A stretch of 64,000 bases of DNA from Alphaproteobacteria bacterium (GTDB lineage Bacteria; Pseudomonadota; Alphaproteobacteria; Micropepsales; Micropepsaceae), in contig JAFKEU010000009.1 of assembly GCA_017308475.1 (NCBI GenBank), positions 1-64,000 of the forward strand, written 5' to 3'. The notes below the pieces were generated by a model that saw only the letters and a list, made by a program, of their open reading frames with translations, was not told the origin of the DNA and searched no databases. How positions within the stretch are numbered: the first letter of the stretch is position 1; the number at the start of each line of letters is the position of its first letter. A program made the position numbers and the translations under genes. Positions 1-64,000 of this stretch are shown here, piece by piece.

Positions 1-650
1 TGGACGCGGTGATGTTGGCCGCCGCCGTTCCAGCGAAGGCGGGAATGCACGCGATGGAGCTGGGAGTGGGCACTGGCGCCGCCAGCCTGTGCCTGGCCGC
101 GCGCGTGCCCGGCCTGTCGCTGACGGGGGTCGAGATCGACACCGTTTTATCGGCGCTGGCCCGCGCCAATGCTGCCGCCAACGGCGCCTCGATGGCGGTG
201 GTGACGGCTGATATCTTCCATCTGCCGGCCGAACTGAAGCACGGCTTCGATCAGGTGCTGTGCAACCCGCCCTTTCATGGCCCCGGCCAGGCCTCGCCAG
301 ACGCGACCCGGGCCGGTGCCATGATGGACCACGGCCTTCTGACAGCATGGTTGAAGCTTGGGCTGCAACGTACCGTTTCCGGTGGCTATTTCACTGCCAT
401 CTTCCGCGCCGATCGGCTGGCCGAGGCATTGACCGCGCTGCCCGAAAGAGGGCTGGCCATCTTTCCACTCTGGCCCCGCTCAGGTGCGCCCGCCAGCCGG
501 GTGATTCTGCAGGTTCGCCAGGGTTCCCGGGCGCCGGGGGTGCTGTTGGCGGGCCTTGTCCTGCACACGTCCGATGGCGGCTGGACGGAGGCGGCAAACA
601 GCGTGCTTCGGGACGGCGCGGCGCTTGCCCTGCATGAGGCCCGTCTGTAG
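1..650 (+). CDS. N6-adenine methyltransferase, TrmN6/YfiC-like (5' end outside window)
   Basis: SAM-dependent methyltransferase of the class that modifies adenine in tRNA (TrmN6-type, A37 of tRNA-Val) or a related HemK-like enzyme. The reading frame is open from the first base and reads [11 protein letters not shown], the usual run just before motif I in this family, so the true start lies upstream of the window. The SAM-binding loop [10 protein letters not shown] is encoded near positions 57-86, and the catalytic NPPF tetrapeptide (CNPPFHGP) near 261-284, which is the signature of amino-group methylation of adenine. The C-terminal third has no diagnostic motif. It ends 43 bases before glyQ on the same strand. 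The family is certain; the exact tRNA substrate is inferred. Confidence 0.8.
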
Positions 651-693
651 GTTCCGGCCAACTTTTCAGCCGCCATCCGACCTTGGGCGCATC

Positions 694-1590
694 GTGCCAA
701 AAGCCAAGACATTCCAGGACCTGATCCTGACTTTGCAGAATTATTGGGCGGCCCAGGGCTGCCTGATCCTGCAGCCCTATGACGACCAGATGGGGGCGGG
801 CACCTTCCACCCTGCCACCACCCTGCGGGCGCTGGGCCCGCGCCCCTGGAAGGCGGCCTATGTCCAGCCCAGCCGCCGGCCGACGGACGGCCGCTATGGC
901 GAAAACCCCAACCGGCTGCAGCATTATTACCAGTATCAGGTGATCCTGAAGCCGGCGCCGGAGAATGTGCAGGAGCTTTACCTTGGCTCCCTCCGCGCCA
1001 TCGGCCTTGACCCGGAGCTGCACGACATCCGCTTTGTCGAGGACGATTGGGAAAGTCCCACGCTGGGCGCCGCCGGCCTGGGCTGGGAAGTATGGTGCGA
1101 CGGGATGGAAGTGACCCAGTTCACCTATTTCCAGCAGGTGGGCGGGTTTGACTGCGATCCGGTCTGTGCCGAGCTGACCTATGGGTTGGAACGTCTGGCC
1201 ATGTATGTGCAGGACGTGGAGTTCGTCTACGACCTGGCCTTCAATAACGAGTTCCGCTATGGCGAGGTCTTTCACCAGGCCGAGGTCGAGTTCAGCGCCT
1301 ACAATTTCGAGCGCGCCGACACCGACATCCTGTTCCAGCATTTCAAGGATGCCGAGAAACAATGCCGCGAACTTTTGGACGGCAAAAAGCTGGTGCTGCC
1401 CGCCTATGACCAGTGCATCAAGGCGTCGCACGCCTTCAATCTGCTTCAGGCACGTGGCGTGATTTCGGTCACCGAACGGGCTGCCTATATCGGGCGGGTG
1501 CGGGCACTGGCCCAGGCCTGCTGTGCAGCCTGGCTGGAATCGCCGATGGGCGCCTACAGGCCCCGCTATGCCGCCAAGGGGCGCATGTAA
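694..1590 (+). CDS. glyQ: glycyl-tRNA synthetase alpha subunit
   Basis: Alpha chain of the bacterial alpha2-beta2 glycyl-tRNA synthetase, which carries the class II catalytic core and charges tRNA-Gly in the cytoplasm. The product is about 298 residues, normal for GlyQ. Its N terminus ([17 protein letters not shown], then [16 protein letters not shown]) is the highly conserved start of the family. GTG at 694 is chosen because it sits a few residues before the conserved FQDLI; the frame is open further upstream, but that part is unlike GlyQ and overlaps the preceding gene. The stop overlaps the glyS start (TAATG), so the two subunits are translationally coupled. Confidence 0.97.
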
Positions 1591-3806
1591 TGCCCGATCT
1601 GCTGCTGGAACTGTTCAGCGAGGAAATCCCTGCCCGCATGCAGGTGGGCGCAGCGAAAGACCTTGAGCGCCTGGTCGTGGGTGCGCTGTCCGATCGTGGC
1701 CTTCTGTTCGAGGCGGCCAAGGCTTTCTCAGGGCCGCGCCGGATCACGCTGGCGATCACCGGCCTGCCGGCGAAGCAGAGCGATGTGCGCGAGGAACTGA
1801 AAGGGCCCAAGGTCGATGCGCCCGCCGCCGCCATCGAAGGCTTTTTGAAGAAGACCGGGCTTAGCAAGGAGCAGTTGACGGTTCACTCCACGCCCAAAGG
1901 CGATGTCTATATGGCGGTGATCGAGCGCGAAGGCCGCGAGACCGCCGCCGTGCTGGCCGAGATCATCCCGGAGGCGATGGCCAGACTGCCCTGGCCCAAA
2001 TCCATGCGCTGGAAGCCGGGTGTTTCCACCCGCTGGGTGCGTCCCCTGCATTCCATCCTGGCCAGTTTCGATGGCGAGGTGGTGCCGTTCAGCTTTGCCG
2101 GGGTTTCCAGCGGTCTGCATACGCGCGGGCACCGCTTCCTGTCGGATGGCAAGATCGAGGCACGGCGCTTCGAGGATTATGAGCACAAGCTGCGCGCTGC
2201 CCATGTGATTTTGGACGCCGACGAACGCGCCGCGGTGATTTTCGAAGGCGTCAAGCAGGCAGCCTTCGTCCATGGACTGGAAATGATCCCGGACGAGGGG
2301 CTGCTGGCCGAAGTGTCGGGCCTGGCCGAATGGCCGGTGATCCTGACTGGCACCATTGAAGACCAGTTCATGGACGTGCCGCCGGAGATTCTTCAGACCT
2401 CCATGCGCACGCATCAGAAGTATTTTTCCCTGCGCGATCCCAAGACTGGCAAGATGGCGAACCGCTTTGCCCTGGTCGCCAACATGATCGCGAAGGATGG
2501 CGGCAAGGAGATCGTGGCGGGCAACGAACGGGTGCTGCGCGCCCGCCTGTCGGACGCCAAATTCTTCTGGGATGAAGACCGCAAGCGCAGGCTGGATAGC
2601 CGCGTCGATGACCTGAAAGGCATCGTCTTTCACGCAGATATCGGCAGTCAGTACGAGCGTTCACAGCGGCTCGAAATTCTCGCAGGGTTTATCGCTCACG
2701 AATTGAATTGTGATTTTCGAAAAGCCGCGAGGGCTGCTCGTTTGTCGAAAGCAGATCTCACAAGTGGGATGGTCGCCGAATTTCCAGAATTACAAGGGTG
2801 CATGGGCGGTTATTACGCTCTCAACGACAATGAAGATATCCAAGTCGCCGAAGCGATCGCGGAGCATTATAAACCTGTCGGGCCGTCTGATCGGGTGACG
2901 ACCTCCAAGATCGCATCTTCGGTGGCAATTGCAGACAAGCTCGATCAGCTTGTTGGCTTTTTCGCAATTGGGCAAAAACCAACAGGGTCAAGCGATCCAT
3001 TTGCTTTGAGACGCGCTGCGCTGGGTGTTATCCGAATTTGCTTGGAGAACGGGTACCGAATTCCTATCGCGAAGTTTGCAACAATTGCGGGTCGGTTAGT
3101 TATGTCCGCAATGATGGAGAGTGCGAGAGTAAAGCTTTTGAATAAGGTCCCATATTGGGAGGAGTTGAAAGATAAGAACGTCTTAAAGCAGTTGCTGACG
3201 GTTTCCGACAAAGCACGGAAAGCTCTCGCTGAGGGCGCGTTCGAAGAGTATCCGCCCTTTGATTGGGAAGTTGAGCGCGCCAATAATCTATTATCCTTTT
3301 TTGCTGATCGTCTGAAAGTAGCGCTGAAAGAGCAGGGCACCCGTCACGACCTAATCGATGCGGTGTTCAGCCTCGGCAGTGAAGACGATCTGGTGCGGCT
3401 GGTCGCCCGCGTCGAGGCGCTTCAGAAATTCCTGAAGACCGACGACGGCGCCAACCTGCTGGCGGGCTACAAGCGCGCCGCCAACATCCTGAAGCTCGAA
3501 GAAAAGAAGGATAACCGCACCTATCTGGGCAAGGTCGACGAGGCTTTGCTGGCCGAGCCCGCCGAACAAGCGCTGCATGCGACGCTGGCAAAGGCCATTG
3601 GCGCTATCGGCCCGAAACTGGATGCGGAAGATTTCGAAGGTGCCATGCGCGAAATGGCGGCGCTGCGCGCCCCTGTCGACGCTTTCTTCGATACGGTGAA
3701 GGTTAACGCCGACGATCCGGTGCTGCGCGACAACCGCCTAAACCTGCTGGCGGGCCTGCGCGCGGCGCTGCACCGGGTGGCCGACTTCTCGAAGATCGAA
3801 GGGTGA
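1590..3806 (+). CDS. glyS: glycyl-tRNA synthetase beta subunit
   Basis: Beta chain of glycyl-tRNA synthetase, needed for tRNA recognition. About 738 residues, slightly longer than the usual ~690. The start is ATG at 1590, overlapping the glyQ stop by one base; the N terminus [17 protein letters not shown] is typical. DLLLELFSEEIPA and the later RMRTHQKYF-like and GLVAEFPELQG-like stretches are family hallmarks. Oddity: from about 2630 to 3350 (residues ~347-587) base composition and codon choice drop to a much lower GC level than the flanks, with many TTA/TTG/AAA/GAA/ATT codons, while the frame stays intact. This looks like a recombined segment; see findings. Confidence 0.96.
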   Translation: MPDLLLELFSEEIPARMQVGAAKDLERLVVGALSDRGLLFEAAKAFSGPRRITLAITGLPAKQSDVREELKGPKVDAPAAAIEGFLKKTGLSKEQLTVHSTPKGDVYMAVIEREGRETAAVLAEIIPEAMARLPWPKSMRWKPGVSTRWVRPLHSILASFDGEVVPFSFAGVSSGLHTRGHRFLSDGKIEARRFEDYEHKLRAAHVILDADERAAVIFEGVKQAAFVHGLEMIPDEGLLAEVSGLAEWPVILTGTIEDQFMDVPPEILQTSMRTHQKYFSLRDPKTGKMANRFALVANMIAKDGGKEIVAGNERVLRARLSDAKFFWDEDRKRRLDSRVDDLKGIVFHADIGSQYERSQRLEILAGFIAHELNCDFRKAARAARLSKADLTSGMVAEFPELQGCMGGYYALNDNEDIQVAEAIAEHYKPVGPSDRVTTSKIASSVAIADKLDQLVGFFAIGQKPTGSSDPFALRRAALGVIRICLENGYRIPIAKFATIAGRLVMSAMMESARVKLLNKVPYWEELKDKNVLKQLLTVSDKARKALAEGAFEEYPPFDWEVERANNLLSFFADRLKVALKEQGTRHDLIDAVFSLGSEDDLVRLVARVEALQKFLKTDDGANLLAGYKRAANILKLEEKKDNRTYLGKVDEALLAEPAEQALHATLAKAIGAIGPKLDAEDFEGAMREMAALRAPVDAFFDTVKVNADDPVLRDNRLNLLAGLRAALHRVADFSKIEG

Positions 3807-3848
3807 GGCGGGAGATTATGAAACGTCCGGTGGACGTTTCATCCCGCC
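3807..3848 (+). terminator. long hairpin after glyS
   Basis: A perfect 10-bp stem (TGAAACGTCC at 3819-3828, GGACGTTTCA at 3832-3841, loop GGT) is extended by a second helix GGCGGGA (3807-3813) with TCCCGCC (3842-3848), leaving a 5-base bulge. It follows the glyS stop directly. No run of T follows, so it may be a transcription stop helper, an mRNA 3'-end stabiliser or a protein site rather than a classical intrinsic terminator. Confidence 0.5.
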
Positions 3849-4041
3849 TAACGCGCGAAGCGCCGGTTTGAACAAACAGTCGGACCGGGGCGTGATTGCG
3901 CTAACGCCGCGCGCGGCAACACGTTCCGTCCCCGGATGACGCCAGATTGTCACGGCTTTTGCGCCGCTTTGGGGCTTTCGGCGCGCCATGCTGCAATGCC
4001 ATATTGCCGCCCTCGCAAATCATCATGACGGGCGATTCGGT

Positions 4042-6717
4042 ATGACCAAGTGGGTGTATGCGTTCGGCGACGGCAAGGCGGAAGGGCGCAGCGAAATGCG
4101 CGATCTTCTGGGTGGCAAGGGTGCCAACCTGGCCGAGATGAGCAATCTGGGCCTGCCGGTGCCGCCGGGCCTGACGGTCACCACCGAAGTCTGTACCTAC
4201 TACTATGCCAACGGGCGCACCTATCCGTCCGACCTGAAGGCGCAGGTCGATACCGCGCTGACGGAAATCGGCCGCATCGCGGGCGGCACGCTGGGCGATC
4301 CGGCGCGGCCGCTGCTGCTGTCTGTGCGTTCGGGCGCGCGCGTGTCAATGCCCGGCATGATGGACACGGTGCTGAACCTCGGCCTGAACGCCGACACTGC
4401 CGAAGGGCTGGCCAGGCTGACGGGCAATCCGCGCTTTGCCTATGACAGCTATCGCCGCTTCATCCAGATGTATTCCGACGTGGTGCTGGGCGTCGATCAC
4501 GCGCGGTTCGAGGATATCCTGGACGAAGCAAAGGACGCCAAAGGCGTCGAACTGGACACCGGGCTGGATGCCGAAGACCTGAAGCGCATCGCCGGCCTGT
4601 TCAAGGCGCGGGTGGAAAAAGAATTGGGCAAGCCCTTTCCCGACAATGTGCAGGAACAGCTTTGGGGCGCAATCGGCGCGGTGTTCGGCTCCTGGCACAG
4701 CCCGCGCGCCAACACCTATCGCAAGATCAACAATATCCCGGAAGATTGGGGTACCGCCGTCAGCGTGCAGGCGATGGTGTTCGGCAACCGCGGCGAAACC
4801 AGCGCCACCGGGGTCGCCTTTACCCGCGACCCCGCCACCGGCGAAAAACTGCTCTATGGCGAATTCCTCATCAACGCCCAAGGCGAGGATGTTGTGGCGG
4901 GCATTCGCACGCCGCAGCCCATTTCCAGAACGGTGCGCGAACGGCAGGGCGGCAGGCGCCCATCGATGGAAGAGGCGATGCCGGTTGCCTATGCCGAACT
5001 CAAGGCCATCGGCGAACGGCTGGAACAGCATTACCGCGACATGCAGGACGTGGAGTTCACGATCCAGGAAGGCAAGCTCTTCATGCTGCAGACCCGTGCC
5101 GGCAAGCGCACGGCCGAGGCCGCACTGAAGGCCGCCGTGGACATGGTGGGGGAGGGCCTGATCGACAGGAAGGTAGCGGTGACGCGCGTGGATCCGCTGG
5201 CGCTGAACCAGCTTCTGCATCCCACCCTCGATCCCGATGCGCCCAAGGAACAGATCGCCGCCGGCCTGGGCGCTTCGCCCGGCGCCGCGACCGGCGAGGT
5301 TGCCTTCACCGCCGACGAAGCCGAAAAGCTGGCCGCCGATCACAAGGATGTGATCCTGGTGCGCGCGGAAACCAGCCCGGAAGACATTCACGGCATGCAT
5401 GCTGCACGCGGCATCCTGACTGCGCGGGGCGGCATGACCAGCCATGCGGCCGTGGTGGCGCGCGGCATGGGCCGGCCCTGCGTCTCCGGCGCAGGCATGC
5501 TGAAGATCGATGCCACGAGGGGCGAGATGACGGCGGGCGACATCGTCATAAGGCGCGGCGACATCATCACCATCGATGGCGCCTCGGGCCAGGTGTTCAA
5601 GGGCCGCGTGGGCCTGCGCCAGCCTGAACTGACGGGCGATTTCGGTACCTTGATGCAATGGGCCGATGAAGTGCGCCGCCTGAAGGTGCGCACCAATGCC
5701 GACACGCCGATGGACGCGGCGACCGCGCGAAAGTTCGGCGCAGAAGGCATCGGCCTGTGCCGCACCGAACACATGTTCTTCGATGCCGAACGCATCGTCG
5801 CCGTGCGCCAGATGATCCTGGCCGAGACGGAAGAGGGACGAAGGGAAGCCTTGGCCAAGCTGCTGCCCATGCAGCGCGGCGACTTCGAGGCCATCTTCAC
5901 CGAGATGGCGGGCCTTCCTGTCACCATCCGGCTTCTGGATCCGCCGCTGCACGAATTCCTGCCGCACAAGGAAGAGGAATTCGAGGAGGTGGCGCGTGCC
6001 GCCGGCTCGGCCGTGGCCAGGCTGCGCGCCCGGGCCATCATGCTGCATGAAGCCAATCCCATGCTGGGCCATCGCGGCTGCCGCCTGGGCATCACATATC
6101 CCGAAATCTACGAGATGCAGGCACGCGCCATCCTGGAAGCCGCGCTGGCGGTCGAAGCCAAGGGCGGCGCGCCTGTGCAGCTGGAAATCATGATCCCCCT
6201 GGTCGCCTTCAAGGCCGAATTGGACGTGCTGGCGGCCCGCATCGCCGCGGTGGCAGACGCCATCAAGGCCAAAAATGGCCACGTCCCGGCCTATCTGATC
6301 GGCACAATGATCGAATTGCCGCGCGCGGCTCTGCGCGCCGGTGAAATCGCGCAGACCGCGCAGTTCTTCTCCTTTGGAACCAACGATCTTACCCAGACCA
6401 CCATCGGCATTTCACGCGACGATGCCGGCATGTTCCTGGGCGAATATCTTTCCAAGAATTTGATAAAGCGCGACCCCTTCGTATCGATCGATGTAGAAGG
6501 CGTGGGCGAGCTCGTTCGCATTGCCGCTGCGCGCGGACGTGAAACGCGCGCAAGCCTCAAATTGGGTATTTGCGGCGAACATGGCGGCGATCCGGATTCG
6601 ATCCGCTTCTGTCACGATTCGCAGCTCGACTATGTTTCGTGCTCGCCGTTCCGCGTGCCGGTGGCGCGTCTGGCTGCGGCGCAGGCGGCGCTGCAAAAGA
6701 GTCGCAGCGACATCTGA
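4042..6717 (+). CDS. ppdK: pyruvate, phosphate dikinase
   Basis: Interconverts pyruvate + ATP + Pi and phosphoenolpyruvate + AMP + PPi in the cytoplasm, feeding gluconeogenesis or running glycolysis in reverse. About 891 residues, the normal PPDK length. ATG at 4042 gives MTKWVYAFGDGKAEG, matching family N termini; the frame opens 54 bases earlier without a better start. N-terminal ATP-grasp domain (GGKGANLAEM), central phosphohistidine domain with GGMTSHAAVVARGMG (His468, preceded by the regulatory Thr-Ser pair), and C-terminal PEP/pyruvate TIM barrel with GICGEHGGDP (Cys844 as the general acid/base). All key residues are present. It stands alone, 235 bases after glyS. Confidence 0.97.
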   Translation: MTKWVYAFGDGKAEGRSEMRDLLGGKGANLAEMSNLGLPVPPGLTVTTEVCTYYYANGRTYPSDLKAQVDTALTEIGRIAGGTLGDPARPLLLSVRSGARVSMPGMMDTVLNLGLNADTAEGLARLTGNPRFAYDSYRRFIQMYSDVVLGVDHARFEDILDEAKDAKGVELDTGLDAEDLKRIAGLFKARVEKELGKPFPDNVQEQLWGAIGAVFGSWHSPRANTYRKINNIPEDWGTAVSVQAMVFGNRGETSATGVAFTRDPATGEKLLYGEFLINAQGEDVVAGIRTPQPISRTVRERQGGRRPSMEEAMPVAYAELKAIGERLEQHYRDMQDVEFTIQEGKLFMLQTRAGKRTAEAALKAAVDMVGEGLIDRKVAVTRVDPLALNQLLHPTLDPDAPKEQIAAGLGASPGAATGEVAFTADEAEKLAADHKDVILVRAETSPEDIHGMHAARGILTARGGMTSHAAVVARGMGRPCVSGAGMLKIDATRGEMTAGDIVIRRGDIITIDGASGQVFKGRVGLRQPELTGDFGTLMQWADEVRRLKVRTNADTPMDAATARKFGAEGIGLCRTEHMFFDAERIVAVRQMILAETEEGRREALAKLLPMQRGDFEAIFTEMAGLPVTIRLLDPPLHEFLPHKEEEFEEVARAAGSAVARLRARAIMLHEANPMLGHRGCRLGITYPEIYEMQARAILEAALAVEAKGGAPVQLEIMIPLVAFKAELDVLAARIAAVADAIKAKNGHVPAYLIGTMIELPRAALRAGEIAQTAQFFSFGTNDLTQTTIGISRDDAGMFLGEYLSKNLIKRDPFVSIDVEGVGELVRIAAARGRETRASLKLGICGEHGGDPDSIRFCHDSQLDYVSCSPFRVPVARLAAAQAALQKSRSDI

Positions 6718-6760
6718 AGTTGTGGATGGCCCACGGAAAGTGCTGGGTTTTCAGGCATGT

Positions 6761-6777
6761 CGTGACGCACTGTCACG
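6761..6777. promoter_or_regulatory. short dyad CGTGAC-N5-GTCACG
   Basis: A perfect 6-bp inverted repeat with a 5-base spacer 43 bases after the ppdK stop. It could be a weak terminator stem or an operator for the SleB-like gene downstream. The 288-base gap (6718-7005) also holds two direct copies of AATCGAAACAGC (6873-6884 and 6887-6898). I see no convincing gene in it. Confidence 0.3.
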
Positions 6778-7005
6778 GTAATGGAAAATTTTATTTGACG
6801 ATCGTGAAATTGGAAGGCAAAAGCCCCACAATGGTGCTGGGAACCATTCGGAAATTTTGAAGGACGACGCGAAATCGAAACAGCCTAATCGAAACAGCAA
6901 CTGCGGAATGAATGCCTTCGAAGGGGCGGAAATAGCGCAAGAGCGAAGTAGACAAAGCCTAATAGACCAAGCGAAACCCGAGCCGAAAAAGAGTTTCACC
7001 TTCCA

Positions 7006-7647
7006 ATGCCCAAAAAATCGAACGACGCGATTTCGCGTTCCGACCGCGTGCTTGTGGCCGCGTTATCGATCATCCTGGCGACGGCCAGCGCTGCTGTCGG
7101 CGCCTCCCTGACTTATCGTCCGTCTACGGACAAAGGCGCAGCCGTATCCATCAAGCTGGCGCCTGCTGTGCAGTCGCCTGCCGTCCAGGCGCCCGCCGAA
7201 CAGGTTCCGGCGGATTCGGTGATGGCCCAGCTGCTGCGCGAACATCGCTGCCTGTCCGAGGTATTGTATTACGAGGCCCGGGGCGAGGGGCAGACCGGCC
7301 AGAAGGCGATCGCCGAAGTGGTCTTCCACCGCATGAACCATGGCAATTACGGTCATTCGATCTGCGCTGTGGTGTATGAAGGCGCCGGCCATCCCGGCTG
7401 CCAGTTTTCCTTCACCTGCAATGGCGATCTGAAGCGCACCAAGCAGGCGCGCGCATGGCATCGTGCCCAAGCGCTCGCTGCCCGCATCCTGACGGGCGAG
7501 GTGCCGCTGCGCGACGCCACTGGCGGGGCGACGAATTTTCATTCCGTGTCGGTCACGCCCGATTGGGCGGGTACGCTTGAGCGCACCACCCAGATCGGCA
7601 ACCACATCTTCTATCGCGGCGCCGTCCCGCGTACCCGCGCGTCGTAA
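7006..7647 (+). CDS. SleB/CwlJ-type cell wall hydrolase (Hydrolase_2 family)
   Basis: Probable peptidoglycan-lytic enzyme of the SleB/CwlJ catalytic fold, anchored or exported at the inner membrane. 213 residues: a basic start, one hydrophobic segment at about residues 17-36, an Ala/Pro/Gln-rich linker (~45-70), then the catalytic domain from about 75. The core reads LSEVLYYEARGEGQTGQ, with the glutamate that is catalytic in SleB, followed by VVFHRMNHGNYGHSICAVVYEG and CQFSFTCNGD. These are diagnostic of the proteobacterial members, which are not spore-related. It stands alone; the next gene is convergent, 6 bases away. The exact bond cleaved is not known. Confidence 0.85.
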   Translation: MPKKSNDAISRSDRVLVAALSIILATASAAVGASLTYRPSTDKGAAVSIKLAPAVQSPAVQAPAEQVPADSVMAQLLREHRCLSEVLYYEARGEGQTGQKAIAEVVFHRMNHGNYGHSICAVVYEGAGHPGCQFSFTCNGDLKRTKQARAWHRAQALAARILTGEVPLRDATGGATNFHSVSVTPDWAGTLERTTQIGNHIFYRGAVPRTRAS

Positions 7648-7653
7648 TCGGTC

Positions 7654-8529
7654 TTAAAAGTCCAGCCCGATATCCAGATTGGGGGCGCTGTGAGTCAGTG
7701 CGCCCGAACTGATGTAATCCACGCCCGTCTCCGCAATCGTGCGCACGCGGTCCAGCGTGACATTGCCGGACGCTTCCAGCACCGTGCGGCCGCCGTATTT
7801 TGTCTTGGCCAGCGCCACGCCGTGATTCAGATCGCCGATGCTCATATTGTCGAGCAAGATCGCGTCGGCGCCGGCGGCCAGGGCTTCCTCCAGCTGCGCC
7901 AGGCTTTCGACCTCGATCTCGATCCTGACCATATGGCCCAGCCCGGCGCGCAAACGCTGGAGCGCCGGAGTGATGCCGCCGGCGGCGGCGATGTGGTTGT
8001 CCTTCACCATAGCCGCGTCATCCAGGCCGAATCGGTGGTTGAATCCGCCGCCGCAGCGCACGGCATATTTCTGCAACAGGCGCAGCCCCGGCAGCGTCTT
8101 GCGGGTGCAGACGATGCGCGCCTGCGTGCCTTCGACTGCCTTGACCAAGGCGGCCGTGGCGGTGGCGGTACCCGACAGCGGCCCCAGGAAATTCAGTGCC
8201 ACCCGCTCGGCGGTCAGAATACTGCGCGCGCTGCCCGTGATCGTGGCCAGAACGTCGCCCGGCGCGGCTTCGGCACCATCGGGGATCAAAACTGCGAGGT
8301 GCAGGCCTGGATCGACCAGGTGAAACGCGATCTCCGCGGCGATAAGCCCGGCGATGCGACCCGGCCTGCGTGCAGCCAGCCGCGCCGTGACGATGGCGTC
8401 TTCGGCAATAGTGAGCTGGCTGGTGATATCGCCGGCACGTCCCAGATCCTCTTCCAGCGCCGCGCGCACCTGCGGCTCGACCAGCAGCGTCGGCGGTGGC
8501 CGGGTGAAGGAAAGTGCGGTGGCAGTCAT
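7654..8529 (-). CDS. nadC: nicotinate-nucleotide pyrophosphorylase (carboxylating)
   Basis: Quinolinate phosphoribosyltransferase: quinolinate + PRPP gives nicotinate mononucleotide, CO2 and PPi, the third step of de novo NAD synthesis. 291 residues, normal length. N-terminal EDLGRAGDITSQLT and the barrel motifs CTRKTLPGLRLLQKYAV, GGGFNHRFGLDDAAMVKDNH and LDNMS are all family signatures, with PRPP and quinolinate-binding Arg/Lys/His residues present. Last gene of the minus-strand nadA-nadB-nadC operon; its ATG overlaps the nadB stop (ATGA), so translation is coupled. Likely under NrtR control through the operator before nadA. Confidence 0.96.
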   Translation of the reverse strand: MTATALSFTRPPPTLLVEPQVRAALEEDLGRAGDITSQLTIAEDAIVTARLAARRPGRIAGLIAAEIAFHLVDPGLHLAVLIPDGAEAAPGDVLATITGSARSILTAERVALNFLGPLSGTATATAALVKAVEGTQARIVCTRKTLPGLRLLQKYAVRCGGGFNHRFGLDDAAMVKDNHIAAAGGITPALQRLRAGLGHMVRIEIEVESLAQLEEALAAGADAILLDNMSIGDLNHGVALAKTKYGGRTVLEASGNVTLDRVRTIAETGVDYISSGALTHSAPNLDIGLDF

Positions 8530-10106
8530 TTGCGTGCGCGGCGTGCAGGCGTTTCGCGCTGGCCCGCCGCGATGCGCTCGGCTTCAGCCAGAGTGATGAG
8601 CGTGCGCCGCGCCACCGGAGCAGAACCCGGATAGTCGCTGCGCCAGTGGCCGCCACGGGATTCGGTGCGCGCCAACGCGGCGGCCGTCACCAGCTTGACG
8701 GTAGCGATCATGTTCTGCAGGGCCGGCTCGCTGCTCGCCCGTTCCAGCCGCGCGATGGTGGCCAGCGCCGCACGCAACCCATCGGCGTCGCGCTCCAGCG
8801 CCACATACCGGCTCATGGCATTGCGCAGGACATGGGGCGGTGCCGGGCTGGCGAAACGCGGCGGGGCAGGCGGGGCGCCGCGCATCGCGCCCATGATCAG
8901 GCTGTCGCGCACGTCCTCGGCCACGCGGGCGCCGAAAACCAGGCCTTCCAGCAGCGAATTTGATGCCAGCCGGTTGGCGCCATGCAGCCCCGTGGCGGCA
9001 CATTCGCCCACCACCCAGAGACCGGGCAGCGAGGACCGGCCATATGCGTCCGACGCGATGCCACCCATGTGATAATGCGCGGCCGGTGCCACGGGAATGG
9101 GCTGGGTGGCCGGATCGATGCCCGCCGTCGTGCAGGCACCAAAGACAGTGGGAAAGCGCTGGGAAAATTCCGCGCCGACCGCTTCACGGCAGTCCAGAAA
9201 GACCTTCTGGCCCGACACGATCTGGCGATGGATAGCGCGGGCGACGATGTCGCGCGGCGCCAGTTCGGCGTCCCGATGCACCGCGGTCATGAAGCGTTCG
9301 CCGCGTCCATTGACCAGCACGGCGCCTTCGCCGCGCAGCGCCTCTGTCGCCAGCGGAGCCGGATCGCGGCCCACCGCGATCGCGGTGGGATGGAACTGTA
9401 CGAATTCCGGGTCGGCGATCACCGCGCCAGCGCGTGCCGCCATGCCAAGGCCCTCCCCACGCGCCTCCAGCGGATTGGTGGTGACGGCATAAAGCGCGCC
9501 CAGCCCACCGGTGGCCAGGATCACGGCGCGCGCCTTGAACAGCACCAGCCGGGCGTCGCTGCCCAGGCCGGAACGGGCAAAGATGCCGGTGACGCGGCCG
9601 CCTTCCATCGCCAGTTCCACCGCATGGAAGCCTTCCAGCAGGGTAATGCAATCGGTTTCACCGGCACGCGCCGCCAGTGTGGCCGAAATCGCCGCGCCCG
9701 CGCCGTCGCCCCTCACATGCACGATGCGGGGCAGCGAATGGGCAGCCTCCCGTCCCAGCGCCAAGGTGCCGTCGGCCTTGCGGTCGAACGGCGTGCCCAG
9801 CGCCAGAAGATCGTGGATGCGCTCGGGCGCTTCGCGTGCCACCAGCTCGACGATAGCCGGATCACACAGGCCCGCGCCCGCTGTCACGGTATCGCGCGCA
9901 TGGTTCTGCCAGCTGTCGCCTTCGCCCATGGCGGCGGCGATGCCGCCCTGTGCCCATGCGCTGGAACCGGAGATGCCCGGCCGCGTGCCCGCCAGCACGA
10001 TAGAGGGCATTGGTGCCAGCTTCAGGGCGGTGAACAGTCCGGCAATCCCTGCGCCCAGGATCAGCGCGCCGTCGGTTTCGACTATGTTGTCCATGCGGGG
10101 AGCCAC
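8526..10106 (-). CDS. nadB: L-aspartate oxidase
   Basis: FAD enzyme that oxidises L-aspartate to iminoaspartate, the first step of bacterial NAD synthesis. About 526 residues from a GTG at 10106; an ATG at 10094 is an alternative start. The Rossmann FAD loop LILGAGIAGLFTALKL is at the N terminus, SSAWAQGGIAAAMG is the flavin/substrate motif, and HPTAIAV, RGEGAVLVNGRGERFM and the GECAATGLHGANRLASNSLLE region complete the family pattern. It starts 5 bases after nadA and overlaps nadC by 4 bases. The enzyme hands unstable iminoaspartate to NadA, so the tight coupling makes sense. Confidence 0.95.
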   Translation of the reverse strand: MAPRMDNIVETDGALILGAGIAGLFTALKLAPMPSIVLAGTRPGISGSSAWAQGGIAAAMGEGDSWQNHARDTVTAGAGLCDPAIVELVAREAPERIHDLLALGTPFDRKADGTLALGREAAHSLPRIVHVRGDGAGAAISATLAARAGETDCITLLEGFHAVELAMEGGRVTGIFARSGLGSDARLVLFKARAVILATGGLGALYAVTTNPLEARGEGLGMAARAGAVIADPEFVQFHPTAIAVGRDPAPLATEALRGEGAVLVNGRGERFMTAVHRDAELAPRDIVARAIHRQIVSGQKVFLDCREAVGAEFSQRFPTVFGACTTAGIDPATQPIPVAPAAHYHMGGIASDAYGRSSLPGLWVVGECAATGLHGANRLASNSLLEGLVFGARVAEDVRDSLIMGAMRGAPPAPPRFASPAPPHVLRNAMSRYVALERDADGLRAALATIARLERASSEPALQNMIATVKLVTAAALARTESRGGHWRSDYPGSAPVARRTLITLAEAERIAAGQRETPARRARK

Positions 10107-10111
10107 CGGGA

Positions 10112-11125
10112 TCAGGCCTTGACCGCCAGCATGCGGTCAATGGGGGCCCTGGCGCGCGCGGCAACCGCGGGGTCGACCACCACCTCATGGGTCATGGTTT
10201 GAAGGCTGCGCAGGATGCCATCCAGGGTGATGCGCTTCATGTGCGGGCACAGGTTGCAGGGCCGGATGAATTCTGTTCCGGGATTCTCCGCTGCCACGTT
10301 GTCGCTCATGGAGCATTCGGTGATCATCACCACCCGCTGCGGGTGATGGCTGCCGACATAGTCGATCATCGCGGCGGTCGACCCAGCGAAATCCGCCTCT
10401 GCCACCACTTCGGGCGGGCATTCCGGATGAGCCAGCACCACGATGCCGGGATTGGCGGCGCGATAGTCGCGGATCTCCTCTGCCGTGAAGCGCTCATGCA
10501 CTTCGCAGGCGCCTTCCCAGGTGATCACCTTCACCCCGGTCTTCGCGGCCACATTGCGGGCAAGATACTTGTCCGGGATCATGACGACGGTGTCGGTGCC
10601 AAAATCGCGGGCGATCGCTTCCACAACCTTCACGGCGTTGCCGCTGGTGCAGCAGATGTCGCTTTCCGCCTTCACGTCGGCGCTGGTGTTCACATAGGTG
10701 ACCACCGGCAAGCCGGGATATTTCTGCTTCAGAAGGCGTACGTCCGCTCCCGTGATGGATGAGGCGAGGCTGCACCCCGCTTCCAGACTGGGGATCAGCA
10801 CCGTCTTGTCCGGCGAGAGGATCTTGGATGTCTCTGCCATGAAATGGACGCCTGCCTGCACGATGACTTTCGCATCCGTGCGTGCGGCCTCGCGCGCCAA
10901 GGCCAGGCTGTCGCCCACGAAATCGCCGACGCAATGGAATATCTCGGGCGTCATGTAGTTGTGCGCCAGGATGACGGCGTTCTTCTCGCGCTTGAGCCGG
11001 TTGATTTCGGCGATCATGGGAGCGTGGGCATGCCACTCGGCCGGCGGAATGAATTTCGCTACCTTGGAATAAAGGCCATCCGTGGCCCGGGCTACTGCGT
11101 CGGTGTAGGCGAGTTCGACACCCAT
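10112..11125 (-). CDS. nadA: quinolinate synthase
   Basis: [4Fe-4S] enzyme condensing iminoaspartate with dihydroxyacetone phosphate to quinolinate. About 337 residues. The start is set at ATG 11125 because GGAGG lies 4 bases in front of it; an in-frame ATG at 11143 would abut the palindrome at 11144-11162, leaving no ribosome site. [20 protein letters not shown] carries the first cluster Cys, [11 protein letters not shown] the second, and the third is in the CNLCPHMK region, as expected for NadA. Other signatures are [17 protein letters not shown] and HPECPPEVV. First gene of nadA-nadB-nadC. Confidence 0.96.
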
Positions 11126-11141
11126 ATGACCTCCATGCCAC

Positions 11142-11162
11142 ATTATACTCAGTTCGAGTATA
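11142..11162 (-). promoter_or_regulatory. NrtR-type operator overlapping the nadA -10 box
   Basis: Perfect inverted repeat TATACTC (11144-11150), 5-base spacer, GAGTATA (11156-11162), 18 bases upstream of the nadA start. Read on the minus strand, a TATAAT hexamer (11142-11147) overlaps its proximal arm, so bound repressor would block RNA polymerase. The nrtR gene is the next gene upstream. Known from the family: NrtR binds palindromes before NAD synthesis operons and is released by ADP-ribose. That this palindrome is the NrtR site is inference from position. Confidence 0.65.
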
Positions 11163-11207
11163 TATGTAGGGCAAAAAACCCGGCCTTCAAGAGTGCCGGT
11201 TCCTAAC

Positions 11208-11228
11208 TAATGCTACACCGGAGCATTA
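11208..11228. repeat. second inverted repeat upstream of nadA
   Basis: TAATGCT (11208-11214) and AGCATTA (11222-11228) form a perfect 7-bp dyad with a 7-base spacer, in the nadA leader/nrtR 3' region. Just upstream on the minus strand is TTGACC (11232-11237), a possible -35 box. It may be a second regulatory site or part of the end of the nrtR transcript. Confidence 0.35.
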
Positions 11229-11319
11229 ATGGGTCAAGAGTCCGCAACGTGCGGAACAGCCATGCGTTGCCATTTTATGTCATTTTGACGCGGTTTTCCT
11301 GAAAGTCGCGCCCGGCCGG

Positions 11320-12270
11320 TCAGGCGGTACGGCTGCGGCGTGAGCCCAGCCTTACGCCGGGCGCCTGGCGTTCGCGCAGAACCTCGCGGCGGAAATGGAA
11401 TAGTTCGGCAGGCCGCCCCCGGGCCGGAGTGGAGAATTTCCCGGTCCCCTCGACCAGGCCCTGCACATTCACCAGCCGCCGGAAATTCTGCTTGTGGAGG
11501 CGCAGGCCCGCCAGCGCCTCCACCACCCGCTGCAGTTCCAGAAGGGTGAAAGTCGGCGCCATCAGTTCGAACACCACGGGCCGGTATTTCAGCTTGCCCC
11601 GCAGCCGCGCGATGGCGGTAGCCAGGATGCGGCGGTGGTCGAACATCATCGCCGTGCCCAGCCGCACGCCCTCGGCTCTCTTGCCGCCGTCGCGATAGAA
11701 TTCCTCCACCAGCCCCGCCTCATACAGAAGCTCGTAGCGTTCCAGCACCCGCTCTTCGTCCCAGCCTTCGCCGAAGCAGATATTGATACGTTCGCGCCGC
11801 TGCTCGGTCATTTCGGGGCTGGGCGCGTCGCGCGCGAATTTGCGCAAGGCGGGCACGATGACCTGCTCGATCATGGCTGGCTTGGCGTCGCGCCAGTCTT
11901 CCCAGGGAAAATAGTGGTACCAGCCGCGCCACTGTGTGTTCGGGGCCTCGCGCACCATGCGGGTCAGGGCCAGATAGCCCACCGACACCACCCGGGTGCC
12001 CGGATCGCGGGCCTGCTGGGTGCGATGGCGCCCCAGGTCGCCGAAGGTATAGAGCTGTTCGGTATAGCCCAGATCAAACCGCGTCTGTTCGCCCACCCAT
12101 TTGCGCAAGCCCAGTTCCAGCGTGCGGTGATGCACCGGATCGAACGGGCCGAAGGGCAGGGCGTCCTCCGCGCCCTCGTGGCTGACAACCAGTACCGATG
12201 GCCGCTCGCCTTCCACAGCCACGATCGCCGCGGACAGGCCGATGGAGACGGCATTGGCGGGCCCGTTCAC
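11320..12270 (-). CDS. nrtR: NrtR-family NAD regulator (Nudix + winged helix)
   Basis: Transcription regulator of NAD metabolism. About 316 residues from GTG 12270, which overlaps the stop of the upstream phosphatase gene (GTGA). The frame stays open further upstream, but that part is out-of-frame readthrough of the phosphatase gene. The N-terminal half is a Nudix-fold domain (SIGLSAAIVAVEGERPSVLV, then LPFGPFDP, and the degraded Nudix helix around LELGLRKWVGEQT). The C-terminal half (from about residue 225) is the winged helix typical of NrtR, containing KLKYRPVVFELMAPTFTLLE and NFRRLVNVQGLVE. The degenerate Nudix box suggests a sensor rather than a hydrolase. It lies directly upstream of nadABC, whose operator it probably binds. 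Confidence 0.85.
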   Translation of the reverse strand: MNGPANAVSIGLSAAIVAVEGERPSVLVVSHEGAEDALPFGPFDPVHHRTLELGLRKWVGEQTRFDLGYTEQLYTFGDLGRHRTQQARDPGTRVVSVGYLALTRMVREAPNTQWRGWYHYFPWEDWRDAKPAMIEQVIVPALRKFARDAPSPEMTEQRRERINICFGEGWDEERVLERYELLYEAGLVEEFYRDGGKRAEGVRLGTAMMFDHRRILATAIARLRGKLKYRPVVFELMAPTFTLLELQRVVEALAGLRLHKQNFRRLVNVQGLVEGTGKFSTPARGRPAELFHFRREVLRERQAPGVRLGSRRSRTA

Positions 12271-12785
12271 AGGCCCACCAGGGGAAAGGCGGTCGGTACG
12301 CCCTGTTCCACGATCAGTGGCGGCCCCATGGCGTTTACTGCCGCGGTCATCCGTCCTTCCCGGCCGAGCGCCGCATCGGCATAGGCTACCAGCAGGCGGT
12401 TGGGTGCGGCATGGGGCGCGCGCTGGCGCATGGCACGGGCGATCTCGATCTCCCGGTCCGGGCCCAGCCGATCGCAGAGGATGATGAAGGCGGAAGCCAT
12501 CGAGCGACTGATCCCGGCCCAGCAATGAATGACCAGGGGCGCATGGGCGTCCCAATCCCGCGAAAAAGCCAGCAGCTGCTCGACATGATGCGGCCCCGGC
12601 GGGGCGAGCCCGGCGGCCGGATCGGCCACATCGTTCATGCCCAGCTTAAGGTGCGCCTCGATCTGGTAGCCCTGGGGCGTCGTGATCATGTGCTCGGGCG
12701 ACAGCAGGCTCACCAGGTGGGACGGTGCATGGTTGTCGAGGGCTTCTGCCAGGTTCGACAGAGGGGTGACCAGGAGGCGTGGCAT
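12267..12785 (-). CDS. protein tyrosine/dual-specificity phosphatase-like protein
   Basis: 172-residue cysteine-dependent phosphatase. The P-loop HCWAGISRS (Cys88, Arg94) fits the HCX5R(S/T) signature, and NDVADP (Asp52 or Asp55) is a plausible general-acid loop. The N terminus (RLLVTPLSNL, HLVSLLSPEH) matches the alphaproteobacterial tyrosine phosphatase group that resembles the eukaryotic dual-specificity fold. No signal peptide, so cytoplasmic. It overlaps nrtR by 4 bases and follows the HD hydrolase gene by 16, so all three are probably co-transcribed. The substrate is unknown; the neighbourhood hints at nucleotide or NAD-linked metabolism rather than a tyrosine kinase partner. Confidence 0.8.
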   Translation of the reverse strand: MPRLLVTPLSNLAEALDNHAPSHLVSLLSPEHMITTPQGYQIEAHLKLGMNDVADPAAGLAPPGPHHVEQLLAFSRDWDAHAPLVIHCWAGISRSMASAFIILCDRLGPDREIEIARAMRQRAPHAAPNRLLVAYADAALGREGRMTAAVNAMGPPLIVEQGVPTAFPLVGL

Positions 12786-12801
12786 GGCGTCTTTCTAGAC
12801 C

Positions 12802-13401
12802 CTATGGCGGGCAAAGTCTGTGAAATCGGGCCAGGAATTGTGCCTGCGCCTCGGCGGTGGACAGGGGTACCAGCCGGGGCGTGCGAAGCCGGGCCGGAGG
12901 CCGCCCGAAGAGGCGTCGGGCCTCAGATTCTTCGAAGCCTGCAAGCTGGGTGGCCTCGTAATAGGCCGAGATATGGTCGGCCCGCTTGAGCAGGGCCTTG
13001 AGGGCAGATGGCACATGTGCGGGCAGGCCGAATCGCAGATGCACCGCCATCTGAAGTTTTTCTTCCAACGCCTTGTAATTGATGCCGACTGCGGCCTTGA
13101 AAGGGCTTATGAGGTCACCGACAACATATTCGGGCGCATCGTGCAGAAGTGCCATCAGCCGAGCCTGCCGCGCCAGCCGGGGCGACAATTCCCCAACCAG
13201 CCGCTCCACCACGACGCTGTGCTGGGCAACGGAAAACGCATGGGCGCCCCTGGTCTGGCCGTTCCAGCGCGCCACCCGGGCCAGGCCATGGGCGATATCC
13301 TCGATCTCGATGTCCAGCGGGCTGGGTTCCAGCAGGTCCAGGCGGCGGCCCGACAGCATCCGCTGCCAGGCGCGAGGGGGATTTCCGGGGCGGTCAGGCA
13401 T
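12802..13401 (-). CDS. HD-domain phosphohydrolase, YfbR-like
   Basis: 199-residue metal-dependent hydrolase of the HD superfamily. Metal ligands are visible in order: His61 (AFSVAQHSVVV), His87-Asp88 (ALLHDAPEYVVGD) and Asp96, which resembles 5'-deoxynucleotidase YfbR and related nucleotidases. The N terminus begins AWQRMLSGRRLDLLEPSPLDIEIEDIAHGL when read through; LSGRRLDLLEPSP is a recurrent motif in this alphaproteobacterial subgroup. It overlaps the end of the permease gene by 8 bases and is followed by the phosphatase and nrtR. A nucleotide-monophosphate substrate is a guess from the fold. Confidence 0.8.
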   Translation of the reverse strand: MPDRPGNPPRAWQRMLSGRRLDLLEPSPLDIEIEDIAHGLARVARWNGQTRGAHAFSVAQHSVVVERLVGELSPRLARQARLMALLHDAPEYVVGDLISPFKAAVGINYKALEEKLQMAVHLRFGLPAHVPSALKALLKRADHISAYYEATQLAGFEESEARRLFGRPPARLRTPRLVPLSTAEAQAQFLARFHRLCPP

Positions 13402-14191
13402 GGGGCCAGAGCAGTCGCACGGCGACGACGGTCAAGGTAGCGGACAGGATCAGTCTGAGCGCCCGATCCGGCATCCGGGGAGCGAACAGGCTGGCCAGCA
13501 CGATACCTGGCAGCGAGCCACAGAGCAGGGAAATCAGCACCGTCTCGTCCAGCCCCCCGCCCATCAGGTGCCCGGCCCCGGCTACCAGCGTCAGTGGCAC
13601 GGCATGCGCAATGTCGGAGCCGGCGATCTTCACCACTGGCAATTCCGGGTAAAGCAGGATCAGGGCGGTGACCCCCAGCGCGCCTGCGCCCACCGACGAG
13701 ATGCTTACCAGTGTCCCCAGAACCGCCCCTGTCGCCACCGTGTAGTAGCAGGTCTGTCCTTCGGTCAGCACGCCAACCCTGCGGGTATAGCTGGCCAGCA
13801 GGCGGCGGCGGAACAAAAGCGCAGCAGCGGTGCACAGAAGCGCCACGCCAAGCACGCGGGTTACCAGCAGGTTGTAGGTGTCGGGATCGATCCGAAGATA
13901 CGCCAACAGCGTCATGGTCGCAGCCGCCGCCGGAAGGCTGCCCATCGCCAGCCGGCGCACGATGCGCCAGTCAATGGTGCTGTTATAGGCGTGCACCAGG
14001 CTGCCGCCGGTCTTGGTGATGCAGGCATAGACCAGGTCGGTGCCGACTGCGGTCACAGGATGGACATGGAACAACAGGATCAGCAGCGGCGTCATCAAGG
14101 AGCCGCCGCCAACGCCGGTCATTCCTACCAGGAAACCGACCGCGAAGCCGGAGACAACAAACAACGGATGGATGGCGTGCAGCAGGTCCAT
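13394..14191 (-). CDS. TauE/SafE-family (TSUP) membrane permease
   Basis: Predicted anion exporter/importer of the sulfite/organosulfonate TSUP family in the inner membrane. 265 residues with about eight hydrophobic segments. The hallmark N-terminal half-motif VGMTGVGGGSLMTPLLI is present, and its inverted-repeat counterpart is in the second half (LVSISSVGAGALGVTALILLY). First gene of the minus-strand chain leading into the HD hydrolase, phosphatase, nrtR and nad genes. Substrate cannot be read from sequence; members move sulfite, sulfoacetate or similar small anions. A role with the downstream nucleotide enzymes is not evident. Confidence 0.87.
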   Translation of the reverse strand: MDLLHAIHPLFVVSGFAVGFLVGMTGVGGGSLMTPLLILLFHVHPVTAVGTDLVYACITKTGGSLVHAYNSTIDWRIVRRLAMGSLPAAAATMTLLAYLRIDPDTYNLLVTRVLGVALLCTAAALLFRRRLLASYTRRVGVLTEGQTCYYTVATGAVLGTLVSISSVGAGALGVTALILLYPELPVVKIAGSDIAHAVPLTLVAGAGHLMGGGLDETVLISLLCGSLPGIVLASLFAPRMPDRALRLILSATLTVVAVRLLWPHA

Positions 14192-14437
14192 TGGTCTTGT
14201 ATGTGGCGATTGGGAAAGCGGACGGTAATCTCACACAAAGTGGCGGACGGAACAATTGCCCGGCGCATCGTCCCATCACCGCCTCGCGGATTTAACACCT
14301 GCTTGATGGAGATTTCCAAACTCCTAACGGCTCCGCATTTTCTTTGGCGGCTCAAGCCCGATAGCGGCAACGGGACATTTAGGATTGGTCACTAACAATG
14401 CAGCAGGACCGCGGGACAGTCTCCGAACACGCCAGAT

Positions 14438-15793
14438 ATGAGCATGGCCTTGTCTATCGACGAACCAAAGCCGAAAGCGGGCACGCCTTCTCCCGCGATC
14501 GCGGTCGCCTGCGCCACATTTGCAGCGGGTACCGTGCTGGGGCTGGGTCTGGCCCTCGATCTGGGCGACGAGTTCCTTGGCGGTCTGGTGATCGTGGCCA
14601 TCCTGTGCTGCATGCTTGTGGTGCTGGCGCGGGTGGCCGACAACACGGGCAAGCGCCTCAGCGCCGGCGAAATCAGCTACCGCGCCTTCTTTGACCAGGC
14701 CGTTGAAGGCATATTCCGCACCACGCCCGACGGCCGCTACATCGCGGTCAACCAGGCGCTGGCCGACATCTATGGCTATTCCTCGCCCCAGACGCTGATC
14801 GCAGGACTTACCGACATCGGCGCCCAGCTTTATGTCGAACCCGAGCGGCGAGCCCAGTTTCGCGCCCTGATGCAGGCCAACGACATCGTCACAAACTTTG
14901 TCTCCGAAATCTATCAGCGTTCGGGCCGGCGCATCTGGATATCGGAGAATGCGCGCGCAGTGCGCGACTGGTCCGGAGCGATGCTCTGCTATGAAGGCAC
15001 GGTGGAGGACGTCACCGAAAAATTCGAACAGGAACGGGCGCTGCGCACCGCCCTGCGCCAGGCCGAGATCGCCAACAAGATGAAGGCGGCCTTCCTGGCG
15101 GCCATGAGCCATGAGCTGAAGACACCGCTCAACGCCGTACTGGGCTTTTCCGAGATCATTCGTGACGAGGTTCTGGGTCCTGTGGGCAATCCTGCCTATC
15201 GCGAATATGCCGGCGACATCCACAAGAGCGGCGGGCGCCTTCTGTCGGTGATCAATGACGTGCTCGACGTCTCGCGGCTGGAAGGCGGCCTTCTGACCAT
15301 CGAGACGCGGCACGAGAATATCCACGACATCGTCGAGCAGGCCATCAAGATGGCTCGGGCCATCACCCACGACGCGCGCAAGATCGCCGTCGAGATTCCT
15401 GCCGGAATGCCGCTGCTGGATGTCGATCCCCGGCGCCTCGCCCAGGCCATCGGCAATCTGCTGGCCAATGCGCTGAAGTTCACGCCCATGGCGGGCACCG
15501 TACGGGTGGCCGCGCGACTGGAAGAGGATGGCGGCATCGCGCTGGTGGTAGAGGACACCGGAATCGGCATGGCGCCTGAAACGATCGCGGCTGCTCTGGA
15601 GCCGTTCCGCCAGCTCGATGGCACCTTGTCACGCCGTTTTGAAGGCGCCGGGCTGGGGCTTTCCATCTCCAAATCGCTGGTCGAATTGCATGACGGCCGG
15701 CTGGAGGTGATCAGCGCTGTCGGCGAGGGAACTATGGTCAGCCTGTTTCTGCCGTCCCGCTGTGTCTATGCGGTTCAGGCGCTGGCGGGCTGA
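14438..15793 (+). CDS. PAS-domain sensor histidine kinase
   Basis: 451-residue membrane-bound two-component sensor kinase. Two transmembrane segments near residues 19-41 and 46-66 with almost no periplasmic loop, a PAS domain at about 78-195 (FFDQAVEGIFRTTPDGRYIAV), a short coiled coil, then HisKA with MSHELKTPLNAVLGFSE (phospho-acceptor His225) and the HATPase_c domain with N box NLLANALKFTP, G1 VEDTGIGM and G2 GAGLGLSISKSLV. All catalytic boxes are intact. No response regulator gene is next to it, so it is an orphan kinase. The layout resembles alphaproteobacterial DivJ/PleC-type kinases, but PAS ligand and partner are unknown. Confidence 0.92.
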   Translation: MSMALSIDEPKPKAGTPSPAIAVACATFAAGTVLGLGLALDLGDEFLGGLVIVAILCCMLVVLARVADNTGKRLSAGEISYRAFFDQAVEGIFRTTPDGRYIAVNQALADIYGYSSPQTLIAGLTDIGAQLYVEPERRAQFRALMQANDIVTNFVSEIYQRSGRRIWISENARAVRDWSGAMLCYEGTVEDVTEKFEQERALRTALRQAEIANKMKAAFLAAMSHELKTPLNAVLGFSEIIRDEVLGPVGNPAYREYAGDIHKSGGRLLSVINDVLDVSRLEGGLLTIETRHENIHDIVEQAIKMARAITHDARKIAVEIPAGMPLLDVDPRRLAQAIGNLLANALKFTPMAGTVRVAARLEEDGGIALVVEDTGIGMAPETIAAALEPFRQLDGTLSRRFEGAGLGLSISKSLVELHDGRLEVISAVGEGTMVSLFLPSRCVYAVQALAG

Positions 15794-15844
15794 ATCCACC
15801 TCCTGGGACAAGGAATTCAAGATAGCTGTTTTCCGGCCGGTCTC

Positions 15845-15864
15845 GGCGGGGTAAACACCCCGCC
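15845..15864 (+). promoter_or_regulatory. hairpin directly abutting the queC start codon
   Basis: GGCGGGGT (15845-15852), loop AAAC, ACCCCGCC (15857-15864): a perfect 8-bp GC-rich stem ending on the base before the queC ATG. The only purine-rich ribosome-binding candidate (GGCGGGG) is inside the stem. It may end histidine-kinase transcription or gate queC translation. It does not resemble a known preQ1 riboswitch. Confidence 0.5.
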
Positions 15865-16554
15865 ATGCCGACAAGCGCCCTTGTACTGTTTTCCGGTGGC
15901 CAGGATTCGACCACTTGCCTTGCCTGGGCACTCGCGCGCTTCGAGCGGGTCGAAACCGTGGGCTTCGACTATGGCCAGCGCCATGCCGCCGAACTGGCCG
16001 CACGGCCTCGCATTCTGGCCGTGATGCGCACGATGGCGGATGGCAGCCGGCTGGGCCAGGATCAACTTCTGCCGCTGGACACCCTTAAGGCGATCGGTGG
16101 CAGCGCGCTGACCGACGACGTGGCAATCGCGATGGGGGAAAGCGGACTTCCCACCACCTTCGTTCCGGGGCGAAATGTGATGTTCCTTACCGCCGCCGCG
16201 GCGCTGGGTTACCGGCGCGGCATCGACGACCTGGTCGGCGGCATGTGCGAGACGGATTTCAGCGGCTATCCCGACTGCCGCAACGACACGATCAAGGCGA
16301 CCGCTCGCGCCCTCAGCCTGGGCCTGGCGCGCGATATACGAATTCACACGCCATTGATGTGGATCGACAAGGCCGCTACCTGGCAGCTTGCCGAAGAACT
16401 GGGCGGCCCCGCGCTGGTCGATCTGATCGTGGAAGAGACCGTTACCTGCTATCAGGGTGACCGCACCCATCGCCACGCCTGGGGATACGGCTGTGGTAGC
16501 TGTCCGGCCTGCGAATTGCGCGCAGCGGGCTTTGCGAGATTCCGAACGTCATGA
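15865..16554 (+). CDS. queC: 7-cyano-7-deazaguanine synthase
   Basis: Converts 7-carboxy-7-deazaguanine, ammonia and ATP to preQ0, a step of queuosine biosynthesis. 229 residues, normal length. The PP-loop ATP site [16 protein letters not shown] is at residues ~8-23, FDYGQRH follows, and the C-terminal zinc cluster is [19 protein letters not shown] plus the following CXXC-type cysteines ([12 protein letters not shown]). The start ATG follows a hairpin immediately. Its stop overlaps the queE ATG (ATGA), making a coupled pair with the enzyme that supplies its substrate. QueD and QueF are encoded about 28 kb away at 44133-44973. Confidence 0.96.
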
Positions 16555-17186
16555 CCTATTCGGTGAAGGAAATCTATTACACGCTGCAGGGTGAGGGGGC
16601 TCAGGCCGGCCGCGCCGCCGTGTTCCTGCGTTTTTCCGGCTGCAATCTGTGGAGCGGTCTGGAAAATGACCGCAGCGATGCGACCTGCCGCTTCTGCGAC
16701 ACCGACTTTGTGGGCACCGACGGCCCGGGAGGCGGCAAGTTCACCGATGCTGCGGCGCTGGCCCGCGCCGTCTTCGCGCTGTGGCCGCAGCACGCCAGGG
16801 GCAAGCCCTATGTGGTCTGCACCGGCGGCGAGCCGCTGCTCCAGCTCGACAGGGCGCTGGTCAATGCACTCCACGAACTGGGTTTGGAGATCGCGATCGA
16901 GACCAATGGCACGCTGCTGCCGCCGCCGGGCATCGACTGGATCTGCGTCAGCCCCAAGGCCGGCAGCGAGCAGAAGCTGAAGCGCGGCGACGAGCTCAAG
17001 CTGGTCTATCCACAGCAAGGCGCCGTGCCGGAAGCCTATGCCGGCCAGGATTTCCGCCATTTCTTCCTGCAGCCGATGGACAATGACGCTCGCGCCGACA
17101 ACACGAAGGCGGCAACGGACTATTGCCTGGCCCATCCGCAATGGCGGCTGAGCCTCCAAACTCACAAGCTGATCGGCATTCCCTGA
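16551..17186 (+). CDS. queE: 7-carboxy-7-deazaguanine synthase
   Basis: Radical-SAM enzyme converting 6-carboxytetrahydropterin to 7-carboxy-7-deazaguanine. 211 residues. It has the QueE-specific cluster motif CX14CX2C (Cys31, Cys46, Cys49 in FSGCNLWSG and TCRFCDTDF) instead of the usual CX3CX2[20 protein letters not shown] at the N terminus and [11 protein letters not shown] are further signatures. It overlaps queC by 4 bases, so both are translated together. Product passes to QueC. Confidence 0.96.
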
Positions 17187-17260
17187 CACAAACTGCCGCA
17201 GCGGCCGACGCGGGGCAGGGCTGCGTGGTATGCAGGTTGAACCGGGCGTGGCCATGGCCA

Positions 17261-17278
17261 CTTAGACGGTTGTCTAAG
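17261..17278. promoter_or_regulatory. perfect inverted repeat CTTAGAC-GGTT-GTCTAAG
   Basis: Seven-base arms (17261-17267 and 17272-17278) around a 4-base spacer, ending 11 bases before a 26-codon open frame at 17290. The arms look like a TetR-type operator rather than a terminator because no T run follows. The AAGGG at its right edge would also serve as the ribosome site of the small gene, so a bound protein or an RNA hairpin would block its expression. Confidence 0.45.
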
Positions 17279-17289
17279 GGACTTTTGCC

Positions 17290-17370
17290 ATGGATTCCTT
17301 GCCTGTCGCCGTAACCACCGCCGGAATTGCCGTTCTGATCATCGCCTACGGCTTCCTGTTCGCCGCCTAG
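17290..17370 (+). CDS. 26-residue single-span membrane peptide
   Basis: Short open frame encoding a peptide that begins MDSLPVAVTTAG, continues as one unbroken hydrophobic stretch (about residues 8-26, IAVLIIAYGFLFAA at the end) and stops. AAGGG lies 9 bases before the ATG. It follows queE by 103 bases and its stop overlaps the convergent nitroreductase stop. The composition is that of a one-helix auxiliary subunit like KdpF or CydX, but I cannot match it to a family. It would be missed by length cut-offs. A chance frame is possible; the ribosome site and the upstream palindrome argue for a real gene. Confidence 0.5.
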   Translation: MDSLPVAVTTAGIAVLIIAYGFLFAA

Positions 17371-17969
17371 AAGCGGCTTACGATGGTGTCCATGTCGGGC
17401 CGTGGGCGCTCCTCAAGCGGCGCGGCGGGATGGCCGATATAGATGAAGCCCGCAATGCGCTCGCCCGGCTTCAGTCCCAGCTTATCCTTCACCATCGGAT
17501 GAAATGCGTACCACTCGGTCAGCCAGTTGGCGACAAAGCCCATGGCGGTGGCTGCGATCAGCATGGTCTGGCAAACCGCGCCGGCCGACAGTTCCTGTTC
17601 CCACACCGGAATCTTGATCATCTCGCGGGTGGTCGAGATCACGCCGACCACTACCGGCGCGCGCAGGAACCGGCCGCGTTCCTCTTCCACCTGACGCTCC
17701 TGCGCGCCCTCTGCCCTGGTCACATCGGCCAGAATGTCGCCTGCCCGCCCGCGGGCATCACCCTCAAAAACAATGAAGCGCCAGGGAAATAGTTTGCCAT
17801 GATCGGGTACACGTGTGGCGCATCTCAGGATGTCGGCAAGCTGGCCCGGCGTGGGGCCCGGCCCCGTCATCGTCTTGGCCGAGCCGGAGCGGCGGGTGAG
17901 CAGAAGATCCAGAGCGCCCCCCGCCGTCTGGTTGAAGGGCGGGATCTTGAGTTCCTGGTATCGGGGCAT
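17367..17969 (-). CDS. nitroreductase-family FMN oxidoreductase
   Basis: 200-residue FMN-dependent NAD(P)H oxidoreductase of the nitroreductase superfamily, closest in pattern to the RutE/YdjA-like group. LLTRRSGSAKTM at the N terminus carries the FMN-phosphate-binding Arg-Arg-Ser, RVPDHGKLFPWRFIVFEGD is the typical second motif, and GAVCQTMLIAATAMGFVANWLTEW forms the dimer/flavin helix. Physiological substrate not deducible; family members reduce quinones, nitroaromatics or enones. Convergent with the small membrane peptide gene, sharing stop bases. Confidence 0.88.
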   Translation of the reverse strand: MPRYQELKIPPFNQTAGGALDLLLTRRSGSAKTMTGPGPTPGQLADILRCATRVPDHGKLFPWRFIVFEGDARGRAGDILADVTRAEGAQERQVEEERGRFLRAPVVVGVISTTREMIKIPVWEQELSAGAVCQTMLIAATAMGFVANWLTEWYAFHPMVKDKLGLKPGERIAGFIYIGHPAAPLEERPRPDMDTIVSRF

Positions 17970-18011
17970 GGGTCGCGAGCCTTGGTGAAATTCATTGCAA
18001 ACAGCAGTCAG

Positions 18012-18429
18012 CTATACACCAGGCGGGTCGCAATGAAGGGGTGTGCGAGCCCCTTGTCTGGCGCAAAATCGCGAGACCGGCTCTCCCTCCAGTCGCAGGA
18101 TGCCGGAATAGCTGGCCCCTGTCTCGACGCCGTCGGACACATAGCCGATGCCGTCCTGACGCAATACCAGGTGTGCGCCATCCCGTGACCATCGCCCAGA
18201 AAGTGTGGGCTGAACGGGCGGACCACCCTGGCCATCACGGCCATCTTCCAGATAGCGCCCATCGGGCAGCAGCCGCCATGTGTAGACATAGCGGGGAAAA
18301 ATGCCGGGAATTATGGCCGTCCAGACCGCCGACGCGGGCGGGGACTGGGCCCCGGCGCAGAGGCAGCGCCGCAAGAAGCAGCGTGGCCAGCAAAACCAGG
18401 CCCTTGCCGGCGTGCATTCGGCTATCCAT
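18012..18429 (-). pseudogene. exported protein gene with a one-base frameshift
   Basis: The 5' part, from ATG 18429, encodes a good signal peptide (HAGKGLVLLATLLLAALPL). From about 18360 the sensible protein is in another frame, running PRYVYTWRLLPDGRYLEDG, WSRDGAHLVLRQDG and GILRLEGEP to the stop at 18012. Skipping one base near 18345-18370 joins them into a ~138-residue precursor with an AGA-Q cleavage site, and the total span (418 bases) is exactly one base more than a whole number of codons. So there is one extra base: a true mutation or a sequencing error. A TTG start within the second frame would give a shorter protein without signal. The domain looks like a small secreted beta-rich protein; family unknown. 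Confidence 0.6.
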
Positions 18430-18522
18430 CTGATTGGGGCCGCGGAAATCTTCCGCAACGCCACGCGTTTTTGAAATTTTACAGGCTTCTGTGGTAAAAG
18501 CATGCCCCTGAGAGGACACCTT

Positions 18523-19341
18523 ATGGCCAATCCGCGCGAAAACATTGCCCCCTGCGATCCGGTGTGGTCGCTGCTGCGCGAGCAGGCGCAGGCTATCGCA
18601 CTCAACGAGCCGGCGATGGCGGGCTTCGTGTACGATACCATCCTGCAGCATGAGCGGCTGGAACAGGCGCTGTCCTATCATCTTTCCCGCAAGCTGGGCG
18701 GCGAAGAACTCGGCCAGCTGGCCGTGCGCACCATCATCGACGAAGCTATGGCCGCCGATCCCCAGATTGGGGCGGCGGCGCGCGCCGACCTGTCAGCGGT
18801 GTTCGAGCGCGATCCGGCCTGCCATTCGCATGCTGACGCGTTCCTGTTCTTCAAGGGCTTTCATGCTCTTCAATGCCATAGAGTTGCGCACTGGCTGTGG
18901 CTGAACGAACGGCGCACCACTGCGCTGTTTCTTCAGGGCCGCGTCTCCGAGCGCTTCGCGGTCGACATCCATCCCAATGCCCGCATGGGCCGCGGCATCA
19001 TGATCGACCACGCCACTGGCGTGGTAATCGGCGAGACCGCCGTGGTGGAAGACGATGTTTCCATCATGCAGGACGTGACCCTGGGCGGTACCGGCAAGGA
19101 AGAGGGCGACCGCCATCCCAAGATCCGGCGGGGCTCGCTGATTTCGCTGGGCGCCAAGATCCTGGGCAATATCGAGATCGGCGAATACAGCCGGGTCGGC
19201 GCCGGGTCGGTTGTCCTGAAGCCGGTTCCCCCACATTGTACTGCGGTGGGTGTCCCCGCCAAGCTGGTCAACTGCGATTGCGGAGAGCGCCCCTCGCAAC
19301 AGATGAACCACATCATCGAAGAGCCGGACAATACAGGCTGA
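18523..19341 (+). CDS. cysE: serine O-acetyltransferase
   Basis: Makes O-acetylserine from serine and acetyl-CoA, the committed step of cysteine synthesis. About 272 residues. ATG 18523 is chosen because GAGAGGA lies 7 bases upstream; an ATG at 18502 lacks a site. The N-terminal helical domain (VWSLLREQA, the acid FLFFKGFHALQCHRVAHWLW stretch) precedes the left-handed beta-helix with hexapeptide repeats: DIHPNARMGRGIMIDHATGV, VVIGETAVVEDDV, LGGTGKEEGDRHPKI. The catalytic His-Asp pairs of the family are present. The small DUF3126-like gene follows in the same direction. Confidence 0.96.
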   Translation: MANPRENIAPCDPVWSLLREQAQAIALNEPAMAGFVYDTILQHERLEQALSYHLSRKLGGEELGQLAVRTIIDEAMAADPQIGAAARADLSAVFERDPACHSHADAFLFFKGFHALQCHRVAHWLWLNERRTTALFLQGRVSERFAVDIHPNARMGRGIMIDHATGVVIGETAVVEDDVSIMQDVTLGGTGKEEGDRHPKIRRGSLISLGAKILGNIEIGEYSRVGAGSVVLKPVPPHCTAVGVPAKLVNCDCGERPSQQMNHIIEEPDNTG

Positions 19342-19434
19342 TCGCCCCTGGACGGTGCTTTCCGCCTGCGGGCGCCTTGACGGGCAGCTCTCCGGCATGT
19401 CAGTTCAGCCGCGCACACTGGTGAGGGATAGGTC

Positions 19435-19665
19435 TTGACCCGCAGCGAAATCTGGCGCCTGGAAAAATACCTGCGCAATCTTTTCCGTCTCGATACCATC
19501 ACGATCGTCGAGCGCCCCAAGCAGGCGGATTCCGTCGAAGTACAGGTCAATGGCGAGTTCATCGGCGTCCTGTTCAAGGACGAGGAAGATGGCGAAATCT
19601 CCTACAGCTTCAACATGGCGATCCTGGAAATGGATTTGCCCGAGGCCCCCGCCAGCCGCGGCTGA
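19435..19665 (+). CDS. DUF3126-like small conserved protein
   Basis: 76-residue soluble protein starting at a TTG (MTRSEIWRLEKYLRNLF), with an acidic C-terminal half containing VEVQVNGEFIGVLFKDEEDGE. From memory this is the alphaproteobacterial DUF3126 pattern, and cysE is its usual neighbour; length agrees. No transmembrane segment, signal or catalytic motif can be seen. Function unknown. It lies 93 bases after cysE and may share its transcript. Confidence 0.8.
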   Translation: MTRSEIWRLEKYLRNLFRLDTITIVERPKQADSVEVQVNGEFIGVLFKDEEDGEISYSFNMAILEMDLPEAPASRG

Positions 19666-19728
19666 CAACGGCGCAAGCGGGTGAATCGCGCACCGGCTCG
19701 CCCGCCGTGCCCGCGATCATCGGAGCCA

Positions 19729-20457
19729 TCAGCCCGACCGTTCGAAGCGCCCGATCAGTTGATAGACGCCGCTGGTGACTTCGCGCCAGCGCGACAGATA
19801 TGCGCGCTTGAAGCGCCATGACAGGCTGGCCTTGCGTCCCGTTGCCTTCTGGCCGAGCGGCCGATCCAGCGCCAGGCAGTTCGGGCTTGGGATGTCCGGC
19901 CCCGGCTTTTCGCACAGGAACAGTTCCAGGCCCTCCGAATCGTTGCCGGCGAACAGTTCATTGCCGTCATAACCGGAACCGGCCGCGAAGGAATAACGGG
20001 TCAGGCCGAACAGCCCTCCTGTTCCGGCCGGATCGGTGATGTAGGGCCGGTAGACGCGATCCAGCCTTCCTCGCGCATCCAGGCCGGAATTGTCGCCGCG
20101 CAGTGTTAGCCGAATGACCGGCGAATCCGGCGCATTGCCCGCGAACAGCGATGCCTCGTCCCTGGAATAGCCGCGAAACGAGGGGAACAGCGCGATCAGG
20201 GCAACGCTGTCCTGGGCGCCTCCGGCCTGGGCATGTGCCGTGGTGATGTAATTGGCCGGGATACCCAGCCGCACGCCGTGGACACTCAGATGCACGATCT
20301 GGGAACCGCCGCTTGGCGCACGCCCCTTCGGATAGGGCCTGAGATACCAACCCAGGATCAGCCCGCACAGGACCAGGATCACCACGCCGAAGCCAAGCGG
20401 GATCAGCCAGCCGGAATGCTGGTGGATTGCCTCTCTCTGGTCCGCCGTGGGGGACAT
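19729..20457 (-). CDS. single-span membrane protein of unknown function
   Basis: 242 residues. A short cytoplasmic N terminus, one transmembrane helix at about residues 18-37 (LIPLGFGVVILVLCGLILGW), then a periplasmic domain of ~200 residues rich in Ser/Gly/Asp with SQIVHLSVHGVRLGIPANYI, FPSFRGYSRDEASLF and two cysteines near CEKPGPDIPSPNCLAL. I recognise no domain. It is monocistronic on the minus strand with the perfect 21-bp palindrome of 20473-20493 just upstream, which could regulate it. Confidence 0.75.
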   Translation of the reverse strand: MSPTADQREAIHQHSGWLIPLGFGVVILVLCGLILGWYLRPYPKGRAPSGGSQIVHLSVHGVRLGIPANYITTAHAQAGGAQDSVALIALFPSFRGYSRDEASLFAGNAPDSPVIRLTLRGDNSGLDARGRLDRVYRPYITDPAGTGGLFGLTRYSFAAGSGYDGNELFAGNDSEGLELFLCEKPGPDIPSPNCLALDRPLGQKATGRKASLSWRFKRAYLSRWREVTSGVYQLIGRFERSG

Positions 20458-20472
20458 GGTCCTGCGTTTTTA

Positions 20473-20493
20473 TGGGTTGAGCTGCTCAACCCA
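20473..20493. promoter_or_regulatory. perfect 21-bp palindrome (10-1-10)
   Basis: Arm TGGGTTGAGC (20473-20482), one central T, arm GCTCAACCCA (20484-20493). It sits 16 bases upstream of the minus-strand gene ending at 20457. With a 1-base centre it is a poor RNA hairpin but an excellent site for a dimeric DNA-binding protein. It matches neither LexA of alphaproteobacteria nor ParB parS as I know them. Confidence 0.55.
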
Positions 20494-20595
20494 ATTTAGG
20501 ACGCCCGCACGGGGGCTGCAGCCGTCCCGGGGACAAGCTTGCCCAATTCTTGCGACGCGTGACCCGGAAGCCTCAACTCTGTGTCATTTGGAAAC

Positions 20596-20769
20596 ATGTC
20601 GCTTTTGTTAAAGGCCGCGTCTGCCTTCGGACTGGCCGCTCTTGTGACCGGCACGGTTCATTTGGATACGCCGCGCTGGCGCGCGGTGGCAGGCGAGCTT
20701 CGTGCGACCAATTCGCGGGCCGAACTCGATTCCAGGCTGGAGCAGCTGCTCCGGTCGGACAGTGGCTGA
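20596..20769 (+). CDS. small membrane-associated protein
   Basis: 57 residues from ATG 20596 with GGAAA before it; GTG 20581 is an alternative. The N terminus LLLKAASAFGLAALVTGTV is a hydrophobic helix or uncleaved signal anchor, followed by a charged helical tail (WRAVAGELRATNSRAELDSRLEQLL). It ends 10 bases before the next small membrane protein gene, in the same direction, so they form a pair. No family recognised. Confidence 0.55.
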   Translation: MSLLLKAASAFGLAALVTGTVHLDTPRWRAVAGELRATNSRAELDSRLEQLLRSDSG

Positions 20770-20779
20770 GGGCGGCAAC

Positions 20780-21064
20780 ATGCGCATACTGCAGTTGCTG
20801 CTCTTTTCCTTCGCGGGCGGCCTGGCCCTGTCGGGGATCGTGGCAAATCTCTATCGGCTCCTGGCACGCAGACCGAAGGGCACCGCCGCCACCCTGTGTC
20901 ACTGGGCCATCATGATAGTGGCGGGGCCCAGCGTTCTGTTCGAAAATTCCACCCGGTCCTACCGGTCCAGTGCCTGTTCGGGCGTGGCCTATGGTTTTGC
21001 CGTCGCCATCGCGGGTTACTGGGCGCTGCTGCTTGGCATGGTCATGGTCGAACTGGCGCTTTAG
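20780..21064 (+). CDS. 94-residue integral membrane protein
   Basis: Starts at ATG 20780 with GAGGG seven bases ahead. Three hydrophobic segments: LLLFSFAGGLALSGIVANLY (~5-24), LCHWAIMIVAGPSVLFE (~39-56) and GVAYGFAVAIAGYWALLLGMV (~67-88). The loop motif NSTRSYRSSACSG between the second and third is distinctive. It looks like a conserved alphaproteobacterial membrane family of unknown function; I cannot name it with certainty. Probably co-transcribed with the small gene just upstream. Confidence 0.7.
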   Translation: MRILQLLLFSFAGGLALSGIVANLYRLLARRPKGTAATLCHWAIMIVAGPSVLFENSTRSYRSSACSGVAYGFAVAIAGYWALLLGMVMVELAL

Positions 21065-21095
21065 CGCCAGCTCGAGGCCCTCCGTCGTCCAGATA

Positions 21096-21842
21096 TCACA
21101 GGACCGTCAGCATGGAAGCGACCAGCGGGTGGCGCACGATATCGCCCTCCGCCAGCCTGATCACCGGCACGTCGTCCAGTTTCTCCAGCCGGCCTGCAAT
21201 GTCCGCCAGTCCGGAGAGGCCCGGCAGAAGGTCGGTCTGGTCCGGGTCACCCGTCAGCACCATGGTGGAGCGCCAGCCCAGTCGGGTCAGCAGCATCTTG
21301 ATCTGGGTATAAGTGCAGTTCTGCGCCTCATCGATAACCACGAAACATTCGCTGAGCGTGCGCCCGCGCATATAGGCGACCGGCGCAATCTCGATGATCC
21401 CGTCGGCCAGCATCGCCTTCAGCCGCTTGGTGCCCAGCCTTTCGGTCAAGGCGTCGTAGAGTGGGCGCAGATAGGGCGCCAGCTTTTCCTGAAAGTCGCC
21501 GGGCAGGAAGCCCAGCGTCTCGCCCGCTTCCACCGCCGGACGGGACAGCACGATGCGCTGCACCTTTCCCCCCTCCAGCGCCTCCACCGCCTTGGCAATC
21601 GCCAGATACGTCTTGCCGGTGCCCGCGGGACCCAACGCCAGTACCACACTCTGGCTGTCGATGGCGTCCATGAACTGCTGCTGTGCCGGGCTCATGGCCC
21701 GGACATTTTTTACGTATTTGCGGTCGCGGAATTGACCGTCCGGGTCATGGGGCGACCAGCGGCCCGGAAAGAGGGGATGGACATTTTCCTGGGGGACATA
21801 GGAAGAGTCACGCGACTTCGAACGCATGGAGCGCTTGGCCAT
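21096..21842 (-). CDS. PhoH-family P-loop ATPase
   Basis: 248 residues from ATG 21842 (MAKRSMRSKSRDSS); the frame opens further upstream without PhoH likeness. Walker A ALGPAGTGKTYLAIAKAVEAL, then IVLSRPAVEAGETLGFLPGD, the PLYDAL region, Walker B FVVIDEAQNCT and the sensor motif VLTGDPDQTDL are all classic PhoH. It lacks extra RNA-binding domains, so it is the short form, distinct from the ybeY-linked PhoH. Biological role unclear; PhoH proteins are linked to RNA metabolism and phosphate stress. It stands alone, convergent with the small membrane gene pair. Confidence 0.92.
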   Translation of the reverse strand: MAKRSMRSKSRDSSYVPQENVHPLFPGRWSPHDPDGQFRDRKYVKNVRAMSPAQQQFMDAIDSQSVVLALGPAGTGKTYLAIAKAVEALEGGKVQRIVLSRPAVEAGETLGFLPGDFQEKLAPYLRPLYDALTERLGTKRLKAMLADGIIEIAPVAYMRGRTLSECFVVIDEAQNCTYTQIKMLLTRLGWRSTMVLTGDPDQTDLLPGLSGLADIAGRLEKLDDVPVIRLAEGDIVRHPLVASMLTVL

Positions 21843-22063
21843 AAATACTCCCGATGTGTGAGGAACAGAGTGCGTGAAGGAGAAGGGATTTCCGGTATAC
21901 CGGCCCGTGGCAGTTGAGGCAGATTCAGTGCAACAAGCACCAGTGCCAAGACCCCCCAAATCCTCTGGGTCAATCAACAGTCATTTGGGCGAATCAAATC
22001 GCCTAGTTTGAGGGTATCTTCTTTTGCGCCGCGGTGTGTGAATTATCCAAGATGAGGTGCGCG

Positions 22064-22591
22064 ATGCCGCTTTACAGTCTTGATGGCGTGTTGCCCGAGC
22101 TTCCGGCCGATGGCGATTGCTGGATCGCGCCCGACGCCGTCCTGATCGGCCGGGTACGGATCAAAAAGGGCGCCAGCATCTGGTTCGGTGCGGTGTTGCG
22201 CGGCGACAATGACTGGATCACGATCGGCGAGGACTCAAACGTTCAGGATCAGAGTGTGATCCATGCCGACCCAGGCCAGCCGGTGACTATCGGGCAGGGG
22301 GTTACTATCGGCCACCGGGTCATCGTGCATTCGGCAATCGTCGGCGATAATGCGCTGATCGGCATGGGCGCCATCCTGCTCAACCGGGCCCGCATCGGCG
22401 CTCGCTGCCTGGTGGGCGCCGGCGCCCTGGTAACTGAGGACAAGGTCTTCGAGGATGGCAAGATGATCCTGGGCAGTCCAGCTCGGGCGAAACGCGACCT
22501 GTCGGCGGAACAGACCCAGGACCTCAGCCGATCGGCGCAAATCTATGTGGCCAATTGGCGGCGCTATGCGAAGGCGTTCAGGCCCGCTTGA
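22064..22591 (+). CDS. gamma-carbonic-anhydrase-family protein
   Basis: 175-residue left-handed beta-helix protein (YrdA/PaaY/gamma-CA-like). ATG 22064 follows GAGGTG. Hexapeptide repeats run through WIAPDAVLIGRVRIKKGASIWFGAVLRGDNDWITIGE. The zinc histidines are at SVIHADPG, TIGHRVIVHSA, in the expected spacing (H...HXXXXH). Zinc residues are intact, but many homologues show little carbonic anhydrase activity. The 3' end overlaps the convergent GYF-domain gene by 14 bases. Confidence 0.9.
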   Translation: MPLYSLDGVLPELPADGDCWIAPDAVLIGRVRIKKGASIWFGAVLRGDNDWITIGEDSNVQDQSVIHADPGQPVTIGQGVTIGHRVIVHSAIVGDNALIGMGAILLNRARIGARCLVGAGALVTEDKVFEDGKMILGSPARAKRDLSAEQTQDLSRSAQIYVANWRRYAKAFRPA

Positions 22592-23207
22592 TGGTGCGCC
22601 GCTCGGTACCCGAAAATTCCTGCGGCCGGCTCCACATGCGGCGAACGCGTGAATCGTTCTCGGGACCGAAATTGAACCATGCCGCCTTGTCACGCGCGGC
22701 ATCGACGATGAACAGCGAATCGATCTTGCCCAGTTTCTGCACCAGCCGGGTTCGGATCGTGTTCAGCGATGCCTCGCTTGTCAGCACCCAGGACTGGGGC
22801 ATGAAGCGATGCGCCGGGCCCATGTTGAAAATTTCTTCTTCCAGGCCGGTGATGGAGCGCGACTTCATGTCGGCGATGATCACATAATGCGACGGACCAT
22901 CGATGGCATCCTGCTCGCTGCGGCCGAAGCGGTGCGGCGTCGCGGGATGGCCGGCGGTGGCAAGGGATTCGGCACCCGTCTCTTCGCCGGCAACTTCCTC
23001 GATCTCCTCCGGCAGGCTTTCGTCCGGGTCGCCGAACAACAGCGCCAGGTCGCTGTCCTGATGGGCGGGATAAAACTGTGCCTCGCCGGGACGAGCGACC
23101 AGTGAATGATCGGCTAGCCGGCCTTCGGCGTGGAAGGCCCGCATCTGGTCAAGGTTGTAGGGCCCATAGACGCGTCCGCCAACGCTGATGGTCCAGGATG
23201 CTGACAT
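22578..23207 (-). CDS. GYF_2-domain protein of unknown function
   Basis: About 209 residues from ATG 23207. The N-terminal ~50 residues form a GYF_2/DUF4339-type domain: WTISVGGRVYGPYNLDQMRAF, LADHSLVARPGE. A long acidic linker (DPDESLPEEIEEVAGEETGAE) follows. The C-terminal domain (SHYVIIADMKSRSITGLEEEIFNMG, then a VQKLGKIDSLFIVDA region) is an uncharacterised domain that looks like a ferredoxin-type or TIR-like fold; I cannot name it. Cytoplasmic. Probably an adaptor rather than an enzyme. Confidence 0.7.
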   Translation of the reverse strand: MSASWTISVGGRVYGPYNLDQMRAFHAEGRLADHSLVARPGEAQFYPAHQDSDLALLFGDPDESLPEEIEEVAGEETGAESLATAGHPATPHRFGRSEQDAIDGPSHYVIIADMKSRSITGLEEEIFNMGPAHRFMPQSWVLTSEASLNTIRTRLVQKLGKIDSLFIVDAARDKAAWFNFGPENDSRVRRMWSRPQEFSGTERRTIKRA

Positions 23208-23310
23208 ATGTGCAAGAACACCGGTTTGTGCCGCGACATGGTATTGCGCCAATGGTTACCCGAGTCTTGCGCAAAAGCTCCAAAATGCCGCTAACCCGGG
23301 CAGAAATCAA

Positions 23311-23342
23311 AAAGAAATCCCCGGCAGGGGGGCCGGGGATTT
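23311..23342 (-). terminator. intrinsic terminator of the glycine-zipper gene
   Basis: Perfect 11-bp stem: AAATCCCCGGC (23315-23325) and GCCGGGGATTT (23332-23342), loop of 6. On the minus strand the stem is followed by a TTTTT run (the AAAAA at 23309-23313). It lies 23 bases after the stop of the minus-strand gene ending at 23365. Confidence 0.85.
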
Positions 23343-23364
23343 CTCATGTTCCTGGGGAATGGAC

Positions 23365-23832
23365 TTACATGAACTCCCAGTCCCCGCCGCGCATGCGGCG
23401 GCAGGCCGTGCCGTCGCGGTCGAACTCACGGCCGTGGCGATAGACCACCTGGGTGAAATCGCGACAGATGCGATGGCCGCGCCGATATTCCCGGTGAGTG
23501 ATCACATAGCCGCGATTGGGCCCACGGTGCCATTCATAGCGGCGGCCGACCGGTCCATAGAAGCTTTCGCGGTAGGAACGTGCCGCATACGGACGATCCT
23601 GGCAGTCCATGTCGCGCGAGACGGCATTGCCGGCCAATCCGCCCAGGATGGCGCCGCCGACCACCGCGCCGCCATTGCCATGGCTGACCGCCCCGCCGAG
23701 CACGCCGCCGGCAATGGCGCCGAGAATGGTGCCGCCGGTATGATCGCGCCCGCTGCATTCATCGGCCAGGGCGCTGCCACAGCCCAGGGCCAGGATCGCC
23801 GCAGTGGCGATGACAGTTTTCTTGAACATCAT
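23365..23832 (-). CDS. exported glycine-zipper protein with basic tail (paralogue 1)
   Basis: 155 residues. Signal peptide (KKTVIATAAILALGCGSALA, cleavage near residue 24), then DECSGRDHTGGTILG, a glycine zipper of two short helices (AIAGGVLGGAVSH, AVVGGAILGGLAGNAVSR), then DMDCQDRPY, and an Arg/Tyr-rich tail ending DWEFM. Resembles the Rickettsia 17-kDa antigen-like glycine zipper family, though there is no lipobox. The paralogue at 53840-54163 has the same CSG...DC frame. Likely outer-membrane or periplasmic; exact role unknown. Own terminator downstream. Confidence 0.85.
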   Translation of the reverse strand: MMFKKTVIATAAILALGCGSALADECSGRDHTGGTILGAIAGGVLGGAVSHGNGGAVVGGAILGGLAGNAVSRDMDCQDRPYAARSYRESFYGPVGRRYEWHRGPNRGYVITHREYRRGHRICRDFTQVVYRHGREFDRDGTACRRMRGGDWEFM

Positions 23833-24090
23833 GAACTCCTCTCAAAATCAATTACTATCTTGTGGGTACAATCGATCATCGGCGGTTTGGCATGAACCGT
23901 ACCTGAATGTCTTCCAAACTCACCAGCCACGGTTCCGTTCCCGCGTGTCCAGGCCTTCGGGAGTCGGCGGCATATTCTTCATCTTCATGAATTTTCTCCC
24001 GCCCAAATTTCCCCTCGCCGGGGCGCCGATAAAAATCGTTTGGCGGCGCTGAACCCCGGCTGAACGGAATAGGGCAGGTTTGCGGCAGGG

Positions 24091-24510
24091 CTATTTCACC
24101 CCGTAATCCGTCACCGACCAGCCGCCATGTTCCAGTGAGAGGGTCACGCTCTCAACCGCCACGGCCTTGTGGGCAAACACGGAATCATAGCGCACCACGG
24201 CCTGGTCGGGACGGAAAAGTTCGATCGACTTCAGATCCCGGCTTGACATGGCGCCCAGCGGCTCGCGCATGGCCTTGATCTGGGCCGCCCATGCGGCCCG
24301 TCCCGTGCGGGATTTCAGAGCGCTGCCGGCTTCCCGCCAGCAGCGGTCATAATCGCCGTCATCCACCAGGGTCAGCCACTGGCGCGCCCGGTCGTCGGGT
24401 GTGGTCTTGGCAGTAACCTCTGAAACGCGCACCGGAGCAGGGCTAGCCGGCTGTGCCGGTGCGGACGCAACAAAGAGCGCGAGGAACGTGATCGTAAAAA
24501 TCGTCCGCAT
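24091..24510 (-). CDS. DUF4019-like exported protein
   Basis: 139 residues: signal peptide (TIFTITFLALFVASAPAQP), then a domain of about 110 residues with ARQWLTLVDDGDYDRCWREA, WAAQIKAMREPLGAMSSRD and a beta-rich end HGGWSVTDYGVK. This pattern, an alpha+beta NTF2-like fold with W..L.D.G.Y..CW, fits DUF4019. Function unknown. The 258-base gap before it (23833-24090) contains no gene I can support. Confidence 0.75.
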   Translation of the reverse strand: MRTIFTITFLALFVASAPAQPASPAPVRVSEVTAKTTPDDRARQWLTLVDDGDYDRCWREAGSALKSRTGRAAWAAQIKAMREPLGAMSSRDLKSIELFRPDQAVVRYDSVFAHKAVAVESVTLSLEHGGWSVTDYGVK

Positions 24511-24679
24511 TGGCCCGGTTTTCCCGCCGCGATTCCGAGGGGGAACGCGCGAAACCGCAACTCGGGTTCAACCGCCGAACACCACCTCATTCATTATCCG
24601 TCCGGGCAGGAAGGCCAGAGTGCCCGCGATCAGGAGGCCGCGGACGCCGCCAGGAGCGGTCCCAGCATTATCGCATGGC

Positions 24680-26470
24680 TCAGTAGGTTCGGGCCTTGGG
24701 CTTGATGTATTCGACTTCACTGGTCAGCGTGTAGGTGTGCACCGGGCGATAGTCGATGCGGGTATCGCCATTCGACACATTCAGCCATGCCAGCGTGTGC
24801 TTCATCCAGTTGTCGTCGTCGCGGCCAGGATAGTCCTCGCGCGCATGGGCGCCGCGGCTTTCCTGCCGGTTGGCGGCGCCGGACACGGTGACCACCGCCT
24901 GCTGGATCAGATTTTCGAATTCCAGTGCCTCGACCAGGTCGGTATTCCAGATCATGGAGCGGTCTTTGATCCCCAGTTCGCCGCGCTGGCCATAGATGGC
25001 CGCGATGCGGCGCTTGCCCTGTTCCAGCGATTCGCCGGTGCGGAACACGGCGGCATCTTCCTGCATCGCCTTCTGCATGGCGGCGCGCAGCACGGCGGTT
25101 GGGGCAGGGCCCTTGGCATGACGGATGCGGTCGAAGCGTTCCAGCGTGTCTTCGCCGGCATTCTTCGCCAGTTCCTGATGCGCCGGGGCGCCGGCAAGCT
25201 GCCTGGCGGCCTCGATACCCGCGGCACGCCCGAACACCACCAGGTCGATCAGCGAATTGGAGCCCAGCCGGTTGGCGCCATGCACAGACACGCAGGCCGC
25301 TTCGCCCACCGCCATCAGGCCATGCACCACACTGTCGGGATTGCCGTCCTTCAGCGTCAGCGCCTCGCCGGTATAAGCGCAAGGGATGCCGCCCATGTTG
25401 TAGTGCACGGTGGGCAGAACCGGGATCGGCTCCCTGGTCACATCGACGCCGGCGAAGATGCGCGCCGATTCCGAGATGCCGGGCAGACGCTCATGGATGA
25501 TCTTGGGATCCAGGTGCGACAGATGCAGGTGGATATGGTCCTTGTTCGGGCCAACGCCGCGGCCCTCGCGGATCTCGATGGTCATGGCGCGGCTGACAAC
25601 GTCGCGGCTGGCCAGGTCCTTGGCGTTGGGGGCATAGCGCTCCATGAAGCGCTCGCCTTCCGAATTGGTCAGATAGCCGCCTTCGCCGCGCACGCCCTCG
25701 GTGATCAGCACGCCCGCGCCGAAGATGCCGGTGGGATGGAATTGCACGAACTCCATGTCCTGCAGCGGCAGGCCCGCGCGCAGCACCATGGCGTTGCCGT
25801 CGCCGGTCTGGGTGTGGGCGCCGGTGCAGCTTTGATAGGCGCGGCCATAGCCGCCCGTGGCCAGGATCACCCGGTGGGCGCGGAAACGGTGGATGCTGCC
25901 GTCGTCCAGGCACCACGCCATCACGCCGCGGCAGGCGCCGTCGTCGTCCATAATCAGGTCGAGGGCGAAATACTCGATGAAGAAATTGACTTCATGCTTC
26001 ACGCACTGGCCGTACAGCGTGTGCAGCATGGCATGGCCGGTGCGATCGGCCGCCGCGCAGGTGCGCTGGACGATGCCCTGGCCGAAATTGCTGGTCATGC
26101 CGCCGAAGGCGCGCTGATAGATCTTGCCGTCCTCGGTGCGGCTGAACGGCATGCCGAAATGCTCCAGCTCGTACACCGCTTCAGGCGCGTGCCGGCACAG
26201 ATATTCGATGGCGTCCTGGTCGCCCAGCCAGTCCGACCCCTTGACGGTGTCGTACATGTGCCAGCGCCAATTGTCCTCGCCCATGTTGCCCAGCGAGGCG
26301 GCGACGCCGCCCTGGGCCGCCACGGTGTGGCTGCGGGTGGGAAACACCTTGGTGATGCAGGCTGTCTTCAGGCCGCGCTGCGCGCATTCCAGCGTCGCGC
26401 GCAAGCCCGCCCCGCCGGCGCCCACGACGACGACATCGAAAGTGTGATCGACAATGTTGTAGGCGGGCAT
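24680..26470 (-). CDS. sdhA: succinate dehydrogenase flavoprotein subunit
   Basis: Catalytic FAD subunit of complex II: succinate to fumarate. About 596 residues from ATG 26470. FAD-binding [16 protein letters not shown], the covalent flavin histidine His48 in [46 protein letters not shown] and [19 protein letters not shown] are all present. It is the third gene of sdhC-sdhD-sdhA on this strand. Downstream there is no sdhB; that gene is at 31702 on the opposite strand, an unusual split. Confidence 0.97.
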
Positions 26471-26477
26471 GGCTATC

Positions 26478-26849
26478 CTATTGGGCGGCGATGCGCAGAA
26501 GCGCGAAGATGCAGGTCGAACCGGCAGCGATGACGGCAAATCGCACCAGCAGGAAGAGGAATATCTTGGCCCCGGCGGTGTGGATGTAATCGTCGATCAC
26601 CACCTGAAGGCCCAGTGCCGCATGATAGAGCGCGATGACCACGAAGGCTGCCATCAGGATGGCGTTCCAGGGGTGGGCGAAAAAAACCAGCGCCGAGACT
26701 TCGGTAGTGCCCGCCAGGCCGATCACGACATACAGGAACCACAGCGACAGCGGCACCAGGGCCACGGCGGTCACCCGCTCGCGCCAGAAATGGCCGGTGC
26801 CGGAATGGGAGGCACCAAGCCCCCGGACGCGCTGCAAGGGCGTACTCAT
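26478..26849 (-). CDS. sdhD: succinate dehydrogenase membrane anchor, SdhD
   Basis: Cytochrome b556 membrane anchor of complex II, 123 residues from ATG 26849, with three transmembrane helices ([54 protein letters not shown]). [22 protein letters not shown] is the conserved N terminus, and the heme-ligand-type His lies in [18 protein letters not shown] overlaps the sdhC stop by 4 bases; sdhA follows after 7 bases. Confidence 0.94.
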
Positions 26850-27268
26850 CTGAGATACCCCCCATGTCCGCTCCAGACACCGGCGAAGATCGCGACAGCA
26901 ATGACCGCCGAAATCGCAATCACCCATATGCTGCCCTGGCGTGAGGCTTCCTTGCTGAAGCCATAACCCAGGTCCCAGGCCAGGTGACGAACGCCGTTGC
27001 AGAAATGGAAAGCCAGTGACCAGGTGATGCCGAGCAGCACCAGAAGGCCGAGCGGCGTATCCATCACCGCGTGAAAGCTTTCAAACCCCTCCGGACCGTT
27101 GGAGATCGATACCAGCCACCAGGCCAGAATCAGCATCCCCACCGACAGGGCGATGCCCGTCGCACGGTGGGTGATGGAGGTCATCATGGTGACTGGCCAG
27201 CGGTAGATGGTCAGGTGGGGAGAGAGAGGGCGCTGTCGCGCCTCACGGACTTGCGGATTGTCCGCCAT
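26846..27268 (-). CDS. sdhC: succinate dehydrogenase cytochrome b556 subunit, SdhC
   Basis: 140-residue membrane subunit of complex II that binds quinone and heme b with SdhD. N-terminal RPLSPHLTIYRWPVTMMTSITHRATG is the SdhC signature, with the quinone-site Ser and Arg in the SITHR stretch; the heme-ligand His is in FHFCNGVRHLAWDLG. Three transmembrane helices. First gene of sdhCDA; its promoter must lie in 27269-27406, between it and the divergent membrane-protein gene. Confidence 0.95.
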   Translation of the reverse strand: MADNPQVREARQRPLSPHLTIYRWPVTMMTSITHRATGIALSVGMLILAWWLVSISNGPEGFESFHAVMDTPLGLLVLLGITWSLAFHFCNGVRHLAWDLGYGFSKEASRQGSIWVIAISAVIAVAIFAGVWSGHGGYLR

Positions 27269-27406
27269 CAGAGCCTGCCAGGATTATGTCAATTCGAACC
27301 GGGCCGGAGTTTAGGTGCGGTGCCGTCCCAGTCAACCGCGCTGATTGCGCAGCGGTAATGCCGCTTATGACGGGTCCTCTCGTATTGGGAACGCGGTTGC
27401 GGCAGA

Positions 27407-28846
27407 GTGGGGGACGTGGGGACGCCGGCCGAATCATCGACGATTTCATCGATCAGGGCCCTGGCTTCGGCGCCCGCCGAGGGCGCGTGGGCGGCGCTGG
27501 GCGTGGGCCTGCTGGCGCTGCTTTTCCTGGCCGTGGCGCTGTGGAATGGCTTTCCCCTGATCTTTTATGACACCGGGGCCTATGTCCTTGAGGGGCTGGG
27601 CCATGTCTTCCTGGTGGAACGGGCCCCTGTCTATGCCGAGCTGCTGTTCCTGGCGGGTGGGGCTTACAGCCTCTGGCCCATTGTGGCCTTCCAGGCCCTG
27701 CTCAGCGCCTATGTGATCCTGGAGGCTGCGCGGGCCGAGGTCCCGGGCCTGACCCTGGGGCAACTGCTGGGAATCGGTGCCATCCTGACCCTCCTGACGG
27801 GAATGGCCTGGTATGTCGGCCAGGTCGAACCCGACTGCCTGACCCCGCTGGTTGTGCTGGGAAGCTGGATGCTGCTGTTCCGGCAGGACCGGCTCGGCCG
27901 GTGGCGCAGCATCGTCATGATCCTGATCACGGGGCTGGCGGTGGCCTGCCATCCCTCGCATCTGGGGTTGATCTGCGGCCTGGTGCTGGCAGCCGGCCTG
28001 CTCAAGCTGGTGGTGCTGTGGCGCCGGCGCAAGCGCCAAGAGACCGCGCTCCCCGATCCGTGCATGCACGGCGGGCTGGCGGGGCTGGGGGTGGCGCTGG
28101 TGCTGATCGTGGCCGGCAATTTCGCGATGACGGGCAGCTTCTTCCTCAGCAAGTCCGGCTCGGTCTTCGTCTTTGCCCGCCTCATGCAGGACGGCATCGT
28201 CAAAAAGCTGCTGGACGACACCTGTCCGCCGGAGGGCAACGCCACCTACCGGCTGTGCAACTACAAGAACCGGCTGAAGTACCGCGCCGATGCCTGGCTG
28301 TGGGGCGACAGCAGCTTCCGCTCGCTGGGCGGCTTTTCCGGCCGCCAGCAGCAGGAAGAGGACCGCCAGATGATCCTGGACTCGCTGAGGCGCTATCCGT
28401 TTCTGCACGTGCGCGCCGCCATCGACGATTCGGTGCGCCAGATGCTGATGTTCCGCACCGGTGACGGCATCGAGCCCCAGGAATGGGTGCTGGAGCCGGA
28501 GTTCAAGCGCATGATCCCCCGCCAGCTGAATGCCTATCTGGGTGCGCGCCAGCAGAAGGGCCTGCTGCGCTTCCATACGCTGAACCTCGTGCATGTTCCC
28601 GTCGGCGCGATATCGGTGCTGGGGCTTCTGTTGCTGATCCAGCATTCCTGGGTTCTGCGCCGCTGGGACCGGGGCACCCTGCCGGCGCTGGTGCTGCTGG
28701 CCCTGATGGGCAATGCCATCATCTGCGGTACCTTCTCCAACCCTCATGACCGCTATCAGTCACGGGTGATCTGGCTTCCCACCCTTGTGCTGGTTCTTGC
28801 GCTTGCCCGGGATCGCCGGGCCCTGCAGCCCGTTCCGGACATCTGA
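27407..28846 (+). CDS. large polytopic membrane protein, possibly GT-C-like
   Basis: About 479 residues from GTG 27407 (GTG 27416 is also possible). About 9-10 hydrophobic segments, and a hydrophilic region at ~255-370 with TYRLCNYKNRLKYRADAWLWGD and a short Arg/Gln-rich stretch. The first loop has FPLIFYDTGAYVLEG, like the acidic first loop of GT-C glycosyltransferases, and the last part (CGTFSNPHDRYQSRVIWLP) is a periplasmic-end motif. I cannot name a family; the GT-C suggestion is inference. The downstream hairpin (28965-28990) terminates it, upstream of rpe. Confidence 0.7.
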   Translation: MGDVGTPAESSTISSIRALASAPAEGAWAALGVGLLALLFLAVALWNGFPLIFYDTGAYVLEGLGHVFLVERAPVYAELLFLAGGAYSLWPIVAFQALLSAYVILEAARAEVPGLTLGQLLGIGAILTLLTGMAWYVGQVEPDCLTPLVVLGSWMLLFRQDRLGRWRSIVMILITGLAVACHPSHLGLICGLVLAAGLLKLVVLWRRRKRQETALPDPCMHGGLAGLGVALVLIVAGNFAMTGSFFLSKSGSVFVFARLMQDGIVKKLLDDTCPPEGNATYRLCNYKNRLKYRADAWLWGDSSFRSLGGFSGRQQQEEDRQMILDSLRRYPFLHVRAAIDDSVRQMLMFRTGDGIEPQEWVLEPEFKRMIPRQLNAYLGARQQKGLLRFHTLNLVHVPVGAISVLGLLLLIQHSWVLRRWDRGTLPALVLLALMGNAIICGTFSNPHDRYQSRVIWLPTLVLVLALARDRRALQPVPDI

Positions 28847-28964
28847 GCGGCCTGGCGATTCTTTTTCCAAGCTGCATTACCGCGCCTTGCAGCCGCGGCC
28901 GGAATGCGGCACTTAGTCGATGGTCGCACGTCCGGACGCAAAAAAGCGGCCCCGTGTCTGCCAT

Positions 28965-28990
28965 CGGCTTCCGGTTGGAAGCCGTATTTT
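28965..28990 (+). terminator. intrinsic terminator after the membrane-protein gene
   Basis: CGGCTTCC (28965-28972), GGTT loop, GGAAGCCG (28977-28984), then TATTTT. A perfect 8-bp stem followed by a T-rich run, 118 bases after the stop codon and 27 bases before rpe. Confidence 0.75.
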
Positions 28991-29016
28991 AGCTGGCCGA
29001 TGCTCCTGGAGTGAAG

Positions 29017-29670
29017 ATGCCCGTTCTGATCGCGCCGTCGATTCTTTCCGCGGATTTCTCGACGCTCGGCGCGGAGATCGAGGCCATCGAGGCGGCGGGC
29101 GCGGACTGGATCCATGTCGATGTGATGGACGGCCATTTCGTGCCCAATATCACCATCGGCCCGGCCGTGGTGAAGGCGCTGCGCCCCCACGCCAGAAAGC
29201 CCTTTGACGTGCATCTGATGATCGCGCCGGTCGATCCCTATCTTGATGCCTTCGCCGAGGCCGGCGCCGACGGCCTGACCGTCCATCCCGAGGCGGGACC
29301 GCACATCCATCGCAGCCTCCAGCACATCCGCAAGCTGGGCAGGCGCGCGGGCGTGGTACTCAACCCCGGCACGCCGATCGATGCCATCGACAATCTGATG
29401 GACCTGGTCGACCTGGTCCTGATCATGAGCGTCAATCCCGGCTTCGGCGGCCAAAGCTTCATAGACAGCCAGCTGCGGAAGATCGAGGCTGCGCGCCGGC
29501 GCATCGACCAGACCGGCCGCGATATCGCCCTGGAAGTCGATGGTGGGATCACGCCCGAGACCGCGCGGCTTGCGGTATCGGCGGGCGCCAACGTCCTTGT
29601 GGCGGGCACCGCCGTCTTCTCGGGCGGTCCGTCTGCCTATGCCGCAAACATCAAGGCTCTGAGGGGTTAG
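29017..29670 (+). CDS. rpe: ribulose-phosphate 3-epimerase
   Basis: Interconverts D-ribulose 5-phosphate and D-xylulose 5-phosphate in the pentose phosphate and Calvin pathways. About 217 residues from ATG 29017 (a GTG two codons earlier is possible). TIM-barrel signatures: IAPSILSADFSTLG, HVDVMDGHFVPNITIGP, DVHLMI, VLIMSVNPGFGGQ and EVDGGITPETA, with the metal-binding His/Asp residues intact. Followed by the inverted-repeat element and the heparinase-like gene. Confidence 0.96.
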   Translation: MPVLIAPSILSADFSTLGAEIEAIEAAGADWIHVDVMDGHFVPNITIGPAVVKALRPHARKPFDVHLMIAPVDPYLDAFAEAGADGLTVHPEAGPHIHRSLQHIRKLGRRAGVVLNPGTPIDAIDNLMDLVDLVLIMSVNPGFGGQSFIDSQLRKIEAARRRIDQTGRDIALEVDGGITPETARLAVSAGANVLVAGTAVFSGGPSAYAANIKALRG

Positions 29671-29753
29671 CGTCGCGGTTTCCAAGTCCGCCCGGCGGGG
29701 ATACCAGGCGCCTGGCGAATCTCAAAACCAAAGCGACGCTGAAATATTAAATT

Positions 29754-29829
29754 GCTAGTGTCCTTCGATTCCGAAATTCGTAAGAGGATGATATCGGAAT
29801 GATTCGAATCTCGGAATCGGGACACTAGC
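29754..29829. repeat. 76-bp inverted-repeat element
   Basis: Terminal arms GCTAGTGTCC (29754-29763) and GGACACTAGC (29820-29829) are perfect complements. Inside them CGATTCCGA (29766-29774) pairs with TCGGAATCG (29811-29819), with two unpaired T in the left arm, leaving a centre of about 36 bases. It fills the gap between rpe and the heparinase-like gene and ends on the base before the latter's GTG. It looks like a MITE- or REP-like intergenic repeat; multicopy status cannot be seen from this window. Confidence 0.65.
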
Positions 29830-31530
29830 GTGCGACAGGGACCGTACCTGCCGCTCCTCCCCGAGCTTGGCCGGGCAGGTATCCGGCGGGCGGCGGCGCC
29901 CCTGCGGGTGAGCTGGCGGCGCGGCTGGATCTATCGCCGCTTCCTCGCCGGCCCGCTTGCCGACCATATCGTGTTCCATCCGTGGGACGCCGCTCCCCGG
30001 CGCCTGGAAGATGCCGATCATCTGCTGCGCGGCCGCTTCCGTTTCCACGGCCAGACTGTCGAGGTGCCTGACGGCATTTCGGTCTTCGACCTGCCGCCAC
30101 CGAACATGGCCTGGCAGGAGGCGCTGCACGGCTTCCAATGGTTGCCGGCATTGTCCACGGCGGGGGGCGAGCCGGCCCGGCGCTTGGCCACCAACCTGAT
30201 CGGCCAGTGGGTGCGCCGCCATGGCCGCTACAGCGAACCGGTCTGGCTGCCACATGTGATGGCGCGGCGCCTGGCCAATATCTTCAGCCACGGCCGCCTG
30301 GTCATCATGAATTCCGAGCTGACCTGGCGCTCGCGCCTGTTCGTGTCGCTGCGCGAGCAGGTCCGCACGCTGGAGCGTATTTCCCAGGAAGCGCCCGACG
30401 GACTGCCCAGGCTGGAAGCGGCGGCGGTGCTGGCGCTGTCGGGCATTTGCCTGGACGACAGCGCGCGGCGGCTGGAAAGGGGGCTTCAGCGGCTGGAAAG
30501 CGAAGTGGCGCGCCAGATCCTGCCCGACGGCGGCCATGTCAGCCGCTCGCCCCAGGCGCTGCTGTGCGCCTACCGTCATGTGATCATGGTCATGGAATCG
30601 CTTAGCGCCATCGGCCAGGAACCGCCGCATTCCGTGCGCAATGCCCATGACCGCATGGCGCCGATGCTGCGCTTCTTCCGCCACGGCGACGGTGCGCTGG
30701 CGCTGTTCAACGGCGGCGCCGAATGCGATCCGCGCATGGTTTCAGGCCTTCTGGCGCGGGACGAAATTCGCGGCCAACCCTTCTTCCACGCGCGCCACAG
30801 CGGTTACCAGCGCCTGTCGGCCTCGCGCACGCTGTGCCTGCTCGATTGTGGCAAGACCCCGCCGGGGGGGTTCTCGCTGGCGGCCCACGCGGGTAGCGGG
30901 GCGATGGAGCTCAGTTCGGGCGCCGACCGTATCGTGGTCAATTGCGGCACGGGCGGGCTGTCGCACCCGTGCTGGAACACCGCCCTCAGGGCCACGGCGG
31001 CCCATTCCACTCTCACCGTGGCCGACACGTCCAGTGCCGCGCTCATTCCCGCCGGGCTGGCGCGCGATCTCCTGGGTGCGCGGCTTCTGGGCGGACCCAG
31101 GGACGCGACTTCGCGCCGGGTGGAAACGCCCCAGGGCTGGAGCGTGGAGGCGATGCACGACGCCTATGCCGATGCGTTCGGCGTGCGCCATGAGCGCCAC
31201 GTGACCATGTCGCCGCAGGGACTGATCGTAACCGGCCGCGACCGGCTGCTGCCGACCGGCCAGTCCTTCCATGCGGGACTGAACTATGCGGTACGCTTCC
31301 ACATCCATCCCGATGTGCGCGTCTCGCGCCTTGAAGGCGGCGGCATCCTGCTCAAGCTGCCCAGCGGGGAAGGCTGGCGCTTTCGTGCCGCCGGTGGGCA
31401 GCTGGACGTGGAGGAAAGCGTCTATCTGGGCGGCACTGTGGTGCGGCGCTCCGAGCAGCTGGTGGTCAATGGCAGCATGAAAGATGCGCCCGCCGACATC
31501 GCCTGGGTGTTCGAACAGGTGGGCGCATGA
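29830..31530 (+). CDS. heparinase II/III-family protein
   Basis: 566-residue protein of the heparinase II/III-like (polysaccharide lyase 8/12/15-like) family. N-terminal (alpha/alpha) toroid domain with GFQWLPALSTAG and RHGRYSEPVWLPHVMARRLANIF, and a C-terminal beta-sandwich domain from about 340 containing FHARHSGYQRLSASRTLCLLD, STLTVADTSS and HDAYADAFGVRHERHV. No signal peptide is obvious. In alphaproteobacteria such genes sit near rpe. Substrate unknown; lyase activity on a uronic-acid polymer is inference. It starts right after the inverted-repeat element, so its promoter may be in or before it. purH, the usual next gene, is absent here. Confidence 0.85.
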   Translation: MRQGPYLPLLPELGRAGIRRAAAPLRVSWRRGWIYRRFLAGPLADHIVFHPWDAAPRRLEDADHLLRGRFRFHGQTVEVPDGISVFDLPPPNMAWQEALHGFQWLPALSTAGGEPARRLATNLIGQWVRRHGRYSEPVWLPHVMARRLANIFSHGRLVIMNSELTWRSRLFVSLREQVRTLERISQEAPDGLPRLEAAAVLALSGICLDDSARRLERGLQRLESEVARQILPDGGHVSRSPQALLCAYRHVIMVMESLSAIGQEPPHSVRNAHDRMAPMLRFFRHGDGALALFNGGAECDPRMVSGLLARDEIRGQPFFHARHSGYQRLSASRTLCLLDCGKTPPGGFSLAAHAGSGAMELSSGADRIVVNCGTGGLSHPCWNTALRATAAHSTLTVADTSSAALIPAGLARDLLGARLLGGPRDATSRRVETPQGWSVEAMHDAYADAFGVRHERHVTMSPQGLIVTGRDRLLPTGQSFHAGLNYAVRFHIHPDVRVSRLEGGGILLKLPSGEGWRFRAAGGQLDVEESVYLGGTVVRRSEQLVVNGSMKDAPADIAWVFEQVGA

Positions 31531-31701
31531 GCCCAGCGAATCGCTGGACCATGGGCCATCCGATCCGCTAAACCCGGGCGGTTCCCTGACGTGGCCCCCT
31601 GATGCAGCGCGGCAGCTATTCCATCCGCGAGCGTTTGCCGGGCCCGTGAGGCATGGCAAACTGCCCAGGTCAGCCTTGGTTATCCTTTGGGAGATGTGTT
31701 T

Positions 31702-32496
31702 ATGGTCGAAATCATGCTGCCGAAGGCCAGCCGGGTGAAGAAGGGCAAAGTTTGGCCCGCGCCGGCAGCGTCCAACGGAAAAAAGCCGAAGCGTTCCAAG
31801 GAGTTCAAGGTCTATCGTTACAATCCGGATGAGGGCGGCAATCCCACCATGGACACCTATACGGTGGACCTGGACAGCTGCGGCCCGATGGTTCTGGACG
31901 CGCTGATCAAGATCAAGAACGAGATCGACCCCACGCTCAGTTTCCGCCGCTCCTGCCGCGAGGGCGTGTGCGGCTCCTGCGCCATGAACATCGCCGGGGG
32001 CAATACCCTGGCCTGCACCAAGGCGATCAACGATGTCTCGGGCGCGGTGAGCGTCTATCCGCTGCCCCACATGCCGGTGGTCAAGGACCTGGTGCCTGAT
32101 CTGACGAACTTCTACGCCCAGTATGCCTCCATCCAGCCCTTCCTGCAGACCAGGTCCGCCGAGCCGGAAAAGGAATGGAAACAGTCGCCGGAAGACCGTG
32201 CCAAACTCGACGGCCTGTATGAATGCATCCTTTGCGCCAGCTGTTCGACCGCGTGCCCCAGCTATTGGTGGAATTCCGAACGTTATTTGGGTCCGGCGGC
32301 GCTCTTGCAGTCCTATCGCTGGCTGGTTGACAGCCGCGACGAGGAAACCGGCGCGCGGCTGGACAATCTGGAAGATCCCTTTCGGCTTTATCGCTGTCAT
32401 ACCATCATGAACTGCACCAACACCTGCCCCAAGGGGCTCAATCCCGCCGAGGCGATCGGTGAGATCAAGCAGATGATGGTCAAGAGGAAGGCCTGA
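31702..32496 (+). CDS. sdhB: succinate dehydrogenase iron-sulfur subunit
   Basis: Electron-transfer subunit of complex II with three Fe-S clusters. About 264 residues from ATG 31702, GGGAGA eight bases before. N-terminal 2Fe-2S domain: [12 protein letters not shown], then CTKAI; C-terminal ferredoxin domain: [18 protein letters not shown] and [17 protein letters not shown], which provide the 4Fe-4S and 3Fe-4S ligands. An N-terminal Lys-rich extension ([20 protein letters not shown]) is typical of alphaproteobacteria. It is alone on the plus strand, separate from sdhCDA at 24680-27268. Confidence 0.97.
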
Positions 32497-32498
32497 TC

Positions 32499-33125
32499 TT
32501 GTTTCCGGAAAGGCTTGCGCAGGGCTATCGCTCATTCCTGGGTGGACGCTTTGCGGCCGAGCAGGACCGCTACCGCGACCTCGCGTCGACCGGCCAATCG
32601 CCCTCGATCATGGTGATCGGCTGCGTCGACAGCCGTGTGTCTCCGGAAGTGATCTTCGATGCCGCGCCAGGCGAAATACTGGTGGCGCGCAATGTCGCCA
32701 ATCTTGTGCCGCGCTATGAGGCGGGCGGTGGCCAGCACGGCGCCAGCGCGGCGCTGGAATTCGCCGTTCGCGCCCTGCGTGTAAGGCATATCGTAGTCCT
32801 GGGCCATGCGTTCTGCGGCGGCATCAAGGCGTTTGCCTCGAATGACGCGCCGCTCACCGAAAGCGACTTTATCGGCAAGTGGATGAGCCAGATCGCCCCG
32901 GCTGCCGAAGCGATCGGCGCGCCCGGGGACGACCCGGACGACTATCTGCACAAGCTGGAATTCGCTTCGGTTGAGCTGTCGCTGAAAAACCTGATGACTT
33001 TCCCGTTCGTGGCCGTTGCCGTCCAGAAGGGCGAACTGTCACTGCATGGCGCCTATTTCGGTGTTGCGAGCGGCAGGCTTCTGGTCCGCAATCCCCAAAC
33101 CGGTGTCTTCGAACCCGTCGCCTAG
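32499..33125 (+). CDS. beta-class carbonic anhydrase
   Basis: 208-residue zinc carbonic anhydrase (CO2 + water to bicarbonate). TTG at 32499 follows GAGGAAGG. The zinc motif GCVDSRVSPE carries Cys42, Asp44 and Arg46; HAFCGG has His103 and Cys106. All ligands are intact, unlike many degenerate gamma-type relatives. Starts 2 bases after the sdhB stop, so it is likely co-transcribed with sdhB; bicarbonate could feed anaplerosis. Convergent with the exported PRC-like gene, sharing the stop region. Confidence 0.93.
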   Translation: MFPERLAQGYRSFLGGRFAAEQDRYRDLASTGQSPSIMVIGCVDSRVSPEVIFDAAPGEILVARNVANLVPRYEAGGGQHGASAALEFAVRALRVRHIVVLGHAFCGGIKAFASNDAPLTESDFIGKWMSQIAPAAEAIGAPGDDPDDYLHKLEFASVELSLKNLMTFPFVAVAVQKGELSLHGAYFGVASGRLLVRNPQTGVFEPVA

Positions 33126-33463
33126 CTGCGCGGCGCTTCCGCGATCACGCGCGTTCCGTCGAAGCTGGCCTGCGTGGCCAGGATCGTCTGAGTCGCGGCG
33201 CCGTTCGCTGGCTGGCCGTTCACCTGGCGGCCGTTTTCCAGCCGGATTGTGACGCTCCACAGCATGCCGTCGCCGCGTGGGGTGACGCTGACGACGCTGC
33301 CAATGCGCCCGCCACGGATGTCGAACACCGGCCGGTTGCCCAGTTGGTGCACGCGTGAGAGGCTGTTCAGTGCCTCGGGCGCGATGTCCTCGGCTCGCGC
33401 GGGCAGGGCGGCGCACAAGGCCGCTGCAAACGCCACCAGGGGAAAGCCGATTTTCTGCACCAT
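33122..33463 (-). CDS. exported PRC-barrel-like protein
   Basis: About 113 residues from ATG 33463 with a signal peptide (FPLVAFAAALCAALPARA). The mature part has LGNRPVFDIRGGRIGSVVSV, which resembles a PRC-barrel strand pattern, plus ILATQASFDGTRVIAEA. Short, periplasmic, function unknown. Upstream lies the ferritin-like gene in the same direction, 50 bases apart. Confidence 0.6.
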   Translation of the reverse strand: MVQKIGFPLVAFAAALCAALPARAEDIAPEALNSLSRVHQLGNRPVFDIRGGRIGSVVSVTPRGDGMLWSVTIRLENGRQVNGQPANGAATQTILATQASFDGTRVIAEAPRS

Positions 33464-33513
33464 CACCCCAAATGCCGTTTTCCCAGAAATGCGGGGAAGC
33501 CGATGGCGTTCCG

Positions 33514-34353
33514 TCAGGCGGTCTTGGACTGCATTCGCCGCCACAGGATGGCGCCCATCAGGCTGGCGATCCAGCCATGGGGATCGGCGCCGACGGCCTT
33601 GACCACCATCTGTACCAGCTTCTGGATGTGCTTGCGGTTGTAGATCGACATGCTGGTGGCAGCCGAGGCGCGGGAATAGGCCGTGCGGCTGTAGGGCTTG
33701 TCGGCTTCCTGATCGGGCGGGACATTGGCGCAGTAATAGGCATAGGCCAGTTCGTCATCGTCGCTTTCGCGCACGCGACCGATGGCGATTTTCAACTTGG
33801 ACCAGAAGCTCAGGTCCGGTTCAGGCTGGGCGTGCAGCGTATCGTAGAACAGCTTGTAGTGGCGGTATTCATCGGCGGCGATGCGGCCGGCGATTTCCTT
33901 GAGTACCGGTTCGTCTGTGGCATCACGGATGGCCGAGTAATAGGACGAGGTCCCGCTTTCCACCACGCAGCGGGCGATCATCTCGCCGCGGCGCGAGCCG
34001 CGCACGCTTTGCGCGCTGTCGCCTTCGAAATGCGGCGGCGTATAGCCCTTGCGGAAACGGGCAAAGGCTTCATCCATCCGAAAGCCGGGATCGGCCATTT
34101 CGGCCCACCGGCCCAGCGCCTTGCCATGCTGGGATTCCTCGCGGCCCCACTGCTCTATGGCATCCAGGGTCTGCGGGCCTCCATCGGCGAAGACGCGCTT
34201 GAGATAGGAGACGTAATCGGGGGCGTTGTATTCCACCAGGGCCGCCGCCTTCACCGCGGCCAGCATGGCGGGTTCGACCTTGTGGGGGTCGAACAGGTGC
34301 CAATGGACCTCATCCAGGCTCCAGCCCTGCTTGTAGACGGTTGCGACCGTCAT
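33514..34353 (-). CDS. ferritin-like diiron protein (acyl-ACP-desaturase-like)
   Basis: About 279 residues from ATG 34353. Two iron-binding helices are visible: REESQHGKAL and AADEYRHYKLFYD, giving the EXXH-type ligand pairs of a four-helix diiron bundle. TYRTPP-like GYTPPHFEGDS precedes the second, and a C-terminal QMVVKAVGADPHGW helix follows. The pattern suggests an oxygen-activating or ferroxidase-like enzyme rather than an iron store. The exact substrate (fatty acyl, tRNA or other) cannot be deduced; desaturase is a guess. Divergent from the TetR gene. Confidence 0.75.
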   Translation of the reverse strand: MTVATVYKQGWSLDEVHWHLFDPHKVEPAMLAAVKAAALVEYNAPDYVSYLKRVFADGGPQTLDAIEQWGREESQHGKALGRWAEMADPGFRMDEAFARFRKGYTPPHFEGDSAQSVRGSRRGEMIARCVVESGTSSYYSAIRDATDEPVLKEIAGRIAADEYRHYKLFYDTLHAQPEPDLSFWSKLKIAIGRVRESDDDELAYAYYCANVPPDQEADKPYSRTAYSRASAATSMSIYNRKHIQKLVQMVVKAVGADPHGWIASLMGAILWRRMQSKTA

Positions 34354-34471
34354 GATTGCCGCTCCTCGCAAGAACGCCTTATAGCAAAAGACGCCGCGCC
34401 CGCGAAGCGAGCGTGATCTGAGGGTTAGCGGCCTTCCCGCTTTCATTGCAACGGGTTTGACAGACTTGGCC

Positions 34472-34505
34472 TTGACACATGGCCGCATACGTATACGGTG
34501 TATAC
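34472..34505 (+). promoter_or_regulatory. TetR promoter region with GTATAC repeats
   Basis: A consensus -35 TTGACA (34472-34477) is followed 16 bases later by TACGGT (34494-34499). Two GTATAC hexamers (34491-34496 and 34500-34505), each self-palindromic, overlap the -10 region and lie directly before the TetR ATG at 34507. This arrangement suggests autoregulation and a leaderless transcript, as no ribosome site precedes the ATG. Confidence 0.5.
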
Positions 34506-34506
34506 C

Positions 34507-35091
34507 ATGCTGGCCGAGCCCACTCGCGACCGTATCCTTGCTGCCGCTCGCGCCCTGTTCGACGCCGAAGGCGAGGCGGGGCTTTCCATGCGCCGCATCG
34601 CCGCCAACGTTGGCATCACGCCCATGGCGATCTATCGCCACTATGCCGACAAGGAAGCGCTGAAGGACGCGCTGATGCTGGACGGCATGGCGGCCTGGGA
34701 AGCGCTGGTTTCCGCCATTACGGAAAAGACAGCCGTCGGCTGGCTGGCCGCGGTTGGCGAAGCCTATCTGGATTTCGCCCTGTCCGAGCCGCGCCGCTAC
34801 GAAGCCGCCTTCCTGCTCAGCGCCGGCGCGGCCCGCCGCTATCCGGCCGATTTCGCGCAGGGCCGCTCACCGGTGATGCGCCAGATCCTGGCGCGGGTGG
34901 CCGAGGCGGGTGAGCAGGGATTGCTGCTGCCGGTACCGCCGCTGGAGATCGCCCTCAGCTTCGCGGCCATCACCCAGGGCCTGGTGTCCATGTACCGCGC
35001 CGGCCGTTTTTCCAGCGAAGCGGAATTCCGCGCCGCCTATCAGCGCGCGCTGCACCATTGCCTGCATTCGTTTCTGAAGGAAGCACCATGA
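34507..35091 (+). CDS. TetR-family transcriptional regulator
   Basis: 194 residues from ATG 34507 (GTG 34498 is possible but lies inside the operator-like repeat). The N-terminal helix-turn-helix is typical: RDRILAAARALFDAEGEAGLSMRRIAANVGITPMAIYRHYADKEAL when read through. The C-terminal ligand domain (about 60-190) contains ALSEPRRYEAAFLLSAGA and resembles the WHG/TetR_C family. The stop overlaps the ATG of the Lnt-like gene (ATGA), so both are one operon and the regulator probably controls it in response to an unknown ligand. Confidence 0.9.
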   Translation: MLAEPTRDRILAAARALFDAEGEAGLSMRRIAANVGITPMAIYRHYADKEALKDALMLDGMAAWEALVSAITEKTAVGWLAAVGEAYLDFALSEPRRYEAAFLLSAGAARRYPADFAQGRSPVMRQILARVAEAGEQGLLLPVPPLEIALSFAAITQGLVSMYRAGRFSSEAEFRAAYQRALHHCLHSFLKEAP

Positions 35092-36482
35092 CCGCGCTGA
35101 TCTGTGCCGTGCTGGCGGCGGGGATGTTCTATCTCAGCCAGGGCGTCGATGCTGTCTGGGGCCTGGCCTGGATAGCCCCGCTGCCGCTTCTGTGGCTGGC
35201 CTATGGCCAGGCGACCCGCCGGGAGGTGTTCCTGGCCGGCATGGCCGGCTTCGCAGCGGGACAGCTCTATATGGCCCAGGTCTATGGGCTGCCGCTTCTT
35301 GCGACGGCCGTGGGCGCGATAATTGGCGGTGGCGCGGGCTTTGGTGGCATCCTGCTGCTGGCACGCCGGATTCGGGACGCCCTGCCGCCCATCGCCACGC
35401 TGTTCGGCTTTCCCACGCTCTGGACGGCGGCCGAATACCTTGTGGGGCTGGTATCGCCGCACGGCTCCTGGGGGGCACTGGGTTATTCGCAGGTGGCGTT
35501 TGTGCCCGCCGTTCAGGTCGCCTCGCTGTTCGGGCTTTATGCTGTCACGTTCCTCCTTTGCCTGTTCGCCAACGCATTGGCGTTGGCGGCGCATGGCAGG
35601 CGCGGCACCGCCTGGATCGGTGTAGGAATATGCGTGCTGTGCCTGCTTTACGGCCAGGCGCGGCTGATGTTGCCGCAAGGCGCGCCGGTCAAGGTTGCTG
35701 CGCTGTCGGATTGGAATGCGCGGCTGAAAGCCTCGCGCAAGCTGGACGAGACCGCGACGCATGGGATGGCGCAGGAATATGCCCGTGCGGCGCGCGCCGA
35801 AGCGGCAAAGGGCGCGCGCCTGATCGTCATCCCGGAAGGCGCATTGCTGGTCGATCCATCCTGGCGCCGGGCCGCGCTGATGCCGCTGGCGGACGCGGCG
35901 CGTGACACCGGCGCGACCATCGTCGCGGGGGTGCTGTGGGTGAAGCCCTCGCGCAACACCGCCATCACCTTCACGCCGGATGGCGGCCGGCTTGTCTATG
36001 ACAAGCGCCACTTGCTGACGCCTTTCGAAGACAAGTTCACACCGGGCCGGGCACCCGGTCTTCTGGGCCGTGGCCGCGCCGTGGCGATCTGCAAGGACCT
36101 GGATTTCCCACGCACCCTGCGCACTGATGCCATCGCCGGCGAGGCTGAGGGCGATATCCGAATCCTGGCGGTACCCGCCAGCGACTTTGTTGCGGACGGC
36201 TGGATTCATGCCCGCATGGCGGTTATGCGCGGTGTGGAAAATGGCTTTGCCGTGGTGCGGTCGGCCTTCAAGGGGCTGGAAACCGTGTCCGACGCGCGGG
36301 GCCGCATACTGGCCCGTGCTGACACCAACGCGCCGGGGCTCACCGCGATCCGGGTAGATGTCGCGCCGGGGCCGGGTCCCACCCTCTATACCCGGATCGG
36401 CGACGTCTTCGCCTGGGCCTGTATCGCGGGTGCGCTGGGATTGATCTGGGCTTTGTTCAGAATGCGGCCCGAACCAGCTTAA
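35088..36482 (+). CDS. Lnt-like membrane nitrilase-fold protein
   Basis: About 464 residues resembling apolipoprotein N-acyltransferase: N-terminal half with 6-7 transmembrane helices (residues ~5-195), then a nitrilase domain (~200-430) with the triad Glu250 (VIPEGALL), Lys306 (YDKRHLLTPFE) and Cys335 (AICKDLDF), and a final helix near 445. Shorter than the usual ~520-residue Lnt, and the sequence after the catalytic Cys (KDLDF) differs from the Lnt consensus (YEXXF). Since it sits behind a TetR gene and not near corC/metK, it is probably a specialised paralogue for another amine or lipid acceptor. Tail-to-tail overlap of 26 bases with atpC. Confidence 0.75.
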   Translation: MTALICAVLAAGMFYLSQGVDAVWGLAWIAPLPLLWLAYGQATRREVFLAGMAGFAAGQLYMAQVYGLPLLATAVGAIIGGGAGFGGILLLARRIRDALPPIATLFGFPTLWTAAEYLVGLVSPHGSWGALGYSQVAFVPAVQVASLFGLYAVTFLLCLFANALALAAHGRRGTAWIGVGICVLCLLYGQARLMLPQGAPVKVAALSDWNARLKASRKLDETATHGMAQEYARAARAEAAKGARLIVIPEGALLVDPSWRRAALMPLADAARDTGATIVAGVLWVKPSRNTAITFTPDGGRLVYDKRHLLTPFEDKFTPGRAPGLLGRGRAVAICKDLDFPRTLRTDAIAGEAEGDIRILAVPASDFVADGWIHARMAVMRGVENGFAVVRSAFKGLETVSDARGRILARADTNAPGLTAIRVDVAPGPGPTLYTRIGDVFAWACIAGALGLIWALFRMRPEPA

Positions 36483-36855
36483 GATCGTCGACCAGTTGCG
36501 CCGCGCGCAAACGCTCGGCATCGGTCTTGGCGGCGATCTCGTCTTCCTGCGCGTCCCGGATGCGCTGGTCCAGCACGGCGATATCCAACTCGGTCATGGG
36601 CACGGCTTCCTCGGCCAGCACGGTGATCTTCTCCGGATTGATCTCGGCAAAGCCGCCCTTGATGAAATAGCGGTCGTCCTTGCCGTCTACAGCCACGTCG
36701 ATCATGCCGGCGCGCAGGGTGGAGACGAGGGGGCTGTGCCCCGCCATCACGCCCATATAGCCCTCGGTGCCCGGCACCGTGACCATGTCGGCCCGGGCCG
36801 AGAGCAGGAGCTTCTCGGGCGAAACCAAGTCGAAGGCGATCTTGTTCGTTGCCAC
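36457..36855 (-). CDS. atpC: F1-ATPase epsilon subunit
   Basis: 132-residue epsilon subunit; beta-sandwich N domain (FDLVSPEKLLLSARADMVTVPG, YMGVMAGHSPLV) and short C-terminal helices. Alphaproteobacterial length. Last gene of atpHAGDC, 3 bases after atpD. It overlaps the convergent Lnt-like gene at its 3' end, so readthrough could produce antisense RNA. Confidence 0.95.
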   Translation of the reverse strand: MATNKIAFDLVSPEKLLLSARADMVTVPGTEGYMGVMAGHSPLVSTLRAGMIDVAVDGKDDRYFIKGGFAEINPEKITVLAEEAVPMTELDIAVLDQRIRDAQEDEIAAKTDAERLRAAQLVDDLKLVRAAF

Positions 36856-36858
36856 GGT

Positions 36859-39211
<2,353 letters not shown>

Positions 39212-39226
39212 CGCGGGTCAGTTCCT

Positions 39227-40759
39227 TCAGCCGAAGCTCTTGGTGACTTCGCCCAACGCCTTTTTCAGCATCTCTTCCAGCGCCGGCGTCAGCGTCTTTT
39301 CGGTGCGGATGCCTTCCAGGAACTGCGGATATGCGGTCTTCAGCTTGGACAGAAGCGCGTCCTGGAATGCCTGCACCTTGTTGGTCGGGAAGGGATCCAG
39401 ATAGCCGCGCGTGCCGGCGTAAATCGCGGCGACCTGCTCTTCAACCGCGAAGGGCTTGTACTGGGGCTGCTTGAGCAGCTCGGTCAGGCGCTCGCCGCGC
39501 GCCAGCATCTTCTGGGTGGCGGCGTCAAGGTCCGAACCGAACTTCGCAAAGGCCGCCATTTCGCGATACTGCGCCAGTTCGCCCTTGATCGGCCCGGCGA
39601 CGGTCTTCATCGCCTTGATCTGGGCGGACGAGCCCACGCGCGACACCGAAATGCCCACATTCACCGCCGGACGGATGCCCTGATAGAACAGGTCCGTCTC
39701 AAGGAAAATCTGGCCGTCTGTGATCGAGATCACATTGGTCGGGATATAGGCCGACACGTCGTTGGCCTGGGTTTCGATGACGGGCAGGGCGGTCAGCGAA
39801 CCGGCGCCATTGTCCTCGTTCAGCTTGGCGGCGCGTTCCAGCAGGCGGCTGTGCAGATAGAAGACGTCGCCCGGATAGGCTTCGCGGCCCGGCGGACGGC
39901 GCAGCAAGAGCGACATCTGGCGATAGGCCACGGCCTGCTTGGAAAGATCATCGTAGATGATCAGCGCATGCATGCCGTTGTCGCGGAACCACTCGCCCAT
40001 GGCGCAGCCGGAAAAGGGCGCCAGGAACTGCAGCGGCGCGGGCTCGGATGCGGTGGCCGAGACGATGATCGTGTATTCCAGCGCGCCCGCATCGGCCAGC
40101 GTCTTGGCGATCTGCGCCACGGTGGAGCGTTTCTGTCCGATGGCGACATAGATGCAGTACAGCTTGGCCTTTTCGTCGTTGCCGGCGTTGACGGCCTTCT
40201 GGTTGATGATGGCGTCGATGGCCACGGCGGTCTTGCCGGTCTGGCGGTCGCCGATGATCAGTTCGCGCTGGCCGCGGCCGATCGGGATCAGCGTGTCGAT
40301 GGCCTTCAGGCCCGTCTGCACCGGCTCATGCACCGATTTGCGCGGGATGATGCCCGGGGCCTTCACATCGACGCGGCGGCGTTCGGCGATATTGGTCAGT
40401 TCGCCCTTGCCGTCGATGGGATTGCCCAGGGGATCGACCACGCGGCCCAAGAGGCCCTTGCCCACCGGGACTTCGACGATGGCGCCTGTGCGCTTGACGG
40501 TGTCGCCTTCCTTGATGGTGGCGTCCGAGCCGAAGATCACGCAACCGACATTGTCGGTTTCCAGGTTCAGGGCCATGCCCTTGATGCCGCCGGGAAACTC
40601 GACCATCTCGCCGGCCTGCACATTGTCCAGGCCATAGACGCGGGCGATGCCGTCGCCGACGCTCAGCACTTCGCCGACTTCCGAGACCTTCGCCTCGGCG
40701 CCGAAATTCTGGATCTCGCGCTTCAGAATGGCCGAGATTTCTGCGGGCTGGATGTCCAT
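39227..40759 (-). CDS. atpA: F1-ATPase alpha subunit
   Basis: 510-residue non-catalytic nucleotide-binding subunit. Walker [20 protein letters not shown], the [18 protein letters not shown] region, [19 protein letters not shown] and the arginine-finger stretch [15 protein letters not shown] are intact. Start ATG 40759 directly follows atpH. Confidence 0.98.
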
Positions 40760-40762
40760 TGC

Positions 40763-41323
40763 CTAGTTTCCTTTCATGGCCGCACGCAGCCCATCGAGCT
40801 TGGTGCGAAGAGACGTATCGATCATGCGCGAACCGACCTTGACCACCAGGCCGCCCAGAAGGGCGGGGTCGACGCGGCTGTTCAGGCGTGGCTCGCGCCC
40901 AAGGCGCGCCTTGAGCACGGATTTCAGTTCGGCGACCTCGCCATCGTTCAGCGGGCGGGCGGCGGTGACTTCCGCTTCCATCTCGCCCCTGCTGCGCGCC
41001 ACGAGCCGCTCATAGGCGGCGATGATGGCTTCCAGCGCAAACAGACGGCGCTTGTGCGTGACGGTGCGCACGAATTTGGTGGAGAGCGGCGACAGGCCGA
41101 TCAGCGCCAGCACGGGCGCCAGCGCCCCTGCCTGTTCTTCGGCACCGAATATGGGCGACTTGACCAGCCGCGCCAGGTCCGGACTCTCATGAATGGCGCG
41201 CTTCAGGGTCGTCAGATCGGCACTTACCGTATCAACCGCGCCCTGGTCGCGGGCCAGTTCGAACAGGGCCGTGGCGTAGCGTCCCGCCAGTCCCGTTTCC
41301 GCCTTTTCGCTCGTCACATTCAT
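40763..41323 (-). CDS. atpH: F1-ATPase delta subunit
   Basis: 186-residue peripheral stalk (OSCP-type) subunit. N-terminal helical domain GLAGRYATALFELARDQGAVDTV, and C-terminal VAARPLNDGEVAELKSVL plus RVDPALLGGLVVKVGSRMIDTSL. First gene of the F1 operon atpHAGDC. The F0 genes are elsewhere, as usual in alphaproteobacteria. Confidence 0.96.
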   Translation of the reverse strand: MNVTSEKAETGLAGRYATALFELARDQGAVDTVSADLTTLKRAIHESPDLARLVKSPIFGAEEQAGALAPVLALIGLSPLSTKFVRTVTHKRRLFALEAIIAAYERLVARSRGEMEAEVTAARPLNDGEVAELKSVLKARLGREPRLNSRVDPALLGGLVVKVGSRMIDTSLRTKLDGLRAAMKGN

Positions 41324-41645
41324 CCTTTGCGGCTCCGGCGATTTCGTCGCGCCGGCGGCCGTCGAACTTTGGCTTAGTCTATTGATTTATTTGACTTATT
41401 CTTAGCGCCCCCGAGTCACCCCAACGGGCGCGGTGCCAGTTAGCATGGGCATTACCCGGGCGCAACATTGCCATTGTGGCCATGCTGTCGCGGGCATTTG
41501 GCAGGCGGATGACCGGCGCCACCGGCGCTTTGCCGCACACAGGCCTCTTGCCAGCACCCTCTCCGCCCGACAATGGTGCCCAACAAATAGGCAGACGAAT
41601 TGCTCTTTCGATGGGCAATCGGATCGAACAGGGGCGGGGAGCAAC
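41324..41645. promoter_or_regulatory. divergent intergenic region between atpH and amtB
   Basis: 322 bases without a gene I can support. The part next to atpH is AT-rich (41376-41405, GTCTATTGATTTATTTG) and should hold the F1 operon promoter. The part next to amtB contains the sigma-54 type promoter annotated separately. Half-sites for NtrC may be present but are too degenerate to claim. Confidence 0.5.
41590..41604 (+). promoter_or_regulatory. sigma-54 (RpoN) promoter of amtB
   Basis: GGCAGACGAATTGCT: GG at 41590-41591 and GC at 41602-41603 are separated by exactly 10 bases, and TTGCT matches the -12 consensus TTGCW. It lies 42 bases before the amtB GTG, leaving a leader of about 30 bases. 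Nitrogen-controlled sigma-54 promoters are the rule for amtB/glnK genes. Confidence 0.7.
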
Positions 41646-42863
41646 GTGATCGACAGCGGCAATACGGCCTGGATGATCAGCGCCACGGGGCTGGTGCTCC
41701 TGATGACCCTTCCCGCACTTGGCCTCTTTTATGGCGGGCTGGTCCAGGCAAAGAACATCCTTTCCGTGCTGGTCCAGTGTTTTGCGGTGGCATGCCTGGC
41801 CTCGCTGCTGTGGTTTGCCGTGGGCTACAGCCTGGCTTTCAGCGGCACCGGTCCCTGGCTGGGTGACACCCACGCTGTCCTACTGGCCCATATCGGCCGG
41901 GCCGCCCCACATCCGGGCCTGGCGATCCCCGAAAGCGTCTTCGTGATGTTCGAAATGACTTTTGCGGTCATCACTCCGGCCCTGATTGTAGGCGCCTATG
42001 TCGAGCGCATCCGCTTCGGCGCGGTGCTGCTGATCTCCGGCCTGTGGCTGCTGCTGGTCTATGTGCCGGTGTGTCACTGGGTGTGGGGCGGCGGCTGGTT
42101 GGCGGCGCGCGGCACGATCGATTTCGCCGGCGGCATCGTCGTGCACGTGACGGCAGGCGTCTCCGCCCTGGTTGTCGCCGCCATGCTGGGCCCGCGCCAG
42201 GACTTCCCCCACGGCATCCGCCCGCCGCACGCGCCATGGATGGTGATGGTGGGTGCCTCGCTGCTGTGGGTCGGTTGGTTCGGATTCAATGCCGGCAGCG
42301 CGCTGTCGGCCGGCGCCGATGCCGGCATGGCGATGCTGGTCACTCATCTTTCCGCCGCAACCGCCACAATCGTGTGGATGGCGATCGAGTGGGTGCGCTT
42401 CGGCAAGCCCAGCCTGGTGGGCGCGGTCACCGGCACGATCGCGGGCCTGGCCGCGATCACCCCGGCCGCCGGCGTAGTGGGCCCCCTGGCTGCCGTCATC
42501 CTGGGTGCCGTCGCGGGCGGTCTCTGTTTCGCGGCGGTCGTGCTGGTGAAAAGGGCGATGCAGGTCGATGACGCGCTCGACGTTCTTGGCGTGCATGGCG
42601 TCGGCGGCGCGCTGGGCACGCTGCTGCTGCCCTTCCTGGCGATGATCGGCACCGGCGGTGTTCCGTCCGCCCTTGGGATGACCGGCCAGTTCACCGCCCA
42701 GCTCATCGGCGTGGTCAGCGTCGCGCTGTGGTCGGCGGTGGTCACCTTCGCGATCACCAAACTGGCCGCGCTGACGGTAGGCCTGCGTATCGATCCCGAA
42801 GGCGAAACCACCGGCCTGGATTTCGCCGCCCATGGCGAAACCGGCTATCACGTGATGCGATAG
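41646..42863 (+). CDS. amtB: ammonium transporter
   Basis: Ammonium channel of the Amt/MEP/Rh family, about 405 residues from GTG 41646 (GGGGAG precedes it); the frame runs further upstream without family likeness. About 11 transmembrane helices. DSGNTAWMISATGLVLLMT is the conserved N terminus; FEMTFAVITPALIVGAYVERI carries the Phe/Trp gate region, and the pore histidine pair lies in the DFAGGIVVHVTAGVSALV and LDVLGVHGVGGALGTLL stretches. No signal peptide is evident. Paired with glnK, which plugs the channel when nitrogen is ample. Confidence 0.95.
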   Translation: MIDSGNTAWMISATGLVLLMTLPALGLFYGGLVQAKNILSVLVQCFAVACLASLLWFAVGYSLAFSGTGPWLGDTHAVLLAHIGRAAPHPGLAIPESVFVMFEMTFAVITPALIVGAYVERIRFGAVLLISGLWLLLVYVPVCHWVWGGGWLAARGTIDFAGGIVVHVTAGVSALVVAAMLGPRQDFPHGIRPPHAPWMVMVGASLLWVGWFGFNAGSALSAGADAGMAMLVTHLSAATATIVWMAIEWVRFGKPSLVGAVTGTIAGLAAITPAAGVVGPLAAVILGAVAGGLCFAAVVLVKRAMQVDDALDVLGVHGVGGALGTLLLPFLAMIGTGGVPSALGMTGQFTAQLIGVVSVALWSAVVTFAITKLAALTVGLRIDPEGETTGLDFAAHGETGYHVMR

Positions 42864-42872
42864 GAGAATGAG

Positions 42873-43211
42873 ATGAAGCTGATCATTGCCATCATCCAGC
42901 CCCATCGGCTCGACCCGGTGCGCGAAGCCCTGACCAATATCGGCATCCAGGGCATGACCGTCAGCGAAGTGCGCGGCTATGGCCGCCAGAAGGGTCATAC
43001 CGAAATCTATCGCGGCGCCGAATACCGCATCGCCTTCCTGCCCAAGCTGAAGCTGGAAATCGCGGTTCCGTCCGCCCGCACCGAGGACGTGGTCGCCACC
43101 ATCACCCAGGCCACCCGGACGGGGCGCATCGGCGATGGCAAGATATTCGTGCTCGATCTGCAACAGTCGCTGCGCGTGCGCACCGGCGAAACCGGCGACG
43201 ACGCGCTTTAA
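42873..43211 (+). CDS. glnK: PII nitrogen regulatory protein
   Basis: 112-residue PII signal protein. Tyr51 in YRGAEYRIAF is the uridylylation site; the T-loop (GRQKGHTEIYRGAEY) and C-terminal VLDLQQSLRVRTGE are typical. It senses 2-oxoglutarate and ATP/ADP. Nine bases after amtB, so co-transcribed. The order amtB-glnK is reversed compared with the common glnK-amtB layout. Confidence 0.94.
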   Translation: MKLIIAIIQPHRLDPVREALTNIGIQGMTVSEVRGYGRQKGHTEIYRGAEYRIAFLPKLKLEIAVPSARTEDVVATITQATRTGRIGDGKIFVLDLQQSLRVRTGETGDDAL

Positions 43212-43215
43212 TTCA

Positions 43216-43245
43216 CCCTCTCGGCGCACACGAAGGCCGGAGGGG
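43216..43245. terminator. possible bidirectional terminator stem
   Basis: CCCTCTCGG (43216-43224) can pair with CCGGAGGGG (43237-43245) with one G-U pair and a 12-base loop, in the 35-base gap between the convergent glnK and lepB genes. No long T run flanks it, so its strength is doubtful. Confidence 0.35.
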
Positions 43246-43246
43246 T

Positions 43247-43990
43247 TCAAATCAATCGCAGAAACCGCGACAGGCGTATGCTGCCCAGCCAGCTCGCCGG
43301 ATTTCGCGCGTTGAGGAAATCGACCGAACCCAGCGTGATGTCGGCGCGCGCCACCAGATTCTCCATCGGCACCATGCCCACGCCGCCATCGGCGGCCGCC
43401 ACGCGGCTGTCCAGCGAATTGTCCCGGTTGTCGCCCATCATGAAGACATGGCCCTTGGGCACCACCATCTCGGCGGTGTTGTCCAGCGGGCCGTCCCAGC
43501 CCGACTTGAAGATGGGATGCGCCGCGCCGCCGGGCAGCGTCTCGATGTAGCGGGCGATGGCGCGGTGGCTGCCGTCTTCCTCTTCCACCTGGCCGGAGCC
43601 TTCGCGCTTCAGCGGCACTTCCGCGCCGTTGATGATGAGCCGGCCATCGATCATCTGGATACGGTCGCCGGGCAGGCCCACCACCCGCTTTACATAGGTC
43701 ACGGCAGGATCGCGGGGCAGGCGGAAGACGACCACGTCGCCGCGCCGCGGCAGCCGCCCGAACAGGCGCCCGCTGGCATCAGGCCCCACGCCATAGGGCA
43801 GGGAATAGCGGCTGTAGCCATAGGCGAACTTGCTGCCCAGAAGGGCGTCGCCGATCTGGATGGTCGGCTCCATCGAGCCGGAGGGGACGTAAAAGGGCTG
43901 GGCGATGGCCGTCGTGGCACATACCATCACCGCCGCCACAAGGGCCGGTTCCGCCAGCCATTTCAGGAAGCCGCGCAAGGATCTTGTCAT
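43247..43990 (-). CDS. lepB: signal peptidase I
   Basis: Inner-membrane serine protease that removes Sec/Tat signal peptides. About 247 residues from ATG 43990. N-terminal transmembrane helix (EPALVAAVMVCATTAIAQ), catalytic Ser39 in VPSGSMEPTI, general base Lys101 in VKRVVGLPGDRI, and the conserved box E motif GDNRDNSLDSR. All catalytic residues present. Convergent with glnK. Confidence 0.95.
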   Translation of the reverse strand: MTRSLRGFLKWLAEPALVAAVMVCATTAIAQPFYVPSGSMEPTIQIGDALLGSKFAYGYSRYSLPYGVGPDASGRLFGRLPRRGDVVVFRLPRDPAVTYVKRVVGLPGDRIQMIDGRLIINGAEVPLKREGSGQVEEEDGSHRAIARYIETLPGGAAHPIFKSGWDGPLDNTAEMVVPKGHVFMMGDNRDNSLDSRVAAADGGVGMVPMENLVARADITLGSVDFLNARNPASWLGSIRLSRFLRLI

Positions 43991-44132
43991 GATGCCTATT
44001 TTGGCGCTCCCGGCGCCCGGCGCAATCCACTTTTGCGTTAATCCTTGACCGGGAAGCGGCAAGGCGTCAGAAGCCCCCTCCTTGAACCAGGCCGGTCTTT
44101 AAAACCGCCTTTCCGCTGGTTAATTGAAGCGC

Positions 44133-44483
44133 ATGATCGAGATCACACAGGAATTCGGCTTCGACGCCGCGCACTATCTGGAGGGCGCCCCGGAATACCG
44201 CCGCATGCATGGTCACTCCTTTTACGCCGAGGTGACGCTGCGCGGCGAGCCGGACCCCGAGACCGGCTTCCTGCGCGATTTCGGCGAGGTCGATGCCACG
44301 CTGAAGTCCATCCGCGAGCTGCTGGACCATCGCCTGCTGAACGAGATCGAAGGACTTTCCAAGCCGACGCTGGAAAACCTGGCCCGCTTCATCTTCGAAA
44401 AGGCCAGGGCCCAACTGCCGGAGGTTGCACGGGTCAAGCTGCGCCGGCCCTCCTACGGCCAGACCTGCGTGTATGAGTTGTGA
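44133..44483 (+). CDS. queD: 6-carboxytetrahydropterin synthase-like protein (QueD), lacking the usual Cys
   Basis: 116 residues from ATG 44133 (a TTG three codons earlier is possible). Zinc histidines are present: His14 (GFDAAHYL), His26 and His28 (RRMHGHSF). The catalytic dyad Asp-His in [10 protein letters not shown] is present. However the cysteine that normally sits four residues before HGH (E. coli QueD KCGRLHGHSF) is replaced by Tyr ([10 protein letters not shown]). It may be a cysteine-less subfamily with altered chemistry or a pterin enzyme of other function. The gene is directly upstream of queF, which argues for the queuosine pathway. Confidence 0.85.
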
Positions 44484-44520
44484 TGCTCGTGCTTCGACAG
44501 GCGGGGAAACAGGAGATTTG

Positions 44521-44973
44521 ATGGCCAAAAAACTCACCCAGCTCGGCAAGTTCGTGGCCCAGCCGCAAAGCCCGGATGAGGCGGTGCTGGAAGCAGTGCC
44601 CAACCCGCATCCCGATGCCGATTATGTGGTGCGCTTTACCGCGCCGGAGTTCACGACGCTTTGCCCGATCACCGGCCAGCCCGACTTCGCCCATTTCGTC
44701 ATCGACTATGTGCCTGGCAGGAGAATCGTCGAATCCAAGTCGCTGAAGCTCTATCTCACCAGCTTCCGCAACGTCGGCAGCTTCCATGAAGCCACCACCA
44801 TCGCCATCGCCAGGCGCATCGTGAAGGCGATCAAGCCAAAATACCTCCGCATCGGCGGCTATTGGTATCCACGCGGCGGCATTCCCATCGACGTCTTCTG
44901 GCAGACGGGCACGCTGCCCAAAGGCGTGTGGTTGCCGGATCCCGGTGTCCAACCCTATCGCGGACGCGGCTAG
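44521..44973 (+). CDS. queF: NADPH-dependent 7-cyano-7-deazaguanine reductase
   Basis: Reduces preQ0 to preQ1, the last soluble step before tRNA insertion. 150 residues from ATG 44521, the short (YkvM-type) form. Cys48 ([13 protein letters not shown]) forms the thioimide and Asp55 assists; [14 protein letters not shown] is the QueF family motif. Starts 37 bases after queD. Its stop overlaps the stop of the convergent exported protein gene (CTAG). Confidence 0.96.
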
Positions 44974-45446
44974 CGGACCGGACAGATCTTCATCACCTGC
45001 GGCTCGCCTGCGGCCAGTCCGGCAAAGGTGAAGCCCAGGTCGCCCGATGCGCCGCCGCCCGCATAATGGATTGCCACATGCCTGGCCGCGGCAAGCGCCG
45101 GCTGGATGTGCGCCGTACCATAGACAGTCACGACATCAGTGGTGTCATCGCCAAAGGCGTTGCCGCTGAGCGTCACCGGCGCACCGTCATCGATGCGGAA
45201 GCTGATCTGGGCGGGCCCCTCCGGCATCAGGGCCTGGTGCGGCATCAGCATCACGCGAAACCCGTTCTCGGTATCGCAATAGAGCGACAGCCGTGCCGGG
45301 CCTTTGTCGGCGTCGGCAAAGGCTTCCATCATCACCCGGTCGACGAAACGGTCGGGTTGGTGTCGGACCTGCCAGGCTTCATGCCGGACATCGGCCTGTG
45401 CAGCCCCGGCCGCCAGCAGCCCCAAAGCGAGAAGATGCGTCTTCAT
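44970..45446 (-). CDS. exported protein of unknown function
   Basis: 158 residues with signal peptide ([15 protein letters not shown]). The mature part is beta-rich: [43 protein letters not shown], and ends [11 protein letters not shown] with two Cys. No recognised domain; the pattern of a small periplasmic beta-sandwich is all that can be said. Convergent with queF. Confidence 0.7.
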
Positions 45447-45520
45447 GCCTCCATTGTGCCTGCCGCGTCGTCCCGCTCAAGGCCGATTTTGCCGATAGGC
45501 TGGCGCCGGAGAGTCGCCCG

Positions 45521-46459
45521 ATGAACCGCAACATGATGCTGGGGGTGGGGAGCGGCGTGCTGGCGGGCGCGCTGTGGGGCCTGGTCTTCCTGGCGCCGAG
45601 CCTGACGCCGGATTTCTCGCCCGCCCAGATCTCGGTGGCCCGGTACCTGGCTTATGGCATGGTCTCGGCCATCCTGGCGGCGCCGGGCTGGCGCAGGCTG
45701 TCCGCCAAGCTCGCCAGCGCTGACTGGCTGTCACTTGCCTGGCTGGGGTTGGCCGGCAACATCGTCTACTACATCTTCCTGGCACTGGCGGTACAGCTGG
45801 CAGGCCCGGCGCCCACCGCCCTGATCGTGGGACTTCTGCCGGTTGTGATCACCATCGTGGGCACCCAGGAGGAGGGTGCCGTGCCGCTTGGCAAGCTGGC
45901 ACCCTCGCTGGCGCTGGCGGTTGCGGGCGTGGTGCTGATCTCCTTCGCGTCGCTGGCCCATGGAACAGCGCATGGCAGCTGGCAGGAGCGCTTGATCGGC
46001 CTTTTTTGTGCGGCGGGCGCGCTGGCCTCGTGGGGGGCGTTTGCGGTCGGCAACACCCGCTGCGTCCAACGCCTGCCGCACGTGAGCGCGCATGACTGGT
46101 CGCTGCTCTTGGGCGTGGTCAGCGGCGCAGAGGCGCTGGTGCTGGCAGGGCCCGTCTTCCTGTGGCCCGGCACTGTTCATCCGCACATGGACTGGACGCG
46201 ATTCCTGCTGGCCAGTTGCGGCACCGCCATCAGCGCCTCGGTGATCGGAAACGGCTTCTGGAATTATGCCAGCAGGCTTCTGCCGCTGACCATGACCGCC
46301 CAGCTCGTGGTGTTCGAAACGCTGTTCGCGCTACTGTACAGCTTCATCCTGGCGGGACGCTGGCCCACGGCAATCGAATCGGCGGCCATCGCGGCGCTGA
46401 TCGGGGGCGTATGGTGGTGCGCGGCCAGCCACAAGAGCCCTGCGGCCCGGCATGAATAA
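45521..46459 (+). CDS. EamA/DMT-family transporter
   Basis: 312-residue drug/metabolite-type transporter, ten hydrophobic helices in two EamA halves. GVLAGALWGLVFLAPSLTP starts the first repeat; LIGLFCAAGALASWGAFAVG starts the second. ATG 45521 follows GGAGAG. Substrate unknown; family members export amino acids or other metabolites. Next to the minus-strand tRNA-Asn gene. Confidence 0.9.
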   Translation: MNRNMMLGVGSGVLAGALWGLVFLAPSLTPDFSPAQISVARYLAYGMVSAILAAPGWRRLSAKLASADWLSLAWLGLAGNIVYYIFLALAVQLAGPAPTALIVGLLPVVITIVGTQEEGAVPLGKLAPSLALAVAGVVLISFASLAHGTAHGSWQERLIGLFCAAGALASWGAFAVGNTRCVQRLPHVSAHDWSLLLGVVSGAEALVLAGPVFLWPGTVHPHMDWTRFLLASCGTAISASVIGNGFWNYASRLLPLTMTAQLVVFETLFALLYSFILAGRWPTAIESAAIAALIGGVWWCAASHKSPAARHE

Positions 46460-46513
46460 TGGGCGATAAACGTTCGATTTTCTTGAGCAAATCCCCGCGA
46501 GAGGCGGAAGAAA

Positions 46514-46588
46514 TGGCTCCCCGGGTAGGATTCGAACCTACGGCCAACCGGTTAACAGCCGATTGCTCTACCACTGAGCTACCGAGGA
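46514..46588 (-). tRNA. tRNA-Asn (GTT)
   Basis: 75 bases including encoded CCA. Acceptor stem TCCTCGG pairs with CCGGGGA (one G-U pair), discriminator G. D-arm GCTCAGTGGTAGAGC, anticodon loop CTGTTAA (GTT), T-arm with GGTTCGAATCC. Complete cloverleaf on the minus strand. Confidence 0.95.
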
Positions 46589-46685
46589 ACAGGGCGCGCT
46601 ATCTAGCGCGACTTGATTGCCATGGCCAGCGGAAATTCTGGACCAAAATCCCAAGCCATTCCGCGGGGATGCCGCCGCCGGGCGC

Positions 46686-46713
46686 AAAAAAATGAGGCCG
46701 GGCGAACCCGGCC
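46686..46713 (-). terminator. intrinsic terminator of the beta-propeller gene
   Basis: Stem GGCCGGG (46696-46702), loop CGAA, CCCGGCC (46707-46713); on the minus strand it is followed by TCA and a run of seven T (46686-46692). It lies downstream of the minus-strand gene ending at 46881, about 170 bases away. Confidence 0.8.
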
Positions 46714-46777
46714 CCAAGGCGTTGGGTAATGGTGGGGTGTCTTCAAGGAAGACGGCGGGATGATGACCCCACGACGG

Positions 46778-46794
46778 TTAACAACAGCTTAACC
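46778..46794. promoter_or_regulatory. CtrA-type box TTAA-N7-TTAACC
   Basis: TTAA (46778-46781), seven bases, TTAACC (46789-46794), a match to the full CtrA consensus TTAA-N7-TTAAC. The 292-base gap (46589-46880) holds this, the terminator above and otherwise no gene. No clear plus-strand gene follows, so the target is unclear; it may relate to tRNA-Asn or an unannotated transcript. Confidence 0.5.
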
Positions 46795-46880
46795 ATCCTG
46801 CCGCGTGAGCGAAAAAAAGTTCCCATGGCCTGTTTTCGTACCGCAGGCCGGACCAACTGCCCCGACAGGCACCGCCAGCC

Positions 46881-47765
46881 TTACCGCGGCATGGGGATGG
46901 AGACAGCCTGGCCGGCGCCGCGATTGGCGATCCAGATCGTGTCTCCGGCCGGTTCCACGCCCGTCGGGGTGTCCAGGCCATCCTTCAGCACGGTCACATG
47001 GGCGCGGTCGCCATCCATCAGCGTCAGGCTGTGAACCTTGCCCGAACCATTTTCGGCCTGGAGCAGCTTGCCGTTGGAGGCGCGGATGCCGTCGATGCCC
47101 TTGACCGGCGCATCCATCCATATCTGGACCGGGGTGCCCGGCTTGCCGTCGGCGCCCACCGGAACGCGGTAGAGCGTGTTGAAGAACACGCTGTTGAAAT
47201 AGAGCGTTCCGTTCAGAAAGGTCAGGCCGTCGATGCCGGTCAGGTTGCGATGCTCGAGATAAAGTTCGGCGGATGTCGCGCCCGGCGCCAGACGATAAAT
47301 CCGCGCGTTGGCGGTATCCGAAACATAGACCGCCTTGTCCGGCCCGATGGCGATGTCGTTGCAGGTCGTGTTGTCGCCCGGCAGGTTCCAGCGCAATTTC
47401 TCCTTGCCGGTGGCCATGTCAAAGCCCCGAAGTGCGGTGTGACGCTGCACGGGGGTGACGCTTGGCACCGGCGTGAGCTGGCAGGTCCACAGGGTATTGG
47501 TGGCATTGTCGGCAAGCTGGCCGAAAAAGAATGTGCCGGGTCCTTCCGCGGTGGCATCGACAAAGGGCTCGACGGCCGTGGTACCCTTCTTGATCCTGTA
47601 GACGAACGGCGTGCTGGCGCTGCCGACAAACAGATCGCCATTGGCCGCCACGGTCAGGCTTTCAGGCTGGGACTTTGCGTCGTGGATCAGGATTTCCGCC
47701 GACAGGGCGGGCGTGGCTGATACGGCGAGCCAGCCGGCGACGGCAAGCGACTTGGTGCGGATCAT
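46881..47765 (-). CDS. exported SMP-30/NHL-like beta-propeller protein
   Basis: About 294 residues from ATG 47765 with signal peptide (LAVAGWLAVSATPALSA). The rest shows repeated blades of a six-bladed propeller: SLTVAANGDLFVGS, DIAIGPDKAVYVSDTANARIYRLAP, GLTFLNGTLYFNS, GIRASNGKLLQAENGSGKVHSL and GVEPAGDTIWIANRGAG. Resembles gluconolactonase/SMP-30, but the metal ligands cannot be assigned. Periplasmic. Followed by an intrinsic terminator. Confidence 0.82.
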   Translation of the reverse strand: MIRTKSLAVAGWLAVSATPALSAEILIHDAKSQPESLTVAANGDLFVGSASTPFVYRIKKGTTAVEPFVDATAEGPGTFFFGQLADNATNTLWTCQLTPVPSVTPVQRHTALRGFDMATGKEKLRWNLPGDNTTCNDIAIGPDKAVYVSDTANARIYRLAPGATSAELYLEHRNLTGIDGLTFLNGTLYFNSVFFNTLYRVPVGADGKPGTPVQIWMDAPVKGIDGIRASNGKLLQAENGSGKVHSLTLMDGDRAHVTVLKDGLDTPTGVEPAGDTIWIANRGAGQAVSIPMPR

Positions 47766-47795
47766 TGGATTCCCCATTTTTGGACAGTCGGAGCA

Positions 47796-47884
47796 TTACA
47801 GCCGATTAAGGAATTTCTGTAGCGAATTCGCTGGAATTCCACCGGTCTCCTTGAGCACAGCAATTTTGGCTTTAATTTCAACGG
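47796..47884 (-). other. low-GC coding-like remnant near tRNA-Cys
   Basis: A stretch that reads on the minus strand as VEIKAKIAVLKETGGIPANS and ends at a stop near 47796. It is clearly poorer in GC than its surroundings and uses unlike codons. No full gene is associated with it: the frame runs back through the tRNA-Cys gene. It may be the tail of a lost mobile gene next to a tRNA. The rest of the 213-base gap (47766-47978) contains the dyad GTTCGTA-N9-TACGAAC (47909-47931). Confidence 0.3.
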
Positions 47885-47978
47885 AGGAGCGCCGGGCAGC
47901 CCGGAGCGGTTCGTAGCGGCAGCGTACGAACAGGAGCGTCGCCCGCGCGACCGAAATAAATGAAGCAGTCTGGAAAAT

Positions 47979-48052
47979 TGGAGGCCACGCCCGGAATTGA
48001 ACCGGGGTACGCGGATTTGCAGTCCGCTGCGTCACCACTCCGCCACGTGGCC
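47979..48052 (-). tRNA. tRNA-Cys (GCA)
   Basis: 74 bases including CCA. Acceptor stem GGCCACG pairs with CGTGGCC, discriminator T (U73), as expected for Cys. Anticodon loop CTGCAAA (GCA). T-arm GGTTCAATTCC. Complete on the minus strand. Confidence 0.95.
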
Positions 48053-48283
48053 TCGTCTTGCGTCCGCCGGCGAACCGGCAAGCGGCCGGCGGCTATAACA
48101 GATTGCCGCGTGCCACCACAACCTTTTGCCGCTCTCGACGGGGCGACGCGCCCCGGCAGAAGCCTGCCGCCTCCGCGAAGGCGGCGCGCGCAGCGCGCCT
48201 GCCGTGAACGAAGAAAAGGCCGCGTTGTCAGGGCGGGGTGGGGGCCCTATAAGCCAGGCGCATTCTCCACCAGGGACGGCCCC

Positions 48284-48928
48284 ATGTCCGCCACCGCGCG
48301 CTTCAACATGATCGAAGCCCAGATCCGCACCAGCAACGTCACCGATCCGCGCATCCTGGCCGCCCTCGATGCGGTGCCGCGCGAGCGTTTCGTCCCCGCC
48401 GCCAGCCGGGCACTGGCCTATGCCGACGTGCCGGTGCCGGTCGCCCCCGGCCGCTACCTGCTGGACCCGCGCAGCTTCGCCAAGCTGGTGCAGCTTGCCC
48501 GGGTGACGGCCCAGGACAAGGTTCTGGATGTGGGCTGCGCCACCGGTTATTCCTCCGCCGTCCTGGCCCGCCTGGGCGGGTCGGTCGTGGCGCTGGAGCA
48601 GGATGCCGACCTGGTGCGCATCGCCACCGAGACGCTGGCCCGGGCCGTGGGGCAAATCGCGGTGACCCAGGGCGCCCTGATCGAGGGCTTCAAGGACGAA
48701 GCCCCCTATGACGTGATCTTCGTCAACGGCGCCATCGAACAGACGCCGGAAACGCTGCTGTCCCAGCTGGGCGAGGGCGGCCGCCTGGTAACAGTGATTA
48801 ACGAGGGCGCCCATGGCCGTGCCCGGCTGTTCCTCAAGGAACATGGCGTCATCGGCCAGCGGCCGGACTTCGACGCCGACGTACCCCTGCTGGCAGGCTT
48901 CAAGAAGGCGATGGGTTTCATCTTCTAG
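48284..48928 (+). CDS. protein-L-isoaspartate O-methyltransferase-like protein
   Basis: 214 residues from ATG 48284; the open frame extends upstream through the tRNA-Cys gene on the other strand, so that extension is rejected. SAM motif I KVLDVGCATGYSSAVLARLG is clear, and RERFVPAASRALAYADVPVPV and GRYLLDPRSFAKLVQLA match the PCMT family start. The C terminus (ADVPLLAGFKKAMGFIF) is short. Alphaproteobacterial members sit upstream of tolC; here popZ follows 150 bases later. Repair of isoaspartyl residues is the family role; divergent members may differ. Confidence 0.87.
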   Translation: MSATARFNMIEAQIRTSNVTDPRILAALDAVPRERFVPAASRALAYADVPVPVAPGRYLLDPRSFAKLVQLARVTAQDKVLDVGCATGYSSAVLARLGGSVVALEQDADLVRIATETLARAVGQIAVTQGALIEGFKDEAPYDVIFVNGAIEQTPETLLSQLGEGGRLVTVINEGAHGRARLFLKEHGVIGQRPDFDADVPLLAGFKKAMGFIF

Positions 48929-49077
48929 GTCGAATGCGCTGTTCTTCTGGGTTTTTGCACCGCTTTGCGGGCAATATCCTTAACCTTATCTTTGCCTTCA
49001 GGCTGGCACTATCCTAGGGTCTTGAGAGCTTTGCCGGGGCGGCTGTCCCCGGACGGGACACCAGGTGGAGCCGATCG

Positions 49078-49686
49078 ATGTCGAACCCGCAGCATGAGCC
49101 CACGATGGAGGAAATTCTCGCCTCCATCCGCAAGATCATCTCCGAGGATGCGCCTGAAACGGCGTCCGAAACGCCTGCCGCCCCGCCGCGGCCCGAACCG
49201 GTTCCCGAGCCCGAACCGGTGTTCGAGCAAGAGGACGTGCTGGAGCTGACCCACGAAGTGGTGGCCCAGGAGGTTGTGGCACCCGCGCCGGAACCGGCTC
49301 CCGCCCCGGAACCCGAACATGACGTGGTGTTCGAACCGGCCGAAGCCGCGCCTGCCAGCGACATTTTCTCCGAAACCACCCGCAAGGCGATGGATGACGT
49401 TTTTGCCGCCATTCCCGACGAGGAGGAGGAGGCGCCTGCCGCCGCTCCCGCCGCGCCGATCGCGCCGGTGGACGGCGCCACGGTCGAAACCGTGTTCGAG
49501 CGCGCCGTGCGCGAGAGCTTCGAGCCGGTTCTGAAGAGGTATCTGGCCGACAATTCCGCCGCCGTGATCGAGGGTGTGAAGCCGGTGATCCGCGCCTGGA
49601 TGGACGAGCATTTCCCTGCCCTGCTGGAAGGGGCCGTCCGCGCCGAGGTCGAGCGCGTCGTCAAGGCCCGCGGCTCCAGGCGCTAA
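49078..49686 (+). CDS. popZ: PopZ-type polar organising protein (DUF2497)
   Basis: 202 residues. N-terminal region EPTMEEILASIRKIISED is the conserved client-binding helix of PopZ. A Pro/Glu/Val-rich acidic linker (about residues 25-130, repeated PEP/PAP-type segments) keeps it disordered. The C-terminal oligomerisation domain (about 145-202) contains SFEPVLKRYLADNSAAVIEGV and PVIRAWMDEHFPALLEGAV. In Caulobacter PopZ anchors ParB/centromeres and cell-cycle proteins at the poles. The link to valS downstream is the usual alphaproteobacterial context. Confidence 0.9.
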   Translation: MSNPQHEPTMEEILASIRKIISEDAPETASETPAAPPRPEPVPEPEPVFEQEDVLELTHEVVAQEVVAPAPEPAPAPEPEHDVVFEPAEAAPASDIFSETTRKAMDDVFAAIPDEEEEAPAAAPAAPIAPVDGATVETVFERAVRESFEPVLKRYLADNSAAVIEGVKPVIRAWMDEHFPALLEGAVRAEVERVVKARGSRR

Positions 49687-49779
49687 ATCCCCGCGCCTTG
49701 CGGCAAGCCGCAAAAGACTTGACCTGACTGGCAAAAAGCCGGAAAGCCCGTCTCCCCAAAGACGATTTCCGGCCAGGCC

Positions 49780-52527
49780 ATGCTCGACAAGACCTTCAAT
49801 CCCAAGGACGTGGAAGCGCGCATATCCGCCAGGTGGGAGGCATCCGGCGCCTTCCGCTGCGGCACGCGCCCCGAGGCCGAGGCATTTTCCATTGTCATCC
49901 CGCCGCCCAACGTCACCGGGCGGCTGCATATCGGCCACGCCCTCAATAACACGCTGCAGGACATCCTGGCCCGCTTCGAGCGCATGCGCGGCAAGGACGT
50001 GCTCTGGCAGCCGGGCACCGACCATGCCGGCATCGCCACCCAACTGATCGTCGAGCGCCAGCTTGCCGAGCGGCAGATGAGCCGCGTGGGGTTGGGCCGT
50101 GAGAAATTCCTGGAAGAGGTCTGGAAGTGGAAGGCCGAATCCGGCGGCGCCATCGTCGAACAGCAGCACCGGCTGGGCGCCAGCGCGGACTGGTCGCGCG
50201 AGCGCTTCACCATGGACGAGGGGCTCTCCAAAGCCGTCACCAAGGTGTTCGTCGAGCTGCACCGCCAGGGCCTGATCTATCGCGACAAGCGGCTGGTGAA
50301 CTGGGACCCGCGCCTGCAGACGGCGGTGTCCGACCTGGAAGTCGAGAATATCGAGGTGCGCGGGCACCTCTGGCACATCCGCTATCCGATCGAGGACAGC
50401 GACGAATTCATCACCATCGCCACCACCCGGCCGGAAACCATGCTGGGCGACACGGCCGTGGCGGTGCATCCCGATGACGAACGCTACAAGCATCTGGTCG
50501 GCAGGATGGCGGTGCTGCCGCTGACCGGCCGGCTGATCCCCATCATCGCCGACGAACATTCCGATCCCGAAAAGGGCACCGGCGCGGTCAAGATCACCCC
50601 CGGCCATGACTTCAACGACTTCGAAGTCGGAAAGCGCCACGAGCTGCCGCTGATCAATATCATGAACAAGGACGGCACGATGAACAACGACGTGCCCGCG
50701 CCCTATCGCGGCCTGTCGCGCGAGGCGGCAAGAAAGAAGGTCGTCGCCGACCTGGATGCCGCCGGCCTTCTGGCGCAGATCGACGACATCACCCATTCGG
50801 TGCCGCACGACGAAAAGACCAAGACGGTGGTGCTGGAACCCTTCCTGACAGAACAGTGGTACCTGAACGTCGAGCCGCTGGCGGCCAAGGCGATCAAGGC
50901 GGTCGAGGACGGGCGGACAAAATTCCACCCCGAGAACTGGGCCAACATCTATTTCGGCTGGCTGAAGAACATCCGGCCCTGGTGCATTTCCCGCCAGCTG
51001 TGGTGGGGCCACCAGATTCCAATTTGGTATGGCCCGAGCGCGGCAAACGGCAAAGTTCAGACTTCGTTTGAAGGAAAGATATTTGCCTGTGAATCGGAAG
51101 AGAAATTTCTAGAGGCCGCACAAGAGTACTACGGTCCTGACGTCAAAATTGAGATCGTCTCTTCGCGTGAAGAAGCGTTCAAGCATCCTTGGGGTATTGG
51201 AGATAATCCTCAACTCGCTGTGATTTATCGCGATCCCGACGTTCTCGATACCTGGTTCTCCTCGGCGCTGTGGCCGTTCTCGACCCTGGGCTGGCCGCAC
51301 GACACCATCGAACTGAAACGCTATTACCCGACCAGCGTTCTGGTGACGGGCTTCGACATCATCTTCTTCTGGGTCGCCCGCATGATGATGATGGGCCTTT
51401 GGTTCCTCGACGACGTGCCGTTCCGCGACGTGGTGATCCACAACCGCGTGCTGGACGAGCAGGGCGCCAAGATGTCCAAGACCAAGGGCAATGTGGTCGA
51501 TCCCCTGACACTGGTGGATGAGTTCGGCACCGACGCGCTGCGCTTCACCCTGGCACTGGCGGCCGGCCAGAACCGCGACATGCGCATCGGGCCCACCCGC
51601 GTGGAGTCGGGGCGCAACTTCGCCACCAAGCTGTGGAATACCGCCCGCTTCTGCGAGATGAACGGCTGCGTGACGGGGCCGAGCTTCGATCCCGCGGGCG
51701 TGGCCGAGACCGTCAACAGATGGATCGTGGCCGAGACCGCCGAGGCCGTGAAAGACGTGACCGCGGCCATTGAAGCCTTCCGCTTCAACGATGCGGCCAA
51801 TGCTGCCTACCACTTCGTCTATGACATTTTCTGCGACTGGTATGTCGAGATCACCAAGCCGATCTTCCAGTCAGGGAGCGATGTGGCCAAGGCAGAAACC
51901 CGCGCCACTACCGCCTGGGCACGGGACACGATCCTGAAGCTGCTGCATCCCTTCATGCCCTTCATCACCGAGGAGCTGTGGGCCCAGACGGCCACGCGTG
52001 ACAGCTTGTTGCTAGTGGCGCCTTGGCCAGAGGTAGCCCCACCCAACGAATGGTATTCGTCCTGCGTTGAAATGGTGTGGGTCATAGACCTCATCAAAGG
52101 CGTGCGCTCGGTCCGCTCCGAAATGAACGTGCCCGCCGGAGCGAAAATTCCGCTGGTCCTGACCGGCGCCTCCGCTGAAAGCGCCGCGCGGCTGGCCCGG
52201 CACATCGATGTGATTGCCACCCTGGCGCGCCTGTCGTCCGCCGAAGCTAGCGCTGAAATTCCCAGAGGCTCCGCCCAGTTCGTGCTGGGCGAGGCCGTGG
52301 TGGCGCTGCCGCTGGGTGACGTGATCGACTTTGCCAAGGAACGCGCCCGGTTGGAGAAAGACCTCAAGAAGGTGCAGGACGAAATCGCCCGCTTCGACGC
52401 CAAGCTGTCCAACGAACAGTTCGTCGCCCGCGCCCCGGAGGACGTGCTGACCGAACAGCGGGAAAAGCGCGCCGACGCGGCAGCCCTGGCCGCCCGCCTG
52501 GAGGGCGCCATCGCCCGCCTGCAATAG
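49780..52527 (+). CDS. valS: valyl-tRNA synthetase
   Basis: 915-residue class I synthetase. HIGH motif in PPPNVTGRLHIGHALNN, editing domain (TTRPETMLGDTAVAVHPDD), KMSKT in AKMSKTKGNVVDPL, anticodon-binding domain and C-terminal coiled coil (EKDLKKVQDEIARFDAKL). ATG 49780. Oddity: about 51010-51240 (residues ~411-487, SAANGKVQ through DPDVL) is clearly lower in GC with different codons (AAA, GAA, TTT, ATT), although the frame continues, as in glyS. Follows popZ by 93 bases. Confidence 0.97.
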   Translation: MLDKTFNPKDVEARISARWEASGAFRCGTRPEAEAFSIVIPPPNVTGRLHIGHALNNTLQDILARFERMRGKDVLWQPGTDHAGIATQLIVERQLAERQMSRVGLGREKFLEEVWKWKAESGGAIVEQQHRLGASADWSRERFTMDEGLSKAVTKVFVELHRQGLIYRDKRLVNWDPRLQTAVSDLEVENIEVRGHLWHIRYPIEDSDEFITIATTRPETMLGDTAVAVHPDDERYKHLVGRMAVLPLTGRLIPIIADEHSDPEKGTGAVKITPGHDFNDFEVGKRHELPLINIMNKDGTMNNDVPAPYRGLSREAARKKVVADLDAAGLLAQIDDITHSVPHDEKTKTVVLEPFLTEQWYLNVEPLAAKAIKAVEDGRTKFHPENWANIYFGWLKNIRPWCISRQLWWGHQIPIWYGPSAANGKVQTSFEGKIFACESEEKFLEAAQEYYGPDVKIEIVSSREEAFKHPWGIGDNPQLAVIYRDPDVLDTWFSSALWPFSTLGWPHDTIELKRYYPTSVLVTGFDIIFFWVARMMMMGLWFLDDVPFRDVVIHNRVLDEQGAKMSKTKGNVVDPLTLVDEFGTDALRFTLALAAGQNRDMRIGPTRVESGRNFATKLWNTARFCEMNGCVTGPSFDPAGVAETVNRWIVAETAEAVKDVTAAIEAFRFNDAANAAYHFVYDIFCDWYVEITKPIFQSGSDVAKAETRATTAWARDTILKLLHPFMPFITEELWAQTATRDSLLLVAPWPEVAPPNEWYSSCVEMVWVIDLIKGVRSVRSEMNVPAGAKIPLVLTGASAESAARLARHIDVIATLARLSSAEASAEIPRGSAQFVLGEAVVALPLGDVIDFAKERARLEKDLKKVQDEIARFDAKLSNEQFVARAPEDVLTEQREKRADAAALAARLEGAIARLQ

Positions 52528-52604
52528 CCGCGACAATCGGGCGGGGTTGAAGGGGACGGGGTGGCTGCCTAACTCTTCGATGACCGTCTTACGGAGAGCT
52601 CCCG

Positions 52605-53720
52605 TTGCCGACGCTGTTCGATCCGCTCCAGTGCGGGGATATTGCCCTGCCCAACCGTATCCTTATGGCGCCCCTGACCCGCCGCCGCGCCACGCCCGAC
52701 ACGCGGGTTCCCACGGACCTTCAGGTCGAATATTACCGCCAGCGCGCCGACGCCGGCCTGATTTTCTCCGAAGCAACTTCCGTCACGCCCATGGGCGTGG
52801 GCTATGCCGCCACGCCCGGCATCTGGTCGGACGAGCAGGTGGAAGGCTGGAAGAAGGTCACCCGCGCCGTTCATGGCGCGGGTGGACGCATGGTGCTGCA
52901 GCTCTGGCATGTGGGCCGTATTTCCGATCCCATCTTCCTGAACGGTGCGCTTCCCGAAGCCCCCAGTGCCGTCCGGCCAAAGGGCTTCGTCTCGCTGGTC
53001 CGGCCGCAGCGCGAATTCGTCACCCCGCGGGCGCTCGAATTGTCCGAGATCGCGGACATCATCGCGGCCTATCGCAAGGGTGCTGAAAACGCCAGGGCCG
53101 CCGGTTTTGATGGCGTGCACATCCACGGCGCCAATGGGTATTTGCTCGACCAGTTCCTGCAGGATTCCACCAACCGCCGCACCGACGCCTATGGCGGCAC
53201 GCGCGAAAAGCGCGCGCGGCTGATGCTGGAAGTCGCCGACGTCTGCGCCGAAGTGTGGGGACCAAAGCGCGTGGGCATGCACCTGGCACCGCGCATGGAC
53301 AGTCACGACATGGGCGACAGCGACAGGCTGGGCACCTTCACTTACGTCGCGCGCGAGCTGGGCCGGCGCGGCCTGGGCTGGATCGCGGCGCGTGAATATG
53401 TCTTCGGCAAGGATGCCGCGCCCGTCGACAGCCAGGGAAACCCCAAGCCCATCACCAATCCCGAAAGCATCGGGCCGAAGCTGAAGGAGGCTTTCGGCGG
53501 CGTCTATATCGCCAACGAAGGCTTCACTTTTGAAAGCGCGCAGAAGGCGCTGGCCGACGGCTGGGCCGACGCGGTGGCGTTCGGCAAGCTGTTCATCGCC
53601 AATCCCGACCTGGTGACGCGATTGAGGACCGGCGCGCCACTGAATGCTTGGGATGCCGACACTTTCTACAGCGGTGGCGAGAAGGGCTATACCGACTATC
53701 CGGCGCTGGTGCCGGCCTAG
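52605..53720 (+). CDS. Old Yellow Enzyme family alkene reductase
   Basis: 371-residue FMN-dependent ene-reductase (NemA/XenA-like). TTG 52605 follows GGAGAG. MAPLTRRRATPDTRVPTD, LQLWHVGRISDP and the strand HIHGANGYLLDQFLQ with DSTNRRTDAYGG are classic, with the His-X-X-Asn substrate pair (HGAN) and FMN-binding residues. Cytoplasmic. It follows valS by 77 bases; a shared transcript is possible but not shown. Confidence 0.93.
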   Translation: MPTLFDPLQCGDIALPNRILMAPLTRRRATPDTRVPTDLQVEYYRQRADAGLIFSEATSVTPMGVGYAATPGIWSDEQVEGWKKVTRAVHGAGGRMVLQLWHVGRISDPIFLNGALPEAPSAVRPKGFVSLVRPQREFVTPRALELSEIADIIAAYRKGAENARAAGFDGVHIHGANGYLLDQFLQDSTNRRTDAYGGTREKRARLMLEVADVCAEVWGPKRVGMHLAPRMDSHDMGDSDRLGTFTYVARELGRRGLGWIAAREYVFGKDAAPVDSQGNPKPITNPESIGPKLKEAFGGVYIANEGFTFESAQKALADGWADAVAFGKLFIANPDLVTRLRTGAPLNAWDADTFYSGGEKGYTDYPALVPA

Positions 53721-53839
53721 AGGCGCGATTCGCCCTCAAAACGCCCCGTTGCTGACTGGCACTTCCGGGGAACCAATATTTTGCTGCGTACGTTTTCGAT
53801 CTGTAAACGGGACGAACCCAAGGCAACTGGAGAACCACC

Positions 53840-54163
53840 ATGAAAAATCTGGCCATGAAACGCCTGGCAGTTGCCGCCGTGGCCCTGATTGCGCTGGGCG
53901 GTGCCCCGGCCTTTGCGGACGCGTGCAGCGGCCATTCTCACGATACCGGAACCGCGCTGGGCGCGGCCGGCGGTGCAGCCATCGGCGGCCTGGCATCCCA
54001 TTCGCTGGGCGGTGCGATCATCGGCGGTGTGGCCGGCGGCTTTGCCGGCAATGCCATCGCACGCAGCAATGACTGCAATCACCACAGCCATTACCGGCGC
54101 CATCGCGACCGCAATTCCTATTACATCGACCGTCACGGCCATCGGCACTATTATTATCGTTGA
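53840..54163 (+). CDS. exported glycine-zipper protein with His/Tyr tail (paralogue 2)
   Basis: 107 residues from ATG 53840, with a GGAGAA ribosome site. Signal peptide (LAVAAVALIALGGAPAFA), then DACSGHSHDTGTALGAAGG, a double glycine zipper (AIGGLASHSLGGAIIGGVA, GGFAGNAIARS), NDCN, and a tail very rich in His, Arg and Tyr (HHSHYRRHRDRNSYYIDRH). It shares the Cys-zipper-Cys frame of the gene at 23365-23832. Likely outer membrane or periplasmic; metal binding by the tail is only a possibility. Own terminator follows. Confidence 0.85.
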   Translation: MKNLAMKRLAVAAVALIALGGAPAFADACSGHSHDTGTALGAAGGAAIGGLASHSLGGAIIGGVAGGFAGNAIARSNDCNHHSHYRRHRDRNSYYIDRHGHRHYYYR

Positions 54164-54187
54164 CAGTCATTTTCGGATGGATGGGAG

Positions 54188-54224
54188 AGCCCCGGGCGCG
54201 CAAGCGGCCCGGGGTTCTTCTTTT
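54188..54224 (+). terminator. intrinsic terminator after the glycine-zipper gene
   Basis: CCCCGGGC (54190-54197) and GCCCGGGG (54207-54214) form an 8-bp stem with a 9-base loop, extended by A-T and G-T pairs, followed by TTCTTCTTTT. Serves the plus-strand gene ending at 54163 and lies before the end of the convergent katG. Confidence 0.85.
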
Positions 54225-54238
54225 CAGGCCGAACGGTT

Positions 54239-56500
<2,262 letters not shown>

Positions 56501-56600
56501 TTAATTGATGTGGCGCAAGGCCGCCATCCCCAAAACCGCCTTGAGCGGGGGCTGCGTCAGCGCAATAGTCCCGCGCGTTTGCCGATTTCAGGGAAATTTT

Positions 56601-58319
56601 ATGTCCGCCAAGTTCGACAAGTCCAAGCTACCCAGCCGCCATGTCACCGAAGGGCCGGAGCGGGCGCCGCACCGGTCCTATTACTATGCCATGGGCCTGA
56701 CCGAGCGGGAGATTCACCAACCCTTCGTGGGCGTGGCCAGCTGCTGGAACGAGGCGGCGCCCTGCAACATCGCGCTGATGCGCCAGGCCCAGTCCGCCAA
56801 GAAGGGGGTGAAGGCCACCGGCGGCACGCCCCGCGAATTCTGCACCATCACCGTCACCGATGGCATCGCAATGGGCCATGAGGGCATGCGCTCGTCGCTG
56901 GTGTCGCGCGAGGTGATTGCCGACTCGGTCGAACTGACCATGCGCGGTCATTGCTATGATGCGCTGGTGGGCTTGGCGGGCTGCGACAAGTCCCTGCCGG
57001 GCATGATGATGGCCATGCTGCGGCTGAACGTGCCCAGCGTCTTCCTTTATGGCGGCTCGATCATGCCGGGCCGTTTCCACGGCCAGGACGTGACCGTGGT
57101 GGATGTGTTCGAAGGCGTGGGCCAGTATTCGGCCGGCAAGATTCCCGAAAGCGAGCTGGTTGAGCTGGAGAAGGTTGCCTGTCCGGGGGCAGGGGCCTGC
57201 GGCGGCCAGTTCACCGCCAACACCATGGCCACGGTGGCCGAGGCTATCGGCCTGGCGCTGCCTTACTCCTCCGGCCCGCCGGCCGAAATCCTGGAACGCG
57301 ACGACTTCGCCTACAAGGCTGGAGAGACGGTAATGGCGCTCCTGGAGAAGAACCTGCGCCCGCGCGACATCTGCACCCGCAAGGCGTTCGAAAATGCCGC
57401 CATGGTGGTGGCTGCCAGCGGCGGATCGACCAATGCGGCGCTGCACCTGCCGGCCATGGCCAACGAGGCGGGCATCAAGTTCGACCTGTTCGACGTGGCC
57501 GAGATCTTCAAGAAAACGCCCTATATCGCCTCGATGAAGCCGGGCGGCAAATATGTCGCCAAGGATTTGTGGGAAGCAGGCGGCGTGCCCATGCTGATGC
57601 GCGCGCTGCTGGATGCGGGCCTGCTGCACGGCGACTGCATCACCGTCACCGGCAGGACCGTGGCCGAGAACCTGAAGGACATCACCTTCAACCCCGACCA
57701 GAAAGTGATCGTGTCGGTGGACAAGGCGCTGGCCCCCACAGGCGGCGTCGTCGGCCTGAAGGGAAACCTCGCCCCCGAAGGCGCGATCGTGAAGATCGCC
57801 GGCCTCAAGCACATCAAGCATCGCGGCCCGGCCCGCGTCTTCGATTGCGAGGAGGATGCCTTCGCGGCGGTCGAGGCCCGCAACTACCAGGAAGGCGATG
57901 TGATCGTGATCCGCTGGGAAGGCCCCAAGGGCGGTCCCGGCATGCGCGAGATGCTTTCCACCACCGCGGCACTGTACGGGCAGGGGGTGGAGAATATCGC
58001 GCTTCTCACCGATGGCCGCTTTTCGGGCGGCACACGCGGCCTTTGCGTCGGCCATGTCGGGCCCGAAGCCGCGGACGCCGGTCCCATCGGCCTGCTGAAG
58101 GATGGCGACATCATCGTGATCGATGCCGAGACCGGCGAGCTGAAGGTCGAGTTGAGCGACACCGAGCTGGAAGCCCGCAGAAAGGCTTTCCGGCCGAAGG
58201 CCGCGGGCTTCAAGACCGGCGCGCTGGCGCGCTATGCGAAGAATGTCGGCCCGGCGCGATTTGGTGCCTTGACGACTCCCGGGGCGGATGAAGAAGTGCG
58301 CTGCTACGCCGACATCTGA
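56601..58319 (+). CDS. ilvD: dihydroxy-acid dehydratase
   Basis: 572-residue Fe-S enzyme of branched-chain amino acid synthesis: dihydroxy acids to 2-keto acids. ATG 56601; the frame opens earlier but that region is the katG operator area. Cluster cysteines are in [20 protein letters not shown] and [31 protein letters not shown] and [11 protein letters not shown] are further family motifs. No other ilv genes nearby. Next gene is the membrane methyltransferase, 13 bases later. Confidence 0.97.
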
Positions 58320-58332
58320 AACGCAGGCGAAA

Positions 58333-58992
58333 ATGGAAATGTCGCGGGAACGGACGATCGATTTTCTCGCGATAGTCCCGGTTATCCTGTTTTACGGCAT
58401 CGCCGTCATCGGCCTGCTGATCCAGTCGTCCCGCCTGATCGCGTCCGGCGGCGACCTGTTGATGCTGGTTCTGGCCGTCAGCACGAAGCTGGCCGGGGCC
58501 TTTTTCCTGGCACAACAGATCGTCCTGTTCCTGATCCGGCCATTGCCCATCGCAAAGTGCCGGGGCTGGCTGCCGCGCGCGGCAGCGGTGTTCGGGGCTG
58601 ACATCGGCATGAGCCTGGTTTTCCTGCCAGCCGCGCATCTGTCGCTGTTCGCGCAATTCTTGTCGACGTTGTTCACCTTTGCCGGCACCGTGGCGTCCAT
58701 CTATGTGACCGGCATATTGGGGCGCAGCTTCAGCGTCACGCCCCAGGCGCGGGCTTTTGTCGAGCGCGGCCCCTATCGGGTGATCCGCCACCCGCTCTAT
58801 GTGGCCGAACAGGCGATCCTGTTCGGCGTCTCCCTGCCATACCGCCAGCCGTGGTCCTTCCTCATTTTCCTGGTGTCGCTGGCGGCACAGGTGCCGCGTA
58901 TGTATTTTGAGGAGCGGGTGTTATCGCAGAACATACCGGCGTATCAGGCCTATGCGGCCAGGACAGCGCGGATTCTGCCCGGCCTCTACTAG
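58333..58992 (+). CDS. isoprenylcysteine-carboxyl-methyltransferase-like membrane protein
   Basis: About 219 residues from ATG 58333 (ATG 58339 also possible). Five to six transmembrane helices, with the C-terminal motif GPYRVIRHPLYVAEQAILFGV typical of ICMT/PEMT-type phospholipid or methyl-transfer enzymes (RHP...YXXE), and EERVLSQNIPAYQAYAARTARILP at the end. SAM is likely used at the membrane; substrate unknown. Directly after ilvD and probably in the same transcript. Confidence 0.85.
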   Translation: MEMSRERTIDFLAIVPVILFYGIAVIGLLIQSSRLIASGGDLLMLVLAVSTKLAGAFFLAQQIVLFLIRPLPIAKCRGWLPRAAAVFGADIGMSLVFLPAAHLSLFAQFLSTLFTFAGTVASIYVTGILGRSFSVTPQARAFVERGPYRVIRHPLYVAEQAILFGVSLPYRQPWSFLIFLVSLAAQVPRMYFEERVLSQNIPAYQAYAARTARILPGLY

Positions 58993-59001
58993 GCCGCCGT
59001 A

Positions 59002-59595
59002 TCACGCTGCCGTCTGGCCTTTCTGGCTGATCATCTTCTCGATCCGCCGGTCCGGCACCAGCCAGGTTAGCGCCACAATGAGATAGCAACCCAGCCCGAC
59101 CCAGGGCATGAACAGGGATGAGACGATTCCCGCCGCATAAAGCAGGGGCGAGATATTGGCTTTCAGGTCGCGCCCCAGAACCTGGCGCATGGGCGAGTCC
59201 GGGCCCTGCATGCGGATGATCACGCGCTGCATAAGCCACCAGGCCAGCGCCGGCATGAAAAGCGCAATGCCATAGACGGCGGTTGGAATGGGCGCAAATT
59301 CACGTTCGCCCATCCAGGCCGTGGCAAATGGCACCAGCGACACCCAGAACAGCAGGTTGAAATTGGCCCACAGCACCGCGCCGTTCACGTGATGGACCAG
59401 ATGGAAATAATGATGGTGGTTGTTCCAGTAGATGCCGACATAGAGGAAGCTTAGCGCATAGGACAGGAAAATCCGCCACAGCGCCCCCAGCGCCTCCAGC
59501 GTGGCGTGCTCGGGCACCTTCATTTCCAGCACCATGATGGTGATGATGATGGCGACCACGCCATCGGTCATGGCCAGCAGCCGTTCCTTGCCCAC
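59002..59595 (-). CDS. TMEM175-family (DUF1211) potassium channel-like protein
   Basis: 197 residues from GTG 59595. Six transmembrane helices. The N-terminal helix LLAMTDGVVAIIITIMVLEMKVPE is the DUF1211/TMEM175 signature, a variant of the (F/M)SDG filter region. The loop SFLYVGIYWNNHHHYFHLVHHVNG is typical. Bacterial TMEM175 proteins form K+-conducting tetramers. Convergent with the upstream methyltransferase gene. Confidence 0.88.
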   Translation of the reverse strand: MGKERLLAMTDGVVAIIITIMVLEMKVPEHATLEALGALWRIFLSYALSFLYVGIYWNNHHHYFHLVHHVNGAVLWANFNLLFWVSLVPFATAWMGEREFAPIPTAVYGIALFMPALAWWLMQRVIIRMQGPDSPMRQVLGRDLKANISPLLYAAGIVSSLFMPWVGLGCYLIVALTWLVPDRRIEKMISQKGQTAA

Positions 59596-59636
59596 GTCAC
59601 ATTCCCCAAATGCCGGCTGATGCTAGGCAAGCGCCG

Positions 59637-59672
59637 GGATTTTGCCAATCGGGTGGATTTTGCCAATCAGGC
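59637..59672. repeat. 18-bp tandem duplication across a stop codon
   Basis: GGATTTTGCCAATCGGGT (59637-59654) is followed directly by GGATTTTGCCAATCAGGC (59655-59672), 16 of 18 identical. The second copy covers the stop of the minus-strand dipeptidase gene (59667-59669). Confidence 0.6.
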
Positions 59673-60878
59673 GGCCTTGCGCGCCTTGTGTGCCGCCTTC
59701 AGAACCCGAAGGGCATTGCCGCCCCAGAAATTGGCCAATTGTGCCTGCGTATATCCCAGCTTGACCAGCCGCTCGGTGATGCGCGGCAGGGAGGCGACGT
59801 CTTCCATCCCTTGAACGCCACCGCCGCCGTCCCAGTCGCAGCCCACGCCCACATGATCGGGTCCCACCAGGTCCAGCGCATGGGTCACATGCCGCATGAA
59901 ATCCTCGAAACCGGCGCGCGGCTGCGGATATTTCACGTCCAGCGCCCTGATTGCGGCTGCGGTCTGGCGAACCGTCGCCGCCGCCTCGGCCGGCGTCATG
60001 CCCGACAGGTTCTCCAGCCTCGCATAGAGCGGCCCGGCAAGCTTGGCGCGCTCGGGATTGGGCGGGACCGCAATCAGATAGTCGTTATAGCTGTTGATCT
60101 GGATCGTGCCGCCCATGGCCGCCAGCTTTTTGATGCGGTCGTCGTCCAGGTTTCGTGGATGATTGTGCACGGCCCGGCAGCCTGAATGGCTGCACATGAT
60201 GGGCGCCCGGGACTGTTCGATCAGATCGTCGAACACGCTGTCGGCCGAGTGGCTGGCGTCCAGCACCACGCCCAGATCGCCCGCCAGCGCTACCAGTTTC
60301 CTGCCCGCGGGCGACAGCCCGCCCCAGTGCGGCTTGTCGGTGGCGCTGTCGCCGAACTGGTTCACCTTGAAATGCACAGGTCCCACCATGCGCACGCCCA
60401 AGGCATAAAAGCTCCGCAGCCGGCTGACATCCTCACCCAGGGGATAGGCATTCTCGATGCTCTGATAGACGATGATCTTGCCCTTGGCTGCGATGCGCCC
60501 AGCGTCTTCCGCCACAAGGGCCAGTTCGAAAGTGTCTGGATCGGCCGCGACCATCTCGCGGATCTCGGCGGCCCGCAGCAGCGCGGCGTCGCGCGCCGCC
60601 ATCATGCCTTTCGGCGTCAATGGTCCCTGCGGGGTATAAATCGCCCAAAAACCGCCATCCAGGCCGCCCTGGCGCATGCGCGGCACGTCCACCTGGGTCA
60701 GGTCGCCGCTGTGGCGCTGCATGATGTTCCAGCCCGGGCGCGCCAGGCTGGCCGGCGTGTCCAGGTGCGTGTCCAGGCATATCAGCCGATGATGAAGCCC
60801 CTGTGCGCGCGCCTCCTCGGTCACGAGGGCCAGCGCGGCTGCCGCGCCATTTACCATCATCTTGCGCCGCGTCAGCAT
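59667..60878 (-). CDS. membrane dipeptidase (peptidase M19, renal dipeptidase-like)
   Basis: 403 residues. N-terminal Tat-like signal (LTRRKMMVNGAAAALALV, twin Arg), then a TIM-barrel zinc peptidase of family M19. DTHLDTPASL carries the HXD zinc pair; GVVLDASHSAD, APIMCSHSGCRAVHNHPRN and HVGVGCDWDG supply the remaining His/Asp residues. Probably an exported D-Ala-D/L or L,L-dipeptidase. The stop lies inside the tandem duplication at 59637-59672. Confidence 0.92.
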   Translation of the reverse strand: MLTRRKMMVNGAAAALALVTEEARAQGLHHRLICLDTHLDTPASLARPGWNIMQRHSGDLTQVDVPRMRQGGLDGGFWAIYTPQGPLTPKGMMAARDAALLRAAEIREMVAADPDTFELALVAEDAGRIAAKGKIIVYQSIENAYPLGEDVSRLRSFYALGVRMVGPVHFKVNQFGDSATDKPHWGGLSPAGRKLVALAGDLGVVLDASHSADSVFDDLIEQSRAPIMCSHSGCRAVHNHPRNLDDDRIKKLAAMGGTIQINSYNDYLIAVPPNPERAKLAGPLYARLENLSGMTPAEAAATVRQTAAAIRALDVKYPQPRAGFEDFMRHVTHALDLVGPDHVGVGCDWDGGGGVQGMEDVASLPRITERLVKLGYTQAQLANFWGGNALRVLKAAHKARKAA

Positions 60879-61009
60879 GGCGTCCCTGCGAAAAGCGGTG
60901 AATCGCTCTGGAATCTAACCGATTTACGCCTATTGCCGTCTGTGGCGGCTTGCCCCGGCCCGCGTGAAAGGTAAACTTTTTGAAGGTTGTCTGGACCGAA
61001 TGGGCGGGG

Positions 61010-61882
61010 ATGCGGAAAATCCTGAATCTGGCGCTGGGGATTGTGCTGGCGGCGGCCATGCCGGCATGGGGCGGAGCGCCCAAAGATGTGCGCCTGGCCC
61101 TGTTCCAGCAGAAGACCATCTTCCGTTCCGGGCTGACCCACACCCATACCATTGCGCTGACCTTCGACGACGGACCCAACGCCCACACCGCCGAGGTGCT
61201 TGACGCGCTGAAGGAACTGCATGTCCACGCAACTTTTTTCATCGTTGGCAACCAGGCCCATCGCCATCCCGAGATCCTGGCCCGGATAGCGCGCGAAGGG
61301 CACCTGCTGGCCAATCACAGCGCGACCCATTCCCTGTTGGGCGCGGCCTATGACGCCAGCCCCCAGCGGCTGATCGACCAGGTGCGCGATGTCGATGAGC
61401 AGATCGCCCCGCTGATGGTCCCGGGTGAGCGGCGCTTCTTTCGCGCCCCATATGGGGCGTGGAAACATGCCCATGCGGACATCCTCAATGCCGATCCGCA
61501 ACTGCGCCAGTATATCGGCCCGATCTATTGGGACATCGGCGGCGAAATCCGCATGTCGCGCGACGGCTATGTACTGAACGCCGCGGATTGGGACTGCTGG
61601 CACCTGAAATGGTCGGCCCACACCTGTGCCAAGGGCTATGCACGCGAGATTCGCCGCAAGAATGGCGGCGTCGTGCTGATGCACTGCATTCACGTCAATT
61701 CCGCCGCCCTGGTGCGCCAGGTGGTGCCTCCGCTTCTGGAAGAAGGCTACCGCTTCGTCCGCCTGGACCAGATGCCGCAATACCGCCAGTACCAGACGCC
61801 GCCCGCCAGGCCGCGCGGCGTGGCCAATGCGCGGGAAAGGCCCGTGCGTCTGGCGTCGCTCCGGCCCGAAGACGTGAAATAA
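61010..61882 (+). CDS. exported polysaccharide deacetylase (NodB-type)
   Basis: About 290 residues from ATG 61010 with a signal peptide (LALGIVLAAAMPAWGGA). NodB-domain motifs: TFDDGP (Asp53-Asp54), then HSATH (His103, His107), and FRAPYGAWKHAH, the usual metal and catalytic residues. The C-terminal basic tail (PPARPRGVANARERPV) is unstructured. Carbohydrate esterase 4 family; substrate could be peptidoglycan or exopolysaccharide. Followed by the EamA transporter 3 bases later, so the two are probably co-transcribed. Confidence 0.9.
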   Translation: MRKILNLALGIVLAAAMPAWGGAPKDVRLALFQQKTIFRSGLTHTHTIALTFDDGPNAHTAEVLDALKELHVHATFFIVGNQAHRHPEILARIAREGHLLANHSATHSLLGAAYDASPQRLIDQVRDVDEQIAPLMVPGERRFFRAPYGAWKHAHADILNADPQLRQYIGPIYWDIGGEIRMSRDGYVLNAADWDCWHLKWSAHTCAKGYAREIRRKNGGVVLMHCIHVNSAALVRQVVPPLLEEGYRFVRLDQMPQYRQYQTPPARPRGVANARERPVRLASLRPEDVK

Positions 61883-61885
61883 TCC

Positions 61886-62830
61886 ATGGCAAGCGCGGGC
61901 AGCTCCCGCTGGACCGGTTTTGTGATCGCACTGCTGGCGGGCACATTGTTCGGCGTCGGTGGCACTTTCGGCCAGTTCCTGTTCCAGCACCGTGGTGTCG
62001 ATCTGGACTGGCTGGTGACTGCGCGCCTGCTGGTGTCGGGCAGCGCGCTGCTGCTGCTGTCGGCGGCGCGGGACGGCAGGCTGCTGCTGGCGCCGTGGCG
62101 GGACCGGAGGGACTCCATCCAGCTTCTGCTTTTCGGCATCTTCGGCATGCTGGCGGTTCAGTATACCTATTTTGCCGCAATCCATGCCTCCAACACGGCC
62201 ACCGCGACGGTGCTGCAGTACACGGGGCCTGCGATGATCGCGGTCTGGCTGGCGCTGGTGGGCCGGCGCTGGCCGTTGCCGCGCGAACTGGCTGCCATCG
62301 GCCTGGCCCTGGTGGGCACCTTTCTGCTGGTCACGCATGGGCGTACAGGGGTCCTGTCCATCTCGCCCCTGGCGCTGTTTTGGGGGTTGGCTTCGGCCGT
62401 GGCGGCGGCATTCAATTCGTTGCAGCCTGTGGGCTTGCTGCACCGCTACAAGGCATCACACATCACCGGCTGGGGCATGGTGATCGGGGGCGTTGCGCTC
62501 AGCTTCCGGCACCAGCCCTGGGACATCGCGGGTAAGTGGGATGCGATCGCGATCGGTTTCCTGCTGTTCATCTTCGTCTTCGGCACGCTGCTGTCCTTCT
62601 ACTTCTACCTCAAGGCGGTACGCCTGATCGGCGCACAGAAGACCAGCCTTCTGTCCTGTGCCGAGCCTTTCGCGGCGGCCGTGCTGGCCGTGTTCTGGCT
62701 GGGCGTGCGCTGGACACCGATGGACTGGCTGGGGGCCGCGCTGGTGCTGGCCACCATCTTCCTGCTGGCGCGCGCCAAGCCGGAAGAAGAGCTCCTGGCC
62801 GAGGTCACGGGAGACATCCGGTCCCACTAG
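61886..62830 (+). CDS. EamA/DMT-family transporter
   Basis: 314 residues, ten helices in two EamA halves (GFVIALLAGTLFGVGGTFGQ; ALFWGLASAVAAAFNSLQPVG), YicL-like. Distinct sequence from the other EamA gene at 45521. C-terminal tail ARAKPEEELLAEVTGD. Starts 3 bases after the deacetylase gene. Substrate unknown; a link to cell-wall metabolite export is only suggested by the neighbour. Confidence 0.9.
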   Translation: MASAGSSRWTGFVIALLAGTLFGVGGTFGQFLFQHRGVDLDWLVTARLLVSGSALLLLSAARDGRLLLAPWRDRRDSIQLLLFGIFGMLAVQYTYFAAIHASNTATATVLQYTGPAMIAVWLALVGRRWPLPRELAAIGLALVGTFLLVTHGRTGVLSISPLALFWGLASAVAAAFNSLQPVGLLHRYKASHITGWGMVIGGVALSFRHQPWDIAGKWDAIAIGFLLFIFVFGTLLSFYFYLKAVRLIGAQKTSLLSCAEPFAAAVLAVFWLGVRWTPMDWLGAALVLATIFLLARAKPEEELLAEVTGDIRSH

Positions 62831-63132
62831 GGCCGGGCTTTCCACAACATTACAACTTGTCCTCCTCCGATCGCGGCCCGCTATTCTTTCCCGGATACAT
62901 CGGAGCCGCCCGTGCCTGTCCATCCCTTATCCGCCGGTCCGCCGCCAAGCTTATCCACCATCATGCAGTCCTTGGGCGTGCGCCTGTCCAACGGCTCCGC
63001 CGCGCAAAGCCGTCAAAACCCGCTCCTGCCGGGGGGAGGGGGGTCTGCAAAAATGCGAAAACGAATAGGCGGCGCGCGGCACACACTTATCCGCCGTTTC
63101 TGCACACCCGCGCCACGACAGTGACCAGCCTG
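62831..63132. other. 302-base intergenic region without a supported gene
   Basis: Between the EamA gene (plus) and the hydrolase gene end (minus). Contains three TTATCC elements: TTATCCGCC (62927-62935), TTATCCACC (62951-62959) and TTATCCGCC (63087-63095), which resemble DnaA boxes, and a G-run (GGGGGGAGGGGGG) near 63029-63041. No open frame with codon bias. Confidence 0.4.
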
Positions 63133-64000
63133 CTAAAGCGCGCGGACGGCTTCTGCGATGAGATCCTCGGCCTTTGCCGAATCCGTCACGATCGCACCCA
63201 GGGTCAGGAAGGGATGGATCATGCCGGCAAAGCAGACGTGCTTCACCGCCACGCCCGCCGCCGCCAGCCGGTCGGCATAGGCGGTGCATTCGTCCACCAG
63301 CGGATCGTATTCGGCGCTGATCACCAGCGCAGGCGGCAGGCCCTCCAGCCGGGGGCGCAGGATGGGCGAGGCGCGCGGGTCCAGCCGGTCGGCGGGATCG
63401 GGCACGTAATTGTCCATGAACCAGTGCAGCGCCCTGGTCGTCAGCATATAGCCGCTGGCATTGCGTTCGTGGGACGGATATTTGCGGCTCATGTCGGTCA
63501 TCGGATAGATCAGTACCTGCAGCGCTACCGGAAATTCGCCGCTGTCCAGCGCCAACTGCGATACCACCGCCGCCAGATTGCCGCCCGCGCTGTCGCCAGC
63601 CAGGACCAGCCGCGCAGGATCGGCGCCCAGCCGCGCGGCATTGCGAGACGCCCACAACGCGGCGGCATAGGCATCCTCGACCGCGCCGGGGAACTGGGTT
63701 TCCGGCGCCAGCCGGTATCCGACGGACAGGACCGCGCAGCCGGACCGTACTGCCAGGCGGCGGCAGGTCGTGTCGTACAGCTCCAGCGAACCCAGCATGA
63801 AGCCGCCGCCGTGGTAGTAGACCATGATCGGGCAGGGCGATTTGTCTTTGGTCGGGCGATAGAAGCGGCAGGGCAGTGGCCCATGGTCAGTCGGAATCGC
63901 CAGTTCATAGGCGATGGCCACGGCCGGCTTGTCCGCCAGCAGCTTCCGGCGGTTCTCGCCGTATGCCACGCGCAGGCGCGATGGCGGCAGATCGGTCGGC
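63133..64000 (-). CDS. HSL-family alpha/beta-hydrolase, 5' end outside window
   Basis: Esterase/lipase of the hormone-sensitive-lipase family. The frame continues past the end of the window (PTDLPPSRLRVAYGENRRKL reads through), so the start is upstream. Oxyanion motif YYHGGGFMLGS, nucleophile GDSAGGNLAAV (GDSAG), acid in EYDPLVDE and catalytic His in GMIHPFLTLG are all present. Substrate: short-chain esters. Convergent with the EamA gene. Confidence 0.92.
   Translation of the reverse strand, partial: PTDLPPSRLRVAYGENRRKLLADKPAVAIAYELAIPTDHGPLPCRFYRPTKDKSPCPIMVYYHGGGFMLGSLELYDTTCRRLAVRSGCAVLSVGYRLAPETQFPGAVEDAYAAALWASRNAARLGADPARLVLAGDSAGGNLAAVVSQLALDSGEFPVALQVLIYPMTDMSRKYPSHERNASGYMLTTRALHWFMDNYVPDPADRLDPRASPILRPRLEGLPPALVISAEYDPLVDECTAYADRLAAAGVAVKHVCFAGMIHPFLTLGAIVTDSAKAEDLIAEAVRAL

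Follow-up and report, generated by a model that had tools for sequence, protein, structure and literature searches.

The valS gene and its low-GC spacer

The window, the whole 64,000-nucleotide stretch of DNA analysed here, carries a gene for valyl-tRNA synthetase, valS (49780–52527, + strand; 915 residues). The protein has a class I catalytic domain (Pfam tRNA-synt_1, 1.9e-137), an anticodon domain (Anticodon_1) and a C-terminal arm (Val_tRNA-synt_C), its motifs are invariant, and its best PDB match, both by sequence and by fold, is the valyl-tRNA synthetase 1gax. Two conserved anchors within the gene enclose a spacer of 67 residues (residues 417–483; 51028–51228, + strand). The upstream anchor, WCISRQLWWGHQIPIW (residues 401–416; 50980–51027, + strand), is largely invariant in alignments of 27 and 21 rows, and in the downstream anchor, RDPDVLDTWFSS (residues 484–495; 51229–51264, + strand), residues 487–495 are invariant in the same alignments. 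The low-GC patch that the initial annotation had placed at 51010–51240 is delimitable to the spacer between these WGHQIPxW and DVLDTWFSS anchors.

The compositional anomaly is real. GC is 0.468 in the spacer and 0.481 over 51010–51240, compared with 0.629 for valS and 0.642 for the whole window, and an earlier hand count of 54 G+C among the 120 bases of 51061–51180 proved exact. GC at third codon positions (GC3) is 0.45 over the 67 spacer codons versus 0.86 in the remaining gene, and codon adaptation (CAI, with the genes in 464 kb of the same genome as reference) falls to 0.37 from 0.75 elsewhere in the gene. A CAI as low as that of the spacer was found in 9 of 7119 internal 67-codon windows of genes sampled from the 464 kb, valS and glyS excluded. 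The best 30-codon window of valS has a binomial probability of 5.6e-9, third lowest among 885 ranked ORFs. The return to GC-rich codons after the patch is indeed abrupt: GC3 beside the spacer is back to normal within 5–10 codons when nine long ValS spacers are pooled (this pool, which also underlies the composition, dispersion and flank figures, excludes G004). A second, weaker drop in codon adaptation (0.45–0.59) is seen at 51940–52119 (residues 721–780).

An AlphaFold2 model of the window ValS has a mean pLDDT of 87 and shows the spacer as short strands plus one or more helices, with low confidence at residues 421–430 and 471–480; the spacer may lie on the enzyme surface. It contains one cysteine only. 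An in-frame palindromic repeat element is not supported, as there is no direct or inverted repeat in 50900–51400 and no second copy of the spacer in the 464 kb sampled of the same genome. An intein is not supported either, the 67 residues having been weighed against the minimum intein size and Pfam having returned no intein family. Upstream of valS, the start of a called ORF (47960–48928) overlaps, over 47960–48052, a tRNA-Cys gene (47979–48052) on the opposite strand, and since the ORF runs across that gene its start is probably wrong.

The initial annotation had mentioned a second such patch in a synthetase gene of the window, and this was located in glyS (gene 1590–3806), where the GC3 profile and the GlyS loci place a low-GC3 patch with a lineage-variable insert at 2616–3308 (+ strand, ends approximate). 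GC3 drops over about 230 codons, covering shared alignment columns as well as the insert, and is 0.46–0.58 over most of the patch versus 0.68–0.86 elsewhere in the gene. Identity to congeners falls too (median 0.56–0.68 in the alignable part), and over part of this stretch GC3 is lowered in the congeners as well. Among 30 GlyS loci, 16 have an insert of 13–83 residues near one site, with GC3 of 0.43–0.73, below core in 15 of the 16. Three observations count against replacement of the patch by recombination: the insert GC3 is above core in one of the 16 loci; at glyS 626–725 identity to congeners is low and GC3 is normal; and a donor search with part of the patch (161 residues, 385 genomes of the class) gave congeners as the best matches, at 67%, with other families reaching 65% among the matches listed, so that no donor was found. 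In G010, G013 and G064 the glyS match breaks with extra DNA at another site, at query residue ~341–345.

Spacer variation in the synthetases of related genomes

The valS spacer is lineage-variable, which bears out its earlier description as an insertion-like stretch between two conserved motifs. A ValS core tree, built from the gene without the spacer, comprised 35 rows, 33 of them in the genus clade. The spacer has 26 residues in 23 of these 33 rows and is long in ten; two genomes read from other families have 31. GC3 in the ten long spacers is 0.39–0.67 versus 0.76–0.88 in the remaining gene, an eleventh long spacer (G076, 56 residues) has 0.55 versus 0.75, and short spacers are somewhat below core (0.71 versus 0.83, eight pooled). 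The long form requires 10 changes on the core tree, at least nine of them forced by well-supported branches, and its clustering does not exceed that of shuffled labels. The length of the spacer is not in step with this core tree, which is a gene tree and not a species tree.

The long ValS spacers have a short central block in common, roughly KIFVAETEEEA..YYG, which is present also in the 31-residue spacers. Beyond this block they are unalignable except in one pair (G008/G017), which aligns throughout. The outcome that the initial annotation had named as refuting, homologues sharing the stretch and its codon bias, did not turn up, GC3 being low in all ten long rows of the genus. The long forms appear unlike simple insertions into the usual genus form, because the latter is without the YYG end. 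The sisters G010 and G026 differ (75 and 26 residues, respectively), and between them synonymous identity is lost within about 5 codons upstream of the spacer and 10–30 codons downstream. Pooling of eight long rows gave an identity loss beyond 5 codons similar to that among short rows, which counts against replacement.

In SerS, the spacer between the TGQLPKF and PTAEV motifs is long (41–104 residues, motif to motif) in 29 of 37 parsed genus genomes, a fraction biased upward because the loci, drawn from 65 genomes with a match, are mainly best matches to an insert-bearing query; it is short (14–27 residues) in the other 8. Rows that could not be parsed by motif were left out (G076, G065, G089, G061, G083, G033, G034 and G003; G195 and G114 outside the genus; 14 of 29 outgroup loci, L327–L355; viral L376 and L390). 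The SerS of viral contigs (15 loci, 13 parsed) has spacers of 11–24 residues. All 29 long inserts have GC3 below that of their own core. Altogether 35 SerS inserts were compared, and they are mutually unrelated except for G000/G070, G035/G091 and G002/G020/G024. On the SerS tree insert presence is clustered: it needs 5 changes, no fewer than 4 of them forced, and 3 of 500 shuffles gave so low a number. This counts against replacement and suggests that presence may be older than content.

The inserts are unrelated within each of two SerS pairs, G069/G091 and G028/G029, with cores that are 93% and 92% identical. In G028/G029 the 20 codons downstream of the insert are 100% identical in DNA, and the 20 codons upstream are 0.70–0.73 identical with low GC3 in both genomes. 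In G069/G091 identity is lowered on either side over some 30 codons. That a sharp 3′ edge occurs in G028/G029 and not in G069/G091 was counted against replacement. In two SerS pairs that lack inserts, any drops in identity are local and smaller. Taken together with the ValS data, loss of synonymous identity has edges in SerS of G028/G029 and ValS of G010/G026, is broad in G069/G091 and extends over at most 5 codons in pooled ValS. The conserved codons beside the SerS insert are themselves recoded: the 20 codons upstream have a GC3 of 0.52 in the 29 insert-bearing genomes versus 0.72 in the 8 without (p 5e-4). Neither codons 20–40 upstream nor the 20 codons downstream differed in GC3 between these 29 and 8 genomes.

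Further synthetases vary in the same respect. IleS has low-GC3 patches in G013 and G015, weak ones in G022 and G000 and none in G028 and G009; HisS has them in G021 and G022 (five read) and AspS in G021, and in these three enzymes the patches mainly cover shared alignment columns in which identity to relatives is lowered. The G021 aspS (L446, 13992–15884) also contains about 29 codons of low GC3 that are private to it, an insert missing in six other aligned AspS. In cysS of the same genome (L437, 17167–18783, − strand) the C-terminal ~200 codons have GC3 of 0.35–0.60 and the first 300 codons 0.7–1.0. AlaS (12 genomes) shows weak dips in G064 and G070, and ArgS (12 genomes) is clean in 10, the low stretches of G064 and G030 being in genes with low overall GC3. 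A patch was absent from LeuS in six genomes (partial genes), from ThrS in eight and from ProS in eight, bar one case resembling an over-extended start. Low stretches in AspS of G013, G022 and a partial G009 locus, and in an EpmA-like gene of G021, were left uncounted; they seem to fall within over-extended starts.

Composition, constraint and apparent preference for synthetases

When SerS and ValS inserts are pooled, the four bases are near-equal at third positions. In amino-acid content the inserts resemble the core, apart from a near absence of cysteine (0.001 versus 0.009), and the same residues written with core codon usage would give a GC3 of 0.79, versus 0.49 observed. Insert GC by codon position (~0.59, 0.40 and 0.47) resembles that of coding sequence; intergenic DNA of the window genome has 0.61. 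No Pfam match over the cut-off was found in 10 inserts. Over-dispersion of GC3 among 38 inserts is slight (p 0.0097), less than many unrelated donors would give, which argues against replacement. Donors of widely different GC were rejected, since GC3 is nearly uniform across inserts.

Five insert pairs could be aligned, and in all of them pN is below pS, strongly so in G035/G091 and G024/G020 and weakly in G002/G024 (0.44 and 0.63). For the SerS insert of G035/G091, pN is 0.145 and pS 0.83, and amino-acid identity is 0.72 versus 0.86 in the core. The ratios are rough owing to saturation, and most inserts are unalignable; pN below pS in the alignable pairs indicates that at least some inserts are constrained as proteins, with synonymous sites near saturation. 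Positive selection as the visible cause of the flat codons is disfavoured on this basis.

Long spacers also occur outside the genus, and so the process is not confined to it. Among 136 matching genomes, five were noticed with a long SerS spacer and read; GC3 in these inserts is 0.72, 0.52, 0.83, 0.57 and 0.78 in hosts of 0.89, 0.87, 0.85, 0.55 and 0.82, respectively, clearly lower than the host in two and close to it in three. Long ValS spacers were present in at least eight outside genomes among the matches listed in a search of 385. Six of these eight have GC3 of 0.45–0.53 in hosts of 0.58–0.78, which counts against replacement; of the other two, one equals its host (0.90) and one has 0.75 versus 0.83. 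This last spacer (G309, L426) reads HSRAGGNP...PRLRGDD, which is like the translation of an intergenic palindromic repeat. With GC3 near 0.5 in hosts that differ, the cause could also be intrinsic.

The occurrence of both window patches in aminoacyl-tRNA synthetase genes had been put down either to coincidence or to a preference for these genes. A strict dip was defined as an internal 40-codon stretch with GC3 of at most 0.5 and flanks of at least 0.7, and called ORFs were scanned in 1.264 Mb from three genomes (986 testable ORFs) and 0.4 Mb of a fourth (309 testable). Strict dips were found in 12 of 1295 ORFs, and seven of these are synthetases (GlyS, ValS and SerS of G028; SerS, CysS, AspS and ValS of G021). 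The other five are probably gene-calling artefacts: four lack a Pfam match in the called frame, and the fifth is a polymerase X gene with a probably over-extended start, because the dip precedes the first domain. At least nine synthetases were recognised in the samples, only some families having been used as queries. The resulting contrast, 7 of 9 synthetases versus 5 of 1286 other ORFs, favours preference over coincidence; its p value of 2.4e-14 is inflated because the window and G021 stretches were chosen with most of their synthetases known. Two of the dips, those in SerS of G028 and CysS of G021, came up without having been looked for. In the 400 kb stretch, whose contig was known beforehand to hold a ValS-like gene, IleS and ThrS failed the strict test. 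A softer ranking brought up moderate dips in a sodium/proton exchanger (0.50 versus 0.86), a Cys/Met PLP enzyme (0.53 versus 0.90), a DUF1345 protein (0.53 versus 0.88) and a TrwB-like gene (0.40 versus 0.79), so that exclusiveness to synthetases holds only under the strict test.

Origin of the patches and comparison with known systems

The valS patch is neither a single old insertion nor, on this evidence, a coincidence. The best explanation, to which we attach about even confidence, is that synthetase genes of this group of GC-rich alphaproteobacteria have been patched repeatedly by short-tract recombination. A short internal segment would be replaced as a unit, comprising the spacer plus, in SerS, about 20 flanking codons. 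The replacing would be done by recombination with divergent DNA, most likely homologous recombination with the highly conserved flanking motifs as anchors, and the incoming protein segment would be unrelated to the one replaced. GC3 may lie near 0.5 because the patch is foreign, or because it is too short-lived or too divergent to have acquired the GC-rich codon usage of the host. Support comes from the nine or more forced ValS changes, the edges in G028/G029 and the upstream SerS GC3 (0.52 versus 0.72), and further from the 29 of 29 low SerS inserts, the flat third positions with protein-like composition and the concentration of strict dips in synthetases. Confidence is not higher because of the broad edges in G069/G091 and the weak pooled ValS flanks. 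The initial annotation is thus partly supported: the recombination that it proposed agrees with the recoded flanks and with the lack of relationship between inserts of sister species, and the empty donor search and weak pooled ValS flank signal speak against it.

The strongest alternative, plausible in itself and yet on balance improbable, is intrinsic. Long variable loops that do not recombine with other alleles would escape the GC-raising process, be it biased gene conversion or codon selection, and would grow and diverge in place while drifting to a GC3 of about 0.5. Flat third positions, a GC3 that is near-constant across hosts (including the six of eight low outside ValS spacers), synonymous sites that are saturated where inserts are shared (as in G035/G091) and the slightly lowered GC3 of short ValS spacers would all follow. 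Such drift alone, however, leaves unexplained the unrelated inserts between species with ~92% identical cores, the identical DNA directly after the G028/G029 insert and the lack of strict dips in genuine non-synthetase genes. Moreover, intergenic GC exceeds that of the inserts, and three of the five SerS inserts outside the genus have a GC3 close to the host.

A distinctly poor candidate is an old insertion specific to the lineage, passed on vertically and, with selection relaxed, quick to diverge. Homologous inserts do exist (G008/G017 in ValS; G035/G091, G024/G020, G000/G070 and G002/G024 in SerS), and SerS insert presence is clustered on its tree. The ValS tree disfavours this origin, the long form being scattered like shuffled labels, and neither pN below pS in the alignable pairs nor the recoding of conserved codons beside the inserts fits it. 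A single import into valS from one AT-richer donor, with nothing wider, would account for the composition step and odd codon usage of the spacer, and is very unlikely given ten ValS rows alike with at least nine forced changes, and patches also in SerS, GlyS, AspS, CysS and others; this wide recurrence strongly disfavours a one-off transfer. Least credible of all is an in-frame mobile element (an RPE-type palindromic repeat or an intein), for which the repeat-like G309 spacer might speak and against which stand the repeat-free surroundings of the window patch, the 10 inserts without a Pfam match and the mostly unrelated sequences of 35 SerS inserts.

If recurrent replacement is accepted, a question of selection follows. 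The swaps may have been kept for altering an enzyme surface recognised by an inhibitor, toxin or phage protein, a suggestion we prefer among guesses at the purpose and yet consider doubtful. More speculative still is a fuller version, in which the Ser, Val and Gly (beta) and sometimes the Ile, His, Asp and Cys synthetases would carry allele-switching modules, diversified by an antagonist and rewritten by patches that recode conserved DNA upstream of the SerS module; if true, an antigen-like hypervariable region would lie inside housekeeping translation enzymes. A search of 97 plasmid records with whole SerS and one of 72 phage records with whole ValS returned only relatives below 60% identity.

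Synthetases serve widely as phylogenetic markers and as drug targets. Repeated patching at fixed sites, if it occurs, would mean that synthetase trees combine different histories, and the patches would indicate selection acting on the enzymes of translation. The question of why bacterial coding DNA is rich in GC also finds a natural test in them, as the same conserved amino acids are written with flat codons beside a SerS insert and with GC-richer codons where the insert is absent.

Several known systems bear comparison. Cassette-like hypervariable regions, such as the target-recognition domains of restriction enzymes and antigen loci, likewise swap unrelated segments between conserved flanks and are low in GC; here, in contrast, the genes encode essential housekeeping enzymes, with no known partner selecting for diversity. 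Rickettsia palindromic elements are in-frame insertions in alphaproteobacterial housekeeping genes and differ in that no common repeat sequence or palindrome was found in the SerS inserts or around the window patch. The target of a diversity-generating retroelement is a poor fit, as the insert lengths vary here. The nearest solved structure, the class Ia Thermus ValRS (1gax), has a spacer at the same position, where the alignment breaks (query 420–481); it has 27 residues there (419–445), which do not align with the window spacer. In the open-access literature searched, no report was found of hypervariable low-GC inserts in bacterial synthetases. Andam and Gogarten (2011; PMC3191353) described the nearest published idea found, that of homeoallelic aminoacyl-tRNA synthetases which are exchanged through biased gene transfer. 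The common point would be the passage of functionally equivalent but divergent synthetase forms from one lineage to another; that exchange is described for genes, whereas the present case concerns short internal patches and hypervariable inserts in several synthetases.
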